Source: Bacteroidota bacterium
GTDB taxonomy: Bacteria > Bacteroidota > Bacteroidia > Palsa-948
Assembly (NCBI GenBank): GCA_016195025.1
Contig: JACQAL010000072.1
Location: 1-55,207, forward strand
Length of the DNA stretch: 55,207 nucleotides
Reading direction: 5' to 3'
Part shown: positions 1 to 55,207 of the stretch, piece after piece
Layout: each line of letters begins with the position of its first letter
Position numbering within the stretch: position 1 is the stretch's first letter
Notes under the pieces: generated by a model
Database searches by the model: none
What the model was told of the DNA's origin: nothing
The model's input: the letters and a program-made list of their open reading frames with translations, nothing else
Made by a program: the position numbers and the translations under genes

Positions 1-1
1 C

Positions 2-91
2 TATGCCGCGCGCATTCAAAAGTGCATGATGCCAACGGAGAAGTGGATTGCAAAAGAAATTGCGCGGCTGAAAGCGAAAATGCCAAAGTAA
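2..91 (+). CDS. 3' end of a TPR/coiled-coil signalling protein (partial)
   Basis: The first 29 codons in this frame end in TAA and read YAARIQKCMMPTEKWIAKEI followed by a basic tail. They are almost identical to the last 29 residues or so of the complete gene that follows (stop at 1678). This is therefore the C-terminus of a third, upstream paralogue whose body lies outside the window. In related Bacteroidetes proteins the YAxRIQ motif sits between the coiled coil and a SpoIIE phosphatase domain; here the protein stops just after it. Identity as a paralogue is well supported; its function is inferred only from the neighbour. Confidence 0.75.
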   Translation, partial: YAARIQKCMMPTEKWIAKEIARLKAKMPK

Positions 92-94
92 CAA

Positions 95-1678
95 ATGAAA
101 ACCAAAATGCAGAAGTACGAATGGCGCGGAACCGCGCCAAACATTCAAACCTTCAAGGTTTTGAAAACCTTGAAGGTTTACAACAGCCCTGTTCGATTGT
201 TCGATTGTTCGGTTGTTCGGTTGTTCTGTATTTGCATTTTCTTGAAAAGTCCCAAGCCCCAAGTATCAAGTCCCAAGTTCCAAGAAGCAGCCGGCATTCG
301 CTGTTCCTTGAAACTTGGAATTTGGAATTTGGGACTTGAGACTTTGCTGTTGCTTTTCTTCCTTTGCCAACTGCCAACTGCCAACTGCTCCGCACAAAGT
401 GACGGAGTCCGTATTCCATCGGACCAACTTTCTAAAGTGGATTCCCTCCTCACCGCAAAAGAAAACACGAATAAGGTGAATGCGCTGATAGAACTTGGAA
501 AAGAAATGGAAGCGGGCAGTGATAATGAAAAAAGAATAAGTTATTCCATGCAGGCAAAACAACTGGCGGAGAAATTAAATTACAAGAAGGGAATGGCTGC
601 CGCTTTGTTTAATCTCGGCAACACTTACTTTGACCACGCCAATTATCCCGAAACATTAAAAAATTATTTCGCCTGCCTCCGCCTCAGCGAAGAACTGAAC
701 GATAAAAAAACAACCGCTGCCATTCTCAGCAACCTCGGAATCGTATATTGGATTCAGCAGGATTACCGCCAGTCGCTGGCGTATTATTTTCGCTCGCTGA
801 AGATTGCGCAAGAAGCGGGATTCAAAAAACTCGAAGAAGGAAATTACGGCAACATCGGAATTGTATATGACGAGCAAGCCAATTATCCGCAGGCATTGTT
901 CTATCATTCCAAGGCGCTCAAACTTGCCCGGGAGCGCGGAGATAAAAACGGAATTGCACGCCACACGGGCAACATCGGCAACGTGTACAAGCGCCAGAAA
1001 GAATTTGCCGGTGCGCTTGATTATTATTTCCGCGCGCTGAAGATGAAAGAAGAACTGGATGATAAAAAAGAAATTGAAATCACGCTCGGCAACATCGGAA
1101 CGGTGTATCTTGCCACTCAAAAATACAACGAAGCGGAAAAGTTTTTGCAGCGCGCCCTTCTTCTCAGCGATTCGCTCGGTGATTTGGAAGGAGAAAAAGA
1201 ACTGCATGAAAACTTCAGTGTGTTAGACAGCGCGCGCGGCAATTTCAAAGGTGCGCTGGAGCATTATAAAAAATTCATCTCTGCCCGCGATACAATCAAC
1301 AGCGATGAGAACCAGAAAAAGCAAGTGCGCGTAGAAATGAACTACGAGTTTGACAAGAAAGAAGCGCTGGCAAAAGCAGAACAGGAAAAGAAAGATGCGG
1401 TTGCAGCAGCCGAAAAGAAAAGACAAAAGATAGTTTTGCTGTTTGTTGTTTGCGGTTTGTTGTTAGTCGTTGCATTCGCTGCGTTTATTCTACGTGCTTT
1501 TCTCGCCATCAAAAAGAAGAACAAAGAAATCTCCGAGCAAAAACGAATCATAGAAGAAAAGCAAAAAGATATTCTCGACAGCATCCACTACGCAGCCCGC
1601 ATTCAAAAGTGCATGATGCCCAATGAGAAGTGGATTGCAAAAGAAATTGCGCGGCTGAAAGCGCAAGGAAAGAAATAA
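95..1678 (+). CDS. TPR-repeat membrane protein with coiled coils, no phosphatase domain
   Basis: This 527-residue protein has about six 40-residue TPR units between residues 165 and 385 (GNIGxVY...A motifs), a charged coiled coil, one membrane segment near 446-468, a second coiled coil and the terminal motif SIHYAARIQ. The layout matches the neighbouring SpoIIE phosphatase protein up to its membrane and linker region, but the catalytic domain is absent. The likely role is a periplasmic TPR sensor or adaptor, which is inference. The first 85 or so codons are made almost wholly of short repeats (see the repeat entries) before a hydrophobic stretch LLLLFFL and a probable signal-peptidase site near CSAQ. 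The true start is uncertain: ATG 95 keeps the frame, but an in-frame TTG at 329 would give a normal signal peptide. Confidence 0.8.
   Translation: MKTKMQKYEWRGTAPNIQTFKVLKTLKVYNSPVRLFDCSVVRLFCICIFLKSPKPQVSSPKFQEAAGIRCSLKLGIWNLGLETLLLLFFLCQLPTANCSAQSDGVRIPSDQLSKVDSLLTAKENTNKVNALIELGKEMEAGSDNEKRISYSMQAKQLAEKLNYKKGMAAALFNLGNTYFDHANYPETLKNYFACLRLSEELNDKKTTAAILSNLGIVYWIQQDYRQSLAYYFRSLKIAQEAGFKKLEEGNYGNIGIVYDEQANYPQALFYHSKALKLARERGDKNGIARHTGNIGNVYKRQKEFAGALDYYFRALKMKEELDDKKEIEITLGNIGTVYLATQKYNEAEKFLQRALLLSDSLGDLEGEKELHENFSVLDSARGNFKGALEHYKKFISARDTINSDENQKKQVRVEMNYEFDKKEALAKAEQEKKDAVAAAEKKRQKIVLLFVVCGLLLVVAFAAFILRAFLAIKKKNKEISEQKRIIEEKQKDILDSIHYAARIQKCMMPNEKWIAKEIARLKAQGKK
122..139. repeat. Perfect 8-bp hairpin, GC-rich
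   Basis: The arms TGGCGCGG (122-129) and CCGCGCCA (132-139) are separated by AA. The hairpin lies within the first codons of the TPR gene that starts at 95 and is the first of a stack of repeats in 95-425. Confidence 0.8.
147..179. repeat. 33-bp perfect palindrome inside the N-terminal coding region
   Basis: The two 16-base arms around the central G at 163 are exactly complementary (left arm AAACCTTCAAGGTTTT). It is translated in frame as TFKVLKTLKV. It is a strong potential RNA hairpin or cruciform and looks like an inserted element rather than protein-selected sequence. Confidence 0.9.
191..225. repeat. 8-bp tandem repeat, GTTCGATT / GTTCGGTT type
   Basis: About four units of an 8-bp motif lie within the coding frame. 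The same motif recurs at 52872-52899, inside the signal region of the last gene of the window, over 52 kb away. Confidence 0.85.
247..340. repeat. Inverted-repeat block of CAAGTCCCAAG / CTTGGAATTTGG units
   Basis: The left half repeats variants of TCAAGTCCCAAG; the right half carries the complementary TTGGAATTTGGGACTT. The block can form a long stem and is translated in frame. A close copy lies at 1690-1790 in the same position of the next gene. Confidence 0.85.
365..388. repeat. 7-bp tandem repeat TGCCAAC in a signal-peptide region
   Basis: About three and a half units of a 7-bp motif encode CQLPTANC next to the hydrophobic core. Because three units equal seven codons and no frame of this unit contains a stop, the array is neutral to the reading frame. 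Similar arrays occur at 1802-1829 and 6288-6320. Confidence 0.85.
402..425. repeat. 24-bp dispersed repeat, copy 1 (ACGGAGTCCGT...CGGACC)
   Basis: This 24-mer differs at only two positions from 17154-17177, which lies inside an aminotransferase gene. Sixteen bases of it (CCGTATTCCATCGGAC) recur in reverse complement at 52529-52544. GTCCG and CGGAC can pair into a small hairpin. Here it is in frame just after the predicted signal peptide. Confidence 0.85.
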
Positions 1679-1681
1679 AAA

Positions 1682-3871
1682 ATGAAAACAAGTTCCAAAT
1701 ATCAAGTATCAAGTCCCAAGCCCCAAGAAAAGGCAAAAGCCGTTGGCTGTTCCTTGGGACTTGGAATTTGGAATTTGGGATTTGGAACTTTGCTGTTCTT
1801 TTGCCAACTGCCAACTGCCTATTGCCAACTTTCTAAGGTGGATTCTCTCCAGCAACTTATTCTCACTGCGAAAGAAGATACCGATAAAGTAAACGCGCAA
1901 AATAGTTTAAGCAAATACTATCTTGAACTCGGCAATTATTCGCAGGCAATGAAAGTTGCGTCAGATGCAAAGGCGCTTGCTGAAAAAATAAATTTCAGAA
2001 AAGGAAAAGCGAATGCGCTTAACAACACGGGGAAAATTTTCTGGTCGCAGGGAAATTATGCCGATGCGCTCAAAAATCATTTGCAGGCGTTGAAAATCCG
2101 CGAAGAGATTGGCGATAAAAAAGGCGCGGCAAGTTCCTATGGAAATATCGGCAACATTTATCAGTCGCAGGGCAATTATCCCGAAGCCATCAACAATTAC
2201 CTGAAAGCGCTGAAAGTGTTTGAAGAGTTAGACGACAAGCGCTTAATTGCCGCTACGCAAAATAATATCGGGCTGGTGTATTGGTCGCAGCAGAATTATG
2301 CCGAAGCGCTGAATTATTACAATCAATCGCTGAAAATAAGGAAGGAGATAAATGACAAACCCGGCATCGCTACTTCGTGCAACAACATCGGGTTGATATT
2401 TTATGACCAGCATAATTATTCCGATGCGCTGAAAAACCATTTGCTTGCTTTGAAACTACGCGAAGAAACAGGCGATAAAAAAGGAATTGCCGATTCCTAC
2501 AACAACATCGGAATTATTTACGAGAAGCAAAAAAAATATTCCGATGCGCTGGCAAGTCATTTCAAAGCGCTGAGCATACGGCAGGAAATTGGCGACAAGA
2601 AAGGAATTGCTTCTTCGCATATCAACATCGGAAATGTTTTTGCCACCGAGAAAAAAATCGGCATTGCAAGAGAGCATTTGAACAAAGCGCTCGAACTTTC
2701 AAAAGAAATTGGCGCGAAGGAATATATTAAAGATAGTTTTGCAGGACTTGCACTTGCCGACAGCGCAGAAAAAAATTTCGAAGGAGCATTTAACGATTAC
2801 AAGCGCTACGTTGCTTACCGCGATAGTTTGGTGAACGAAGAAATCACCAAGAAGACCGTGCAGGCGCAAATGAATTACGAGTTTGAGAAAAAGCAGGCAG
2901 AAGAAAAATTAGAACAGGAACGCAAAGATGCCATTGCCAAACGCGAGCGCGAACGCGAACTGATGATTCGAAATTTTTTCATCGCTGCCTCTGTACTTAT
3001 GCTTGCGCTGGTTTTTTTTATTTACCGCGGCTACCGCAGCAAGCAGAAAGCGAATATAATCATCACGCAGCAGAAAGAAGAAGTGGAGCGGCAAAAAGAA
3101 ATCATCCAGGAAAAAAACCAAGGCATCACTGACAGCATCAACTATGCACAGCGCATTCAGCGCGCGCTGTTTGCATCGGATGCGCTTCTTCAGAAAAATT
3201 TTCCCGGCTATTTTATTTTCTTCAAGCCGAAAGATATTGTGAGCGGAGATTTTTACTGGGCTGCGGAAAAAGACAACCGGTTTTACCTCGCGGTATGCGA
3301 TTCCACCGGCCATGGCGTGCCGGGTGCATTCATGAGTTTGCTGAACATTTCTTATCTGAATGAAGCGGTGAATGAAAAAAGCAACACGCACCCGCACGAA
3401 ATTTTTAATCACGTGCGCCAGCGGCTCATTGAAAATATTTCTTCCGAAGGCGCGCAGGATGGAATGGATGGAATATTGCTATGCTGTTCCAAAGAAGAAG
3501 GGATTAAGATTGAATACGCGGCAGCAAACAATGCGCCTGTTCTTGTTCGTGATGGAAAAATCAGTGAACTCGAAACCGATAATATGTCCGTTGGCTTGAG
3601 CGAAAGAAAAAACTCTTTTACGCACAGGGTTGTTCCATCAACCATCAACCGTCAGCCATCAACCCTTTACCTTTACACCGATGGCTTTGCCGACCAGTTT
3701 GGTGGTGAGAGAGGAAAAAAATTCAAGTACAAACAACTCAATGAAAAATTAATTTCTCTCAACCATCTTACTTTAACCGAACAGAAAAAAGAACTGGAAA
3801 AAACTTTTGATGAGTGGAAAGGAAATCTTGAACAGGTGGATGACGTACTTGTAATAGGTATTAGAATATAG
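1682..3871 (+). CDS. TPR sensor with C-terminal SpoIIE/PP2C-type phosphatase domain
   Basis: This 729-residue protein has an N-terminal signal region containing repeat-derived sequence, about seven TPR units (residues 110-370), a coiled coil, a membrane segment near 430-450, a second coiled coil with the YAQRIQ linker, and a SpoIIE-like Ser/Thr phosphatase domain (508-729). Metal-site motifs are visible: VSGDFYW, CDSTGHGVPGAFMS near 539 and YTDGFADQFGG near 664. The family dephosphorylates partner proteins such as anti-sigma-factor antagonists; the target here is unknown. The 3-bp gap from the preceding TPR gene suggests co-transcription. A 7-bp tandem repeat (3635-3664) is inserted in frame just before the YTDG motif, in what should be a loop. 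ATG 1682 is the only plausible upstream start. Confidence 0.9.
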   Translation: MKTSSKYQVSSPKPQEKAKAVGCSLGLGIWNLGFGTLLFFCQLPTAYCQLSKVDSLQQLILTAKEDTDKVNAQNSLSKYYLELGNYSQAMKVASDAKALAEKINFRKGKANALNNTGKIFWSQGNYADALKNHLQALKIREEIGDKKGAASSYGNIGNIYQSQGNYPEAINNYLKALKVFEELDDKRLIAATQNNIGLVYWSQQNYAEALNYYNQSLKIRKEINDKPGIATSCNNIGLIFYDQHNYSDALKNHLLALKLREETGDKKGIADSYNNIGIIYEKQKKYSDALASHFKALSIRQEIGDKKGIASSHINIGNVFATEKKIGIAREHLNKALELSKEIGAKEYIKDSFAGLALADSAEKNFEGAFNDYKRYVAYRDSLVNEEITKKTVQAQMNYEFEKKQAEEKLEQERKDAIAKRERERELMIRNFFIAASVLMLALVFFIYRGYRSKQKANIIITQQKEEVERQKEIIQEKNQGITDSINYAQRIQRALFASDALLQKNFPGYFIFFKPKDIVSGDFYWAAEKDNRFYLAVCDSTGHGVPGAFMSLLNISYLNEAVNEKSNTHPHEIFNHVRQRLIENISSEGAQDGMDGILLCCSKEEGIKIEYAAANNAPVLVRDGKISELETDNMSVGLSERKNSFTHRVVPSTINRQPSTLYLYTDGFADQFGGERGKKFKYKQLNEKLISLNHLTLTEQKKELEKTFDEWKGNLEQVDDVLVIGIRI
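1690..1790. repeat. Inverted-repeat block, second copy
   Basis: Same family as 247-340: TCAAGTCCCAAGCCCCAAG units on the left and TTGGAATTTGGAATTTGGG on the right. It encodes the residues between the initiator methionine and the hydrophobic part of the signal peptide of the phosphatase gene. Confidence 0.85.
1802..1829. repeat. 7-bp tandem repeat TGCCAAC, second copy
   Basis: Four imperfect units encode CQLPTAYCQL at the predicted signal-peptide cleavage region, matching the position of the array at 365-388 in the previous gene. Confidence 0.8.
3635..3664. repeat. 7-bp tandem repeat (CCATCAA) inside the phosphatase domain
   Basis: Four units, one of them diverged, encode PSTINRQPST directly before the conserved YLYTDG motif. 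The same motif occurs in bioA at 9459-9487. Confidence 0.85.
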
Positions 3872-3907
3872 AAGGGAAGAAATGAATTTGCTGTAAAGGT
3901 TTGAATC

Positions 3908-3934
3908 CATCCCGATGCGGCTTCCATCGGGATG
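3908..3934. repeat. 10-bp-stem palindrome CATCCCGATG/CATCGGGATG
   Basis: Perfect arms at 3908-3917 and 3925-3934 enclose a 7-nt loop. It lies between the convergent phosphatase and rplS genes and could stall transcription, though no long T tract follows. It shares its core (TCCCGAT...ATCGGGA) with hairpins at 5272-5288, inside bioB, and at 47676-47693. Confidence 0.85.
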
Positions 3935-3967
3935 TACGATGTGTTGGTAATTGGGATTAGAATTTAG
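3935..3967 (+). pseudogene. Remnant of the C-terminus of a second SpoIIE phosphatase gene
   Basis: Read in frame, this segment gives YDVLVIGIRI and a TAG stop. The intact gene 70 bp upstream ends DDVLVIGIRI. Nine consecutive residues match while the DNA differs, so this looks like the surviving tail of a deleted or rearranged paralogue, separated from the intact copy by the palindrome at 3908-3934. Confidence 0.55.
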
Positions 3968-3988
3968 CAGCAAGCAGAAGAAAGAAAA

Positions 3989-4390
3989 TTACTTCTCCGC
4001 CAATTCCGGTTCCGGCTTGGCTGCACTTTCAATGGTTTGGATGTCGTCTTTCATTTCTTCAATCTTCGCTTTCTTGCCGATGGCTTTTCGCAGGTAAAAA
4101 AGTTTTGCCCTGCGTACTTCGCCTTTCTTTTCAACTTCAATGGATTCAATGAAAGGAGAGTTTAGAGGAAAAATACGTTCAACGCCAACACCGTTTGAAA
4201 TTTTCCGAACAGTAAAAGTTCTGGTAGTGCCATCGCCTTTTCGCTGAAGAACAACTCCGGTGAACTGCTGAATGCGCTCTTTGTCGCCTTCTTTAATTTT
4301 ATAGTTGACTGTAACAGTATCTCCCGCCTTGAAATCAGGAATGCTTTTTTTGGCGATTAATTGCTCTTCGGCATATTTAAGTAAGTTCAT
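3989..4390 (-). CDS. rplS: 50S ribosomal protein L19
   Basis: This 133-residue protein has the L19 core: [16 protein letters not shown], then [32 protein letters not shown] and [10 protein letters not shown]19 sits at the interface of the ribosomal subunits. It is slightly longer than the usual 115-120 residues because of an acidic, alanine- and proline-rich C-terminal tail. It follows trmD on the same strand with a 60-bp gap that contains its own promoter-like box, an order common in bacteria (trmD-rplS). Confidence 0.97.
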
Positions 4391-4416
4391 AACCGTACGT
4401 TTTAATAAAAGGGACG

Positions 4417-4442
4417 CAAAGATAATAGAAAGTTTGAATCAA
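4417..4442 (-). promoter_or_regulatory. Predicted promoter of rplS
   Basis: On the minus strand TATCTTTG (plus 4417-4424) matches the Bacteroidetes -7 consensus TAnnTTTG. TTG lies 15 nt upstream (4440-4442). It sits in the trmD-rplS gap, 27 bp before the rplS start. Confidence 0.55.
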
Positions 4443-4450
4443 CGAAAAAA

Positions 4451-5152
4451 TTACTTCAGCAAATCGGGCCTGCGCTTTTGGGTTCGTTCCAGTGATTTTT
4501 CATGGCGCCATTCTTCAATTTGCTTTGCATTTCCCGACAGAAGAACATCCGGCACTTTCATTCCTTTATAATCTGCCGGACGCGTATAGGCAGGAGGGGA
4601 AAGCAATCCATCCTGGAAAGAATCGGTGAGCGCGGAAGTTTCATCGGAAATAACTCCGGGCAAAAGACGGATTACTGCATCGCAAATAACAGCGGACGGA
4701 AGTTCGCCACCGCTCAACACATAATCTCCGATTGAAATTTCTTTGGTGATGAAGTGCTCGCGCACGCGATCGTCCACTCCTTTATAATGCCCGCAAAGGA
4801 CGATAAGATTTTTTTTCAGCGAGAGATGGTTCGCCATTTTCTGATTGAACAATTCCCCATCGGGAGTCATGTAAATTATTTCGTCATAATCACGTTTCGA
4901 TTTTAGTTTCGTTATGCATTTTGCAATCGGTTCAATCATCATCACCATTCCTGCGCCACCGCCATACATATAATCATCTGCGCTTTTATATTTATCCGAA
5001 GCATAATCGCGCAGGTTGATGATATTTAGTTGAACCAGTTTTTTTTCAATTGCGCGCTTCACAATCGAATGCTGGAACGGGCTTTCGAGCAATTTCGGAA
5101 GAACGGTGATGATGTCAATATGCAGCGGCTCGGTTTTTTTCTTTTTTCCCAT
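4451..5152 (-). CDS. trmD: tRNA (guanine-N1)-methyltransferase
   Basis: This 233-residue SPOUT-class enzyme methylates G37 of tRNAs that read CNN codons, preventing frameshifting. The start [17 protein letters not shown], the motif YGGGAGMVM, and the knot region [13 protein letters not shown] are all present, followed by the C-terminal domain ([19 protein letters not shown]). The open frame extends to 5371, but the extra N-terminal sequence runs through the bioB promoter and start and is not part of the family, so MGKKKKTEP at 5152 is chosen. It is transcribed divergently from bioB. Confidence 0.96.
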
Positions 5153-5199
5153 GCCCCGAAAGTAATCAACAAATCTTTTCTTCCCCTTCATAAAATAGA

Positions 5200-5231
5200 T
5201 TTTCATATCACCGAACAAAAACGTACTTTTG
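5200..5231 (+). promoter_or_regulatory. Predicted bioB promoter
   Basis: TACTTTTG at 5224-5231 is an exact TAnnTTTG box. TTTC at 5200-5203, 20 nt upstream, could serve as the -33 element. The bioB ATG follows 17 bp downstream, so the leader would be about 10 nt and Shine-Dalgarno-free. No BirA-type operator palindrome is evident. Confidence 0.5.
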
Positions 5232-5248
5232 TATTTATTCCTCTTACT

Positions 5249-6253
5249 ATGAAAAAATTTATGGCTCTGCATCCCGATAAAATCGGGACTCGCGAAGAGA
5301 TAAAAGAAATTTATAACACTCCGCTGCTCGATTTGATTTTCCACGCGGCATCGGTTCACCGGAAATTTCACAACCCTTCCGAAGTTCAGGTGAGTTCACT
5401 GCTATCAGTAAAAACGGGCGGCTGCCCGGAAGATTGCGGTTACTGTCCGCAGTCGGCAAAATATCAAACGGAGGTCAACATTCATAAAATGCTTTCGCTC
5501 CGCGAAGTTTTAGATGCGGCATCAAACGCGAAAGCAAACGGTGCAACGCGCATGTGTTTGGGCGCTGCGTGGCGCGAAGTGCGTGATAATTCTGATTTCG
5601 ATAAAGTGCTCGAGATGGTAAAAGGAATTAATGAAATGGGAATGGAAGTTTGCTGCACGCTCGGCATGCTCACTGAATCGCAGGCGAAAAAACTTGCCGA
5701 TGCGGGATTGTATGCCTACAATCACAATTTAGATTCTTCAGAAGATTTCTACAAAAAAATTATTACTACAAGAAAATACGATGACCGCCTGAACACGATT
5801 GAAAATGTGCGCAAGGCAAAAGTTACGGTTTGCTGCGGAGGAATAATCGGAATGGGAGAATCGGTGGAAGACAGAATCGAAATGCTTCACACGCTTTCCA
5901 ATCTGAATCCCCAGCCCGAATCAATTCCGATTAACGCGCTGGTGGCAGTGGAAGGAACTCCTCTTGAAAAACAAAAACCAATTTCTATCTGGGAAATGCT
6001 CCGCATGATTGCCACTGCAAGAATTGTGATTCCGAAATCAGTAGTACGTTTATCTGCGGGAAGAACTGAAATGAGCATTGAAGGACAGGCGCTTTGTTTT
6101 CTCGCAGGTGCGAATTCGATTTTTGCCGGTGATAAACTGCTCACCACTCCGAATCCTGATTTTAATGAGGACATGGAAATGTTCAAACTTCTCGGCTTGA
6201 AATCGCGCGAAGCATTCAACTATAAAGAAGCAAGTGAAGAAATTTCCGTATGA
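5249..6253 (+). CDS. bioB: Biotin synthase
   Basis: This 334-residue radical SAM enzyme inserts sulfur into dethiobiotin, the last step of biotin synthesis. The radical SAM cluster motif is [13 protein letters not shown]; further family signatures are [20 protein letters not shown] and SAGRTEMS, and the near-C-terminal [17 protein letters not shown]. The start at 5249 follows the predicted promoter. Residues HPDKIGTR near the N-terminus are encoded by a perfect 7-bp palindrome (5272-5288) of the same family as intergenic hairpins; this region is variable in BioB and probably tolerates the insertion. The stop overlaps the next start (ATGA). Confidence 0.97.
5272..5288. repeat. Palindrome TCCCGAT-AAA-ATCGGGA within bioB
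   Basis: Perfect 7-bp arms with a 3-nt loop lie at codons 8-14 of bioB. The core is identical to those of 3908-3934 and 47676-47693. Located just inside the coding start, it could also affect translation initiation, which is inference. Confidence 0.85.
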
Positions 6254-6984
6254 AAAAAAAATACTTCTATATAATTATTTTTCTTTTTGCCATCTGCCAT
6301 CTGCCATCTGCCGTTTGCCATTCGCAGGAGGGATATTTTTACCATAGGAAAGGAGATGGAGATAAATATTTTGTTTCACTCGGCTATGGCGAAGGAACCG
6401 CTCACTGGAAATCTGTTTTCAGAAGCACGGAGTTTTATGATAAAGACGGGCGCGTAATCAATACGGGCGATTTCGAATTTGGTGCGAACAGCCCCACGAA
6501 ACATTACGATATGAATGTTATGGCACCTATCAAACACATTCGCCTTGGCATGGGAATTTGTTTTGAGCATCATTATTTATCGCAGCTCAAAGTGTATGCA
6601 AAAGGCGGGGAAGAATATTTGTTGTTCGATGAAAGTTTGCGCTTCGATAAAATTTATTTTCAATCCGAAATCCCATTCAACTATGAATCGAAAAAGAAAT
6701 ATTCCTTCAACTGGAATTTCAGAGGAGGATGGTATGGCTACACAAACGTGAAACGCTTTAATTTCATAGGAGAAAAGCCGTTTCCCATTGCAATTCTTGC
6801 CACTACCGGGCTTATGGCTGATTATGAAATTTATCCTTCCGTTTATATTTTTGCATTTCCAAATTTTGAATATAAATTTTACGACAACGCGCGTACGGAA
6901 GCTCCCGTGCAAATCCGCCACAGTGTTTTTACGGCTTCCATTATTTGCGGAGTGCGCATTGACATGGGAAAATTCCACGACTAA
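6250..6984 (+). CDS. Secreted or outer-membrane protein of unknown function in the biotin operon
   Basis: I do not recognise this 244-residue protein. It begins with a signal peptide ([14 protein letters not shown]...) whose C-region is written by a 7-bp tandem repeat (6288-6320). The mature part is rich in aromatic residues alternating with polar ones ([27 protein letters not shown]) and ends in a beta-strand-like segment, suggesting a small outer-membrane beta-barrel. The start overlaps the bioB stop by 4 bp and bioF follows 11 bp later, so it is almost certainly co-transcribed with biotin genes. A role in uptake or export of a precursor would be a guess. Confidence 0.8.
6288..6320. repeat. 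7-bp tandem repeat TGCCATC in a signal peptide
   Basis: About four and a half units encode the CHLPSAVCH segment of the signal peptide in the gene following bioB. It has the same period and position as the TGCCAAC arrays at 365 and 1802. Confidence 0.85.
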
Positions 6985-6995
6985 AATAGCTGAAC

Positions 6996-8168
6996 TTGAA
7001 AGAAGAATTTTTGCGCGAACAATTGCGCGGGCGAAAAGAAAAAGGATTGCTGAGAAAACTTTCCTCTGAAAATAATCTTATTGATTTCACTTCGAACGAT
7101 TATCTCGGCTTTGCCCGCTCCAAAGAATTAAAAAATAGTTTGGCAGTTGAACTTGAAACTTTAAACTTTAAACTTGAAACCGGTTCCACCGGTTCCCGCC
7201 TTCTTACCGGAAATTCTTTTTATGCCGAAGAATTAGAAAAGTTCATAGCAAATTTTCATTACGCAGAAACAGGATTGTTTTTTAATTCCGGCTATGATGC
7301 AAATCTCGGATTGATTTCTTCCGTTGCAAAAAAAGGCGATGCAATTTTTTACGATGAACTTTCGCACGCTTCCATTTACGATGGAGTGCGTTTGTCAAAA
7401 GCGGAATCTTTTCCGTTCAGTCACAACAATAGCGCGCATCTCGAAGAAAGATTAAAATATTTCCGGAGGAATTATTCTGGAAATTGTTTTGTAATTGTTG
7501 AGAGCGTGTATTCTATGGACGGAGATTTTTCTCCGCTGAAAGAAATTTCAGAATTATGTTCAAGTCACAATGCGCATTTAATTGTTGACGAAGCGCACGC
7601 CACAGGAATTTTCGGAGCCAAAGGCGAGGGGAGATGCGTTGAATTCAACCTGCAGGAAAATTTTTTTGCACGCATTCACACTTTTGGAAAAGCGCTCGGC
7701 TGCCATGGCGCCATTGTTCTGGGAAGCGATGCGCTGAAAAATTATCTCATCAACTTCGCCCGCTCGTTTATCTATACTACTGCGTTGCCCATTCATAGTT
7801 TGGCGGCAATCAAATGCGCATATCAACTTCTTCAAAAAAGTAACGAGACGAATCAACTCAGGAAATTAATTACTGCATTTAAATCACAGATGAAAGAAAA
7901 ATATATTTCCGGTTTGCCGGAAAGTTCAAGTCCTATTCAATCTCTCATCATTGCAGGAAATGAACGTGTGAAAAAAATCTCATCGCTGATTCAGAAAGAC
8001 GGTTTTGATGTGCGCCCTATTCTCAGCCCCACTGTTCCAAAAGGAAAAGAACGAATCCGTATTTGCATTCATTCATTCAATACCGAAGTTGAAATTTTTA
8101 AGTTAACCTCTTCGTTGAAAAAAAATTGTAACCTTGCACCTTCAAAACAAGCAGTCGTTTCCGGATGA
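6996..8168 (+). CDS. bioF: 8-amino-7-oxononanoate synthase (KAPA synthase)
   Basis: This 390-residue PLP enzyme of the alpha-oxoamine synthase family condenses pimeloyl-thioester with L-alanine. Visible motifs are FTSNDYLGFA, GSTGSRLLTGNS, DELSHASIYDG, ESVYSMDGD, IVDEAHATGIFG, and the PLP-lysine motif TFGKALGCHGAIV. No ATG precedes the conserved N-terminus; TTG at 6996 gives the expected LREQLRGRKEKG beginning (a CTG lies two codons earlier). A repeat (7151-7180) encodes the residues LETLNFKLET just before the conserved GSTGSR motif. The 3' end overlaps bioD by 4 bp. Confidence 0.95.
   Translation: MKEEFLREQLRGRKEKGLLRKLSSENNLIDFTSNDYLGFARSKELKNSLAVELETLNFKLETGSTGSRLLTGNSFYAEELEKFIANFHYAETGLFFNSGYDANLGLISSVAKKGDAIFYDELSHASIYDGVRLSKAESFPFSHNNSAHLEERLKYFRRNYSGNCFVIVESVYSMDGDFSPLKEISELCSSHNAHLIVDEAHATGIFGAKGEGRCVEFNLQENFFARIHTFGKALGCHGAIVLGSDALKNYLINFARSFIYTTALPIHSLAAIKCAYQLLQKSNETNQLRKLITAFKSQMKEKYISGLPESSSPIQSLIIAGNERVKKISSLIQKDGFDVRPILSPTVPKGKERIRICIHSFNTEVEIFKLTSSLKKNCNLAPSKQAVVSG
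7151..7180. repeat. Short repeat (ACTTGAAAC / TTTAAAC) within bioF
   Basis: The segment is built from ACTTGAAAC and CTTTAAA units with internal symmetry and encodes ETLNFKLET inside the enzyme, immediately before a conserved substrate-binding segment. It resembles the other low-complexity arrays of the window. Confidence 0.65.
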
Positions 8169-8776
8169 GAAAAATTTTTGTAACAGGAATCGGAACCGAT
8201 GTCGGCAAAACCGTCACTTCGGCAATTTTGGTGGAAGCCATTCAGGCAGATTACTGGAAACCCGTGCAGGCGGGAACTTATTACACTACCGATTCCGAGC
8301 GGGTGAAAAAACTTATCAGCAACAACAAGAGCGTAATTCATCCTGAAGCGTATAAACTCCGCGAACATAAATCACCGCACGAAGCGGCTGCGATGGAAGG
8401 AGTGGATGTGGATTTCGAAAAAATAATTTTGCCGCAGACGAATAATACGCTCGTGATTGAAGGTGCTGGCGGAGTAATGGTTCCACTCAATCAAAAATAT
8501 TTCATCATTGACTTAATAAAAAAGTTTGATGCGGAAACAATTGTTGTCATCCAGAATTATCTTGGAAGCATTAATCATTCGCTTCTCGCTATTGATATGC
8601 TTCGTCATCGCGGAATAAAAATCATCGGTCTTGTTTTCAACGGCTCTCCTCACGAACCATCCAAAAAAATTATTGAAAGTTACAGCGGGCTGAAAACAAT
8701 TTGCTGGATAACAAAAGAGCACGCTATTACCAAAGACGTGATTCAGAAATACAAAAAAGATTTTCAATCTCTCTGA
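8165..8776 (+). CDS. bioD: Dethiobiotin synthetase
   Basis: This 203-residue P-loop enzyme closes the ureido ring of dethiobiotin from DAPA, CO2 and ATP. Motifs: GIGTDVGKT (P-loop, residues 8-16), WKPVQAGT, SPHEAA, VIEGAGGVMVP and the late LVFNGSP. The start overlaps the bioF stop (ATGA), indicating translational coupling. Length is somewhat below the usual 220-240 residues, which is typical of the Bacteroidetes form. Confidence 0.95.
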   Translation: MRKIFVTGIGTDVGKTVTSAILVEAIQADYWKPVQAGTYYTTDSERVKKLISNNKSVIHPEAYKLREHKSPHEAAAMEGVDVDFEKIILPQTNNTLVIEGAGGVMVPLNQKYFIIDLIKKFDAETIVVIQNYLGSINHSLLAIDMLRHRGIKIIGLVFNGSPHEPSKKIIESYSGLKTICWITKEHAITKDVIQKYKKDFQSL

Positions 8777-8780
8777 TTTC

Positions 8781-8889
8781 TTCTGGTAACGAATCAACGA
8801 ATCTTTTTACGAATGTTACGAATTATAAATAATTCGGCATGCACATGATTCGTTAAATTCGCAATCCAATTAATAATTCGTTACCGGAA
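8781..8889. repeat. Imperfect inverted-repeat element between bioD and bioA
   Basis: Arms TTCTGGTAACGAAT (8781-8794) and ATTCGTTACCGGAA (8876-8889) match at 13 of 14 positions. The interior is filled with ACGAAT / ATTCG variants. It nearly fills the bioD-bioA gap and resembles the ACGAAT-rich element at 52502-52640. It may be a small non-autonomous element or a processing site between the two cistrons. Confidence 0.7.
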
Positions 8890-8893
8890 AAAA

Positions 8894-10201
8894 ATGAAAA
8901 CTCTTTCGAAGAGAGATAAAAAAATAATATGGCATCCGTATACGCAGCATAAACTCAACCCTGCTTCTATTGGAATTGTAAAAGCAAAGGGTACGTATGT
9001 ATATGACGAGAGCGGAAAAAAATATATTGATGCTCTCGGTTCCTGGTGGACTTGCCTGCACGGGCATGCACATCCTTACATTGCTAAAAAAGTTTCTGCG
9101 CAGTTAAAAAAAACAGAACACGTAATCTTTGCAGGATTTACTCATCAACCTGCTGTTGAACTTGCAGAGCGTTTATTGAAAAAACTTCCGAAGAATCAAA
9201 AACGAATTTTCTTTTCTGATAACGGCTCCACCGCTGTGGAAGTTGCGCTGAAAATGTGTTTTCAATATTGGCACAACAAAGAAATTCTGAAAACAAAAGT
9301 CATCGCTTTTAAAAATTCTTATCACGGAGATACTTTTGGAGCAATGTCAGTGAGTGAGCGCGGTGCATTTACAAAACCGTTTCATTCAAATTTATTTGAA
9401 ACAATTTTTATTGATGCTCCTGTGAAAGGAAAAGAACAAAAATCTATTCAGCAACTCACATCAACCATCAACCATCAACCATCAACCATTTCATCTTTCA
9501 TCTTCGAACCAATTGTGCAGGGCGTTGCCGGAATGGTAATTCACGAAGCAAAAGCATTGGAAGAAATGATTCGCATTTGCAAAGAGAATAATATTTTCAC
9601 TATTGCCGATGAAGTGTTCACAGGGTTTGGCAGAACGGGAAAATTTTTTGCAACTGATTATTTTAAAAAGAAACCGGATTTATTTTGTTTGTCGAAAGGA
9701 TTAACTGGCGGAACCATGCCGATGGGAATTACTTCCTGCACGGAAGAAATCTTCAATGCATTTCTTTCAGAAGACCGGATGAAAACTTTTTTTCACGGAC
9801 ATTCGTTCACTGCAAATCCGGTTGCATGTTCTGCCGCGCTGGCAAGTTTGGATTTGATGGAAAGGAAAGCAACGTGGAACAATATTGGAAGAATTGAGAA
9901 TAGAAATAAAATTTTTTCGAAACATATCGATGGAAATAAAGTGATAAGAGAACTAAGAGCAATGGGTGTTATATTGGCAATAGAATTGAAAACAGAAAAT
10001 GAAACTTCCTATTTTAATTCCATCCGCGATAAGGCAACTAAATTTTTTCTTCAGAAGGGAATTCTTCTTCGTCCGCTCGGCAATGTAATTTATCTTGTGC
10101 CGCCATACTGCATAAGCGATAAAGATTTGGATTACATTTATGCTTCAATTGAAGAATTCATTGAAGCAAGCGCCAATGACCAAATCCCAAATGACAAATA
10201 A
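8894..10201 (+). CDS. bioA: Adenosylmethionine-8-amino-7-oxononanoate aminotransferase (DAPA synthase)
   Basis: This 435-residue class III PLP aminotransferase converts KAPA to DAPA. The diagnostic IWHPYTQ motif is near the N-terminus; SWWTCLHGHAHP, FFSDNGSTAVEVALKM, YHGDTFGAMSV, ADEVFTGFGRTG and the PLP-lysine motif CLSKGLTGGTMPMG follow. A 7-bp tandem repeat (9459-9487) inserts STINHQPST before the conserved SSFIFEPIVQG segment. The last residues and the stop codon lie in a repeat arm (10188-10203), so the element appears to have set the C-terminus. It completes the B-x-F-D-A biotin set. Confidence 0.96.
   Translation: MKTLSKRDKKIIWHPYTQHKLNPASIGIVKAKGTYVYDESGKKYIDALGSWWTCLHGHAHPYIAKKVSAQLKKTEHVIFAGFTHQPAVELAERLLKKLPKNQKRIFFSDNGSTAVEVALKMCFQYWHNKEILKTKVIAFKNSYHGDTFGAMSVSERGAFTKPFHSNLFETIFIDAPVKGKEQKSIQQLTSTINHQPSTISSFIFEPIVQGVAGMVIHEAKALEEMIRICKENNIFTIADEVFTGFGRTGKFFATDYFKKKPDLFCLSKGLTGGTMPMGITSCTEEIFNAFLSEDRMKTFFHGHSFTANPVACSAALASLDLMERKATWNNIGRIENRNKIFSKHIDGNKVIRELRAMGVILAIELKTENETSYFNSIRDKATKFFLQKGILLRPLGNVIYLVPPYCISDKDLDYIYASIEEFIEASANDQIPNDK
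9459..9487. repeat. 7-bp tandem repeat (CATCAAC x4) within bioA
   Basis: Four exact CATCAAC units plus one base encode a TSTINHQPST stretch in a surface-loop position. It is the same motif as in the phosphatase gene at 3635-3664. Confidence 0.9.
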
Positions 10202-10282
10202 ATTCTAATGACACAAACTTCAAATTCAAAATGATGAGTTTGAGATTTTATATTTTTCAATTTGGTATTTATTTGTTATTTG
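10188..10282. repeat. Inverted repeat spanning the bioA stop codon
   Basis: CAAATGACAAATAAAT (10188-10203) pairs with ATTTATTTGTTATTTG (10267-10282) at 15 of 16 positions. More AT-rich, ATTTGTTATTTG-type sequence follows up to the next start at 10311. The TAA stop of bioA (10199-10201) lies within the left arm. Confidence 0.7.
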
Positions 10283-10310
10283 TTTTTTGTTATTTGGTAT
10301 TTATTTTTTT

Positions 10311-11804
10311 ATGATAATAAAAAAAATATTGATTGCCAATCGCGGAGAAATCGCTTTGCGTATCATGCGTTCATGCAGGGAGATGGGAATCTCTACCGTT
10401 GCAGTTTTTTCTGAAGCCGACAGGAATGCGCCTTTCGTTCGCTATGCCGATGAAGCGGTTTGCATTGGCGCTGCGTCTTCGTCCGAGTCCTATCTCAATG
10501 GGGAAAAAATAATTGATGCCTGCAAAAAATTAAAAGCCGATGCCATTCATCCCGGCTATGGTTTTCTTTCCGAGAATGCAGCGTTTGCCCGCGAAGTAAA
10601 AAAAAATAAAATCATTTTCATTGGTCCTTCCACAGAAGCAATGGAAATGATGGGCGATAAACTTTCGGCAAAAGCAACAGCAAAAAAACAGAATGTGCCG
10701 ATGGTTCCCGGAACGGAAGGAGCGATAAAGGATTTTAAAGAAGCAAAAAAAGTTGCGAAGAAAATTGGTTTTCCTGTTCTGATGAAAGCAAGCGCGGGCG
10801 GTGGAGGAAAAGGAATGCGTGTAGTAGAAAATGAAAATGATTTCGAAGAAGAAGTGAAGCGCGCATCGAGCGAGGCAAAATCTGCTTTTGGTGATGGTGC
10901 TGTGTTCATAGAGAAATATGTTACTCAGCCGTGCCATATCGAAATACAAATTCTTGCCGATGAATTCGGCAATGTGGTTTATCTTTTCGAGCGCGAGTGT
11001 TCCGTTCAGCGCAGGCATCAGAAAGTAATTGAGGAAGCGCCATCTACCGTTCTTACTTCCGCAATCAGAAAAAAGATGGGCGAATGCGCGGTGAGTTTGG
11101 CTAAGGCATGTAAGTATGCTGGCGCAGGAACAGTGGAATTTTTAGTTGATGCAAAAAAGAATTTTTATTTCCTTGAAGTAAATACGCGACTGCAGGTAGA
11201 GCATCCCGTTACGGAAATGATAACCGGAATTGATTTGGTGAAGGAGCAAATTAAAATTGCCGAAGGGAAAAAACTTTCCTTCAAACAGGAGGATTTGCAA
11301 ATCAACGGGCATTCAATCGAAGTTCGCGTGTATGCCGAAGACCCTTCTAATAATTTTTTGCCGGATATTGGAAAACTTATTTCGTACAAAGTTCCGCAAG
11401 GCGCAGGCATTCGTGTTGACGATGGCTTTGAAGAAGGAATGGACATTCCCATTTATTATGACCCTATGATTTCAAAATTGATTTCGCATGGAAAAAACAG
11501 GGAAGAAGCAATATCAAAAATGCTTCGTGCGATTGGTGAATATAAAATTACTGGCGTGGAAACAACTTTGCCTTTCTGCAAATTTGTTTTGAACCATAAA
11601 GCATTTGCTTCGGGAAATTTCAATACGCATTTCGTAAGCAACTATTTTTCTCCTGATAAATTATTTTCCGGTTCAAAAGAAGAAGCGTTTATTGCTTCTG
11701 TAATTGCGGGAAGAATATCTGCCAAAGAAAAAATAATTTCTTCCAGCGGCAATCATGCTTCTGTTTCAAAATGGAAACTGAAGCGGCTGAATTCGGAAGA
11801 ATAA
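10311..11804 (+). CDS. accC: Biotin carboxylase (acetyl-CoA/acyl-CoA carboxylase subunit)
   Basis: This 497-residue ATP-grasp enzyme carboxylates biotin attached to a carrier protein. Motifs: ILIANRGEIALRIMR at the start, the glycine-rich loop KASAGGGGKGMR, ERECSVQRRHQKVIEEAPS, and the active-site segment EVNTRLQVEHPVTE. No biotin-carrier domain is attached and none is encoded next to it, so it must work with a separate carrier. AccC usually has about 450 residues; the extra 45 at the C-terminus fits the acyl/propionyl-CoA carboxylase-type subunits common in this phylum. The ATG at 10311 is preferred over an upstream in-frame ATG at 10287 because the family starts at MIIKKILIANRG. Its position after the biotin genes links cofactor supply with use. 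Confidence 0.9.
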   Translation: MIIKKILIANRGEIALRIMRSCREMGISTVAVFSEADRNAPFVRYADEAVCIGAASSSESYLNGEKIIDACKKLKADAIHPGYGFLSENAAFAREVKKNKIIFIGPSTEAMEMMGDKLSAKATAKKQNVPMVPGTEGAIKDFKEAKKVAKKIGFPVLMKASAGGGGKGMRVVENENDFEEEVKRASSEAKSAFGDGAVFIEKYVTQPCHIEIQILADEFGNVVYLFERECSVQRRHQKVIEEAPSTVLTSAIRKKMGECAVSLAKACKYAGAGTVEFLVDAKKNFYFLEVNTRLQVEHPVTEMITGIDLVKEQIKIAEGKKLSFKQEDLQINGHSIEVRVYAEDPSNNFLPDIGKLISYKVPQGAGIRVDDGFEEGMDIPIYYDPMISKLISHGKNREEAISKMLRAIGEYKITGVETTLPFCKFVLNHKAFASGNFNTHFVSNYFSPDKLFSGSKEEAFIASVIAGRISAKEKIISSSGNHASVSKWKLKRLNSEE

Positions 11805-11809
11805 AATAA

Positions 11810-11839
11810 AAAAAGTCCCCGATTGCTCAGGGACTTTTT
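11810..11839. terminator. Bidirectional rho-independent terminator
   Basis: AAAAAGTCCC (11810-11819) and GGGACTTTTT (11830-11839) form a 10-bp stem with A and T tracts at the two ends. It lies between the convergent biotin carboxylase and lipoprotein genes and can serve both. Confidence 0.92.
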
Positions 11840-11864
11840 CAGTTAACACAACCAACAAAACAAT

Positions 11865-12794
11865 TTACTTGAGAGTGATGGCAGCAGTATAAGTGCCGAT
11901 AGTTAGGAGCGCCTGATTATCGCACGCTCCGCTGCCCTGGGAATTAGGATAAGCAAAATTAATGTTCCTGGTTTTTTTGGTTCCGGGAGTGAAGTCAAGT
12001 GCACCGTCAATGAACGGATGATGACCGGGATGAAGGGCATCAGGCGAGCAGGTGAAATCACGCACAAGTTGGGTTACTACGTTTGCAGTAAAACTTTCTC
12101 CTTTCGCAGTTGTGCCGCTTGCAGTTCCGGTAATTCCTACACGCGCTTTACTCCATATAATATGAGTGGCTTGTCCCATATATACTGTAGGGTCGCTGGT
12201 ATTTAAAAGTGTTTTGGTTCTTGCGCAAGTCCAGCTAATCGTTCCGTTTGAGGTAACAATGCTTACAGTAGCGCTTACTGACCATGTTAAATTAGTGGTT
12301 GCCGGATTAAAAGTCGGAGAAGTGGTGTTGATAATGGTTTTGTTCACGCTAACCGCATTTCCATCCACAATATAATTGCTTGATGTTATATGCACGTTGA
12401 AACCGGGATTTCTGTAATACTTGGCGCCATTGGTGGAAGCCGAATAATCAAGCATCAGAGTGCCGCTGCGTGTGTGCCCGTCAATGCAGGTTCCTCCGTT
12501 AAATGTAATCGTAATTGTTTTAAGTGCTGTGTCAGTGCTTACGGTTGCACACGATGTTAAAATGTTTTCATCTCCGTAGCGGTAAGAAGTCATAGCGCCA
12601 TCTTCCGATGCCTGCCCTGCCATGTTGGTAACGTCATCGGCATTGCGTTCTGCCATGTTGTTGTCGTTTGCGCTGGCGCCATCAATGTCGGCAGGTGTGG
12701 GCGCGTCAGGGTTGTGCTTTTTGCAGGAAACCATTGCCATTCCCATTGCAAATAAAATGGCAGCGATTGAAAATGTAATTTTAGTTGTTTTCAT
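11865..12794 (-). CDS. Putative lipoprotein of unknown function
   Basis: This 309-residue protein begins MKTTKITFSIAAILFAMGMAMVSC, a signal peptide ending in a lipobox-like MVSC, so Cys24 is probably lipidated. The mature protein is threonine-, serine- and asparagine-rich with predicted beta strands (TITITFNGGTC, TLMLDYSAS, LTWSVSATVSIV) and no recognised domain. Six or so cysteines are spread through the mature chain. The open frame continues upstream of 12794, but the signal peptide fixes the start. It is convergent with the biotin carboxylase and divergent from the DUF4294 gene. Confidence 0.8.
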   Translation of the reverse strand: MKTTKITFSIAAILFAMGMAMVSCKKHNPDAPTPADIDGASANDNNMAERNADDVTNMAGQASEDGAMTSYRYGDENILTSCATVSTDTALKTITITFNGGTCIDGHTRSGTLMLDYSASTNGAKYYRNPGFNVHITSSNYIVDGNAVSVNKTIINTTSPTFNPATTNLTWSVSATVSIVTSNGTISWTCARTKTLLNTSDPTVYMGQATHIIWSKARVGITGTASGTTAKGESFTANVVTQLVRDFTCSPDALHPGHHPFIDGALDFTPGTKKTRNINFAYPNSQGSGACDNQALLTIGTYTAAITLK

Positions 12795-12978
12795 TGTTTT
12801 GATTTTTTTGTGAATATTATTTCTGATTTGGGAGTATGACGACTTGTAAAAGAGAAAAGTTACAGCATTCATTTAATAAAGTTTTTTGCAGATTAATAAC
12901 GAATAGTTACCTTTGATGAAACAATTCAGCTTTTGGTTCGTTATAGAATGGCATAATTGTTGAAAGTTTATATAAATC

Positions 12979-13623
12979 ATGGCAGTTTTTCGTAAAACAT
13001 ATACTCTTTTACTTTTACTTATATATATTCCTTTTGGAACTTTTGCTCAAACCAAAAGAAAAAAAGATTCAAACAATAAAACAATAGTTCCTCAGCCGGC
13101 ATATGAAAATAAAATTCTTCTTCCTACTCTTGCTTATAACGGAGAAACTTTACCCACTATAACAATTCAGGAATTTCCCGTAATTGCCGCGCGTGTTTTC
13201 AGAAGTGAAAAAGAAAAACAAGCATACCTGAAACTTAAACGCGATGTGAAGAAAGCATATCCGTATGCCATTCTTGCTTCTGTAAAACTGAAAGAGTACG
13301 ATGCCATTCTTGCGAACATGAATGAAAAAGAACGCACACCTTATCTGAAAAAAACGGAGAGAGAATTAAAAGAACAGTTTGAAAGTGATTTGAAAAATCT
13401 CACTATGAATCAGGGAAGAATTTTAATTCGCCTGATTGACCGCGAAACAGGAAAAACAACTTATAAAGTAATTCACGATTATCGCGGAACTTTTTCGGCT
13501 TTTGTTTGGCAATCTTTTTCTTTGCTCTGGGGCAACAATCTCAAATGGAAATACGACCCGTCAAAAGGAGAAGATAAATTAATTGAAGAACTCATTCAAC
13601 AAATTCAAGACGGTGAAGTTTAA
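12979..13623 (+). CDS. DUF4294-family secreted protein
   Basis: This 214-residue protein has a signal peptide (LLLLLIYIPFGTFAQ) and a DUF4294-type body: FRSEKEKQAYLKLKRDVKKAYPYA, then ELKEQFESDLKNLTMNQGRI, LIRLIDRETG and AFVWQSFSLLWGNNLK. The family is restricted to Bacteroidetes, is predicted periplasmic and has no known function. Family assignment comes from the characteristic K-x-YPYA and NQGRILIRLIDRETG segments. It stands alone between a divergent lipoprotein gene and a convergent dehydrogenase gene. Confidence 0.8.
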   Translation: MAVFRKTYTLLLLLIYIPFGTFAQTKRKKDSNNKTIVPQPAYENKILLPTLAYNGETLPTITIQEFPVIAARVFRSEKEKQAYLKLKRDVKKAYPYAILASVKLKEYDAILANMNEKERTPYLKKTERELKEQFESDLKNLTMNQGRILIRLIDRETGKTTYKVIHDYRGTFSAFVWQSFSLLWGNNLKWKYDPSKGEDKLIEELIQQIQDGEV

Positions 13624-13671
13624 ATCTTCGAAAAACGAATTTGTACGAAAAATACGAAAAGGGCTTTCTGA

Positions 13672-14565
13672 TTATTTTTTCCTGAACCGTTTCGCCACTT
13701 TTAATTCCTTGCTTCCTGCAGCGTATTCGTAAAAACCTTTTCCGGATTTTATTCCAAGATTTCCCGATGCCACCATGTTTTCAAGAAGAGGGCAAGGCGT
13801 GTATTTCGGATTTTGAAATCCTTCGTAAAGAACTTTCATAATAGAAAGGCAAACATCCAGCCCGATGAAATCTGCCAGTTGAAGCGGACCCATCGGGTGA
13901 GCCATTCCAAGTTTCATCACCGTGTCAATTTCTTCAACACCTGAAACGCCTTCGTGCAAAGTATAAATGGCTTCGTTAATCATGGGCATTAAAATCCGGT
14001 TTGCAACAAAACCTGGCGCATCATTTACTTCTACCGGAACTTTTTTGAGTTTCACAGAAATATCCATGATTGTTTTTGTAATTGCATCAGAAGTTTCTTT
14101 TCCGCGAATTACTTCCACCAGTTTCATCAACGGAACAGGGTTCATGAAATGCATTCCGATTACTTTGTCTGTGCGCTGGGTAACGGAAGCAATTTTAGTA
14201 ATTGAAATGGATGAAGTATTGCTCGCAAGAATCGTTTCCGGTTTGCAAATGGAATCGAGTTGTTTGAAAATATTTAATTTAAGTTCCGTATTTTCTGTAG
14301 CGGCTTCCACTACTAAATCAGCATTCTTCGCGCCATCTTCTAATTTAATGTAAGTGGAAATATTTCCGATCGTAATTTTTTTTTGTTCTTCGGTTAAACT
14401 TCCTTTAGCGACTTGCCTGTCAATATTTCTTGTGATAGTTGCAATTGCTTTATCCAAAAATTCCTGTTTGATATCCACCAGCGAAACTTTATATCCGAAT
14501 TGCGCAAAGGTGTGAGCAATGCCGTTGCCCATTGTTCCACTTCCGATTACAGTAATGTTTTGCAT
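13672..14565 (-). CDS. 3-hydroxyacyl-CoA (3-hydroxybutyryl-CoA) dehydrogenase
   Basis: This 297-residue NAD-dependent enzyme oxidises or reduces 3-hydroxyacyl-CoA in fatty-acid or butyrate-type metabolism. It has the N-terminal Rossmann motif VIGSGTMGNGIAHTFAQ, the signature HFMNPVPLMKLVEVI (catalytic His) and the C-terminal domain segment NDAPGFVANRILMPMINEA. Length is normal for the short Hbd/PaaH type. It follows the aquaporin gene on the same strand by 9 bp, suggesting a shared transcript without an obvious functional link. Confidence 0.93.
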   Translation of the reverse strand: MQNITVIGSGTMGNGIAHTFAQFGYKVSLVDIKQEFLDKAIATITRNIDRQVAKGSLTEEQKKITIGNISTYIKLEDGAKNADLVVEAATENTELKLNIFKQLDSICKPETILASNTSSISITKIASVTQRTDKVIGMHFMNPVPLMKLVEVIRGKETSDAITKTIMDISVKLKKVPVEVNDAPGFVANRILMPMINEAIYTLHEGVSGVEEIDTVMKLGMAHPMGPLQLADFIGLDVCLSIMKVLYEGFQNPKYTPCPLLENMVASGNLGIKSGKGFYEYAAGSKELKVAKRFRKK

Positions 14566-14574
14566 GAAAGAAAA

Positions 14575-15225
14575 TTAAGAAGCGAACTCGTCAGGATTAA
14601 TGATTCTATAAGCAAGTGACGCTGTTGCTCCGCCAACAAATGGTCCCACGAGATAAAGCCAAAGATGTTGAATTGGATGGCAAGGGCATGTTCCGAAGAA
14701 AGTGTCAACGAGAATCGGTCCTGTTCCAACGGCAGGATTAAATGCTCCTCCTGAAATATCTCCAACAGTAATTGCTCCTGCCAGAACTGTGGAACCGATA
14801 GCGAGCCCGTAGTAATGATTGCCTTCGGTTTTTTTTGAAGTGGCGACAGAAAGCACAACTAAAGAAAGCGCAAAAGAAAAAATTATTTCGCAGGCAAGCG
14901 GCTTGAGAATATTTATATCGGGATTTGGTTTTGGCCCGCCAATACTTTTTCCCCAGACAAGAAAGAAAATTAGCGCTGCACAAAATGCCGCGATGAATTG
15001 GATTAGCATATATATAAGGGAATCTTTCACTCCTATTTTTCCGCGAAGCAAAATGGCAAGTGTAACGGAAGGATTATAATGCGCGCCAGAAATGTGCCCG
15101 CCCATGTATACCATTACCATCAGTACAGCGCCAATGCCGATGGGAGCAAGAAAATTTCCGCCCGAAAAACAAATAGTGAAAACAAGGAAAAATGTTCCGA
15201 TAAATTCTACAAGATATTTTCTCAT
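14575..15225 (-). CDS. Aquaporin / MIP family channel
   Basis: This 216-residue membrane channel has six hydrophobic helices and the two half-helix motifs: NPSVT in the first half (AHYNPSVTLAI) and NPAVG in the second (GAFNPAVGTG). The first motif has Ser where most aquaporins have Ala, a substitution found in several plant and bacterial MIPs. GHISGAHYNPS and the early FIGTFFLVF confirm the family. Water or small neutral solute transport is expected; selectivity cannot be read safely from sequence. It is the first gene of a short minus-strand unit with the downstream dehydrogenase. Confidence 0.92.
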   Translation of the reverse strand: MRKYLVEFIGTFFLVFTICFSGGNFLAPIGIGAVLMVMVYMGGHISGAHYNPSVTLAILLRGKIGVKDSLIYMLIQFIAAFCAALIFFLVWGKSIGGPKPNPDINILKPLACEIIFSFALSLVVLSVATSKKTEGNHYYGLAIGSTVLAGAITVGDISGGAFNPAVGTGPILVDTFFGTCPCHPIQHLWLYLVGPFVGGATASLAYRIINPDEFAS

Positions 15226-15250
15226 GGGTAATGTTTTTAAAAGTTGGAGG

Positions 15251-15258
15251 CAAAGATA
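15251..15258 (-). promoter_or_regulatory. -7 box of the aquaporin promoter
   Basis: On the minus strand this reads TATCTTTG, matching TAnnTTTG, 26 bp before the aquaporin start. Confidence 0.5.
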
Positions 15259-15312
15259 AATTTTTTACATTCGTCCTTCAGAAAAGAAATTCACAACTTT
15301 AAAATATTTTTT

Positions 15313-15783
15313 ATGCCAATCACAATCGGACAAAAAGCGCCCAACTTCAATCTTCCTGACCAGGATAAAAACATGCACTCGCTCGAAGCACTGAAAGGAA
15401 AAAATGTTGTCTTGCTTTTTTTTCCAGCGGCATTCACCGGAGTTTGCACCAAAGAAATGTGCGAAACCACCAGCGACCTTTCGTATTACAGTGGGCTGAA
15501 TGCAAACGTGTACGGCATTTCGGTTGACATGCCTTTTTCATTGGGAAAATTCCGCGAAGTAAATGGAATTAAATTTCCGCTGCTTTCCGATTTTAATAAA
15601 GAAGCGATTTCTGCCTATGATGTGCGCAATGAAAATTTTTCTGTGGGATTGAAAGGAGTTGCCAAGCGCGCTTCGTTTGTGATTGACAAAGAGGGAACGA
15701 TTCGTTTTGCAGAAGTTCTTCCTGCCCCAGGAGATTATCCCAACTTTGAAGGAATTAAAAAAACGTTGGAATCGCTCAAATAA
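15313..15783 (+). CDS. Peroxiredoxin (AhpC/TSA superfamily)
   Basis: This 156-residue thioredoxin-fold peroxidase has the start MPITIGQKAPNFNLPDQD and the active site FFPAAFTGVCTKEMC, in which Cys after TGV is the peroxidatic cysteine; a second Cys follows four residues later (CTKEMC). It ends with FVIDKEGTIRFAEV. The layout resembles the AhpE/Bcp-like group. The upstream in-frame ATG at 15244 adds residues foreign to the family, so 15313 is used. Its last 8 bp overlap the end of the convergent methyltransferase gene. Confidence 0.92.
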   Translation: MPITIGQKAPNFNLPDQDKNMHSLEALKGKNVVLLFFPAAFTGVCTKEMCETTSDLSYYSGLNANVYGISVDMPFSLGKFREVNGIKFPLLSDFNKEAISAYDVRNENFSVGLKGVAKRASFVIDKEGTIRFAEVLPAPGDYPNFEGIKKTLESLK

Positions 15784-16510
15784 TTTTTTTGGCTATCAAA
15801 ATTAGCCGCTCCGATTTTTTTTCGTCAAAGGCATTCAGTTTATAATCGCCAAAGAAATTTATAACCGTAAGTTTATTTGCTTCAAAAAGTTTTTCTAATT
15901 CTGTTTTTTCATAAGCGCGGACTTTTTCAGAGAAAAAATATTTTTTGCCTTTATCAGTGATTTCAATTTCCTTCACAATCATTTTTCCCCGAAGTGATTT
16001 TTTTATTTTAAAGTTTACATTACTGCAGTTGAAAGTTGTTTCAGGAACTAATTGTTGAATTTCTCTTTTGTAATTCATAAAATCAAATACAAATAATCCG
16101 TCTTTTTTCAGAGCAGCAGAAATTGATTTCAGCATTTTATTATTTTCATAATCATTTTCAAAATATCCGAAACTTGTAAATAAGTTTAATGCCACATCAT
16201 AATAATTTATTCGGAAAAGATTTCTGATGTCGTGTGTATAGAAATTTAAATTTTTTCTTTCCGATTTTTTTGCTTCTAAAATATTTTTTTCGCATAAATC
16301 AATTCCGGTAACCTCCTCAATTTTTTTTTCATTCAGATAAACCGAATGCCTTCCTCTTCCGCAGCCGCAATCCATAATTTTTGCGGAGGAAGCAATTTTT
16401 AGAAATGAAATAAGAGTATCGAGAAATAATTTTGCCTCTTCACAATCCCTGTGTTTGTAAAGAAGTGCATAATATTCCGAGCCAAACCAATCTTCAATCC
16501 AATCAGTCAT
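15776..16510 (-). CDS. SAM-dependent methyltransferase
   Basis: This 244-residue class I methyltransferase starts MTDWIEDWFGSEYYALLYKHRD, a typical beginning for a Bacteroidetes methyltransferase group. Motif I is IMDCGCGRGRHSVYL, followed by VTGIDLC (acidic ribose-binding residue) and NLFTSFGYF. The substrate is unknown. Although biotin synthesis needs a methyltransferase (BioC) to start the pimeloyl chain, nothing here specifically supports that role. The start at 16510 is preferred to the in-frame ATG at 16558. The 3' end overlaps that of the peroxiredoxin gene on the other strand. Confidence 0.85.
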   Translation of the reverse strand: MTDWIEDWFGSEYYALLYKHRDCEEAKLFLDTLISFLKIASSAKIMDCGCGRGRHSVYLNEKKIEEVTGIDLCEKNILEAKKSERKNLNFYTHDIRNLFRINYYDVALNLFTSFGYFENDYENNKMLKSISAALKKDGLFVFDFMNYKREIQQLVPETTFNCSNVNFKIKKSLRGKMIVKEIEITDKGKKYFFSEKVRAYEKTELEKLFEANKLTVINFFGDYKLNAFDEKKSERLILIAKKII

Positions 16511-16524
16511 TGTATTATTATTAG

Positions 16525-16532
16525 TAAATTTG
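16525..16532 (+). promoter_or_regulatory. -7 box of the small secreted gene / aminotransferase unit
   Basis: TAAATTTG matches TAnnTTTG and lies 14 bp before the GTG at 16547, implying a very short leader. Confidence 0.4.
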
Positions 16533-16546
16533 AAAATAGTTTTACC

Positions 16547-16861
16547 GTGAAAAATCATGCAAAGATAGTTTTATGTTTTTTTCTCGCATGGTTGTTCTTT
16601 TTTTATTCCGGAAAATGTTTTTCGCAGCGTGTGGCAGAAAATAATTCTATTATTTCCGGAGCGAAAAATATTGCCGCAGTGGCTGCGCCCATTGTGAAAG
16701 ATGCGTATAAAAGAGAAGAAAACAGAAATGCCGTAGTGAAAGGCATAAGCAATCTGGCAGGACAAGCGGTTCCATTGGCAGAAAAAGCCGCGCCTATTAT
16801 GCGAAAAGGATTTGTAATTGGAAAAAAGATTTTGAAAGTTCTTAAAAAGATTTTGCGATGA
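16547..16861 (+). CDS. Small secreted protein of unknown function
   Basis: This 104-residue protein starts at GTG: a basic KNHAK is followed by a hydrophobic core IVLCFFLAWLFFFYSG and a likely cleavage site near CFSQ. The mature part is a short alanine- and lysine-rich amphipathic helix region (AAVAAPIVKDAYKREENRN...LAEKAAPIMRKGFVIGKKIL). No ATG fits the signal peptide, and the upstream -7 box supports the GTG. The stop overlaps the next start (ATGA), so it is coupled to the aminotransferase. No family recognised. Confidence 0.65.
   Translation: MKNHAKIVLCFFLAWLFFFYSGKCFSQRVAENNSIISGAKNIAAVAAPIVKDAYKREENRNAVVKGISNLAGQAVPLAEKAAPIMRKGFVIGKKILKVLKKILR
16560..16567 (-). promoter_or_regulatory. 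-7 box of the methyltransferase promoter
   Basis: TATCTTTG on the minus strand, 50 bp upstream of the methyltransferase start. It lies inside the first codons of the oppositely oriented small secreted gene, so the two promoters face away from each other and overlap. Confidence 0.45.
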
Positions 16862-18078
16862 CCAACCGGGAAATATTTTTTAATCATATCGCGCAGACAT
16901 CTCTTTCTCCGCCTGCGCTTGAAATAAAATCTGCAAACGGAATTTATATCTATGGAGCTGATGGAAAAAAATATTTCGATTTGATTTCAGGAATATCGGT
17001 TAGCAATTTAGGGCATGGCAATTCAAAAATTGTCAGCGCGATAAAAAAGCAACTCGATAAGCATAAATATGTAATGGTCTATGGAGAATTTATTGTTTCC
17101 CCGCAGGTGGAATATGCAAATCTTCTTGTAAAATATCTTCTCCGAACGAAGTTACGGAGTCCGTCTTCCAGCGGACCTAAAAATTTAGATAATGTTTATT
17201 TCACTTCCTCCGGTGCGGAAGCGGTTGAAGGCGCACTGAAACTTGCAAAACGTTTTACGGGAAGAACTGAAATCATTGCATTCAAAAATTCTTATCATGG
17301 CAGCACGCACGGAGCGTTGAGCGTGATGGGAAATGAAATGTTCAAGCAGGCATTTCGCCCGCTGCTTCCGGATATCCGCTTTCTGGAATTTAACAATGAA
17401 AAAGATTTAGCGCTGATAAGTTCTAAAACTGCCTGCGTAATTGTTGAACCCATTCAGGGAGAAGCAGGAATTATTTTACCGCAAAAAAATTTTCTGGAAA
17501 AACTTCGGGACAAATGCGGTGATGCCGGAGCATTATTAATCTTTGATGAAATTCAAACCGGAATGGGAAGAACCGGAAAACTTTTTGCGTTTGAAAAATA
17601 TAAAGTTGTCCCGGATATTCTTTGCCTTGCAAAAGCACTTGGAGGTGGAATGCCGATGGGCGCATTCATCTCTTCTAAAAAAATTATGTCAACGCTTTCG
17701 TACGAACCGGTGCTCGGGCACATTACAACTTTTGGCGGTCATCCGCTGAGTTGCGCTGCGGGAATTGCTTCCATGAAAGAAATTGTTTCAAAAAAATTAT
17801 TTCTTTCTGCTGAGAAAAAAAATAAATTGTTCAGAAAACTTCTCAAACATTCGCGCATAAAAGAGATACGGGGAGAAGGATTGCTTTTAGCAATTCAGTT
17901 TTCCAGTGAAAAAGAAAATAAAAAAATAATTTCAAAATGTATTGAGAATGGTGTCATCACCGACTGGTTTCTTTTTCGCGCGGATGCGATGCGCATTGCG
18001 CCTCCTATCATAATTTCGGAAAAAGAGATTAAACTTGCATGCGAAATAATTCTTCGTTCAATTGAATCTATAAAATAA
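16858..18078 (+). CDS. Class III aminotransferase (acetylornithine/ornithine-type)
   Basis: This 406-residue PLP enzyme has GKKYFDLISGISVSNLGH, FTSSGAEAVEGALKLAKR, YHGSTHGALSVMG, EPIQGEAGI, FDEIQTGMGRTGKLFA and the PLP-lysine motif CLAKALGGGMPMGAF. The overall pattern fits the acetylornithine/4-aminobutyrate/ornithine group; exact substrate is undetermined. It lacks the WHPYTQ motif and is therefore not a second BioA. Codons for TKLRSPSSSGPKN carry the 24-bp dispersed repeat (17154-17177), inserted in frame before the conserved VYFTSSGAEA segment. Translationally coupled upstream and followed 5 bp later by a two-component system. Confidence 0.92.
   Translation: MTNREIFFNHIAQTSLSPPALEIKSANGIYIYGADGKKYFDLISGISVSNLGHGNSKIVSAIKKQLDKHKYVMVYGEFIVSPQVEYANLLVKYLLRTKLRSPSSSGPKNLDNVYFTSSGAEAVEGALKLAKRFTGRTEIIAFKNSYHGSTHGALSVMGNEMFKQAFRPLLPDIRFLEFNNEKDLALISSKTACVIVEPIQGEAGIILPQKNFLEKLRDKCGDAGALLIFDEIQTGMGRTGKLFAFEKYKVVPDILCLAKALGGGMPMGAFISSKKIMSTLSYEPVLGHITTFGGHPLSCAAGIASMKEIVSKKLFLSAEKKNKLFRKLLKHSRIKEIRGEGLLLAIQFSSEKENKKIISKCIENGVITDWFLFRADAMRIAPPIIISEKEIKLACEIILRSIESIK
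17154..17177. repeat. 24-bp dispersed repeat, copy 2, inside the aminotransferase gene
   Basis: Identical to 402-425 at 22 of 24 positions. It adds a serine- and proline-rich loop to the enzyme without changing the frame (24 is a multiple of 3). Confidence 0.88.
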
Positions 18079-18083
18079 ATTTT

Positions 18084-18758
18084 ATGAATGTTCTCATAGT
18101 GGAAGATGAAAAAGGGCTTTCGGCAGAGATAAAATCTTTTCTGGAGAAAGAAAATTTTTTATGCGAAAGCGCCTACACGGGCAAGGAGGCATCCGAAAAA
18201 ATTTTTGTAAACAACTATGATTTTGTTTTGCTTGATTTGGGTTTGCCGGATTATGAAGGATTAAATCTTCTAAAGGAAGCCCGTGAAGCAAACCGTGAAT
18301 CGGCTTTTATAATTTTGACTGCGCGCGGTGCGGTGGATGATAAAATAAAAGGATTGAATCTTGGAGCGGATGATTATCTGGCAAAACCGTTTTCACTTCT
18401 GGAATTGCTTTCGCGCATGCAGGCGATTACGCGGAGAAAACACGGGCTGAAAAAAAATCTCATTAAAGTTTTTGATTTCACCATAGATATTCAAAAGCGT
18501 TCCGTTCTTCAAGGAGCAAAAGAAATTGCTCTCACGAAAAAAGAATTTGACATTCTCGTTTATCTTGTGCTTCATAAAAACCGCGTGCTTACGCGCAACC
18601 AACTTACCGAACACATTTGGGGTGATGTGCTCGAAGAGGATTACGATTCCAACTATGTGGACGTGCATATAAAAAATCTCCGGAAAAAATTAGCAGCACA
18701 CGCTTCTGCTGATTGGCTCGAAACAGTCCGCGGAATCGGTTATCGCGTTAACGCCTGA
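18084..18758 (+). CDS. Two-component response regulator, OmpR/PhoB type
   Basis: This 224-residue regulator has a receiver domain (LIVEDEKGL with acidic pocket residues 7-9, phospho-acceptor Asp51 in LLDLGLPD, LTARG, and LAKPF with the conserved Lys) and a winged-helix DNA-binding domain (IALTKKEFDILVYLVLHKNRVLTRNQL...VDVHIKNLRKKL...VRGIGYRV). It controls unknown targets. The sensor kinase starts 4 bp after its stop, so the pair is co-expressed, probably with the aminotransferase upstream. Confidence 0.95.
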   Translation: MNVLIVEDEKGLSAEIKSFLEKENFLCESAYTGKEASEKIFVNNYDFVLLDLGLPDYEGLNLLKEAREANRESAFIILTARGAVDDKIKGLNLGADDYLAKPFSLLELLSRMQAITRRKHGLKKNLIKVFDFTIDIQKRSVLQGAKEIALTKKEFDILVYLVLHKNRVLTRNQLTEHIWGDVLEEDYDSNYVDVHIKNLRKKLAAHASADWLETVRGIGYRVNA

Positions 18759-18762
18759 TATA

Positions 18763-20079
18763 ATGAAACTCAACAATAAACTCACACTTGTCAACACGGC
18801 TTCCAAACTATTAATTTTTATTGCCATTGTTTTTCTTGTTCCCTTCATGGTGAGAAAAGTTGTGCTTGACCTCACCGATAAGCGCCTGGTTGTAATGCAA
18901 AAAAGAGTAATAGGAATTATTGATAAAGTGGGAATAAATAATTTTATCCGCACGGAAAGCGACAGCAGTTTTGCGAGTTACAATATTTTGAAAGAAGAAT
19001 ATATTTCTCTTGAACCGATTTCTGATTCAACAAAAATTTCTGACAAGATTAATAATGATGAACGGAATATTGAAAATGTGATAGTGGATTACCGCGTGCT
19101 GAGTTCTGTTTTTCTGAAGGAGAATAAAAAATATCTTCTGGAAATAGGAAAGAGTTTGTCGAACATAAATCAATTAGATAATACCATTAAAAAGTTTGCT
19201 TTATATATTCTCATAGCTATTTTGATAATTACTGTGATAACGGATATTACGTTTACAAATTATTTTCTTCGCCCGTTTAAAACCATTATTGAAAAAAAAT
19301 TGAAACCCATCAGCAATCCAACGGATTTTGATTTCAGGGAAATTAAAACCACTACAGACGATTTTAGAATTCTTGAAAAAACAATTCATGAAATGATGGA
19401 GAAAATTAATTATGCTTTTCTGCGCGAGAAAGATTTTACCAGTCATGTTTCGCATGAACTATTGACCCCTATTTCTCTCCTGCAAAGCCGCCTTGAAAAT
19501 ATTTTATCAGACCAGAATATTTCAGAAAATGTTGCGCTGAAAGTTATTGAATCGCAGAAAACATTAACGCGCCTGAAAAAAATAATCAACGCGCTGCTGA
19601 TGATTTCAAAAATAGAACACGAACAATATTTGAAAGAAGATGCAGTGAATATGAAATACCTTGTTGCAGATGTGCTGGAGGAAATTGATGAACGCTTCGA
19701 AGAGAAAAAATTAAATGTGGATGTAAAAGCAGAAACCGATTTTGTAATTCAGGGAAATAAAAGTTTGCTCTTCACTCTTTTATTTAATCTGATTAATAAT
19801 GCAATAAGGTATAATGTTACGCACGGAAGAATTTTTATCCGTACATTTTTTGAAAATAAAAAATTTATTATTGAAGTTGAAGACAGCGGCATCGGAATTC
19901 CGCAGGAAAAAATTAAAATGCTGTTTGACCGTTTCAAGAAAATGAAATTTACCGATGAAGAAAGCCACGGGCTTGGGCTTCCGATTGTAAAAGCCATTGC
20001 CGATTTTCATAACATTATGATTACTATCAGTTCTTCCGAAGGAAAAGGAACTGTTTTTAAATTGATTTTTCCATCGTGA
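18763..20079 (+). CDS. Sensor histidine kinase
   Basis: This 438-residue membrane kinase has a first membrane segment near residues 14-32, a periplasmic loop to about 143, a second segment near 145-165, then a HisKA domain with H-box SHVSHELLTPISLLQ (His231 predicted to be phosphorylated) and a HATPase domain with the N-box NLINNAIRYN, G1 VEDSGIGIPQEK, F-box FDRFKKM and G2 GLGLPIV. Partner of the adjacent response regulator. No clear HAMP domain and no recognised sensor fold in the periplasmic loop. Confidence 0.94.
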   Translation: MKLNNKLTLVNTASKLLIFIAIVFLVPFMVRKVVLDLTDKRLVVMQKRVIGIIDKVGINNFIRTESDSSFASYNILKEEYISLEPISDSTKISDKINNDERNIENVIVDYRVLSSVFLKENKKYLLEIGKSLSNINQLDNTIKKFALYILIAILIITVITDITFTNYFLRPFKTIIEKKLKPISNPTDFDFREIKTTTDDFRILEKTIHEMMEKINYAFLREKDFTSHVSHELLTPISLLQSRLENILSDQNISENVALKVIESQKTLTRLKKIINALLMISKIEHEQYLKEDAVNMKYLVADVLEEIDERFEEKKLNVDVKAETDFVIQGNKSLLFTLLFNLINNAIRYNVTHGRIFIRTFFENKKFIIEVEDSGIGIPQEKIKMLFDRFKKMKFTDEESHGLGLPIVKAIADFHNIMITISSSEGKGTVFKLIFPS

Positions 20080-20145
20080 AGAATACTTCATCTTATCTTC
20101 ATTGAAATTCTTTTCCACCTTCATAATTCCTTCACAGCATAGTCA

Positions 20146-20153
20146 TACATTTG
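20146..20153 (+). promoter_or_regulatory. -7 box upstream of the lysine-rich small protein
   Basis: TACATTTG matches TAnnTTTG and lies 67 bp before the start at 20221. Confidence 0.4.
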
Positions 20154-20220
20154 TTCAGTAAACACAAAGGAAAATCCTGCGTGTGAAAAACAAAAAGTTC
20201 AACAACTAAAACACAACAAA

Positions 20221-20424
20221 ATGAAAAAAGTAGTTTTATTTGCAGCACTCGTTGCATTTTCAATGACAACAGTTCTTGCACAGCAATCAGGTGAAAAAAA
20301 ATCTGAAGCAAAACCAAAAACTGAAATGAAGAAAGACACAGCAAAGAAAGAAGCGAAGAAAGTTCCTGCTGAGAAAAAAGAAGCAAAGAAAGAAGAAAAG
20401 AAAGAAGCTCCTAAAAAGAACTAA
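20221..20424 (+). CDS. Small secreted lysine/glutamate/alanine-rich protein
   Basis: This 67-residue protein has a clear signal peptide (MKKVVLFAALVAFSMTTVLAQ) and a mature region of about 46 residues made almost only of K, E, A, P and T, ending in KKN. It is expected to be unfolded or helical and highly charged in the periplasm or outside. Its own promoter and a strong terminator (20441-20474) mark it as a monocistronic gene directly after a two-component system, which may regulate it (inference). No family function known. Confidence 0.75.
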   Translation: MKKVVLFAALVAFSMTTVLAQQSGEKKSEAKPKTEMKKDTAKKEAKKVPAEKKEAKKEEKKEAPKKN

Positions 20425-20440
20425 TTCTTTTTTCGATTGT

Positions 20441-20474
20441 AAAAAAGTCCGTACAGAAATGTCCGGACTTTTTT
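20441..20474. terminator. Bidirectional rho-independent terminator
   Basis: AAAAAAGTCCG (20441-20451) and CGGACTTTTTT (20464-20474) form an 11-bp stem flanked by A and T tracts. It serves the small lysine-rich gene and the convergent CoA-binding protein gene, whose stop codon touches it. Confidence 0.93.
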
Positions 20475-20835
20475 ATTTATATGTGCCGACAGAAAGCATG
20501 GTGAGCGTGCACGCTTCGAGCACTTCAATTCCTGCCTTGCGCGCTTTTTCTTCCAACTCCGGATTTTCTGTTCCCGGATTAAAAATAATTCTTTCCGGTT
20601 TCAGCGAAAGAATATAATCGTAATAGTGCGGTTGATTTTTCGCTCCGACATAAAGCGTAATCGTATCCACATTTTCAATTTTCGGAAAGCCGGTTTGAAT
20701 TTTTATTCCCATAATTTCTCCTTCTTTCAAACCAATTGCCACCACCGGAATATGATTGTAGTGAAGCATGCGCACAGCGCGGTTGGAAAACCGTTCGTGA
20801 TTTTCTGAAGCACCTATGACTACAGTTTTTTTCAT
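20473..20835 (-). CDS. CoA-binding domain protein
   Basis: This 120-residue Rossmann-fold protein begins MKKTVVIGASENHERFSNRAV, the nucleotide-binding start of the CoA_binding_2 family (YccU-like), followed by ITLYVGAKNQ and RIIFNPGTENPELEEKARKAGIEV. The biochemical role of the family is unclear. The start overlaps the stop of the MFS transporter gene (ATGA), so the two are translationally coupled. Confidence 0.88.
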   Translation of the reverse strand: MKKTVVIGASENHERFSNRAVRMLHYNHIPVVAIGLKEGEIMGIKIQTGFPKIENVDTITLYVGAKNQPHYYDYILSLKPERIIFNPGTENPELEEKARKAGIEVLEACTLTMLSVGTYK

Positions 20836-22058
20836 TCCACTTCTATATAGTCAAGTTCTTTTCCGTACGTTTCTTTCAGATTGAAAAGAGAAAAGAAAGC
20901 GAGCGACATTACAACTCCTGCAACGATAAGAGCAGAATTCCAGATTCCCAAAGAGGCAGCGATAGAATTCCAAGCCAGCGTCATGAGCACAAGCGATCCG
21001 CGAACAAAATTCGGAGCGGTGGTGGTGACTGTAGAACGAATGTTCGTTCCGAATTGTTCCGAAGCAACGGTGACGAACATTGCCCAATATCCCTGCGCTA
21101 ATCCGAGAATGAAAATGATGAGGTAAAAGAAATTTGCGCTTGCGCCAAACGAATAAAAATATCCAACCATGGAAATTGTAAGAGTAATAAGCGCGATGAG
21201 AATGGATTTTTTTCTTGACTTCAGCCATTGACTTATGAAGCCGGTAATCAAACTTCCGAGCGCTGCGCCAATGTAATGATACATGATGGCTCTTCCGGGA
21301 TTTATTTTTTCAGCAATGCCGAGATATTCTCCGAACTCTTTTGAAAATGTTACGAGAATCCCGATGACATACCAAACAGGAAGCCCTATGAGAATGCAGA
21401 AAAGATATTTGAAAAATTTTTCGCGCGTGCGGAAGATGGAAAAAAAATTTCCGCGGCTTGCTTTTGATTCTTTCACTTTGTCAAACATTCCTGATTCGTG
21501 AACATAAATTCTTAATCCGAGAAGCAGCAATCCTAAAACCCCGCCAGCCCAGTATGCTTCGCGCCAGCCCCATTCTGCTACTGTGAATGCAAGCACTGCG
21601 CCTGCAATTCCAACTCCCGATACAATGCTCGTTCCCCATCCGCGTGTTTCTTTCGACATTACTTCTGAAACCAGCGTGATTCCTACTCCTAATTCTCCGG
21701 CTAATCCGAATCCGGCAATCACGCGCAGCCATGCATATTGCTGAAAGGTGTGAACAAAACCGTTTGCAATGTTTGCGAGCGAGTAGAGGAGAATGGTGAG
21801 AAACAGCGCGGACAATCTTCCTTTTTTATCTCCGAGAATTCCCCACACGATTCCGCCAAGCAGCATTCCGATCATTTGCATGTTGATGAGAAAAATTCCG
21901 GAGTCCTTGATTTTCTCCTGTGCAATTCCGATTTCCGCCAAACTGGGAACGCGCACAATGCTGAAGAGAATCAAATCATAAATATCCACGAAGTAGCCGA
22001 GCGCGGCAACGATGACAACAATGTTAAGAGGATTTTTTGTAACGGAATTTCCGGACAT
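20832..22058 (-). CDS. Major facilitator superfamily transporter
   Basis: This 408-residue protein has 12 predicted membrane helices. The first reads VVIVAALGYFVDIYDLILFSIVRVPSL; the loop GILGDKKGRLSALF is the MFS signature between helices 2 and 3. It resembles the metabolite/sugar-acid:H+ symporter group; substrate unknown. An open frame continues upstream through the tRNA-Ser gene, so MSGNSVTKN at 22058 is taken as the start. It lies one base from the tRNA 3' end and has no Shine-Dalgarno sequence, an unusual arrangement. Confidence 0.92.
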   Translation of the reverse strand: MSGNSVTKNPLNIVVIVAALGYFVDIYDLILFSIVRVPSLAEIGIAQEKIKDSGIFLINMQMIGMLLGGIVWGILGDKKGRLSALFLTILLYSLANIANGFVHTFQQYAWLRVIAGFGLAGELGVGITLVSEVMSKETRGWGTSIVSGVGIAGAVLAFTVAEWGWREAYWAGGVLGLLLLGLRIYVHESGMFDKVKESKASRGNFFSIFRTREKFFKYLFCILIGLPVWYVIGILVTFSKEFGEYLGIAEKINPGRAIMYHYIGAALGSLITGFISQWLKSRKKSILIALITLTISMVGYFYSFGASANFFYLIIFILGLAQGYWAMFVTVASEQFGTNIRSTVTTTAPNFVRGSLVLMTLAWNSIAASLGIWNSALIVAGVVMSLAFFSLFNLKETYGKELDYIEVE

Positions 22059-22059
22059 G

Positions 22060-22150
22060 CGGAGGATGGGGGATTCGAACCCCCGATACGGCTTTTCAAC
22101 CGTATGCCGGTTTAGCAAACCGGTGCCTTCAACCACTCGGCCAACCCTCC
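22060..22150 (-). tRNA. tRNA-Ser (anticodon GCT)
   Basis: The minus strand folds as a class II tRNA: acceptor GGAGGGT paired with ATCCTCC, D-arm GGCCGAGTGGTTGAAGGC, anticodon stem CCGGT/ACCGG with loop TTGCTAA giving anticodon GCT, a long variable arm (TACGG...CCGTA), and T-arm GGGGGTTCGAATCCCCC. CCA is not encoded; the discriminator base is G. It reads AGC/AGU codons. Confidence 0.97.
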
Positions 22151-22239
22151 GAAATTTTTTGCGGCAGTTTTCCTCTGCACAATAATTTCTGCATTCAAAA
22201 ACGGGAGCGAATTTAAGAAAAAAGATTAGCAGTGAATTT

Positions 22240-22710
22240 TTAAGAAAGCATCTTCAGCACCGCTTCTGCTGCCTCTTCTCCTTTGTTCCCGAATTTTCCT
22301 CCTGCGCGGTTCAATGCCTGCTCAAGAGTATCGGTAGTAAGCACACCGAAGGAAACCGGTTTATTTGCTGCAAGCGAAACATTCATGATTCCCTGCGAAA
22401 CGGTTTTGCAGATATAATGATAATGGTCGGTTTCGCCTTTTATAACGCAGCCGAGACAAATTACTGCATCGCATTTTTTTTTCAGAAGGAATTGCGCGGT
22501 GAGCGGCAACTCAAAACTTCCGGGAGAATTTTTCCGCAGGATATTTTTTTTTGCAATGCCATTCTCAAGGAGAAATTTTTCTGCGCCTGCATAAAGTTCT
22601 TCGGTTACTTCAGGATGCCATTCGGAAACAGCAATGCCGATTTTAATTTTACCGGGAGTGAGCAATAAATTTTTTTTGAAAAAATTTTTTCTCTTTGATG
22701 AAGAAGACAT
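22240..22710 (-). CDS. ribH: 6,7-dimethyl-8-ribityllumazine synthase
   Basis: This 156-residue enzyme makes the penultimate riboflavin intermediate and normally assembles into pentamers or 60-mers. Motifs: SEWHPEVTEELYAGA, SPGSFELPLTAQFL, CLGCVIKGETDHYHYIC (catalytic His region), PVSFGVLTTDTLEQALNRAGG. It carries a short lysine/serine-rich N-terminal extension. It starts 7 bp after the TPR membrane protein gene on the same strand. No FMN riboswitch is visible upstream. Confidence 0.96.
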   Translation of the reverse strand: MSSSSKRKNFFKKNLLLTPGKIKIGIAVSEWHPEVTEELYAGAEKFLLENGIAKKNILRKNSPGSFELPLTAQFLLKKKCDAVICLGCVIKGETDHYHYICKTVSQGIMNVSLAANKPVSFGVLTTDTLEQALNRAGGKFGNKGEEAAEAVLKMLS

Positions 22711-22717
22711 GAGAAAA

Positions 22718-23401
22718 TTATTCAGCGATCCCTGCTTTTATTTTCGCGCGTGAAATATATTTTTCCACCTCTCTGCCTTCGCGCGCTTCCGCGAAATCAG
22801 ATTTCAACTGCTCATAGAGTTGAAGCGCTTCCTTATATTTTCCCTGCGTTTCGTAAAGGGTGGCTGCTTTCATCAGGTAAACGGGAGTGGTGAAATTATT
22901 TTCATTTTCTTTTGCCGCTTTCAGATACTGGTTTATCGCATCATCGGTTTTTCCGAGTTCGGCATACGCATCGCCTTGCGCGCCAATAGAAATGGGAGCA
23001 AGCATCATATCTTTTCCGTCATACGCTTTCAGTTCGCTGATGGCATCTTCATATTTTCCTTTGTGTAAATAACACAACCCAAGGTATAAATGAGCAAGAT
23101 TGCCGGAAGTTGTTAAGCCGTACTGGTCGGTAATTTCCTTGAAGCCGAGAAATTGTCCGTCACCGTTAATGGCTTTGTCGAGCGAATCTTTTTCAAAATA
23201 TTTTTCCGCCATGTACATTTGTCCTTCGGCTTCTTCTTCCATGGGGCCGATGTAAAGTTTTGTCCATGCAAAATATCCGCCCACCAGCACCGCAATGGCT
23301 CCGCCAATAATTGACAAACTTTTTTTATTTTCTTCTATGTAGCGTTCCGCCTTGCTGATGGTTTCCTGCACATCAATAGCGGGTTCTTCTTTTTCTGCCA
23401 T
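22718..23401 (-). CDS. Membrane-anchored TPR protein (YfgM-like)
   Basis: This 227-residue protein starts MAEKEEPAIDVQETISKAERYIEENKK, has one membrane segment (IIGGAIAVLVGGYFAW, residues 33-48) and a C-terminal region with about four TPR units (HLYLGLCYLHKGKYEDAI, GDAYAELGKTDDAINQYLKAA, LMKAATLYETQGKYKEALQLYEQL). The layout matches the YfgM/TPR_21 group thought to act as periplasmic chaperone partners of the Sec translocon. The start is set by this N-terminus rather than an upstream ATG at 23524, which would overlap recF. Divergent from recF, followed by ribH. Confidence 0.85.
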   Translation of the reverse strand: MAEKEEPAIDVQETISKAERYIEENKKSLSIIGGAIAVLVGGYFAWTKLYIGPMEEEAEGQMYMAEKYFEKDSLDKAINGDGQFLGFKEITDQYGLTTSGNLAHLYLGLCYLHKGKYEDAISELKAYDGKDMMLAPISIGAQGDAYAELGKTDDAINQYLKAAKENENNFTTPVYLMKAATLYETQGKYKEALQLYEQLKSDFAEAREGREVEKYISRAKIKAGIAE

Positions 23402-23424
23402 GAAATTTTTTCTTAAAAGAGTGG

Positions 23425-23432
23425 CAAAGATA
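23425..23432 (-). promoter_or_regulatory. -7 box of the TPR-ribH transcript
   Basis: The minus-strand TATCTTTG lies 24 bp before the TPR gene start, in the divergent gap with recF. Confidence 0.5.
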
Positions 23433-23472
23433 GAATTATTTTGTAACGGAAGTTTTAAGCAGAAGACATGAT

Positions 23473-23480
23473 TAGATTTG
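23473..23480 (+). promoter_or_regulatory. -7 box of the recF promoter
   Basis: TAGATTTG matches TAnnTTTG, 13 bp before the recF ATG, implying a leader of only a few bases. Confidence 0.45.
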
Positions 23481-23493
23481 TATTTTCGTAGCA

Positions 23494-24606
23494 ATGCAGC
23501 CGCTGGTTCTCCATAAACTTTCACTCGTGAGTTTTAAAAATTACGCGCATGCCGAGTTGAATTTTTCTCCGCGGTTCAACTGCATTGCGGGAAATAACGG
23601 GGAAGGAAAAACAAATCTGCTGGACGCCATTCATTATCTTTCCTTCACAAAAAGTTATTTTAATCCCATTGATTCGCAGAATATTTTTCACGATGCGCCC
23701 CTGTTTGTGATACAGGGGAATTTTTTTCAGGATGGAAAAGAAGACGAAGTGTATTGCGCGCAGAAAAAAGGCGAGCGCAAGCAAATCAAGTTGAATAAAA
23801 AAGAAGTTGCCCGTTTTGCCGACCACATCGGAATGTTTCCGGCAGTAATGACTTCTCCTTCCGATGTGGAACTGATTCTTGAAGGAAGTGAAGTGCGCAG
23901 AAAATTTTCCGACAGCATTATTTCTCAATATGACCGCGCGTATCTTGAAAACATTATTGCTTATTCCAAAGTTTTGCTGCAGCGCAACGCGCAGTTGAAA
24001 CAATTTTCGAAAAGCGGAAAGTTTGACAACGAGTCGCTGAAAATCTGGGATGTGCAGTTGGTGGAACTTGGAAATAAAATTTACGCCAAGAGAAAAGAAT
24101 TTTCGGCTGAATTTGAACCCATCTTCAACAAACAGTATGAGTTCATTTCTGGTGGAAAAGAAAAAGTGGAAATTGCCTACCAGTCGCAATTGCATAAAGG
24201 CGATTTTGAAGCCCTGCTTAGCGAGGCGCTGGAGAAAGACAGGATTATGGAATATTCCACCGTGGGAGTTCACAAAGATGATTGGGAATTCCGGATGGAT
24301 AAGTACCCGGTGAAAAAATTTTCTTCGCAGGGGCAGCAAAAATCATATTTGCTCGCGGTGAAGTTGGCACAGTTTGAATTTGTGAAACAACACAAGCAGG
24401 TTATTCCCATTCTCATGCTTGATGACATTCACGATAAACTGGACGAGCACCGCGTGAAAAAAATAATTGAACTTGTCAGCGGAAATGATTTCGGGCAGGT
24501 GTTCATCACCGATACCAGCAAAGAACGAATTCAGAAACTTTGCAAAAGCGCGGGTGCAGAAATGAAATTATTTAAAGTGAAACAAGGAGCCATATCGGAA
24601 GGTTGA
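23494..24606 (+). CDS. recF: DNA replication and repair protein RecF
   Basis: This 370-residue SMC-like ATPase helps load RecA at single-stranded gaps. It has Walker A GNNGEGKTN (residues 34-42), the family segments LVSFKNYAHAELNFSPRFNCI, FPAVMTSPSDVELILEGSEVRRKFSDSIISQ, the signature SSQGQQKS and Walker B LMLDDIHDKLDEHR, ending with QVFITDTSKERI. Length is normal. It stands before a DUF721 gene, an association frequent in this phylum that links it to replication functions. Confidence 0.96.
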   Translation: MQPLVLHKLSLVSFKNYAHAELNFSPRFNCIAGNNGEGKTNLLDAIHYLSFTKSYFNPIDSQNIFHDAPLFVIQGNFFQDGKEDEVYCAQKKGERKQIKLNKKEVARFADHIGMFPAVMTSPSDVELILEGSEVRRKFSDSIISQYDRAYLENIIAYSKVLLQRNAQLKQFSKSGKFDNESLKIWDVQLVELGNKIYAKRKEFSAEFEPIFNKQYEFISGGKEKVEIAYQSQLHKGDFEALLSEALEKDRIMEYSTVGVHKDDWEFRMDKYPVKKFSSQGQQKSYLLAVKLAQFEFVKQHKQVIPILMLDDIHDKLDEHRVKKIIELVSGNDFGQVFITDTSKERIQKLCKSAGAEMKLFKVKQGAISEG

Positions 24607-24615
24607 AAAAATGAT

Positions 24616-24645
24616 TTTGTTTATTCCTTTTAACTTATACATTTG
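24616..24645 (+). promoter_or_regulatory. Consensus Bacteroidetes promoter of the DUF721 gene
   Basis: TTTG (24616-24619), an 18-nt spacer and TACATTTG (24638-24645) fit the -33/-7 consensus exactly. Transcription would start at or just before the ATG at 24651. It begins right after the recF stop. Confidence 0.7.
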
Positions 24646-24650
24646 TGCCC

Positions 24651-24938
24651 ATGTCCACCAACGAACAAAATATCAAAGAAGCGGTCAATGAATTTCTGAA
24701 GTCAACGCGGCTGGGCAAAAAACTTTCCGAGCAAAAAATAATCAGCGGATGGGAAAAAATAATGGGTAAGATGATTGCAAAGCATACCAAAGAAGTTTCG
24801 ATTATCAACAAAAAACTTTTTCTTTCGCTTGATTCGGCACCGCTCAAGCAGGAACTTTTTTACGCGCGCTCAAAAATAATCGGCATGTTAAATGAAGAAG
24901 CAGGCGAAGAAATAATTCAAGAAATTATTTTCAGGTAA
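24651..24938 (+). CDS. DUF721 / DciA-like protein
   Basis: This 95-residue protein (MSTNEQNIKEAVNEFLKSTRLGKKLSEQKIISGWEKIMGKMIAKHT) belongs to DUF721, the family of DciA, the ancestral loader of the replicative helicase DnaB. WEKIMGKMIAKHT and the strand region LFLSLDSAPLKQEL are typical. This is the short form without the extra N-terminal region of DciA. The ATG at 24651 is preferred to GTG 24645 because the latter overlaps the -7 box. Confidence 0.85.
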   Translation: MSTNEQNIKEAVNEFLKSTRLGKKLSEQKIISGWEKIMGKMIAKHTKEVSIINKKLFLSLDSAPLKQELFYARSKIIGMLNEEAGEEIIQEIIFR

Positions 24939-24967
24939 ATAAATACAAACTATTAAATGTATTCCCT

Positions 24968-26347
24968 ATGAAAAAATCTTTACACCTTTCATTCATCCTT
25001 TGCGGAGTTTTATTTCTTGGTTCGTCTTCTGCAAACGCACAACTTATTGCTGCGGGCGGCTATCATTCGCTTTTCAACTGCACCAGCAACACCGCGTATG
25101 CCTGCGGACAAAATCTTTACGGGCAGTTGGGCGATGCCACTTCCATTGACAAACACACGCCTGTGCAGGCGAGCGGAGCAACCAGCGTAATTGCAGTGGC
25201 AACGGTGTATGACCATTCACTTTTTCTGAAAAGCAACAACACCGTTTGGTCGTGCGGAGATAATACGTACGGACAATTAGGCGATGGCACCAACACGGGC
25301 AAAAATGCTTCCGTGCAGGTAAGCGGGGTGTCGGGCATAATAGTTATTGCTGCCGGTTACCAGCATTCACTCTTTGTAAAAAATGACGGCACTGTTTGGT
25401 CGTGCGGAGACAACACCTACGGGCAGTTGGGCGATGGCACCACCACTCAGCGAAAAACTCCCGTGCAGGTGAGCGGCCTGACAGGAATTACTGCAGCGGC
25501 AGCAGGGCAATATCAATCCCTGTTTCTGAAAAACGATGGCACTGTTTGGTCATGCGGAAGAAATAATTACGGGCAGCTGGGCGATGGAACCAACACCGAC
25601 CGGCATTCTCCCGTACAAATTACTTCGCTCAGCGGAATTTCATTTATTGCTGCGGGCGCTTCGCATTCCATGTTTATAAAGAGCGGTGCGGTGTGGGCTT
25701 GCGGAAGAAATAATTTCGGGCAGTTGGGCGATGGCACCACCACCAACCGCAAAACTCCCGTGCAGGCGAGCGGGCTCAGCGGAATTATTTATGTTGCAGG
25801 AGGAACGTATCATTCCCTCTTTGTGAAAAACACTAACACTGTCTGGTGTTGCGGGCAAAACGGTTACGGGCAATTGGGTGATGGCACCACTACCGACCAG
25901 CACACTGCAGTGCAGGCAAGTTCATTATCCGGCATTACGGAAGTGGCAGGGGGCGGCTCTCATTCGCTCTTCCTGAAAAATGACGGCACCGTTTGGTCAT
26001 GCGGCTACAATATTTACGGAGAGTTGGGCGATGGCACCACTACCGATAAGCATACCCCAATTCAAATAACCGGTCTTTGCAGTGTGGGTGTGAATGCAGT
26101 GGCTGAAAATATTCTCACGGAAAATTTGCGCCTTTACCCGAATCCCTCAAACGGGCAATTCACCATTGCGGGAACAGCAAAGCAATCACAGATTGAAATT
26201 TATAATATGCTGGGAGAAAGAATTTATAAATCTGAAATCAACAATTCAAAAATTGAAATTAATTTAGTTGGTCAGCCAAGCGGAATTTACATGGTAAAGA
26301 TTTCTGTTTCAAACGAAATTATTACCAAGAAGATTGTGATTGAATAA
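24968..26347 (+). CDS. Secreted RCC1-repeat beta-propeller with T9SS type A sorting domain
   Basis: This 459-residue protein has a signal peptide (ending SSANAQ) and seven RCC1-like units of about 51 residues (HSLFLKNDGTVWSCG-type strand followed by NTYGQLGDGTTT), expected to close into one seven-bladed propeller. A C-terminal domain of about 75 residues (LRLYPNPSNGQFTIAG ... IEIYNMLGERIY ... PSGIYMVKISVSN ... KKIVIE) is a type IX secretion signal, so the protein is exported across the outer membrane and probably attached to the surface. Repeat DNA is highly similar, indicating recent internal duplication. Ligand unknown. Confidence 0.92.
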   Translation: MKKSLHLSFILCGVLFLGSSSANAQLIAAGGYHSLFNCTSNTAYACGQNLYGQLGDATSIDKHTPVQASGATSVIAVATVYDHSLFLKSNNTVWSCGDNTYGQLGDGTNTGKNASVQVSGVSGIIVIAAGYQHSLFVKNDGTVWSCGDNTYGQLGDGTTTQRKTPVQVSGLTGITAAAAGQYQSLFLKNDGTVWSCGRNNYGQLGDGTNTDRHSPVQITSLSGISFIAAGASHSMFIKSGAVWACGRNNFGQLGDGTTTNRKTPVQASGLSGIIYVAGGTYHSLFVKNTNTVWCCGQNGYGQLGDGTTTDQHTAVQASSLSGITEVAGGGSHSLFLKNDGTVWSCGYNIYGELGDGTTTDKHTPIQITGLCSVGVNAVAENILTENLRLYPNPSNGQFTIAGTAKQSQIEIYNMLGERIYKSEINNSKIEINLVGQPSGIYMVKISVSNEIITKKIVIE

Positions 26348-26349
26348 AG

Positions 26350-27834
26350 TTACAGGGAAAAATTCTTTCCTTTAATTTTGCTTTCAATCCACGATATATA
26401 ATCAAAATGGTCAAGAGGAATTTTTTCGTGCTTGTCTTTTTTGAGTTCAAGCAATTGCTTTTTTAATTTCTCCAATTCCTGTTTCAATTCTGTTTTTGAA
26501 TCTATTTTTGGAATTATTCCTCCGAAAAACTCATACATCACGGATAGGCATTTGTATGAATGCTGCACTTCAGGCAATGCCCGTTGTTTAGATTTAGCAA
26601 GATGTTCAAGTAATTCAATATTTCCTTTTTCATAGTGAAGAAGAAGATAGAAAATCTGCACGGCCGCCTGCAAATCCAAACGTGCAGCCAGGATTTCTTC
26701 TCCTGTGCGAATGCGGTTCATGCAGGCAAGGGATTTTTTCAGTTCTCCTGCCCCGAAAAATATTTTTGCGGAATCGAAAAGCAAAAGGAAAACATGCATC
26801 TTATCCAACTTGAATTTTGTTTCTTCCAATTCATGAAGTAATGCTTCAGCTGTTTTTTTTCCTTCTTCAAATTTCCCTGTATTAAGAAAGTAATCAAGGT
26901 AATTATCATGGTACGTAAAAAATGCCCATGCTTTTTCGCGTTCCGAAATCATTAAAGAAGAGTTTGCATGGAGTTTGTCAATATAAATTTTTGCTTCTTC
27001 ATATTTTTTTACCTGATTGCATGAATTTACCAGGTTGTGAAGCGAGTAAAGGTATTGCTGAGGGTTGTGTGTTATTTTTTCGGGATGTGCATCGTAAAGC
27101 GCATTTGCTTTTTTCGCATATAAATATTGTTTGCTGAGATTACCATCAATGAAATTATAAGTGAAAAGTGTGTGATACATCGTGTAGGAAGCATTGAACG
27201 TAAGCGCATTTTTTTCATCCTGCATGAATGGGTGCCGCATGATTGAGTTCAAGCGTTTTGCTTCTTTTTTATTCCTGCTTTCACCGGATAGAGAAAGAAG
27301 AGTGATGATTTCATTCGCAAGATGTGTATATTCTTTCTGGTTATTGAAGAGGAGAAGGATTTTTTTTTCTTCCTCCATTATTTTTGCCGCTTCATTCAAA
27401 TCAGTTTTGCGCCAGGCGTTGGCATGCTCCATTCTTAGAATTTCAAGGATGAACCCATACATCTCAAAATGTTTTGCGCGCTCTTTTGCTTTGCGGATTA
27501 ATTTTTCATAAGAAAAATAAAGTCCCTTTTTATAGAGAATGTCTGCCTGCGTAAGGAGCAATCTCAAATCAGATTCTTTGCTGGAATGAAGAACAGCAAG
27601 GCGGCTAAGAATTAGATTGAACAGAAAATGTTTCTGAACAGCAAAAATATTTTTGGGAATGCCTGTTTGCTGAATGATTTTTTCTTCATCGTATTCTTTC
27701 TGCTTGTCAATCAAATCAAAAATTTTCATATAGGTATGGTCGCCTTCTTCAATGGAAGCGAAAAGTTTGAAAAAGCGTTTTTCGTGCTTATTGAGTGAAT
27801 GAATCAGTTGGAAAAGTTCTTCTTTTCGTTTCAT
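26350..27834 (-). CDS. Conserved Bacteroidetes helical-repeat (TPR-like) protein
   Basis: This 494-residue cytoplasmic protein has no signal peptide. It begins MKRKEELFQLIHSLNKHEKRFFKLFAS, then EGDHTYMKIFDLIDKQKEYDEEKI, a start that recurs in a family of unknown function found in many Bacteroidetes. The rest is all-helical with TPR-like spacing (ADILYKKGLYFSYEKLIRKA, NLVNSCNQVKKYEEAKIYIDKL) and a lysine-rich coiled C-terminus. Function unknown. It converges on the RCC1 gene with only 2 bp between the stops, so their transcripts must overlap unless terminated inside genes. Confidence 0.8.
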   Translation of the reverse strand: MKRKEELFQLIHSLNKHEKRFFKLFASIEEGDHTYMKIFDLIDKQKEYDEEKIIQQTGIPKNIFAVQKHFLFNLILSRLAVLHSSKESDLRLLLTQADILYKKGLYFSYEKLIRKAKERAKHFEMYGFILEILRMEHANAWRKTDLNEAAKIMEEEKKILLLFNNQKEYTHLANEIITLLSLSGESRNKKEAKRLNSIMRHPFMQDEKNALTFNASYTMYHTLFTYNFIDGNLSKQYLYAKKANALYDAHPEKITHNPQQYLYSLHNLVNSCNQVKKYEEAKIYIDKLHANSSLMISEREKAWAFFTYHDNYLDYFLNTGKFEEGKKTAEALLHELEETKFKLDKMHVFLLLFDSAKIFFGAGELKKSLACMNRIRTGEEILAARLDLQAAVQIFYLLLHYEKGNIELLEHLAKSKQRALPEVQHSYKCLSVMYEFFGGIIPKIDSKTELKQELEKLKKQLLELKKDKHEKIPLDHFDYISWIESKIKGKNFSL

Positions 27835-27903
27835 AGGTATTTAATCAAAATAGTTGGCAGAAGCGCGCGTCATAGAGTAAAGGTAATAAATCAAGTCAAA
27901 CTG

Positions 27904-27911
27904 TACATTTG
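27904..27911 (+). promoter_or_regulatory. -7 box upstream of the FG-GAP gene
   Basis: TACATTTG, matching TAnnTTTG, lies 97 bp before the start at 28009 in the 174-bp divergent gap. Confidence 0.4.
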
Positions 27912-28008
27912 GGTTATTAATAAATCCACTACTTTAATTTGGATTGTTCTGCTTTTATGAGAATCTTTGAATAAGAAATCAAACACCAACAAACCAAATT
28001 AAATTACG

Positions 28009-29784
28009 ATGAAAAAATTAATACTCTTTCCCTCAATTATTTTTCTGCAATATGCAGGAATGCATGCACAAATCAATTACACCGTTGATGCAAACGCTTT
28101 TCTTGGCGCATCACTCGAAGGCGGTAACACGCAAGTTCGTCTTGCCGATGTTGATCAGGATGGTCATCTGGATTTGATTTCCATAGGAGATCACGGCAGC
28201 CCGAACATCAACACCAATCAGCACGGTGTGATGACTTATTTCGGTGACGGCACCGGAACAAATTTTTTTCTGTCAATGAATGGTGGTTTTGGCTATGGCG
28301 GATGCGCAGTAGGAGATATTAATAATGACGGCAAACAAGATATTGCTTACAGTTGTCATCATTCCGGAAAATATATTGATGCACTTATCGGAGACGGAAG
28401 CGGTACAAACTGGTCTGCATATGGAGCCGGGCTTGCCACGAACGGAGAAACCTACGGAATGTTCGGAACAGATTTAGCAGATATCAACAACGATGGCTGG
28501 CTCGATCTTGCTTCCAATTCTTTCGGACAGGGAAACGGTGTGCACATCTATAAGAATAACCAAAACGGAACATGGACGCAAAGCGCAGCATTTGCGCAGA
28601 ATGGAGCTGTAGGCAAGTATGTTAAGTTTGGAGATATTGACGGAGACGGTAATATGGATTTTGTTGTTTCCAATGAATTGGTTGCTGCTTATTTCGGAAA
28701 CGGCACCGGAACTTTCACGAATAAGGATAACGGTCTTCCTTACTCAATAAGCGGATATCCATATGAAGATGTTTCGCTTGGAGATATTGACAACGATGGC
28801 GATGATGATTTTATTTTTTCAAACTGGGATGCTGCGGGAGTCCGCGGAGTTTATGTTTACAAATGGAATAAAGTAACACAGTCGTGGGACAATGCTTCAG
28901 CCGGGCTTCCTACATCAACTACTTCATGGTTCTACATCAATCGTTTGGCAGATATGGATATGGATGGGTATCTCGATGTGATAACGGCAAACTACGATAC
29001 AAAGAATTTAGAAATCTATAAAGGAAACGGTGGAACATCGTGGACTCTTTGGACATCCATTCCGTTTCCAAATATGTATTGGGCGCAGGTTGCAGATATG
29101 GCATTTGGCGATGTAAATCACAGCGGCTATCCTGACATTGCATATTGGTACAGCACGACAGGTGGCAATGCACTGGTTTTAATAAAAGACGATAAAATTC
29201 CTACAGATGTTTCCGCATCGCTCACTTATCCCAAAGGAGGAGAATGCTGGCCCAACAATGCAGTTCGATTTATTAATTGGATTTCTGCGATTCCTTCTAA
29301 TCATTCTTCATCGGTGAAGATTGAATATTCCACTGCAGGAAATTCCGGGCCATGGACAGTGATTGCAAACGCTGCACCCAACAATGGAATTTACCAGTGG
29401 AATGTTCCGGCTTCGGTGAATTCTTCAAATTGCTTTATCCGAATTACTGCAACCGATAATATAACTTCTAAAACTGCAGTTACAATGAATGGAAATCCAT
29501 TTAACATGGGATGTAATTCATCAACCACAGCAATTTTAGAAGAAGAAAATACAAGTGCTGTTTCTGTCTATCCGAATCCGTTCACTTCGTCTGTGACAAT
29601 TTCTTCCGAAATGCAAAACTGTTCAGTAAATATTTTTGATTTAACTGGAAATGCAGTTCGTAAAATTTCAAATGTGAATCAATTTCCATTTACAATTGAA
29701 AGAGGAAATCTTTCTTCAGGAATTTATTTTCTTGAACTTAGAAATGAAAACAAAGTTGAAAGAACCAAACTCGTTATAGAGTAA
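28009..29784 (+). CDS. Secreted FG-GAP/VCBS-repeat protein with T9SS type A sorting domain
   Basis: This 591-residue protein has a signal peptide and seven FG-GAP-type calcium-binding motifs (DVDQDGHLDL, DINNDGKQDI, DINNDGWLDL, DIDGDGNMDF, DIDNDGDDDF, DMDMDGYLDV, and a degenerate DVNHSGYPDI), expected to form an integrin-like beta-propeller. An Ig-like segment (residues 400-500) precedes a type IX sorting domain (VYPNPFTSSVTISSEM ... SSGIYFLELRNE ... RTKLVIE). That domain is very close to the one in the next gene, suggesting shared origin. Likely a surface or released binding protein; the ligand is unknown. Confidence 0.92.
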   Translation: MKKLILFPSIIFLQYAGMHAQINYTVDANAFLGASLEGGNTQVRLADVDQDGHLDLISIGDHGSPNINTNQHGVMTYFGDGTGTNFFLSMNGGFGYGGCAVGDINNDGKQDIAYSCHHSGKYIDALIGDGSGTNWSAYGAGLATNGETYGMFGTDLADINNDGWLDLASNSFGQGNGVHIYKNNQNGTWTQSAAFAQNGAVGKYVKFGDIDGDGNMDFVVSNELVAAYFGNGTGTFTNKDNGLPYSISGYPYEDVSLGDIDNDGDDDFIFSNWDAAGVRGVYVYKWNKVTQSWDNASAGLPTSTTSWFYINRLADMDMDGYLDVITANYDTKNLEIYKGNGGTSWTLWTSIPFPNMYWAQVADMAFGDVNHSGYPDIAYWYSTTGGNALVLIKDDKIPTDVSASLTYPKGGECWPNNAVRFINWISAIPSNHSSSVKIEYSTAGNSGPWTVIANAAPNNGIYQWNVPASVNSSNCFIRITATDNITSKTAVTMNGNPFNMGCNSSTTAILEEENTSAVSVYPNPFTSSVTISSEMQNCSVNIFDLTGNAVRKISNVNQFPFTIERGNLSSGIYFLELRNENKVERTKLVIE

Positions 29785-29879
29785 TTGAGAGATTTGGGAT
29801 TATAATAAGGAAAGCATTTGGTGTTGGATTTGAGAATGAAAATGAGGAGCTTTGTCGGACAACTTTTAAAAAATACAAC

Positions 29880-31757
29880 ATGAAAAAAATTTACTTAGTA
29901 ATCTTATCGGGATTATTTTTCTTCCACACCGCGTTTGCACAGCAAACCGGCTCATTTGACATGACGGTGAACTTTGCGGGAAATCCCAACTTTCCTATTT
30001 CATTTTATGTTCCTTCAAATTATAATCCCGCCAATCCGTATAAATTAATTGTCGGGCTTCACGGGCTGGGAGATAATTGCCAGAACTACAGAAATTACCT
30101 GGCGCAAAATGTTGCAGGTGTTCCCAGTTCGCCCGTGTATAATGCGATCGTTGTTGCGCCATCAAACGGTGACGGCTCCAACACGGATTTCTGGACTTAT
30201 CCCTGCGATACAAGCATCATCACCATTGCGATGAACCTTGCTAAGAATAATTATAACATTGACGCAAATGGAATTTACTTGCAGGGAATTTCTCTCGGAG
30301 GTCGTGCGGCTCTCCGTTATGGTCTGATAAATTATTCCCGCTTCTGCGGAATTGAATTATGGTGCCCGGCTGTTCAGTCGCTCGCGGAAGCAAATAATCA
30401 AGACCCTTCTTTTACCTACCCTTATCAGAACGGAAAATATATTCCGGTAAGCATTTCAATCGGCTCAGAAGACGGCTATATTGAGAATGGACAACTTGAT
30501 GCAAGCATGAATCAGTTTCTTTCTGCTGGAGCGCTGGCAAACATGCAGATTGAACTCGGTGCGCCTCACGGAGCGCCAAGCAGCGCATACATTTTCAACA
30601 ATTACAACTATATTAATGCAAATGTTTCTACCTACGCGAACAATGACGCGGGCATTTCTGATATCGTAACTCCGTTTGACGAAGAGTGCTCAACAAGTTT
30701 TTCTCCCGTGATAAAAATTCAGAACAAAGGAGCGAACAATCTTACTTCAGTGGTGATAAATTATCAGATAGATGGCGGACCAATACAAACGTATAACTGG
30801 TCGGGGAATTTAAAGCGATTGGAAAAAACTTCTGTAACGCTTCCATCGCAGTCAGTTGCACTCGGTTCGCACACTTTCAATGCTTACACTTCTTCTCCGA
30901 ACGGACAAACAGATGCGGTTCCTTCCAACGATGCATCGCTGAGAAATTTTACTTCGCTCACCAACGGCTCTGTTTCTCTTTCTGAAGGATTTGAAAACGC
31001 AGCATATCCTCCTGTTGGATGGAAACAGTCTGGCACAGATAAAGTTTGGAAATGGCAGAAGGTTACTGGCATTGGCGCGAACGGAAGCAGCGCCTGCATA
31101 AAATTTGACAACTGGACATTTGATAAGACAGGAAGAAGATATTCCATTTACACTGCTGAATATGATTTTACAAATGCTGGAAATGCCATTCTCACTTATG
31201 ACTACGCGTATGTTCCGTATCAGGACGCGCAGGGAATTTATGGCGATACGCTTGTAGTTTTTTATTCCACCAGCTGCGGAAGCACATGGACTCAACTTTT
31301 ATATAAAGGTGGAATGCAATTAAGTTCAACAGGAAGCACAACGAACTCCTGGTTTATTCCAAGCAGTTCTGCGCAATGGAAAACAGAAACCATAAATCTT
31401 TCCAGTCTTGTTGGACAACCTAAAGTAATGTTGCGCTTTGAAGATAGACCCAACTGGTCTAACTTGCTTTATCTGGATAATGTTAAGCTAACAGGTATTA
31501 CTGCAGTGAATGAAGAACAGAAAGAAGCAGCGCTGTTTGTTTTTCCAAATCCGATGAATACATCAGCGACAATCATTTCTGAAATGAAAGACTGTTCTGT
31601 CAGCATTTTTGATGTTACAGGCAACCTGGTCAAGAGTTTTTCAAATATCAGTCAGTTTCCCTTGGCAATTCAAAGAGAAAATTTATCTTCGGGAATGTAT
31701 TTCATAGAGCTTCGTTCTGAAAATAAAATTGAAAGAACAAAACTTATTGTTCAGTAA
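29880..31757 (+). CDS. Secreted alpha/beta-hydrolase (esterase) with T9SS type A sorting domain
   Basis: This 625-residue protein has a signal peptide, an esterase/PHB-depolymerase-like domain (residues 25-240) with LIVGLHGLGDNCQNYRN and the nucleophile elbow GISLGG (Ser138), and a possible catalytic His in GAPHGAPS. Then come a CARDB-like segment (KIQNKGANNLTSVVINYQIDG), a jelly-roll-like domain (EGFENAAYPPVGWKQSG ... DYAYVPYQDAQG) and a type IX sorting domain (FVFPNPMNTSATI ... RTKLIVQ). It probably hydrolyses an ester or polymer outside the cell; substrate unknown. Its stop overlaps the next start by one base (TAATG), so expression is coupled to the copper monooxygenase-like gene. Confidence 0.88.
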   Translation: MKKIYLVILSGLFFFHTAFAQQTGSFDMTVNFAGNPNFPISFYVPSNYNPANPYKLIVGLHGLGDNCQNYRNYLAQNVAGVPSSPVYNAIVVAPSNGDGSNTDFWTYPCDTSIITIAMNLAKNNYNIDANGIYLQGISLGGRAALRYGLINYSRFCGIELWCPAVQSLAEANNQDPSFTYPYQNGKYIPVSISIGSEDGYIENGQLDASMNQFLSAGALANMQIELGAPHGAPSSAYIFNNYNYINANVSTYANNDAGISDIVTPFDEECSTSFSPVIKIQNKGANNLTSVVINYQIDGGPIQTYNWSGNLKRLEKTSVTLPSQSVALGSHTFNAYTSSPNGQTDAVPSNDASLRNFTSLTNGSVSLSEGFENAAYPPVGWKQSGTDKVWKWQKVTGIGANGSSACIKFDNWTFDKTGRRYSIYTAEYDFTNAGNAILTYDYAYVPYQDAQGIYGDTLVVFYSTSCGSTWTQLLYKGGMQLSSTGSTTNSWFIPSSSAQWKTETINLSSLVGQPKVMLRFEDRPNWSNLLYLDNVKLTGITAVNEEQKEAALFVFPNPMNTSATIISEMKDCSVSIFDVTGNLVKSFSNISQFPLAIQRENLSSGMYFIELRSENKIERTKLIVQ

Positions 31758-33334
31758 TGAATTTTACAAAAACTATTTCCGCAGTTTCAATTCTGAGTTT
31801 TTATCTCGGAGCGCTTCAAAGTTTTTCTCAGTCACCTGACTGGGCGCAGAATGTTGCTCCTATATTATATAACAAATGCACAAGCTGTCATCACTCGGGA
31901 GGAATTGCTCCGTTCCCTTTGATAACTTATACAGACGCTCAGCCCTGGACTTCTCTCATTCAGGCAGATGTACAGAGCGGGAAAATGCCCCCGTGGGTTC
32001 CTGATACAACCTACAGACATTACGTTCATGAGCGGGTGTTGTCTCAGCAGGAAATAAATACAATTGTAACATGGGTGAATAACGGAGTGCCTTCAGGAAA
32101 TCTTTCTCTTGCTCCAACTCCTCCTGTTTACAACAATGGTTCTTTTCTTGGAACTCCTGATTTAAAGTTGACGATTCCTCTCTATACAAGTGTTGCGTCA
32201 ACCAACGATAAGTATCAGTGTTTTTCCTTGCCTACAAATTTTCCACAGGACAGATTTATCAGGGCAATTGAAGTTATTCCCGGTAATAAACAGATTGTTC
32301 ATCACGTAGTGGTTTTTGAAGACACGGTGAATACAGTTATGATTCCAACCGTAGATACTTCATGTAATTTATCGACTACAAAAATCCTAAGTGTGTATGT
32401 CCCCGGTGCAACACCCGCTATTTTTCCGAACGGAGCAAATGTGAAAATGGGAATGCGACTTTCAGCCGGTGCCACTATCCGGGCGCAGATTCATTACCCG
32501 AGAAACACGGCAGGACAGCAGGACAGCACCTCTGTAAATATTTTTTTCTATCCTTTAAACACAAGCGGAATAAGAGAAATTTACGCTGATTTTTTGCTCG
32601 GCAATTGGAACCTCGCCATTCCTCCCGATTCCACAAAAATTTATACCGCACGCTATCCTGACACAACCACAACTCCTGTGGATTATTCCTTGCTCTCGGT
32701 TTTTCCGCACATGCATCTGATAGGGAAAGAAATTGAATCGTATTCAGTCGGTCCGATGAATGACACCACCAAGTTTGTAAAAATTAATAATTGGAATTTT
32801 CACTGGCAGGATTTTTACAGTTTCAAAAAAATAATAAAACTTCCGGCTGGAAGCACACTTCATTCACGCGGGCTATATGATAACACAGTAAACAATCCGA
32901 ATAATCCGAACTCTCCGCCTCAATTGGTAGTCGCAGGTGAACAAACCACTGATGAAATGTTTTTGGTTGCATTTCAGTATTTGCCTTATCAGTCGGGCGA
33001 TGAAAATATTTCTCTTGATACATTGCTTAATCCTCCAACTGCCATGAGTGAAATTCCTACTTCCAATTTTTCCTGCTACGCTTTTCCGAATCCTACTTCA
33101 CGGGAAATAGCTTTTCAGTATTATTTAGATTATCCTTCTATTGTGAAAATTAATTTTTATGACGAACTTGGAAAAAAAATAAAATCTCTTTCTGAAAATC
33201 AAAGCGGAGGAACAAGGCAAATCATTTGGAACATAAAAGATGAAAATGAAAATAAATTGTCAAGCGGAGTTTACTTCTATAAAATAGAAACGGAAAATAA
33301 AACTTCTTCGGGAAAAATTATTATACAACATTAA
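31757..33334 (+). CDS. Cytochrome c / copper type II monooxygenase-like fusion with T9SS sorting domain
   Basis: This 525-residue secreted protein has a signal peptide, then a heme-binding motif CTSCH (residues 41-45) in a cytochrome-c-like domain (ILYNKCTSCHHSGGIAPFPL; SGKMPPWVPD supplies a candidate distal Met). Next is a two-part domain like the ascorbate-dependent copper monooxygenases (PHM/DBM family). All six copper-ligand positions of PHM have candidates in order: His182-His183 (VHHVVVF), His246 (AQIHYPR), His318 and His320 (FPHMHLIGK), Met401 (DEMFLVAFQY), with similar spacing. It ends in a type IX sorting domain (CYAFPNPTSREIAF ... SSGVYFYKIET). The heme domain could deliver electrons to the copper site; this is inference. 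Confidence 0.88.
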   Translation: MNFTKTISAVSILSFYLGALQSFSQSPDWAQNVAPILYNKCTSCHHSGGIAPFPLITYTDAQPWTSLIQADVQSGKMPPWVPDTTYRHYVHERVLSQQEINTIVTWVNNGVPSGNLSLAPTPPVYNNGSFLGTPDLKLTIPLYTSVASTNDKYQCFSLPTNFPQDRFIRAIEVIPGNKQIVHHVVVFEDTVNTVMIPTVDTSCNLSTTKILSVYVPGATPAIFPNGANVKMGMRLSAGATIRAQIHYPRNTAGQQDSTSVNIFFYPLNTSGIREIYADFLLGNWNLAIPPDSTKIYTARYPDTTTTPVDYSLLSVFPHMHLIGKEIESYSVGPMNDTTKFVKINNWNFHWQDFYSFKKIIKLPAGSTLHSRGLYDNTVNNPNNPNSPPQLVVAGEQTTDEMFLVAFQYLPYQSGDENISLDTLLNPPTAMSEIPTSNFSCYAFPNPTSREIAFQYYLDYPSIVKINFYDELGKKIKSLSENQSGGTRQIIWNIKDENENKLSSGVYFYKIETENKTSSGKIIIQH

Positions 33335-33349
33335 ATCAATTTTTATGCA

Positions 33350-35410
33350 ATGAAAAAATATTTATGGCTCTGCATCCTGATTATATCGGAATTCACTTTT
33401 TATTTTTTTCTTTTCAGCTATGTGTGCTTTGCTCAAACATCGATTGCTGTTGGAGGATATATGCACTCGGTTATTGCTGCGCCTAACGGTGCATGCGGCT
33501 GGGGAAATGGCGGAACAGGAAGAATTGGGTACGGAGGAACAGCCAATCCAATTGCTACACCTACTGCAGTTGTTCTTCCCGCAGGAAAAACGGTTACAAA
33601 AGTGGCTGCCGGAAAAGAAACCACTTTTTTTCTTATGAATGATGGCACCGTATATGGCTGCGGAGCAAATGATGTTGGTCAATTAGGCACAGGCAATACT
33701 ACACAGCAAAATACTCCCATACAAATAGGAGCGGGAAATACATATACTGATATTGCTTGCGGGCAAGACCAAGACCACTGCCTTCTTCTAAGAAATGACG
33801 GAACGGTTTGGGGATTAGGGCGAAATGCCGATGGTGAATTAGGCACCGGAGATATCTCTGCGTCCTGCATCTCCAGCCCCTGCACCTGCGTTAGTACTAA
33901 TTGCGAGTGGGCACCCAAGCAAGTAGTAGGAGTTGGAGGTGTGGGTTTTTTAACAGGTATTACAAATATTTTTGCAGGAGCATATCAATCTTTTGCTATT
34001 AAAAGTGATGGAACTGTTTACGGCTGGGGAAATAATTCATCCGGCCAGTTAGGAGATGGAACGACTACAAGCCCAAGAACATCGCCTATTCAGGTTTCAA
34101 TAACCGCTACTGTTACAAAGATTATCGTGGGTGCTGCTCACACACTCTTTCTAAAAAATGACGGCACGGTTTGGGCTTGCGGTGATAATGGAGTTTCTTC
34201 CACTTGCGGATTCCTTGTTCCGTACGATAGGAATGGAAATTTAGCCCTTGCATCCATTACTTCAGGAGCATTGGTTATCGGAGCACAGTATTCTATTAAA
34301 ACTTATAATGCAGGAGATAATTTCAGCAATGTGGCAGGAAGTATTTACGGAACCATTAATACAAGCTGCTGCGAGTTTACTGCTATAGGAACAACTCCTA
34401 CAAGTTATGCTGCCGGCTCATTATTAGCAATTATGAATACACCCACACCCATGCAATGTAATGATCTTCCTGCTGGAACATGGATTGATATTGCAGCAGG
34501 CAGCGGTTATTCTCTTTTTGTCCGCAATGACAATACTGTTTGGGGTTCAGGAACTAATACATACGGACAATTAGCAACCGGAACTACTGCAACAAAAAAA
34601 AGTCCTGTGCAGCTCGGCTCGCCTTCTCTTTTGAGCGGCATCACACAAGTTGCGGCATCAAGAGGCAACAGCACTTCTCTTTTTTATAACGGCACTACTA
34701 AAATTCTCTATTCTGTGGGATACAATGCAGATGGTCAGTTAGGCGATGGAACAACAGGAAACGATGTTGGTTGTACGCAATGCAGATGGAAACAAGTTCA
34801 GGTAGTGGGAAGCCCGGGAAGTTGTGTTGCCACAATTTTGCAGGTTGAACTTATTTCTTTTAATGCTGCGTGCAAAAACGGAACCGTAGTTTGTGATTGG
34901 TCAACCGCTTCCGAAATCAATAATGATTATTTTGAAATTGAAAAAAGTTCAGAAGGAAAAAATTTTGAACCGATTGGAAAAATAAAAGGCGCAGGAAATT
35001 CTTCCACAGAAAAAAATTATTCTTTCACAGATGAAACTCCCTATTCAACCAATCAGTCAATCAACCAATCAGCCAATTTCTATCGCCTCAAACAAACTGA
35101 CTATGACGGCAGAAATAATTATTACGGACCGATTTCGGTGAACTGCTCCTTACCTGATGAATGGAATCTGATTTTGCAAAATTTTTTCTCTGAGGATGAA
35201 TTGAAAGGCACGCTGGTCACTCCTGAAAATTCTGATATAAAAATTTCCATAGTTGATTTACAGGGAAGAATCATCAAAGAGGAAAATTTGCAGGGGCAGA
35301 AAGGTTCTATTTTTTTCAAAATGGAATTAAATAATATAGCCAAAGGACTCTATATAATAAAAGCAGATTTCAACAAAAAAGAAATTGCCAAAAAGTTTAT
35401 TAACCTTTAG
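33350..35410 (+). CDS. Secreted RCC1-repeat protein with inserted domain and T9SS sorting domain
   Basis: This 686-residue protein has a long signal peptide, about six to seven RCC1-like units (GWGNGGTGRIGYGG, YGCGANDVGQLGTG, WGLGRNADGELGTG, YGWGNNSSGQLGDG, WACGDNG, WGSGTNTYGQLATG, YSVGYNADGQLGDG), and a type IX-associated C-terminus (VELISFNAACKNGTVVCDWS ... YRLKQTDYDG ... FINL). The fifth blade is split after WACGDNG by about 80 residues (ALVIGAQYSIKTYNAGDNF ... EFTAIGTTPTSYAAGS), a module otherwise seen in phage-like and surface proteins. A NQSINQSAN stretch is encoded by a short repeat. Possibly co-transcribed with the copper monooxygenase gene 15 bp upstream. Confidence 0.88.
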   Translation: MKKYLWLCILIISEFTFYFFLFSYVCFAQTSIAVGGYMHSVIAAPNGACGWGNGGTGRIGYGGTANPIATPTAVVLPAGKTVTKVAAGKETTFFLMNDGTVYGCGANDVGQLGTGNTTQQNTPIQIGAGNTYTDIACGQDQDHCLLLRNDGTVWGLGRNADGELGTGDISASCISSPCTCVSTNCEWAPKQVVGVGGVGFLTGITNIFAGAYQSFAIKSDGTVYGWGNNSSGQLGDGTTTSPRTSPIQVSITATVTKIIVGAAHTLFLKNDGTVWACGDNGVSSTCGFLVPYDRNGNLALASITSGALVIGAQYSIKTYNAGDNFSNVAGSIYGTINTSCCEFTAIGTTPTSYAAGSLLAIMNTPTPMQCNDLPAGTWIDIAAGSGYSLFVRNDNTVWGSGTNTYGQLATGTTATKKSPVQLGSPSLLSGITQVAASRGNSTSLFYNGTTKILYSVGYNADGQLGDGTTGNDVGCTQCRWKQVQVVGSPGSCVATILQVELISFNAACKNGTVVCDWSTASEINNDYFEIEKSSEGKNFEPIGKIKGAGNSSTEKNYSFTDETPYSTNQSINQSANFYRLKQTDYDGRNNYYGPISVNCSLPDEWNLILQNFFSEDELKGTLVTPENSDIKISIVDLQGRIIKEENLQGQKGSIFFKMELNNIAKGLYIIKADFNKKEIAKKFINL

Positions 35411-35442
35411 TCCTGTTTATAAGAGCGTTTTTTCTTTCACAT

Positions 35443-35470
35443 CCATCAATTATAATAGTGATGGGTTTTT
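35443..35470 (+). terminator. Putative terminator after the RCC1 gene
   Basis: CCATCA (35443-35448) pairs with TGATGG (35459-35464), followed by GTTTTT. The stem is short (6 bp), so this is moderate evidence. Confidence 0.5.
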
Positions 35471-35595
35471 AATGAAATCTCCTAATAAATACCCTATGTT
35501 TAGAATCAAAATCTCATTTATATTGTAAAATTGGGTAATTAATAATATCACATATTTTATTTTGTTTTTATCAGTATTGTTATCAAATTTGTGTT

Positions 35596-35745
35596 ATGAA
35601 AACAACCAAAGACAACCAGACAAAAACGTTTTCTGCTGCTAAAAAGAAAAAAGCAACCAGCAAATTAATAAAGAGAATTAATTACAGTAAAACAAGAAAT
35701 ATACTATTGACGAATCCTTCTCTTTTGTATGGAATATTTGCTTAA
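35596..35745 (+). CDS. Possible 49-residue basic peptide
   Basis: An ATG-initiated frame (MKTTKDNQTKTFSAAKKKKA ... LLYGIFA) fills part of the 362-bp gap between the RCC1 and DUF7948 genes. It is lysine-rich in the first half and hydrophobic at the end, with no signal peptide. The composition resembles short peptides encoded in the gaps of other Bacteroidetes genomes, but no family is recognised. It could be chance. The rest of the gap holds only the putative terminator and AT-rich sequence. Confidence 0.35.
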   Translation: MKTTKDNQTKTFSAAKKKKATSKLIKRINYSKTRNILLTNPSLLYGIFA

Positions 35746-35772
35746 TAATAATACATGAGAACAACTATTGCA

Positions 35773-38700
35773 ATGAAAAAATATTTTTTTCTGCCGACAT
35801 TGTTGTTTTTTGCGAGTTTGTATGTCTTCGCAAAAAATAATACTTGGAATGCCAATCCTTGCAATCAAAAGGTTTTCATAGAAAACAAAGGGCAGTTTGA
35901 CAGCGAATCAAAAAAAATATTGTTTGCTTCTTCCCAAGGCGGAGTTGGTTTGTTTTTCAAATCAAACGGATTAATTTACAAGTATGTTGAATTAGTTCCA
36001 ATGACGGAAGAAGAAAAAGAAAAAATAGAAACACCAGCAAAGAAAAATAAATATGTAGAAGAAGAGTCAATGATTAAACAAATTCCCCATTATCTTTCTG
36101 TAGAATGGCTGAATGCGAACCCCAATGTCCAAACTATCAGCGAGGAGCCGGTTTCATTTTATTACTCGTATGGAAAAAATACAAAAGCAAGCGCATACAA
36201 AAAAATTATTTACAAAAATCTTTATCCAAACATTGATGCAGTGTATGAATTTCCTGAAGGAAAAGAAGGTGTGAAGTATTCTTTGATTCTTCATCCCGGT
36301 GCAAATCCTTCGGATGTAAAAATGAAATGGAGCGGCAAAATTTCTTCCGATGCTTCGGGAAACATTACTATTAAATCTTCCTTCGGAAATTTCATTGACC
36401 ACGCTCCTGTTTCTTATTATGAAAATGGTGAAAAGATTGGTTCGTCTTTTGAATTGGCAGGTAACATCGTTTCGTTCAAACTCCAAACTCTAAACCTCAA
36501 ACTCCAAACTATTATCATTGACCCTTGGACAACCAATCCCACTTTCAACACGAACAATAAAGCATATGAAGTGGCGTATGACAATGCGGGAAATGTGTAT
36601 GCGTACGGTGCGGGCGCTGCTGCGAGCACTCCCCATCAACTGGCGAAGTTCAATAGCGCGGGAGCGTTACAATGGATATACAGCGCAACGAGTATTGCGA
36701 GTTATCAAAATGATTTCGGAGATTTTACTGTGGATAAAAATACAGGCAACTGTTATGTGGCTGAACAATGGGCTGGCAATTCGGGTTATCCTACGATAAT
36801 GCAAATTTCAACTAATGGAATGTTAATGAAAAGTGTTTTCTATAATAACACTACAAATAAAAAAGCAGTGTTTGAATTTCAGCGATTGGAATTTAATGAT
36901 TGCAATCAGACAATTGTGTGCGGCACAGGCGGTCTTCCGAATTCTTCGGGCTTTGATAACACGCAAGCCGTGGTGTTTGATTTAAACCTTAATACAGTAG
37001 TTAATCAAACTTCGGTGGTAAGCACTATTGATGGAGTGGATGTGCAATTGTTAGCAATAGATAAATATAGTTGCTGCCAATATGGATATATTCTTACTGA
37101 CTATAATACGTATACCGGCAATAAATGCCGGTTGGTAAAAATGGCAATGGCTGGATTATCTTCTGTATGGAATATTCCCACGCAGCATAAATTTGCAGAA
37201 GCATATAGCGCGCTGTACAAAGCTACTCCGAATGTTGGCGGTCCCTGCAATGGCGCTGGTTGTTCAAACGGCTATAACGGAATTGCCGTGAGCCCGACTT
37301 ATGTTTATACATATGACAGCGACTCGATTTGCAGATGGGATAAAAACTCAGGCGCATTGGTTGCTTCCGCACATGTTTCGTCCACAGCGCCATCTTACAG
37401 TAGCTGTTGGTTTAATAGCGGTGCAATTGAAATTCATTGGGGAGGGCTTGATGTGGATGAATGCGACAACACTTATGTGGGAGTAGGAAAAGCAATTAAA
37501 GTTTATGATTTATCTTTCAATCTTATCAACACTTACAATCTTCCCGATACAGTTTATGATTTACACCTCGCTCCGAACAATAAATTATACGCCAGCGGAA
37601 AAGGATTTGTAACGGAAATAAATAATACAGTTGCAACGAGCAGCACAACATATTCTGTAACGGTTTCATCCACCCCATCATCAGGATGCAGTGCTTGCAA
37701 CGGAACTGCAAATGTTGTTGCAACCGCAACTGTAACCTGCGGTGCTCCGCCAGTGTTTTCATATTCTTGGGCGCCCGGAGGGCAAACCACTACTGCGATT
37801 TCAAATTTATGTCCGGGAAATTATACTGTAACAGTCACAAGCAATTGCTTTCCTGTCTCCACACAAACTGTTGTAATCACCGGAGGAAGTATTGTGGTGG
37901 CAACTGCAACTGCGTCTCCAACCACCTGTGGAAACAATAACGGCTCGGCAAGCGTAACCGTTACTACCGGAACGGCTCCTTACACATACAGTTGGTCGCC
38001 ATCAGGAGGAACAAGTTCTGCCATTTCAAATCTTGCAGCAGGAAATTATACCGTAACGGTTACCGATGCGGGCGGATGTTCAGCCATTCAAACAGTTTCG
38101 GTTGCGCCATCAACAGGAATCACAGCCACTGCAGGACCAAATCCCACAATCTGCGCGGGACAATCGGCAACTATTTCCGCAACGGGAGGCGGAACGTATT
38201 GGTGGACGAACGGAAATACAAATTCATCCATTATCATTTCTCCTGCATCAAGCACAACCTATTCAGTAATTGTTACAACGAACGGATGCACGGATACTGC
38301 TTCTGCAATGGTAACGGTGAATCCATTGCCGACTGTTACTGTTCCGAATACAACTATTTGTATTGGCGGTGCTGCAACGCTTACTGCCAGTGGGGGAACA
38401 AGTTATTCGTGGAGTAATGGTTCAACCTCAAATCCAATTTCTGTTAATCCTCCTTCCACAACTACTTATATAGTTGTGGGAACGAATGCAAGCGGCTGTT
38501 CCGGTTCCGCATCCGTAACAGTTTCAGTTTCTCCTCCTCCAATTGCTTCCGCCATATCAGCCACCATTTGTTCAGGGCAAAGCGCAGCGCTCACTGCAAG
38601 CGGTGGAGGAAATTATTTGTGGAATACCGGCAATACAAATTCTTCCATCATCGTTTCGCCCACTGCCACTTCAAATTATTCGGTGGTTGTTTCCATCGGC

Positions 38701-39465
38701 TCGTGTGCCGATACTGCCAAGGCAACAGTAACTGTCAATCCTGCGCCTTCCGTTTCTCTTGGAAATAATCAAACACTTTGTGACGGACAAAATCTTACGC
38801 TCAACGCAGGCAATACCGGAGCAAGTTATGTGTGGAGTACAGGCGAAACCACACAGACAATTAATATTTCTTCCGTTGGAAATTATTGGGTGATTGTTGC
38901 TTTTGGAAATTGTCTTGCGATGGATACAGTAAATACTTTTTCTGCTCCCGGCATTTCTCTTTTTGATTCTTCGCTTTGCACTACTTCGCCCATTGTTCTT
39001 GACCCGGGGAGTGGAGCCACTTCTTATTATTGGTCAACCGGAAATACAACACAAACAATTTCTACCGATACTGCCGGCACTTATTATGTTACCGCAATGT
39101 TCGGCAATTGCGCGGCAACAGCCATTGCAAACATTCACGGAATGCCCGGAGGAGAAGGAACATTGTATGTTCCCAACGCATTCACACCGAATGGCGACCA
39201 TCTGAATGAAATTTTTCTGGCGAAGGGAGAAGGAATTGTTTCTTTCAATATGAATATTTTTGACCGATGGGGAAATTTAATTTTTGCTTCAGATGATGTG
39301 AACAAAGGGTGGGATGGAATCATTCAAGGCGGGCATTATACTCTAAAAAAAGATGGACAGGAAGTTTCGCAGGAAGACGTTTACGTTTGGAAAATAAATT
39401 ATACCACGCAATGTTTTCCGAAAAAATCTGAGAGAATGATGGGGCATTTGTCTTTAGTAAAATAG
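35773..39465 (+). CDS. Giant secreted DUF7948/SprB-repeat protein with T9SS type B sorting domain
   Basis: This 1230-residue protein has a signal peptide, an N-terminal DUF7948-like domain (VFIENKGQFDSE ... YKNLYPNIDAVYEF ... SLILHPGANPSDVKMKWSG, to about residue 250), a propeller-like middle, SprB/PKD-like repeats (PYTYSWSPSGGTSSAISNLAAGNYTVTVTDAGGC), several Ig-like repeats of the type CxGxxxTLxASGGxxYxWSNG, and a gliding-motility-type C-terminal domain (LYVPNAFTPNGDHLNEIF ... MNIFDRWGNLIFAS). It is likely a cell-surface adhesin. ATG 35773 gives a standard signal peptide; ATG 35755 is an alternative. A short CAAACTC-type repeat (36477-36510) encodes LQTLNLKLQT in frame. Confidence 0.92.
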   Translation: MKKYFFLPTLLFFASLYVFAKNNTWNANPCNQKVFIENKGQFDSESKKILFASSQGGVGLFFKSNGLIYKYVELVPMTEEEKEKIETPAKKNKYVEEESMIKQIPHYLSVEWLNANPNVQTISEEPVSFYYSYGKNTKASAYKKIIYKNLYPNIDAVYEFPEGKEGVKYSLILHPGANPSDVKMKWSGKISSDASGNITIKSSFGNFIDHAPVSYYENGEKIGSSFELAGNIVSFKLQTLNLKLQTIIIDPWTTNPTFNTNNKAYEVAYDNAGNVYAYGAGAAASTPHQLAKFNSAGALQWIYSATSIASYQNDFGDFTVDKNTGNCYVAEQWAGNSGYPTIMQISTNGMLMKSVFYNNTTNKKAVFEFQRLEFNDCNQTIVCGTGGLPNSSGFDNTQAVVFDLNLNTVVNQTSVVSTIDGVDVQLLAIDKYSCCQYGYILTDYNTYTGNKCRLVKMAMAGLSSVWNIPTQHKFAEAYSALYKATPNVGGPCNGAGCSNGYNGIAVSPTYVYTYDSDSICRWDKNSGALVASAHVSSTAPSYSSCWFNSGAIEIHWGGLDVDECDNTYVGVGKAIKVYDLSFNLINTYNLPDTVYDLHLAPNNKLYASGKGFVTEINNTVATSSTTYSVTVSSTPSSGCSACNGTANVVATATVTCGAPPVFSYSWAPGGQTTTAISNLCPGNYTVTVTSNCFPVSTQTVVITGGSIVVATATASPTTCGNNNGSASVTVTTGTAPYTYSWSPSGGTSSAISNLAAGNYTVTVTDAGGCSAIQTVSVAPSTGITATAGPNPTICAGQSATISATGGGTYWWTNGNTNSSIIISPASSTTYSVIVTTNGCTDTASAMVTVNPLPTVTVPNTTICIGGAATLTASGGTSYSWSNGSTSNPISVNPPSTTTYIVVGTNASGCSGSASVTVSVSPPPIASAISATICSGQSAALTASGGGNYLWNTGNTNSSIIVSPTATSNYSVVVSIGSCADTAKATVTVNPAPSVSLGNNQTLCDGQNLTLNAGNTGASYVWSTGETTQTINISSVGNYWVIVAFGNCLAMDTVNTFSAPGISLFDSSLCTTSPIVLDPGSGATSYYWSTGNTTQTISTDTAGTYYVTAMFGNCAATAIANIHGMPGGEGTLYVPNAFTPNGDHLNEIFLAKGEGIVSFNMNIFDRWGNLIFASDDVNKGWDGIIQGGHYTLKKDGQEVSQEDVYVWKINYTTQCFPKKSERMMGHLSLVK
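36477..36510. repeat. Short CAAACTC/CTAAACC repeat inside the DUF7948 gene
   Basis: About four units of CAAACTC-like sequence encode SFKLQTLNLKLQT. Same style as the in-frame arrays in bioF and bioA. Confidence 0.7.
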
Positions 39466-39705
39466 AAGAACTCGAACCTTTTGTTATAATTGTTCCAGAG
39501 AATGAGTTTATATTTTTATCCTTAAGCAATTTCAGAAATGCGCCAGTTCCACTCAAAGGTTACTGGATTCTCCGCTCCCTCTGCGGTTAAAAAGATGCTT
39601 TAGTTCCGTTATTAAATTTCTCTTCTGAAAATTTTTTACTCCCGCCAATCTTTCTATCTTTACCCTGTTGCTTTTTTAACAGGAACCTAAAAAAAATTTC
39701 TTGCC

Positions 39706-41706
39706 ATGAAAAAACTTTTATCAGCCAACGGACTGATCCCGCATTTCGCGGGACTCCTTCGCTTCTTTTTCCTTTTTGTATTTTTCGTATCAATCCGCTT
39801 TTCGGTGATTTCACAAAACATCGGCATCAACACCACGGGTGTAGCGGCTGATCCTTCTGCATTGGTTGAAATCGGCAAAGGAACATTAGCAACGCCAGAT
39901 GTTTTAGGACTGCTCATTCCTCGTGTAAACTTAACCATCACCACTTCCAATGCCCCCATCGGTGCAGGCATTGTAACAAGTTTAATGGTTTACAACAATG
40001 CAACGGTGAACGATGTTACGCCCGGCTATTATTACTGGGACGGAACAAAGTGGGTGCGATTTAATACCGGAGCAGGAGGAGGCAATGCCTGGCTGCTTCT
40101 TGGTAATGCCGGCACACTGGACGGAACAAATTTTCTTGGCACCACCGATGATGTGCCTTTAAGTTTCAGAGTGTGGAATACCAACGCAGGTAGAATTGAA
40201 TCTGATGCCGGAGTCGGAGGAAATTTTTCAAATACATTTTTGGGGTTTCGGGCAGGAATAACTAACAACACGGGCGGCTACAATACTGTTATGGGAGATG
40301 GGGCAATGCAAGCAATGGGAACCACTGCTGCCAGAAATACTGCTATAGGAGCAGGCGCTGGTTTTTGGATTGGCTCTATTGCCACCGGCACCGACAACAC
40401 CGTTATTGGAAATGGAATAATGACCTTGTGCAATCCGGTTAGTTTCAACACTGCGGTGGGAAGCGGAGCCATGTATGCCGTAAGCGGAAACAGTAATACT
40501 GCGTTAGGATATCAGGCAGTGAACGGCAGCGCATCCTGCGTAAATGGAAGTTATAATATTGGAATAGGATATCAGGCAATGTTTGGCAACACATGGCCTG
40601 CTGTAAGCGCCAATGATAATATCGGCATTGGTTATCGTTCATTATATAATCTTACCAGCGGAGCATCTGATATCGGCATCGGCAGTTCTTCACTTTTATC
40701 TAATACCACAGGAAGTTACAATACTTCCCTTGGCGTGTGGTCGCTTTATAATAACACTGCGGAAAGTTATAATACCGCGTTGGGATATCTTGCATTATAT
40801 TCTCAAACAGGAAGCAATATGACCAATACGAATAATGTTGCAATAGGAAATTATTCCATGTATAGTAATAATCCGGGTGTCAGTACCGGTTATGGCAATG
40901 TTGCCGTAGGCGACTATGCGATGTATTACAACACCACCGGATACAATAATACCGCCATCGGAGGGGGAACTACCGGTTCGGGAGGAGCGCTTTATTACAA
41001 CCAGACCGGATTCTACAATACCGCTGTGGGCTATCAGGCGCTATATGGTTCATCCACTATCTCCTCTAATGCGAATACAGCAGTAGGAGACCAGGCGCTT
41101 TTCTATGCCAACACCGGAGGATATAATACTGCCTGCGGAGAGTTCGCGCTGCAAGGTACCGGCAGCATCACCGGACAGTATAATGCCGCCATAGGGGCAT
41201 GGGCAGGTAAAGCCGTCAACGCTGGCAATTCAAATGTATTTCTTGGCTATGGAGCCGGTTATACTACAACAAGCCCTTCTAATAAATTATTTATTCAATC
41301 GTACAATTCAGGCGGCAGCGGCACCACTCCTCTTATCTACGGTGATTTTAATACAGGGCAGGTTAGCATTTTAAGCAGTACCTTATCAAATACATTGTTT
41401 GTAAACGGAACTACAAAATTAGGGAGCAGCGGAACTACAATTACCAATGTTATAAATGCAACTGTTGTATTAGATTTACCAAGTATTGCAACCGCGGCAT
41501 CTTTGGCTCAAACATTTACTGTTACAAATGCGCAAACCAACTCGGCAGTTTTTGTATCACCCGCAACTGCTTTAACAGACGGACTAATTATATGTTACTG
41601 CAGAGTATCGGCAGCAGGCACTGTGGAAGTTAAATTTAAAAATACTTCTGCGGGAGCGATTGATATGGCATCAATGAATTGGTATTTTACGGTAGTACAA
41701 CAGTAG
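39706..41706 (+). CDS. Secreted protein with YadA-head-like repeats
   Basis: This 666-residue protein has a signal peptide (its DNA nearly identical to that of the next gene), a conserved start QNIGINTTGVAADPSALVEIG, and about 15 short repeats of the form YNTAIGYQAL (NTAIGAGAG, NTVIGNGIM, NTAVGSGAM, NTALGYQAV, NIGIGYRSL, NVAVGDYAM and others), the beta-roll motif of trimeric YadA-type heads. There is no YadA membrane anchor and no T9SS sorting domain; the C-terminus is a small beta domain (SLAQTFTVTNAQTNSAVFVS). Such proteins are common in Bacteroidetes and may act as tail-fibre-like or surface structures; function is not established. Confidence 0.88.
   Translation: MKKLLSANGLIPHFAGLLRFFFLFVFFVSIRFSVISQNIGINTTGVAADPSALVEIGKGTLATPDVLGLLIPRVNLTITTSNAPIGAGIVTSLMVYNNATVNDVTPGYYYWDGTKWVRFNTGAGGGNAWLLLGNAGTLDGTNFLGTTDDVPLSFRVWNTNAGRIESDAGVGGNFSNTFLGFRAGITNNTGGYNTVMGDGAMQAMGTTAARNTAIGAGAGFWIGSIATGTDNTVIGNGIMTLCNPVSFNTAVGSGAMYAVSGNSNTALGYQAVNGSASCVNGSYNIGIGYQAMFGNTWPAVSANDNIGIGYRSLYNLTSGASDIGIGSSSLLSNTTGSYNTSLGVWSLYNNTAESYNTALGYLALYSQTGSNMTNTNNVAIGNYSMYSNNPGVSTGYGNVAVGDYAMYYNTTGYNNTAIGGGTTGSGGALYYNQTGFYNTAVGYQALYGSSTISSNANTAVGDQALFYANTGGYNTACGEFALQGTGSITGQYNAAIGAWAGKAVNAGNSNVFLGYGAGYTTTSPSNKLFIQSYNSGGSGTTPLIYGDFNTGQVSILSSTLSNTLFVNGTTKLGSSGTTITNVINATVVLDLPSIATAASLAQTFTVTNAQTNSAVFVSPATALTDGLIICYCRVSAAGTVEVKFKNTSAGAIDMASMNWYFTVVQQ
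39707..39820. repeat. Duplicated signal-peptide cassette, copy 1
   Basis: About 114 bp of this gene start differ from 41786-41899 at only two positions. The segment includes a near-palindrome CCCGCATTTCGCGGG and repeat-like TTTTTCGTATC sequence. Confidence 0.9.
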
Positions 41707-41784
41707 TGAGGAATTTATTTTCTGCAACTCAAAACAAAGCAAGGAACAGCAAATAAAAAAATAATTCTTAACAAATAAATCACA

Positions 41785-42954
41785 ATGAAGAAACTTTTAT
41801 CAGCCAACGGACTGATCCCGCATTTCTCGGGACTCCTTCGCTTCTTTTTCCTTTTTGTATTTTTCGTATCAATCCGCTTTTCGGTGATTTCACAAAACAT
41901 CAGCATTAACACCACAGGCAATCCGGCAAACTCTTCTGCCTTGCTTGAAGTAGGAGAAAATGCCAACCTAACCGCAGGAGGAGACACCAAGGGCTTTCTC
42001 TGCCCCCATGTTTCGCTTGCAAGCATCACCGATGTAGCCACCGTTGCTTCGCCCGCTAACGGACTCATTGTGTATAACACCAATGCCGCCATGACAAACG
42101 GCAACGGGGTGGGCTTATATTACTACTGCTCCAGCGGCTGTTCTACTACCGGCTGGAAGTTTATGGCTGCTGCCAATAACGGACCTGGCGCCAGCGGGCA
42201 GGTGCTTACTTCACAAGGCGCAGGGAATGCTCCCCAATGGGCTGCCGGTGGAGGCGGAAATTGTTTTACCAACTGGCAACTGTATTACAGGGCTGATGGT
42301 TATACTACAGCAACAGCAACCAGCGGAACGCTGGGAACAGGAACTCCCGGCTCATTTACTGTACCAGCTGGCGTTACAACCGTTAAGGTAGTGGTATGGG
42401 GAGGCGGAGGCGGAGGATGTAGCTGCACTGGTGCCACCCTTGGTGGTGCAGGCGGAGGCGGAGGTGGTTATGCTGAAGGTATATTTACGGTAACCCCGAC
42501 TAATGTTTATACTTCTACTGTTGGTACAGGCGGATCGGCTGGTGGTGGTGGTGGAACAACAACACTTACGGGTGCAGCATTTACTATTTCAGCCACCGGT
42601 GGTTCAGCAACACTCAACGCAATAGGTGGCGCTGGCGGAATAGGAAGCGGGGGATATTTGAATACCACCCTGGGTAACGGAGGCAGCGGTGGCGGTAGCA
42701 CTGCTTCGCCTTATATGCCCGGGCTCAATGGCGGGGGCGAAGGTGGCTCAGGAGGTGCACCTCTTAGCACGTTATGCAACGGTGGCGGTGGTGGTGGAGG
42801 ATATGGCGGAGGAAACGGGGCGTATTATAATAATTCAGGAACTAATGCTGCTGCAAATGCAGGCGCTGGCGGTGGTGGCTCTGTTGGTGCTTGTGGTGGT
42901 TGTTCTTCTTCTGGCGGGAATGGCGCAGGAGGTAGAATACTCATATTTTGGTAG
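41785..42954 (+). CDS. Secreted protein with glycine-rich C-terminal domain
   Basis: This 389-residue protein shares its signal peptide and the start QNISINTTGNPANSSALLEVG with the previous gene. A central segment (GLIVYNTNAAMTNGNGVGLYYYC) is typical of Bacteroidetes tail-fibre-like proteins. The last 170 residues are more than one-third glycine (VVVWGGGGGGCSC, GGAGGGGGGYAEG) and end GGRILIFW, the pattern of a glycine-rich domain found at the end of phage and surface proteins. No T9SS sorting domain. Functions beyond surface location are unknown. Confidence 0.85.
   Translation: MKKLLSANGLIPHFSGLLRFFFLFVFFVSIRFSVISQNISINTTGNPANSSALLEVGENANLTAGGDTKGFLCPHVSLASITDVATVASPANGLIVYNTNAAMTNGNGVGLYYYCSSGCSTTGWKFMAAANNGPGASGQVLTSQGAGNAPQWAAGGGGNCFTNWQLYYRADGYTTATATSGTLGTGTPGSFTVPAGVTTVKVVVWGGGGGGCSCTGATLGGAGGGGGGYAEGIFTVTPTNVYTSTVGTGGSAGGGGGTTTLTGAAFTISATGGSATLNAIGGAGGIGSGGYLNTTLGNGGSGGGSTASPYMPGLNGGGEGGSGGAPLSTLCNGGGGGGGYGGGNGAYYNNSGTNAAANAGAGGGGSVGACGGCSSSGGNGAGGRILIFW
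41786..41899. repeat. Duplicated signal-peptide cassette, copy 2
   Basis: Near-identical to 39707-39820. Downstream of the first 45 codons the two genes diverge completely, so only the export cassette was copied or converted. Confidence 0.9.
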
Positions 42955-43019
42955 ACCGGAATAGGAGTTAGTGGAACAAATCAGGTGACAACAGTTTTGT
43001 TTTAGTTGAATGGTAAACA

Positions 43020-45899
43020 ATGAAAAAATTATTTTTACTCTTATCCGTTATTTTTCTTTCACGCATTGTAAATTCCCAAAACTGGTACTGGGCGCGTGCA
43101 AGTTCGGGCAGCAGCGTTCAACTGGCAACGGGCGTTGCGGTGGACGGTTCGGGAAATGTTTATGTTACCGGTTTTTTTGATGGCGGCTCCATCACTTTCG
43201 GAACAACCACCGTTACTTCTGCGGGCAACCGAGATATTTTCCTTGTAAAATATTCTCCCTGCGGAAATGTGCTCTGGGCGAAAAGTTTCGGAGGCGCGAG
43301 TTACGATGCAAGCTGGTCGGTTGCCACCGATGCCAGCGGAAATGTTTTTGTAACCGGATACATTGAAGGCACGGCAAACTTCGGTTCAGTCACGCTCACA
43401 CCGGGCGGAACCAACCCGAATGTTTTCCTGGTGAAATGCAATCCGGCAGGCGTTGTGCAGTGGGCGAAAAATTCTTCGGGCAGCGCGCCAATTCCTCCCG
43501 GAACACTTGTGGATAATCAGGGGCATTGCGTTTCCACCGATGCCGCGGGCAATTCCTACATCACCGGCTGGTTCGCCACTACGAATATCACTTTTGCTCC
43601 CACTACACTTGTAAATGCTTCGTCAAGCGGAGTTCCCTATGAAGTTTTCGTGGTGAAGTACGATGCTGCGGGAAATATGGTGTGGGCGAAAAGCGCGCAG
43701 GGAACACAAAATGATTTTGGAAATTCCATCGCGGCAGATAATTTTGGAAATGTATATGTAACCGGCTCGCACATGACCACTATCAACTTCGGAAACACTT
43801 CTCTCGTCAATTCTACTTTCAACAGCGATATGTTTCTCGTGAAATACGATGCGTCAACCGGCTCAGACCTCTGGTCAACAAAAGGAATTCCGAACAACGC
43901 AAGCGGTCCCACTGAAATCGGACAGACAGTTGCAACGGACGCTCCGGGAAATATTTATGTGGGCGGACAATATAGTTCTCCTTATATTATTTTCGGAACC
44001 GATACGCTCTTCAATTCGCAGACCTCTTTCCCCATGACCTATGATTATTTCATAGCGAAATATAATTCAGCGGGCGCAGCGCAGTGGGCGAAGTCAGGCG
44101 GAAGCGCATCGGGAAATTAAAATGGCGCGAGCATTGCCGTTGACACATTGAAGGGAGTTTACCTCACCGGAACTTTCACTTCTCCTTCCATCACCATTGG
44201 AACGAACACGCTTTTCAAAACAGGCGCATCCGACCCCATGTTCATTGCCGAATACGATGTTTCAGGAAATGTTCTCTGCGCCACTTCGCTCGACAACGGT
44301 GTGCCCGATTACGATAACATCATGGACATTGCCACGGATTCTTTCGGGCAAATGTTTCTTGCCGGTGACTACGCGAAGAATCCTTTAATCATCGGTTCAA
44401 ATTCCCTTCCTCTAACCGGAACTTACAATTCGTTCTCTGCCAAATTCACTTGCGGTCCTCCGCTTCCTTATGCGCAATTATCGGCAAGCGTAACTGCAAC
44501 CTCTGCCGCCTGTTCTTCTCCGAATGGAAGCGCCACTGCAACCGCAACGGGAGGAAGTTCGCCTTATACTTTTCAGTGGAGTAATTCGCAAACCGCGCAA
44601 ACTGCTACCGGGCTTGCTGCAGGAAATTACACCGTAACAATTACCGATGCCAACGGATGCAGTGTTTCATCCACTGCCACCATTACCGCAGCCGCATCTC
44701 CGACAGTTGCTGTATCATCATCTCCTGCAAGTTGTTCTTCTCCTACAGGAAGCGCAACTGCAACGGTGAGCGGAGGAAATTCTCCTTATACCTATAATTG
44801 GTCATCGGGCGCAACCACTTCTGCCGCCACCAATCTTTCCGCAGGAAATTATTCTGTTACCGTAACGGATAATTCAGGATGCACGGCAACTGCAACTGTT
44901 TCCGTGAGCGCGATTGGCGCGCCAACAGTTACCGCTACTTTTTCAAATCCCTTGTGCAACGCGGGAACAAACGGGACTGCAACAGCAACGGTGAACGGAG
45001 GAAGTTCTCCTTATACTTTTTCATGGAGCAGCGGGCAGACAACTTCCGTTGCCACCAATCTTTCCGCAGGAAATTATTCTGTTACTGTAACAGATAATTC
45101 AGGATGTTCGTCAACACAAACCGTAATGCTCACGCAGCCCAATGCTATTTCTGTTTCCCCTTCTTCAACTGCAAACACAAGTTGTGTTTCACCGAATGGA
45201 AGCGCGACTGCAAATGCAAGCGGAGGAACAAGCCCGTTTACTTATTCATGGAGCAATGGCGGAACAACTTCTCAAATCTCAAATCTCACTTCTCAAATCT
45301 ATTCCGTAACAATCACAGACAATAACGGCTGCACGGCAACGCAAACGGTTTCAGTTGCGGGACCAACACTTCCCACAATTTCCATTTCAGGAAATGCAAA
45401 CATTACATCAGGGCAAAGCATAACAATTTCTACTAGTGCGAGTGGAGGAAATCCTTCCTATACTTATGCGTGGAGTCCTTCAACTGGATTGTCCTGCATT
45501 TCTTGTGCGAACGCTGTTGCAACTCTAACTGAAACTACAACCTATTGCATTTTGATTACAGATGCGAACGGTTGTTCCGATAGTTCCTGTATAACCATCA
45601 ATGTTGAAATTCCCTGCAAAGGGATTTATGTGCCCAACGCTTTTTCTCCCAATACAGATAATGAAAATGATTTCTTCCGCGTTTACTTCGGAAATATTTT
45701 ATGCGTGAAAGAATTCAAAATGGTTGTGTATGACCGATGGGGAGAAAAAGTGTTTACTACCGCTGATGCCGCATTTATGTGGGATGGAATGTACAATGGG
45801 ACGCTGATGCAATCCGGTGTCTTTACCTATTATATGTATGCCCGCTTTGATAACGGAGATGAAGTGAACAAAAAAGGAAATGTGACTCTGCTAAAATAA
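43020..45899 (+). pseudogene. SBBP/SprB-repeat T9SS type B surface protein split by an in-frame TAA
   Basis: One reading frame runs from ATG 43020 to TAA 45897-45899 (959 codons) with a single internal stop, TAA at 44118-44120. Before it are a signal peptide and SBBP repeats (GVAVDGSGNVYVTGFFDGG, SVATDASGNVFVTGYIEG, SIAADNFGNVYVTGS). After it the same repeat continues (NGASIAVDTLKGVYLTGTF), followed by four to five SprB/PKD-like repeats (PYTFQWSNSQTAQTATGLAAG) and a T9SS type B domain (IYVPNAFSPNTDNENDFFRV ... MVVYDRWGEKVF). The stop falls where a Tyr codon is expected (GN-stop-NG), so one base change, TAT or TAC to TAA, explains it. No initiation signal lies after it. It could be a fresh null mutation, a phase-type switch or a sequencing error. 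Confidence 0.85.
45270..45300. repeat. Short repeat TCTCAAA inside the split SprB-type gene
   Basis: Units of TCTCAAATCTCAAAT encode SQISNLTSQI in place of the usual ISNLxAGxY segment of the SprB-like repeat. Confidence 0.65.
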
Positions 45900-45915
45900 A
45901 ACCGGTTATTCCGAC

Positions 45916-45929
45916 CTCCGACAAGTCGG
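45916..45929. repeat. Short palindromic repeat CTCCGACAAGTCGG
   Basis: This exact 14-mer recurs at 52550-52563. It lies between convergent genes and can form a 5-bp hairpin. Confidence 0.75.
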
Positions 45930-45985
45930 GGCAGGTTTATCGGGGCGAGTTTGGTGCGCTAAGTATAAACCCCTATGGCTTTTTC

Positions 45986-47110
45986 TTATTTCACATTTTT
46001 GGTTAAAATGGGCTCAAACGAATCCACCTTGCGGCAAATGAAATTATACGCCACTGTTTTATTGATATTATCTTTTGCTACTTCGGCTTCAAACATATTG
46101 GCTATTTCGGGAGCATCGTCAGGCATTTGAAAAACAACCATAACTTCAAGAAAAGAATAATTAAAATCGGTTCCGGTTATTTCATTTGTATTATTTGCAT
46201 TTCTTTCATACTGTGTTCCTTTTTTCTTCTCCCAGTTGGCGGAATGAAAAATAACTTTTAAGAGTTTATAATCTTTACACTCCATGTCCGTTTTCCATGC
46301 AGCCGTTAAATTTTTTCGCAGTGTTTCTTTGTCGGCACCGGCATAAATTTCTTTCGGGCATTTAGTGCTGGCGGCTTTTTCTTCAAACTCTTTTTTTTCT
46401 TTTTCCTCCCGTTCCTTTTTATCGGCTTGCTGCTCCGCTTCGTATTTCTGGTTCACTTCCGCGTTCATGGTTTCGATTTTTTTCTTTGAATCCTCTGCCT
46501 GCGTTTGCAGATTCATTGCGGTGGCATCGTTCGTTCCTTTGAGCATGCGAATGGCGGCAATGTAAAAATCAATGTTGGAATATTCTCCGCCAAACCGGCT
46601 TGCAGTGATGTTATGCTTGCTCTTTGCCGATTCTTCTGTTTCAGATATTATTTTTTCTATTTCTTTTTTTGCCAACACATCGGTGCCGGAATAATTTTGT
46701 GCCATATACTTTTTAAAGTCATTCATTTTGGCTTGCGTTTCGTTATACATATTGTACATCTCTCCCGGCATGTTATTGTAATCAAGCGAAGCGTTCCAGT
46801 AATCGCGGTATTTTTTTGCGAGCGCTGCGGTGTCTTCACATGCTTTTTGAAAATCGTTTGCGGGTTTCGTTAAATCGTTCAGATAATTTCCGTGATTGTA
46901 ATATTCACGATTAATTTCTTTTAACCGCGCATTGTCTTTTTCATAATCAGGATAGGATTTAATGTCCAGCACTTTGTTCAGTTCATCTTTAGAATACTTT
47001 TTATGTTTTTTTCCTCCGCCCGAACCCATCTGCCAACTCCAGTTTGCTTGCTGCGCAAAGCAGGTGAATGAAAATGAAATGAGGAACAGGAAGAGAAAAT
47101 ATTTTTTCAT
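45986..47110 (-). CDS. Secreted protein of unknown function
   Basis: I do not recognise this 374-residue protein. It has a signal peptide (FLFLFLISFSFTCFAQ), a basic segment GGGKKHKKYSKDEL, a mostly helical middle, a strongly charged coiled coil (residues 215-250: EAEQQADKKEREEKEKKEFE) and a C-terminal domain with TKCPKEIYAGADKETLRKNLTAAWKTDMECKDYKLLKVIF. No sorting domain, so it probably stays in the periplasm. It has its own consensus promoter, which is nearly identical to that of the gene at 47782-48666. Confidence 0.75.
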   Translation of the reverse strand: MKKYFLFLFLISFSFTCFAQQANWSWQMGSGGGKKHKKYSKDELNKVLDIKSYPDYEKDNARLKEINREYYNHGNYLNDLTKPANDFQKACEDTAALAKKYRDYWNASLDYNNMPGEMYNMYNETQAKMNDFKKYMAQNYSGTDVLAKKEIEKIISETEESAKSKHNITASRFGGEYSNIDFYIAAIRMLKGTNDATAMNLQTQAEDSKKKIETMNAEVNQKYEAEQQADKKEREEKEKKEFEEKAASTKCPKEIYAGADKETLRKNLTAAWKTDMECKDYKLLKVIFHSANWEKKKGTQYERNANNTNEITGTDFNYSFLEVMVVFQMPDDAPEIANMFEAEVAKDNINKTVAYNFICRKVDSFEPILTKNVK

Positions 47111-47142
47111 TGTGTTTTGGTTTTAAAGTTGAGTGCGTTTCC

Positions 47143-47175
47143 GCAAAGATAAACAGTTTAAGAATTCCTGCAAGA
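47143..47175 (-). promoter_or_regulatory. Duplicated promoter, copy 1
   Basis: The minus strand reads TTG, 19 nt, TATCTTTGC: a good -33/-7 pair, about 33 bp before the start at 47110. Thirty-one of 33 bases match 48714-48746. Confidence 0.7.
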
Positions 47176-47212
47176 CGAGGGAACAAATTAAAATTATTGC
47201 TTCCTTTGCATC

Positions 47213-47638
47213 ATGAAAAATAAATTGCTAAAGAAAATGTTAACTCCAGAACAATTCAAAGAAATGAAAATGTATTTTCGCATGGTTGAGGAGACATATA
47301 AAAAAGCAAAAAAAATAAAAGGCATCACTCCCAAAGAATATGAAAAACTCCTGCGCGAAAATAATATTCCTGAAAGGTACATTAAAGGAGAAATGGAAAT
47401 GACACATCCACCGGCAACCTTCCGTGCCGCGCGAATTAAAAAAGGACTTTCGGTTAATCAACTCACGAAAAAATCAAAGGTGAATATAAGCCGTCTCGAA
47501 AATTCCCTGTCAATAAAGCATTACGGAATAAAATCCATTGTCAGAGTTTCCCATGCGCTGGATTTGACCTTGGATATTGCTTTTGTCCCGCACTCTGAAA
47601 AACAAGAAAGCCCTCCTCTGAGAAAAATTAAGGATTAA
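47213..47638 (+). CDS. XRE-type helix-turn-helix regulator (antitoxin-like)
   Basis: This 141-residue protein has a C-terminal Cro/C1-type HTH (FRAARIKKGLSVNQLTKKSKVNISRLENSL, residues 70-100, followed by ALDLTLDIAFVP), similar to antitoxins of HigA/HipB type and other small repressors. The N-terminal half is lysine-rich and helical (EQFKEMKMYFRMVEETYKKAKK). No toxin gene lies next to it on either side, so it is a lone regulator or a relic of a toxin-antitoxin pair. It is divergent from the secreted gene at 45986-47110 and shares its 100-bp control region. Confidence 0.78.
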   Translation: MKNKLLKKMLTPEQFKEMKMYFRMVEETYKKAKKIKGITPKEYEKLLRENNIPERYIKGEMEMTHPPATFRAARIKKGLSVNQLTKKSKVNISRLENSLSIKHYGIKSIVRVSHALDLTLDIAFVPHSEKQESPPLRKIKD

Positions 47639-47675
47639 GGAATTAGGATTTGGGATTTAAAATCCTTAATCGTAA

Positions 47676-47693
47676 TCCCGATAGCCATCGGGA
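47676..47693. repeat. Palindrome TCCCGAT-AGCC-ATCGGGA
   Basis: Perfect 7-bp arms and a 4-nt loop, lying in a 143-bp gap between convergent genes amid further GGATTTGGGATTT-like repeat sequence. Same family as 3908-3934 and the copy inside bioB. It may act as a terminator for either gene. Confidence 0.85.
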
Positions 47694-47781
47694 CTTATTC
47701 CCAAATCTTTTGTATGTGGGAGGGGGATATTGTGGACTTACTCAAGCACGAAGGAAGATCTTTGCTTTACGCAGGTAATTG

Positions 47782-48666
47782 TTAATGTTTTTTTAAAACA
47801 GTTTCGCTAATGTCTTTCCCATCAATCAAAACTTGAAAATCGTCTGACCAAAGTTTTCCTGTTCCTGATAGAATTGTACCAATATAAATTGTAACTGCTT
47901 CTTTTGGCAGAAGAAGCTTAACGGAATATAGTGTCCAATCCTTTGTACCGATTATATTTTTATACATCATGTTATCAAACCCCAATGATTTATTTAGTTC
48001 TTTTCCATCAATTCTCAACATGAGTCCTATTCCTCTTTCAACATTTTCCATTTTAACATATGCCTTTACTTCAATTTCTTTTCCCTCATAATCTGCAGGA
48101 ATAGCATACGCTACACAACCAAAGGATTTTTGTGTTATGTCTTCAGTAGGTTCCATCAGCATAGAATACTTCCCACCATGTTTTACAGTAGAGTCTACTC
48201 TGAAAACATAGTCATGCGTTCCCCATTGAAACCATGGGATAGGGAGGTCACCCTTATTAATATTTTTTTCAAATCCAAAATTGAATCCTTTGTTGTCTTT
48301 TAAAAGAGCAAGTAGAGAATCCCAGCGTTTGTCGGAATGCAGCGGATTAAAATCTCCTTCCTTTACCATTCGATCAGAATTTGTGAATAAATTCTTTTTT
48401 ACCAAGCGTTCAAGACAATAAAAAGCACTGTCAGCATTATTTGCTAAAGCCCATGAACGAGCTGCGTTGTACCTATCTTCAGGTGTTGCTTTCCATCCAT
48501 ATGATTTAAATGCTGAAGAATAAGCAAGAGCAGAATTTTTATAGTCCTTCGCTTTGTATAAAGAGTCCGCTTTTTTTATAAAGGAAAAATACTCCGAAGG
48601 AAGTGGCTGTCCAAAAAGCAAGTTTGTTACGATTGCAAATGATAAAATCAATACATATGTTTTCAT
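47782..48666 (-). CDS. Secreted protein: TPR-like segment plus carbohydrate-binding-like beta domain
   Basis: This 294-residue protein has a signal peptide (LILSFAIVTNLLFGQ), a short helical TPR-like part (SFIKKADSLYKAKDYKNSALAYSSA; RYNAARSWALANN; HSDKRWDSLLALLKD) and a beta-rich domain (FGFEKNINKGDLPIPWFQWG ... VKHGGKYSMLMEPTEDITQKSFGCVAYAIPADYEG ... IGTILSGTGKLWSDDFQVLIDGK). The second part resembles the N-terminal domain that precedes peptidase S41 or erythromycin-esterase domains in Bacteroidetes; here no enzyme follows. The role is unknown; it may be a truncated or regulatory form. Confidence 0.75.
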   Translation of the reverse strand: MKTYVLILSFAIVTNLLFGQPLPSEYFSFIKKADSLYKAKDYKNSALAYSSAFKSYGWKATPEDRYNAARSWALANNADSAFYCLERLVKKNLFTNSDRMVKEGDFNPLHSDKRWDSLLALLKDNKGFNFGFEKNINKGDLPIPWFQWGTHDYVFRVDSTVKHGGKYSMLMEPTEDITQKSFGCVAYAIPADYEGKEIEVKAYVKMENVERGIGLMLRIDGKELNKSLGFDNMMYKNIIGTKDWTLYSVKLLLPKEAVTIYIGTILSGTGKLWSDDFQVLIDGKDISETVLKKH

Positions 48667-48713
48667 TTCTATTAAATTTATTTTTTGCGCTTGTGGCTAA
48701 TTGGGGATTGTCA

Positions 48714-48746
48714 GCAAAGATAAACCGTTTAAGAATACCTGCAAGA
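48714..48746 (-). promoter_or_regulatory. Duplicated promoter, copy 2
   Basis: TATCTTTG on the minus strand with TTG 19 nt upstream, about 48 bp before the start at 48666. Near-identical to 47143-47175. Confidence 0.7.
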
Positions 48747-48764
48747 GCGCCAGTGGGAGGATTA

Positions 48765-49322
48765 TTACTTTTCTTTTTTAATGCGGATGATATAAATTTC
48801 TTTCAGCGTATCGGTGTCCGCAGGTGTCATGTAGTTGGCAAATCTTTTGTCTTTATTATATTGTATGAAAAAGGCAATTCCCTTATCCTTATAAAGAACA
48901 TCGTTGTACCCGTATCCTTCTTTGGGCGGTCCGTATATTTTATAAATATCTTTGCGCGTTGATTTATTTACCTGAATGCCTTCCGCGGTTTGAAATTTGC
49001 AATTCCCGTAAAGAGTAATCCGCCAGAGAGTTCGCGAAGAATGCTTATAGGAAGAAGTGAAATAAAATTTCACTCCCAGATTTTCGTAGTCGTAATAATG
49101 ATAGACATACGTTGCATAATCGCAGCATAATTTAAAATCCTTAAACTTTCTTTTTTTGCCTTTTCCAAATTCTTTGATAAGGTCTTTCAGTGTTGATTCA
49201 TTCAATTTTATATTTCCTGCTCCTTCCCCGGGTTTAATTAAAATACTATTCGCCTGCTGAAAAGAAGTAAACAACAGCAGTATGCTTGCTGCGGAAATAT
49301 AAAGTTTCAGATTTCGTGTCAT
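48765..49322 (-). CDS. Secreted protein of unknown function
   Basis: This 185-residue protein begins MTRNLKLYISAASILLLFTSFQQANS, a signal peptide. The mature part holds two similar halves, each opening with a segment like IKLNESTLKDLIKEFGKGKK and IQVNKSTRKDIYKIYGPPKEG, followed by tyrosine-rich strands (YATYVYHYYDYENLGVKFYF; YKDKGIAFFIQYNKDK). This internal duplication suggests a two-repeat alpha/beta fold. No sorting domain. An upstream in-frame ATG at 49367 overlaps the previous gene and is not used. It follows the membrane protein gene by 7 bp, in a three-gene minus-strand unit. Confidence 0.78.
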   Translation of the reverse strand: MTRNLKLYISAASILLLFTSFQQANSILIKPGEGAGNIKLNESTLKDLIKEFGKGKKRKFKDFKLCCDYATYVYHYYDYENLGVKFYFTSSYKHSSRTLWRITLYGNCKFQTAEGIQVNKSTRKDIYKIYGPPKEGYGYNDVLYKDKGIAFFIQYNKDKRFANYMTPADTDTLKEIYIIRIKKEK

Positions 49323-49329
49323 ACAGGTT

Positions 49330-49836
49330 TTACTTCGCTGGTGTTTTAAATGATGTTGCAAATCCAATTACAAGCCCTGCTGATAATCCCAGTATTCCAA
49401 AAAAAACAGGCGGTCCCCATCCTCCGAAAATCAGCCAAAGAACAATGGTTGCAATTGTCCCGATTGTTCCGCCCAAGCCAATCCATGAAATAATATGAAG
49501 AAGCCGGTCTCTTCTTTCCATTCTAATAATGCGGTAAACAATCCCGATGAGCGCGGAAGAAATCCATAAGGCGATTAAATAAAATAATGCTACTGAATCA
49601 TATTGAATGTCTCGGGAGATTTCAATGTTCTTAGGATTATCAGGCAAAGGTTCGTCACTGCTTTGGAATTCTTTGTAAGCGGGTTTTGGCGGAGGTTGCC
49701 ATAAAGGGCAGTCATACACAATGCAGGAAATTGTTTTGTTTTCAATTTGAAGACAACATTCCCATCTTGCATTATAGGCAGCCCAGACCAATCCGGCAAC
49801 ATTGAGCAGAAGAAATATAAACTTTAATGCGCGCAT
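49330..49836 (-). CDS. Small membrane protein of unknown function
   Basis: This 168-residue protein has an N-terminal membrane segment (FIFLLLNVAGLVWAAY), a periplasmic loop with CCLQ, SCIVYDCPLWQPPPKP, and three further membrane segments (ALFYLIALWISSALIGIVY; IISWIGLGGTIGTIATIVLWLIFGG; PVFFGILGLSAGLVIGFATS). Four cysteines in the loop could form disulfides. No family recognised. It starts 2 bp after the DUF6498-like gene and is probably co-transcribed with it. Confidence 0.72.
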   Translation of the reverse strand: MRALKFIFLLLNVAGLVWAAYNARWECCLQIENKTISCIVYDCPLWQPPPKPAYKEFQSSDEPLPDNPKNIEISRDIQYDSVALFYLIALWISSALIGIVYRIIRMERRDRLLHIISWIGLGGTIGTIATIVLWLIFGGWGPPVFFGILGLSAGLVIGFATSFKTPAK

Positions 49837-49838
49837 GA

Positions 49839-50942
49839 TTATAATTTTTTGTTAGCGTTTGTAATCGCAGCAGCAGGTATCATCCTGCTTTTAGAATCCG
49901 AATGCCAGTTGTAGATGTCAACGCTTAATTTGGAAAGAACCAAAATCACTACCATTGCATTCCCGCTTCCTGTTGTTTCTATACTTGCAAATCCTCCAAG
50001 CGCTACGCAAATTATGAGCACATGTATATGTTTTAGCGGAGCAAATAATTGTGATTGCGTGTCACTAACGGTATTGTCGTTTTCGGAAATAATATATTGA
50101 ATCAGAAAAATCAAGTGCTGTATAAATAGGGCAACACCCATCCAATAGAGATATATGATGTTTGGCATACTATCTACAAGATGTGGCGAGCCGATTATTG
50201 AATTGAGTAGATTAAGGAAAAAAGAATAACCGATTACAATCAGGAAGGTGAAATAAGTTACGCAAAATACAACGAGATTAAAAAGCAGGAGCAACCACGA
50301 ATCTCTGCAAACGATAATGATTTTTATTATGTTGAAAAACCCGATTATGAAAACTTCGAAAAAATAAAGCAGCACAATTCCCATCGGATTCCAATTATAA
50401 TATACAATGCCCGCCAGCGGAACAAGATTATTAGCGATGATAAATCCAAGGAGGGATAAATTTTTAAACTCGCCCCGTTTTATGCTTTGCAAAATGTTTT
50501 TTGGCGCGTGATAAATAGCAGCGGGCAGCGACACAATATCTTTTTTTATGGAAGCCATTCCTTCTGAAAACGATTTTGCCAGCGCGGTTCTTGTCTCGCG
50601 GCTGATAATGGCTTTGGTGAACGGAGGCAGGCATGCGAGCGAGAGCAGCACTAAACTAACACCCTGAATAATGTTCCCGTACCGGAAAAAATTCAAGGAT
50701 ACCAGGAGAAAAACCACAAACAAAACCCACCCGGTAAAGATAAGCAGTTGCCTGAAAAAATTCGTTCCCACCTGAAACATCTTCAAACGCCAGAATAAAA
50801 ACAGGATGCCCAGAGCAGGAACTGCTAACAGTATTCCAAGTTTCCATTCTGCAACCAGGAAACACACCAGCGTGAGCAGGCAAAATACGCCAAAGAAAAC
50901 CCATCCGGCAAACCGCAGCGCATCTTTTAAGAATTGTTTCAT
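49839..50942 (-). CDS. Polytopic membrane protein, DUF6498-like
   Basis: This 367-residue protein has about nine to ten membrane segments. The segment LGFIIANNLVPLAGIVYYNWNPMGIVLLYFFEVFIIGFFNIIKI is typical of the DUF6498 family, whose function is unknown. The N-terminal 110 residues contain two related two-helix units (RFAGWVFFGVFCLLTLVCFL and IFTGWVLFVVFLLVSLNFF), an internal duplication fused in front of the family domain. First gene of the minus-strand unit 48765-50942. Confidence 0.78.
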   Translation of the reverse strand: MKQFLKDALRFAGWVFFGVFCLLTLVCFLVAEWKLGILLAVPALGILFLFWRLKMFQVGTNFFRQLLIFTGWVLFVVFLLVSLNFFRYGNIIQGVSLVLLSLACLPPFTKAIISRETRTALAKSFSEGMASIKKDIVSLPAAIYHAPKNILQSIKRGEFKNLSLLGFIIANNLVPLAGIVYYNWNPMGIVLLYFFEVFIIGFFNIIKIIIVCRDSWLLLLFNLVVFCVTYFTFLIVIGYSFFLNLLNSIIGSPHLVDSMPNIIYLYWMGVALFIQHLIFLIQYIISENDNTVSDTQSQLFAPLKHIHVLIICVALGGFASIETTGSGNAMVVILVLSKLSVDIYNWHSDSKSRMIPAAAITNANKKL

Positions 50943-51029
50943 GCCGTCAAGTATAGAAATTATTTTTTACTTGTAAGTATACCTTCGGTAGCCCGGGTTG
51001 CTTCAGTATGCATATGAAAATATTTTTAA

Positions 51030-51150
51030 TAGGACTTACGCAGAAGTTTAGTGAGTATTGTCATTTCGACCATAGGGAGAAATCTCGTATGTTTGGCACA
51101 AAGGAGATTCCTCGCTTCGCTCGGAATGACACCGTTTTGCGTAAGTCCTA
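51030..51150. mobile_element. 121-bp MITE-like element with 13-bp inverted ends and 5-bp target duplication
   Basis: TAGGACTTACGCA (51030-51042) and TGCGTAAGTCCTA (51138-51150) are perfect terminal inverted repeats. TTTAA flanks the element on both sides (51025-51029 and 51151-51155). There is no coding capacity. Inside lies a second imperfect inverted repeat (TGTCATTTCG at 51059-51068, CGGAATGACA at 51122-51131) of a type that is itself widespread as dispersed repeats. The GGACTTACGCA end resembles the ends of some IS families, suggesting mobilisation by a transposase encoded elsewhere. Confidence 0.82.
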
Positions 51151-51207
51151 TTTAATACAAAAACAAGATTATTGGGACTAAAGTCCATTTTTGCTTTTCA
51201 TTCTAAT

Positions 51208-51227
51208 CCCCGACCTGAAGGTCGGGG
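51208..51227. repeat. Palindrome CCCCGACCT/AGGTCGGGG
   Basis: Nine-bp arms around GA. One of several GTCGG/CCGAC hairpins in the window. A second, CTCCGAT...ATCGGAG, lies at 51250-51265. Confidence 0.85.
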
Positions 51228-51283
51228 CAATTAAGTGCAGACAATAGCTCTCCGATTTATCGGAGGGTAAAAAGCGCACCGTT

Positions 51284-51556
51284 GGCTTAACAGAAGATAC
51301 TTCCGGTTTAACAATCGGTACTTCCGGCTTAACCAAAGGTACTTCTGTTAAATGAGAAGACACTCCTCATTTAACCATCGGTACTTCGGGCTTAACAATC
51401 GGTACTTCTGTTAAGACCATCGGTACTTTTGGCTTAACCATCAGTACTTCTGTTAAGACCATCGGTACTTTTGGCTTAACAATCGGTACTTCTGTTAAGA
51501 CCATCGGTACTTCTCATTTAACGAGCGGTACTTCCGGCTTAACAGAAGCCGTTCCA
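51284..51556. repeat. 21-bp tandem array, 13 units, coding-like on the minus strand
   Basis: Thirteen units of exactly 21 bp (consensus GGCTTAACAATCGGTACTTC plus one base) run without interruption. Units alternate between GGCTTAAC and GTTAAGAC starts, so the array is partly a two-unit (42-bp) repeat. On the minus strand, in the same frame as the gene that ends at 51565, it reads EVPIVKP / KVPMVLT heptapeptides, but two TAA codons precede it and two units contain TGA. The 622-bp gap 50943-51564 otherwise holds the MITE-like element and small hairpins. Confidence 0.92.
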
Positions 51557-51564
51557 CTCACTTA

Positions 51565-52392
51565 TTACCCTACGGAGAAGTATTCAAAAGCCGTCCAGGT
51601 GTAAGGGTCATCCATTTTATCGCTGAAAACATGATGACCGGAGATTTCCGAAGAGGAAGAAACGCTTTTTTCAGAGGTCTTCGTAGTATGATGCGTTTTC
51701 TGGCTCTTGCCCTTGCGTGCCGTTCCTATGCTGGCATGGCGGGCGGCTACGAGGGCTCCGCTGTCGAGGTCGCTGAAAATAACATCGGTTTGCGGAGTAA
51801 CTCTTGTTTTCAGTTGAGCGGCAGCGGGCACGGTTTTGTTATTGGGAACCCCTGCATACTGCCACAGGTGCGCTTCTGTTTTACTCTTCTCCATTTTCTT
51901 TGCATGCAGGTGAAGCGTGCCGGGTCCTGATTTAATTTGTCCGAAATCGGGTTTGGTGCCGGTGTTTTTGCTTTTGAGTTTAAGTCCGAGGCGAAGCACC
52001 ACAGCAATTCCTGCATTCACATCGCCTTGCGCTTTCGCCACCGCGCGCGCCACTCCCTGCGCATACACGGCATTGAGGCGGTAGGTTTCATTTACAATGT
52101 TGCGCTGCTCGGTTTCCTGGGCAGCCGTGGCGGTGGGCGGAACGGTTTGCCGCTTGGTATGAATGTTGAGCAGCGTATCTGCTTGCGCATGCGCAGTGCC
52201 ATCGGGCACGGGCGGATTGGTGGCATCGGCATCGCCTGTAAATACAACGCCTTTTACTTCGCTCACCGCATCGGTTACCGTGAGCAAACTGATGTCGCTG
52301 AGCACTACGATTTTCGGGAGGTTCTTTTTGGTTGCTGCAAGCAGGATAATTATCCTTGATAATTCTCCTGCGGTCATGGTTTTCTTTTTCAT
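51565..52392 (-). CDS. Conserved-type protein of unknown function next to the 21-bp array
   Basis: This 275-residue protein has no signal peptide. It starts MKKKTMTAGELSRIIILLAA, continues with a helical part (YRLNAVYAQGVARAVAKAQGDVNAGIAVVLRLG) and a basic, serine- and threonine-rich region, and ends in RVTPQTDVIFSDLDSGALVAARHA ... DDPYTWTAFEYFSVG. The last part suggests a fibronectin type III-like strand pattern (weak). No family assigned. GC-rich codon use and many alanines distinguish it from its neighbours. The start at 52392 follows a run of A/K codons; in-frame ATGs upstream (to 52482) are less likely. The stop is doubled (TAATAA) and abuts the array. Confidence 0.65.
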   Translation of the reverse strand: MKKKTMTAGELSRIIILLAATKKNLPKIVVLSDISLLTVTDAVSEVKGVVFTGDADATNPPVPDGTAHAQADTLLNIHTKRQTVPPTATAAQETEQRNIVNETYRLNAVYAQGVARAVAKAQGDVNAGIAVVLRLGLKLKSKNTGTKPDFGQIKSGPGTLHLHAKKMEKSKTEAHLWQYAGVPNNKTVPAAAQLKTRVTPQTDVIFSDLDSGALVAARHASIGTARKGKSQKTHHTTKTSEKSVSSSSEISGHHVFSDKMDDPYTWTAFEYFSVG

Positions 52393-52501
52393 TTTGTTTT
52401 TGCGTTTATGCTCGCCAGCGTTACTGATTGTTTTTAATTGTTTAGCGGGAAGATGCGCCTCCATAAATAATTCCATAAACAAAAGAAAAAATAGTTTGCG
52501 G

Positions 52502-52640
52502 GTGCGGATAACTAATCGTTACGAATCTGTCCGATGGAATACGGCACCGCTCCGACAAGTCGGAGACGAGTTAACTTTGTTCGGAGCGAATAACAGCCCT
52601 TGTATTCATTCGAAGATTCGCAGTTATTCGTTATCCGTAC
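52502..52640. repeat. Imperfect 27-bp inverted-repeat element with nested palindromes
   Basis: Outer arms at 52502-52528 and 52614-52640 match at 21 of 27 positions (GCGGATAAC...CGAATCT type). Inside are the reverse complement of the 24-bp dispersed repeat (52529-52544) and the palindrome CTCCGACAAGTCGGAG (52550-52565). It fills most of the 323-bp gap before the last gene and appears to be a composite of several small elements. Confidence 0.75.
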
Positions 52641-52715
52641 CTGTTGAAATTATTCCCGCTCCTGCTATTTTTTTTCTTTTATCTTTAGCCGTTCTTTTCT
52701 AAAATATATATAACG

Positions 52716-55207
52716 ATGAAAAAACTTTTTACTCTTTTAAGAACTCTCCCTCTTTCCAAAACTAACTCACCCCGACTTCGTCACCCCTCTCTTTTAAATA
52801 CAGAAGTACGAACATTCGAACAATCGATTTACGAACATTCGAACAAACTTCTCATAAACTTTCATTCGTCTTTCGATTGTTCGATTGTTCGATTGTTCAG
52901 TATTCGCTGTTGCCGTGAGTTTCTTCCGCTGCTGCTCTCCATTTTATTTATTGCGGCTTGCGGAATTGCAAATGCGCAATACACCAAACTCTTTGATTTC
53001 ACAGGCACCGCAAATGGAAGCGAGCCAATGGGTTCTCTTATTTCTGATGGAACCTATCTGTATGGAATGACCTATATTGGAGGCGCGGGCAATCAGGGTG
53101 CCATCTTTAAAATAAAACCTGATGGAACAGGATATACCAACATATATTATTTCGGATACAATGTTCAGGATGGTGCTTACCCCAAGGGCTCTCTTCTGTA
53201 TGACGGTAATTATTTATATGGAATGACAGAAGATGGAGGGGCAAATAATCTTGGAACAATTTTCAAAATAAGAACCGATGGTACCGGCTATTTTAAAATT
53301 CTCGATTTCGCAGGCACAAACGGCTCTTATCCAGCGGGTGATTTGATTAGTGACGGAACAACTTATCTCTATGGAATGGCAAGACGGGGCGGGGCAAACG
53401 ATTTAGGAGTCGTCTTCAAAATAAAACCCGATGGCACTGGATATACTGACCTCCTTGATTTCGCTGGCTCTTCAAATGGTAGTTATCCCTTCGGCTCTCT
53501 TACCTCTGACGGAATATATTTCAACGCAATGACCAATACGGGTGGTACAAGCAATGATGGAACCGTATTCAAAATAAAACCCGATGGCACCGGCTTTTCC
53601 AAACTGCTGGATATGTACGGAGCGAATGGATATGATCCTAACGGCTCTCTCGTTTATGACGGAACTTATATGTATGGAATGACCTATTATGGCGGCTCTC
53701 CAGTTCATGGAAACATTTTTAAAATAAGAACCGATGGCACCGGCTATTCCGATTTATTTGATTTCAATGGAACCAATGGAGATAAACCTACGGCAAATCT
53801 TGTTTTTGACGGAGGCATTTTGTATGGAATGACCTCTAACGGAGGCACAAATAGTTTAGGATCGCTTTTTAAAATACAAACGGATGGAACGGGCTTTTCG
53901 AAACTGCTAAATTTCTCGGGCACAGCAAACGGAAGCATCCCTTACGGCTCTCTTCTTTCCGGTGGAGGAGTTTTGTACGGAATGACTTTTCAGGGTGGAA
54001 CAAGCAATGTCGGCACCATATTCAGATATTGCCTTGGTCCAAATATTACTGTTAACGCAAGTGCTACTACTGTGTGCGCTGGAACTTCCGTCACCCTTTC
54101 CGCTTCAGGAGCAAATTCATATTCGTGGAACACCAGCCAGACAACAAGTTCAATTGTTGTTTCGCCAACAACTTTATCTTCTTATTCTGTAACCGGCACA
54201 AACACGAATGCCTGCACAAACACAGCCGTTGCAAGTGTAAATGTGAACGCGCTTCCTGTGCTTTCTGTTTCTTCTCAAAGTGTTTCCTGCAGCGGGGGAA
54301 ACAATGGCAGCGCAGTGGTTTCTGTTTCAAGCGGAGTTTCACCCTATACTTATTCATGGATGCCTAACGGGCAAACCACTTCTGCGGTCACCGGACTTTC
54401 GCAGGGAACAAATACTATTCAGGTTACCGATGCAAATGGCTGCAGTGCGCAGCAAACAGTAAGCATTACTCAGCCTGCGGCTCTTTCTCTTTCAACTACC
54501 GTAACAAATGTTTTATGCTTCGCTGGAAACAACGGCAGTATATCCACCACTGCATCGGGCGGAACATTTCCATATACTTATTCCATTTTACCCGGTAATC
54601 AATTTACAAATCTTGCGGCCGGAAATTATTCTATAACAATTACCGATGCCAATTCATGCACTGCAACAAAAACTGTCAGCATCACTCAGCCCGCTATTTT
54701 GTCGGCAAGTGTTTCTGTTGTGGCTAACGCTTCCTGCGGAAATCCGGATGGAAGCGCAGCGGTAACTCCCTCAGGAGGAGTTGCTCCTTATACTTATTTG
54801 TGGAGCAACGGGGAAGTAATTCCCAACCCCAATACTTTTTTATCAGGAACGTACAGTGTTACAGTAACTGATAATAATGGATGCACAAGTTCCGCTTCCG
54901 TAACAATTACTAATTCAAATCCTGCTCCTCCTTCGATTTGTTTAATCACAGTGGATTCTATTTCCAAAAATAATTTGATTGTGTGGGATAAAACCACATA
55001 TGTGCTTGGCGATACTTTTTTAATTTACCGCGACACGGCAAACAATGCGTATGGATTAATCGGAAAAGTTCCGTACGATTCGCTGAGTTGGTTCATTGAT
55101 ACCGTGCGCACACTCTATGCCGCCAATGGCGACCCGAATGTTACTTCCTGGAGATATAAACTTGCTGTGAAAGATAGTTGCGGCAACACCAGCGCAAAGA
55201 GCCCTTA
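52716..55207 (+). CDS. Large secreted GloVer/SprB-repeat protein (5' part, runs off the window)
   Basis: An uninterrupted frame runs from ATG 52716 to the end (830 codons, no stop). The first 70 or so residues are unusual and partly repeat-encoded (TTCGAACAATCGATT and TTCGATTG units at 52803-52899); then comes a hydrophobic signal segment (FLPLLLSILFIAACGIANAQ). From about residue 88 to 438 there are about eight repeats of roughly 45 residues (GSLISDGTYLYGMTYIGGAG ... GAIFKIKPDGTGYTNI) of the GloVer type seen in choice-of-anchor surface proteins. An Ig-like unit, three SprB/PKD-like repeats (PYTYSWMPNGQTTSAVTGLS) and the start of an Fn3-like domain follow. A T9SS sorting domain is expected beyond the window. 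Confidence 0.88.
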   Translation, partial: MKKLFTLLRTLPLSKTNSPRLRHPSLLNTEVRTFEQSIYEHSNKLLINFHSSFDCSIVRLFSIRCCREFLPLLLSILFIAACGIANAQYTKLFDFTGTANGSEPMGSLISDGTYLYGMTYIGGAGNQGAIFKIKPDGTGYTNIYYFGYNVQDGAYPKGSLLYDGNYLYGMTEDGGANNLGTIFKIRTDGTGYFKILDFAGTNGSYPAGDLISDGTTYLYGMARRGGANDLGVVFKIKPDGTGYTDLLDFAGSSNGSYPFGSLTSDGIYFNAMTNTGGTSNDGTVFKIKPDGTGFSKLLDMYGANGYDPNGSLVYDGTYMYGMTYYGGSPVHGNIFKIRTDGTGYSDLFDFNGTNGDKPTANLVFDGGILYGMTSNGGTNSLGSLFKIQTDGTGFSKLLNFSGTANGSIPYGSLLSGGGVLYGMTFQGGTSNVGTIFRYCLGPNITVNASATTVCAGTSVTLSASGANSYSWNTSQTTSSIVVSPTTLSSYSVTGTNTNACTNTAVASVNVNALPVLSVSSQSVSCSGGNNGSAVVSVSSGVSPYTYSWMPNGQTTSAVTGLSQGTNTIQVTDANGCSAQQTVSITQPAALSLSTTVTNVLCFAGNNGSISTTASGGTFPYTYSILPGNQFTNLAAGNYSITITDANSCTATKTVSITQPAILSASVSVVANASCGNPDGSAAVTPSGGVAPYTYLWSNGEVIPNPNTFLSGTYSVTVTDNNGCTSSASVTITNSNPAPPSICLITVDSISKNNLIVWDKTTYVLGDTFLIYRDTANNAYGLIGKVPYDSLSWFIDTVRTLYAANGDPNVTSWRYKLAVKDSCGNTSAKSP
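52872..52899. repeat. 8-bp tandem repeat TTCGATTG in the signal region of the last gene
   Basis: Three and a half units encode DCSIVRLFS. Same motif as 191-225. A related GAACATTCGAACAA array, its inverse, lies about 50 bp upstream in the same frame. Confidence 0.85.

Follow-up and report, generated by a model that had tools for sequence, protein, structure and literature searches.

Nested short repeats in frame within the leader of a TPR sensor gene of a Bacteroidia genome, and their probable use as a signal peptide

Near the start of the window, the whole stretch of 55,207 nucleotides analyzed here (contig C72 of a 3.5-Mb genome, G000, in 79 contigs), a gene for a predicted TPR sensor opens with a dense nest of short repeats. 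This raises the question of how such a nest was built inside a gene and whether it is translated. The initial annotation had placed six repeat features within positions 95–425, in a frame open from 95 to 1678, and all six were found where it had placed them (Table 1); its 24-mer was present, but only as part of a longer 35-bp element, here called E36. The product, P0001, comprises 527 amino acids encoded in one open frame, matched TPR families with an E value of 8.5e-31 in a profile search, and has its ATG 3 nt 3′ of the stop codon of an upstream paralogue. Across the whole window, the palindrome of the nest is the only one with arms of at least 11. The next gene, P0002, carries the same inverted-repeat block and 7-bp array, as had been proposed.

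Table 1. Features of the two TPR sensor genes and of other repeat-bearing genes in the window.
Feature	Position	Strand	Description
P0001	95..1678	+	Predicted secreted/membrane TPR sensor; residues 1–110 are a repeat-encoded leader
Hairpin	122..139		8-bp arms TGGCGCGG-AA-CCGCGCCA, read directly
Palindrome	147..179		33 bp, perfect, 16-bp arms, REP-like; reads TFKVLKTLKVY
Octad array	190..226	+	8-bp units TGTTCGAT/TGTTCGGT, 4.6 copies, 96%; encodes VRLFDCSVVRLF (TRF)
In-frame insertion	244..363		120 nt, heptad inverted repeat; ends uncertain by a few bases
Heptad inverted-repeat block	247..344		Arms 261–283/322–344, 91%; arrays 247–284 and 307–344
TGCCAAC array	365..388	+	7-bp units, 3.4 copies, 100%; encodes CQLPTANC (TRF)
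E36	389..423		35 bp, TCCG(N)..ACGGAGTCCGT..CGGA; 12 extra codons (SAQSDGVRIPSD)
P0002	1682..3871	+	TPR and SpoIIE-type phosphatase sensor; signal peptide (putative) of heptad inverted repeat and TGCCAAC array
Heptad inverted repeat, start of P0002	1690..1790		Reads SSKYQVSSPKPQ...LGLGIWNLGFGT
TGCCAAC array, end of P0002 signal peptide	1802..1830	+	TRF
TGCCATC heptad array	6288..6321	+	Within putative signal peptide of ORF 6250–6984 (26-residue signal-like peptide)
ArgD-like aminotransferase	16858..18078	+	TIGR00707, E 1.1e-104; in-frame E36 copy
E36 in ArgD	17141..17175	+	12 extra codons LRTKLRSPSSSG; absent from 11/11 aligned relatives

The nest probably consists of accumulated short mobile or dispersed repeats in a leader that is translated, with the arrays supplying the signal peptide. 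Several very short, non-autonomous, stop-poor repeat families would be dispersed through the genome and its sister species and tolerated wherever the reading frame survives. The signal peptide of P0001 would owe its hydrophobic core and its cleavage region to three components: the octad array, the TGCCAAC array and the hydrophobic arm of the heptad inverted repeat.

Counted across the genome, each family checked recurred far above control. The 33-bp palindrome has 7 exact copies, against 0 for the reversed control, and its 29-bp core matches 29 places with at most 3 mismatches. E36 was found at 6 places with at most 3 mismatches (0 in the control); beyond this genome, none was detected across 18 other genera, and one copy was found in genome G004. 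The heptad pattern TTGGRAYTTGGRAYTTG gave 39 matches here, against 1 in the control, and is patchy in the class, being present in 31 of 247 genomes, with 61 matches in G005, 59 in G013 and 125 in G229. The cyanobacterial STRR are also 7-bp tandem arrays scattered across unrelated lineages. The heptad inverted repeat has a core, CCAAGAAACAGCC...GGCTGTTCCTTGG, that is common to five copies and absent from the reversed control, suggesting that the repeat disperses as a unit. The octad arrays would spread in the same way, as inverted-repeat units, with array length changing locally, while E36 would be an insertion unit by which exactly 36 nt are gained. No mobilizer was found for the heptad units or for E36.

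For the palindrome, a candidate mobilizer was found on contig C75, where the ORF at 17805–18398 corresponds to a REP-associated tyrosine transposase (RAYT; NF047646 REP_Tyr_transpos, E 3.5e-17, 62.6 bits with a curated cut-off of 80), scoring 16.7 bits against Pfam Y1_Tnp, under the cut-off of 23. Perfect palindrome copies flank this gene at 17733 and 18433/18479, and a further copy lies in frame within it, encoding NLQGFQNLEGF at residue ≈74. The palindrome is a REP-type element, probably mobilized by the C75 RAYT. Scanning with the Y1_Tnp family was rejected as a means of finding RAYTs: it returned three IS200-like genes (on C68, C19 and C18) with no palindrome and missed the one on C75. Among 30 Bacteroidia RAYT loci, sampled regardless of palindromes, most had long palindromes within or beside the gene, and about a third had one inside the frame. 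These palindromes are ≈33 bp in size and consistent within a locus, but differ in sequence from one RAYT to another. The exact 29-bp core occurred, among the matches listed, in many Bacteroidota and in Parabeggiatoa, Thiomargarita, Ignavibacteria and Marinimicrobia; its sharing by Bacteroidota, giant sulfur bacteria and Ignavibacteria (L170–L249) suggests horizontal RAYT/REP spread. This part of the story is already known, because palindromes that flank a RAYT and are inserted inside its gene have been described for TnpA_REP subclass 2.4, a group abundant in Bacteroidetes and Cyanobacteria with "long" and "double foot" REPs (PMC6006769). The likeness is drawn from that description rather than from a tree or motifs and covers only the 33-bp palindrome; the other five repeats have no known RAYT.

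Comparison with paralogous leaders indicated how the nest was put together. A common start, MKTKMQKYEWR(A/G)TAP-palindrome-VYNSPVRLF, is found at five loci: the P0001 leader (C72a), C51a, two loci on C1 and one on C45. The hairpin of the C51, C1 and C45 leaders differs from the C72 copy by one base. Since one block is common to these contigs, the hairpin, palindrome and octad array did not arrive independently in P0001, and six independent insertions into one gene can be ruled out. The block would have arisen once and been copied along with tandem TPR sensor genes. After it, the C1 leaders continue into an ordinary signal peptide (LIPLYLIPYSSHAQ), while the octad array of C51a and C45 is followed almost directly by the TGCCAAC array. 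In P0001, the two arrays are separated by the 120-nt (40-codon) heptad inverted repeat, for which C51a and C45 represent empty sites, with the frame kept. By this comparison, the inverted-repeat block appears to be a later, in-frame insertion into a leader that already held the common block. The 12 codons of E36 separate the signal peptide from QLSKVDSL, a junction at which P0002 and its G005 counterpart lack the element. Among the other TPR paralogues of this genome, most carry a plain signal peptide of ≈20–25 residues. A related TPR gene on C67 (L380) shows yet another type of array, three tandem copies of NKMVNGKCLMANV in the leader ahead of its signal peptide.

The same families also occur in frame inside conserved genes. 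As in ArgD, E36 contributes 12 extra codons to NuoL (PNEVTDSVFHRR), and all 11 aligned relatives lack them. In a structure model of ArgD (mean pLDDT 81), the insertion forms a low-confidence loop, with pLDDT below 50 at residues 100–107, between a helix at 81–95 and a strand at 112–116. ArgD of sister species carries repeats at other sites, a heptad array SPKSQVPSPKSQ in G005 and the repeat peptide VGNRQLAVSK in G006. Within G000, heptads were found in frame in GatA, ArgS, GcvP, UvrD, BshC and others, and in a protein that we take from its family to be MqnD, which had no NCBIfam match. In alignments with PDB homologues, the ArgD, ArgS and GatA repeats fall in poorly conserved stretches. MiaB of this genome carries the palindrome in frame; this is not a clean insertion, because the loop in which it lies is variable in length. 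MiaB of G006, G003 and G011 (L149, L150 and L152) has other inserted repeat-like peptides (SPLSLGEGQRVRR, TPPLKGEGIDTPLQGLG and SKFKVQSSKLESD), which point to more intragenic repeat families in the class. More in-frame heptad arrays lie within genes of the window at 7150–7180, 9459–9504, 3635–3664, 36477–36510 and 45270–45300, and among the sequences that bear them are two ORFs that we presume to be BioF-like (AVELETLNFKLETGS) and BioA-like (TSTINHQPSTISS) and the SpoIIE domain of P0002 (VVPSTINRQPSTLYLYTDGF). An amidohydrolase-like protein of G006 and G001 (L300 and L326) contains the heptad peptides SSSKFQVPSNT and ASSKSQVPNNT, respectively; as they stand at the same place in two sister species, the peptide was probably inherited and kept.

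The heptads have coding properties that suit them to signal peptides, as judged here from hydropathy and position. Because 7 equals 1 modulo 3, an array encodes one and the same heptapeptide whichever frame is read. The main families contain no stop in any of the six frames, with SPKSQVP read from one strand and LGTWDLG from the other, and the inverted repeat gives, from either strand, a hydrophilic arm followed by a hydrophobic arm, like a signal peptide. Openness in six frames is weak evidence on its own, since half of random heptamers share it (37% at 40% GC). Signal-like peptides that include an array are MKTLFEYLGLGIWCLGLASC (L057), MKDIRLVLVFLVAWNLGLGAWNFLSAQ (L060) and, in species G006, MKFLSLLLLALTLNLGLGTWNCSAQ (L299). 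The proposal that signal-peptide regions are insertion hot spots was borne out in part. In ORFs of at least 250 amino acids, 17 of 30 heptad arrays lay within the first 60 codons, against 3.9 expected from length alone, a count that takes the first ATG as the ORF start, may thereby overstate the enrichment, and includes partly non-independent sites. The N-terminal position is not exclusive, however, as internal sites occur too, in ArgD, NuoL, MiaB, GatA, ArgS, GcvP, UvrD and MqnD, and the enrichment fits an insertion preference or mere tolerance alike. Of 13 single arrays at internal sites in ORFs of at least 200 amino acids, 12 were read in the hydrophilic direction (two-sided p 0.003); this exploratory test left out arrays of inverted-repeat pairs and the P0001 leader. 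A rule that N-terminal arrays always read in the hydrophobic direction was ruled out. Both directions were found there, so any strand rule is limited to internal sites.

It is conceivable, and we offer it only tentatively, that the heptad inverted repeat acts as a prefabricated cassette for signal peptides, working in either orientation at a gene start. Its charged hydrophilic arm followed by a hydrophobic arm might then, as the repeat spreads, give rise time and again to new or rebuilt signal peptides; candidate cases would be P0001, P0002, the second ORF of C51 and genes in G004 and G005. A search for signal peptides built from repeats returned nothing matching among the papers that were searchable.

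Whether the leaders are translated was assessed from homologues in other species. P0002 and its G005 counterpart agree in the order of the inverted repeat and the TGCCAAC array and share the junction CQLPTAYCQLSKVDSL, and in both the ATG lies 3 nt past the upstream stop in a single frame. The G004 homologue has an octad and TGCCAAC signal peptide of the C51a type with neither palindrome nor E36, and that of G003 has the octad array ahead of a normal hydrophobic core, the array being in frame in both. The residues CQLPTANC, encoded by the TGCCAAC array, recur in identical or similar form in P0002, C51a, G004 and G005. Sister-species TPR genes thus carry the same array-encoded signal peptides in frame, and for this reason the P0001 leader is most likely translated, with 95 as the likely start. 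The pair formed by P0002 and its G005 counterpart makes a good case for a translated leader.

The initial annotation had left two readings side by side, true translation of the repeats or a permissive leader with the real start downstream, and the comparisons favor the former, although P0001 itself may start downstream. On the second reading, the repeats would be an untranslated leader, the open frame a by-product of stop-poor repeats, and any effect of the hairpins would be on the mRNA. The leader RNA is indeed extremely structured, with a folding energy of −129 kcal/mol and a z of −8.9 relative to dinucleotide-shuffled sequences, and its matches to known RNA families were limited to sub-threshold hits to eukaryotic miRNA and snoRNA models. 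P0001 has two hydrophobic segments, at residues 37–50 and about 80–93, the latter far from the ATG at 95, so that a signal-like peptide would likewise result from an internal TTG start: the in-frame TTG at 308 yields MKLGIWNLGLETLLLLFFLCQLPTANC, a plausible one, and initiation may occur there or at 329. The C45 leader, moreover, runs into a stop, and a published caution holds that REPs located in N-terminal coding sequence may mostly reflect misannotated starts (PMC3733652). Against this, P0002 and its G005 counterpart, with an ATG so close to the upstream stop, would have no signal peptide at all without the repeat, the leaders of C72a, C51a, C1, G003, G004 and G005 differ in length and yet always keep the frame, and the same repeats are plainly internal in ArgD and NuoL. 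We therefore consider an untranslated leader unlikely.

Accumulated repeats in a translated leader also account better for the data than an error of assembly or a dedicated switch. Contigs C45, C51 and C72 all end in the common block, at the kind of site where assemblies break, as would be expected if reads from many repeat copies had been joined into a chimeric nest, and the position of the P0001 leader at a contig end calls for further caution. However, C1 carries two interior copies of the block upstream of TPR genes, P0002 is situated 1.7 kb into its contig, and similar leaders are present in sister species, making a chimera extremely improbable. Slippage of 7- and 8-bp arrays close to the start of predicted secreted proteins might alternatively switch the sensor on and off as a regulatory or phase-variation device, as unit lengths that are not multiples of three would shift the frame. 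Such a role is highly improbable: the arrays are short, with 3 to 5 imperfect units, and would therefore rarely slip, the same families occur in housekeeping genes, and in the homologous TPR genes that were read, the frame is continuous from the leader into the TPR region.

The component repeats are of known kinds, and their presence in genes is already known from Rickettsia and REP elements. The closest parallel is with the RPE and WPE of Rickettsia and Wolbachia, short palindromic repeats inserted in frame in several unrelated genes that stay intact (PMC3767692); the 12-codon insertions in ArgD and NuoL, each with 11 empty relatives, are of this type. The elements described here are 33 and 35 bp long, whereas RPE and WPE are 100–150 bp, and they differ further in that several families are nested in one leader, where they form putative signal peptides, and in that the host belongs to the Bacteroidia, not the Rickettsiales. 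GTAG/CGTC REPs also lie within protein genes, in their case partly repair genes (PMC3733652), whereas no GTAG or CGTC tag was seen beside the palindrome copies read here, on C72, C51 and C75. The TAACTGA heptamer repeats of Beggiatoaceae, Cyanobacteria and Bacteroidetes are likewise 7-bp tandem arrays with a patchy distribution over unrelated lineages, but contain a stop and are mostly intergenic (PMC4679880), while the main heptads here are often found in open frames. The nesting of several families of intragenic repeats within a single coding leader is a real and unusual case, and what is new is their accumulation into putative signal peptides, with the frame kept across sister species.

If this reading is correct, selfish or neutral micro-repeats could undergo translation and find a new use where one might predict it, in the signal peptide, a region with loose sequence needs. 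In-frame intragenic repeats, best known from Rickettsia, would then also be represented in a genus of the Bacteroidia, by several families together, and the clean empty sites in housekeeping genes would make the cost and fate of insertions measurable. A further warning is that repeat-encoded peptides may abound in the gene starts and protein models of such genomes. Elsewhere in the window, outside the P0001 nest, a tandem array of 21/42-bp units (ACCATCGGTACTTCTGGCTTAACA) with ≈8 units was observed at 51284–51543.

Follow-up and report, generated by a model that had tools for sequence, protein, structure and literature searches.

A secreted Bacteroidota protein joining a c-type heme motif to a PHM-like dicopper core: a probable heme-wired copper monooxygenase of the cell surface

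The stretch of DNA analysed here (the window; 55,207 nucleotides, contig JACQAL010000072.1 of a Bacteroidota bacterium) contains a 525-residue open reading frame for which the order signal peptide, c-type heme domain, complete dicopper core of the PHM/DBH type and T9SS tail was confirmed. We propose that the product is a self-contained, heme-wired copper monooxygenase of the cell surface, in which the cytochrome would feed electrons to the coppers and a hydrophobic or aryl, ester-linked compound would serve as substrate; a rough probability of 0.66 is assigned to this reading. The features on which it rests are as follows.

28009..29784, + strand: FG-GAP T9SS protein, upstream of the esterase; the same in the closest listed relative (L139/L054)
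29880..31757, + strand: upstream secreted esterase, 625 aa; PF00756/PHB-depolymerase-like alpha/beta hydrolase with T9SS tail
31757..33334, + strand: heme-PHM fusion gene, 525 aa, ATG start (open reading frame, Pfam, NCBIfam)
31757..31831, + strand: signal peptide, residues 1-25 (hydrophobic N-terminal stretch, judged by eye)
31841..32104, + strand: c-type heme domain, about residues 29-116 (weak Haem_bd/CBB3 Pfam matches; three-helix model)
31877..31891, + strand: heme attachment motif CTSCH, residues 41-45 (conservation of Cys, Cys and His)
31985..31987, + strand: candidate distal heme ligand Met77, in GKMPPW (conservation)
32150..32995, + strand: PHM/DBH-type dicopper core, residues 132-413 (VIA-align Z 21-23; profile alignments)
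32300..32305, + strand: CuH ligands H182 and H183, equivalent to PHM H107 and H108 (alignment, conservation)
32492..32494, + strand: CuH ligand H246, equivalent to PHM H172 (alignment, conservation)
32708..32716, + strand: CuM ligands H318-x-H320 (HMH), equivalent to PHM H242 and H244 (alignment, conservation)
32957..32959, + strand: CuM ligand M401, equivalent to PHM M314 (alignment, conservation)
33083..33325, + strand: type A T9SS C-terminal sorting domain, residues 443-523 (PF18962, TIGR04183, match to the PorU C-terminal domain)

Copper sites, fold and conservation

An initial sequence-only reading of the gene had recognized CTSCH followed by His-His, His, His-x-His and Met in the order known from PHM, and the six copper ligands indeed align one to one with those of rat PHM. 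In Pfam, Cu2_monoox_C (PF03712) was matched with 33.2 bits, above its cut-off of 23, while Cu2_monooxygen (PF01082) with 25.4 bits stayed under its cut-off of 30. A profile built from 17 relatives retrieved human DBH (2.1e-14) and rat PHM (~4e-6) from the PDB with HH, His and HxH in register. With a second profile, in which a divergent branch was included, DBH and PHM were found at 4e-13 and 1.1e-8, respectively, and the register runs on through Asp-Glu-Met, by which the sixth ligand, the Met, is aligned too. The AlphaFold2 model calculated from 61 sequences has a mean pLDDT of 89.9 and a pTM of 0.73. When it was compared with the PDB by Foldseek, PHM and DBH filled the first 31 places, which together with the profile matches argues that the likeness to PHM/DBH is not due to chance. 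VIA-align superposed the model on DBH with Z 23.4 over 300 residues at 3.2 Å and on PHM 6ala_C with the same Z over 257 residues at 2.5 Å. Model residues 112-392, a span that includes all six ligands, overlay PHM residues 54-327 (Z 21-23). The worry that the six ligands would fail to meet in a predicted structure was, as far as superposition can show, not borne out, as the modelled fold overlays PHM across the ligand stretch. Taken together, sequence alignment and model confirm predicted copper sites of the PHM/DBH type, with the two-domain PHM fold covering both.

Conservation was followed in a genome scan in which each species was represented once; it gave at least 562 confirmed relatives, of which the best 80 were kept and taken as Bacteroidota. 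The six copper ligands are present in all of these best 80 and in the window protein, and so are the heme Cys, Cys and His and the equivalent of Met77. One of the two search patterns requires HMH, so the constancy of these two His is in part built into the search. An independent set, comprising a phylum sample of 296 genomes and the window's genus, shows the six ligands in 33/33 non-redundant open reading frames. The window protein and the second, divergent branch are ~18% identical; just 11 columns do not vary between them, and six of these are the copper ligands. Loss of ligands was therefore seen in no close or distant homologue examined.

Surface export and electron supply by the fused heme domain

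The T9SS tail had been taken from the outset to place the protein on the cell surface, and this predicted location fits both the profile scores and the genome. Por_Secre_tail (PF18962) was matched with 34 bits (cut-off 27) and TIGR04183 of NCBIfam, also a T9SS tail family, with 45 bits, above its cut-off. The tail of the predicted model matches the PorU C-terminal domain with Z 12.7 in VIA-align, and a full-length PorU sortase is encoded in the window genome.

The CxxCH motif of class I c-type cytochromes is present in the window protein as CTSCH. Haem_bd was matched in Pfam with 24.9 bits, under its cut-off of 27, and Cytochrome_CBB3 likewise below its cut-off. Folded alone, the heme domain forms three helices with pLDDT 83. 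With this isolated model no Foldseek match below 0.001 was obtained, cytochrome c6 coming first at E 1.2, and in VIA the rows with Z ≥ 2 are solely c-type cytochromes. With Foldseek E values above 1 and VIA Z scores of at most 3.1, no solved fold is matched strongly. The heme assignment rests instead on the motif, its conservation and the weak family matches. Two matches to Cytochrom_C_asm (CcsA-type heme assembly) are present in the window genome.

The proposed sequence of events would begin with export to the periplasm, where covalent c-type heme and two coppers would be loaded, and the type IX system would then carry the loaded protein to the outer surface. There the PHM/DBH-type core would hydroxylate a C–H bond of an exogenous substrate: CuM, the His-His-Met copper, would bind O2, and CuH, the three-His copper, would supply the second electron. 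An extracellular donor would supply the fused cytochrome, which would pass the electrons one at a time to the coppers and so do the job of ascorbate in animal PHM and DBH. Metal and heme loading, the direction of electron flow and the hydroxylation itself are all conditional parts of this scheme. Its biochemical background comes from PHM itself: there the coppers lie ~11 Å apart and O2 binds solely at CuM (PMC6123673), and ascorbate is the electron supplier (PMC6529398). In Cellvibrio, a copper monooxygenase of the LPMO type receives electrons from a c-type cytochrome domain (PMC8981238). By analogy with this precedent, and given the c-type heme motif in every complete open reading frame (see below), replacement of ascorbate by the heme would be the simplest reading.

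The direction of the electrons is not readable from sequence, and the same intact core with its heme and coppers might also work as a surface oxidase, as a peroxide-forming or peroxide-using enzyme, or as an outward electron route. This is an improbable alternative. It could draw on the observation that H2O2 can bypass the need of PHM for O2 and reductant (PMC6123673), and on the finding that, among the PHM positions checked that have a known substrate role, none is kept as in PHM throughout. However, the two-site fold, with coppers ~11 Å apart in PHM, is the signature of the hydroxylating family, and two deep branches show no exchange at the CuM Met or at any of the three CuH His.

The frequency of the fusion bears on what the heme is for. 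In the phylum sample, a C-terminal PHM domain was found in 29/296 genomes, with 36 matches, of which 33 were retrieved and inspected for the heme motif. It is present in 32 of the 33 PHM-core reading frames, in 31 by the search pattern and in L029 with a spacing outside that pattern. The sole frame without it (L028) is truncated by a contig end. In this sample, every Bacteroidota PHM core with an intact N-terminus is therefore joined to a heme motif. Two layouts occur. In the first, that of the window protein, a Met stands 36 residues past the first Cys of CxxCH; the PHM core comes next, and in most cases a tail of T9SS length closes the protein. Proteins of the second are lipoprotein-like, as judged by eye; their heme motif is CxxCH, CX3CH or CX4CH, a Met-Pro follows at a distance of 72-82 residues, and the chain stops a few residues past the copper Met. 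In L029 an extra long N-terminal extension was also seen, which looks redoxin-like by eye. PF03712 proteins with cytochrome domains probably exist in Planctomycetes and other phyla as well.

Comparably improbable is that the heme domain has a structural, sensory or docking role and that the coppers get their electrons straight from a small reductant, as from ascorbate in animals. The domain is indeed a separate small one. Against such a role speaks the presence of the motif in each complete PHM-core frame of the phylum sample, the second branch included, where it persists with CX2-4CH spacings and a different position of the distal Met; this suggests a needed partner.

Esterase neighbours and the probable substrate

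The stop codon of the esterase gene and the ATG of the fusion gene share one base (TAATG at 31755-31759), in agreement with the one-base overlap read from the sequence at first. A stop/start overlap of this kind is typical of translational coupling. A plasmid origin of the locus found no support, none of 72,556 plasmid records giving a match.

The family is present in 5/7 genomes of the window's genus. Five PHM copies occur in the window genome itself, two of them in tandem and each with the heme motif and the six ligands. Copies of the window-type esterase (≥ 55% identity) were found in 3/7 genus genomes. It occurs once in the window genome, adjoining the PHM gene; in genome G297 the single copy faces a tandem PHM pair in convergent orientation, and G300 has four, one of them ~3.2 kb upstream of a PHM gene. 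G296 and G301 have a lone PHM gene, and a close copy of the window-type esterase was not found in them. Downstream of a second PHM copy of the window genome, and in the same orientation, lies an esterase gene of a different family, BD-FAE; no more than three frames of that genome belong to BD-FAE.

Flanks were surveyed at 80 loci, the best of at least 562 relatives, and the 69 loci with more than 1 kb upstream were counted. An upstream esterase of either family is present at 26/69 of these loci and none in the flank of 43/69. A same-strand upstream esterase of BD-FAE type accounts for 25/69, being directly upstream in 21, and L054 is the single locus with a window-type esterase upstream. In this best-80 set the gene order FadL/TodX transporter, GDSL-like lipase, esterase, PHM recurs at 11 loci and the order GDSL, esterase, PHM at two further ones, the GDSL-like lipase assignment being below the Pfam cut-off. 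On the family tree esterase adjacency is clustered, yet 7 changes are needed; this count covers the rows with enough flank and the window, which was scored as adjacent by the analyst. The association seems to have arisen repeatedly, to judge by the window-type esterase, by the BD-FAE gene that follows L001 and by two BD-FAE clades that are separate from each other.

At the level of whole genomes the association is weak. A BD-FAE-type esterase and a PHM core occur together in 6/296 genomes where 3.0 are expected (one-sided p 0.066; 29 genomes with a PHM core and 31 with the esterase at E 1e-20). A hypergeometric value of 2.5e-23 for the upstream slot ignores relatedness and is not taken as a p-value. 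Pairing with an esterase as a universal rule is ruled out by this weak co-occurrence and by the lone PHM genes of G296 and G301. The pairing suspected from the window is thus real and recurrent and extends to two esterase families, while it is absent from most relatives and weak in genome-level co-occurrence. The esterase is a recurrent, not an obligate, partner.

Residues around the putative substrate site were compared in 81 sequences, the best relatives of at least 562 plus the window protein. Arg240 and Asn316 of PHM are presumably its substrate-holding residues, the Arg binding the carboxylate. At the Arg240-equivalent position, which was set by the 17-relative profile alignment to PHM, Phe, Ala, Met or Ser is found in 81/81 and Arg in none. 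At the Asn316 equivalent, Leu, Ile, Val or Met takes the place of Asn in 81/81. The equivalent of Gln272, matched by eye, is Gln in 81/81. The Y318 equivalent is aromatic in 79/81 and Ala in the window protein, and at the position two ahead of the third His, which we take to be that of PHM Q170, Q is present in 23/81 only. Peptidylglycine amidation was rejected as the default reading because both anchors are absent throughout, and peptidyl-glycine, one of the substrates considered at first, is disfavoured since the carboxylate-binding Arg position is never Arg; without this Arg, amidation in the manner of PHM is not expected. It is accordingly very improbable that the protein is a bacterial peptidylglycine alpha-hydroxylase making peptide amides: fold, copper ligands and the aromatic Y318 equivalent in 79/81 are as in PHM, but the equivalents of Arg240 and N316 are never Arg and Asn (0/81), and in the window protein Ala replaces the aromatic residue at the Y318 equivalent.

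A more hydrophobic pocket lacking a carboxylate anchor, the secreted esterases and the FadL/GDSL genes together point to a hydrophobic or aryl compound. The substrate of the heme-wired monooxygenase would then probably be such a compound, connected with ester hydrolysis, and not a C-terminal glycine, and it may be shared between the fusion protein and the neighbouring esterase, as was first suggested from the gene pair.

Meaning and comparison with known systems

PHM and DBH are textbook ascorbate-dependent animal copper enzymes. A table in one review lists PHM and DBM under eukaryotic and not under prokaryotic cuproproteins (PMC7435645). In a literal-term search of the open-access literature, no title or abstract opening among those listed dealt with a heme-PHM fusion from bacteria, which is weak evidence of absence. 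The family is in public genomes and is caught by Pfam; it is not hidden, but apparently undescribed. We put forward, as a tentative and still doubtful generalization, that it represents a large and so far unnamed class of bacterial dicopper hydroxylases, self-sufficient and heme-wired, which work at the surface, are fed from outside through their own cytochrome and oxidize hydrophobic esters or polyesters within a FadL-GDSL-esterase-PHM operon. Electrons for such a class might come from phenolics freed by the partner esterase.

If true, PHM/DBH chemistry would be old, bacterial and linked to electron transport, and not an invention of the eukaryotic secretory pathway. The fusion would also offer a tractable system for studying electron delivery to the coppers and crossing between them, the donor being covalently attached and optically visible. 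A heme-driven copper oxygenase other than an LPMO would be added to the extracellular chemistry of Bacteroidota, and the esterase partner narrows the search for the substrate.

Both halves of the core match the Pfam families PF01082/PF03712, the C-terminal half above cut-off, whereas the heme and T9SS modules fall outside the family. With rat PHM (1PHM/6ALA) the window protein shares the two-domain fold, the six copper ligands in order and the invariant Q272 equivalent. It differs in being bacterial, in its ~18% identity, in its N-terminal c-type heme and T9SS tail, and in missing the substrate anchors Arg240 and Asn316. Human DBH (4ZEL) is the best sequence match (2e-14) and the joint-best structural match (Z 23.4). 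The extra N-terminal domain of this animal enzyme is a DOMON domain, and DBH is not known to carry heme. In the window protein no Pfam match to DOMON was found at E up to 1, and the VIA alignment to 4zel_A begins at model residue 15, with the pre-core extent ambiguous. LPMOs, finally, have a mononuclear His-brace fold unrelated to PHM. The likeness to the cytochrome CjX183 of Cellvibrio japonicus Cbp2D and its LPMOs lies in the arrangement, since there too a small c-type cytochrome domain feeds a secreted copper monooxygenase (PMC8981238).

Paralogues and esterase neighbourhoods

The 3.5 Mb genome from which the window derives carries five heme-PHM paralogues (loci L134-L136 together with the window gene at 31757-33334), and two of the five are arranged in tandem. 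One of the five, L004, has additional sequence ahead of the tail. In Flavobacteriales, the heme-PHM gene is found in a conserved gene order with an esterase of the BD-FAE family.

L062:1997-7521, and 10 similar loci: FadL/TodX, GDSL-like lipase, BD-FAE esterase, heme-PHM

G300, a related genome of the same genus, shows an expansion of the window-type esterase family, with nine matches.

Other genes in the window

Two T9SS-tailed proteins are encoded near the esterase/heme-PHM pair, with repeats of the RCC1 beta-propeller type, for which eukaryotes are the better-known source. Two adjoining ORFs lie elsewhere, the second of which ends in a SpoIIE-type phosphatase domain.

24968-26347: RCC1-repeat protein, T9SS-tailed
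33350-35410: RCC1-repeat protein, T9SS-tailed
95-3871: two adjoining TPR-repeat ORFs

Variant heme-PHM proteins

A longer variant (L029:1450-3255, genome G118) runs from an N-terminal extension through CTQCH to the PHM core and lacks the T9SS tail; judged by eye from its sequence, the extension looks redoxin-like. A second Bacteroidota branch (L007, L011, L012, L016, L018-L022, L025, L026, L031 and L032) comprises proteins that appear lipoprotein-like by eye, without a tail of T9SS length, and their heme motifs include CX4CH (CATSGCH) and CX3CH. A profile including this branch weakly matched hydrazine synthase alpha (5c2v, E 1.4e-4), the match falling on the heme-motif region.
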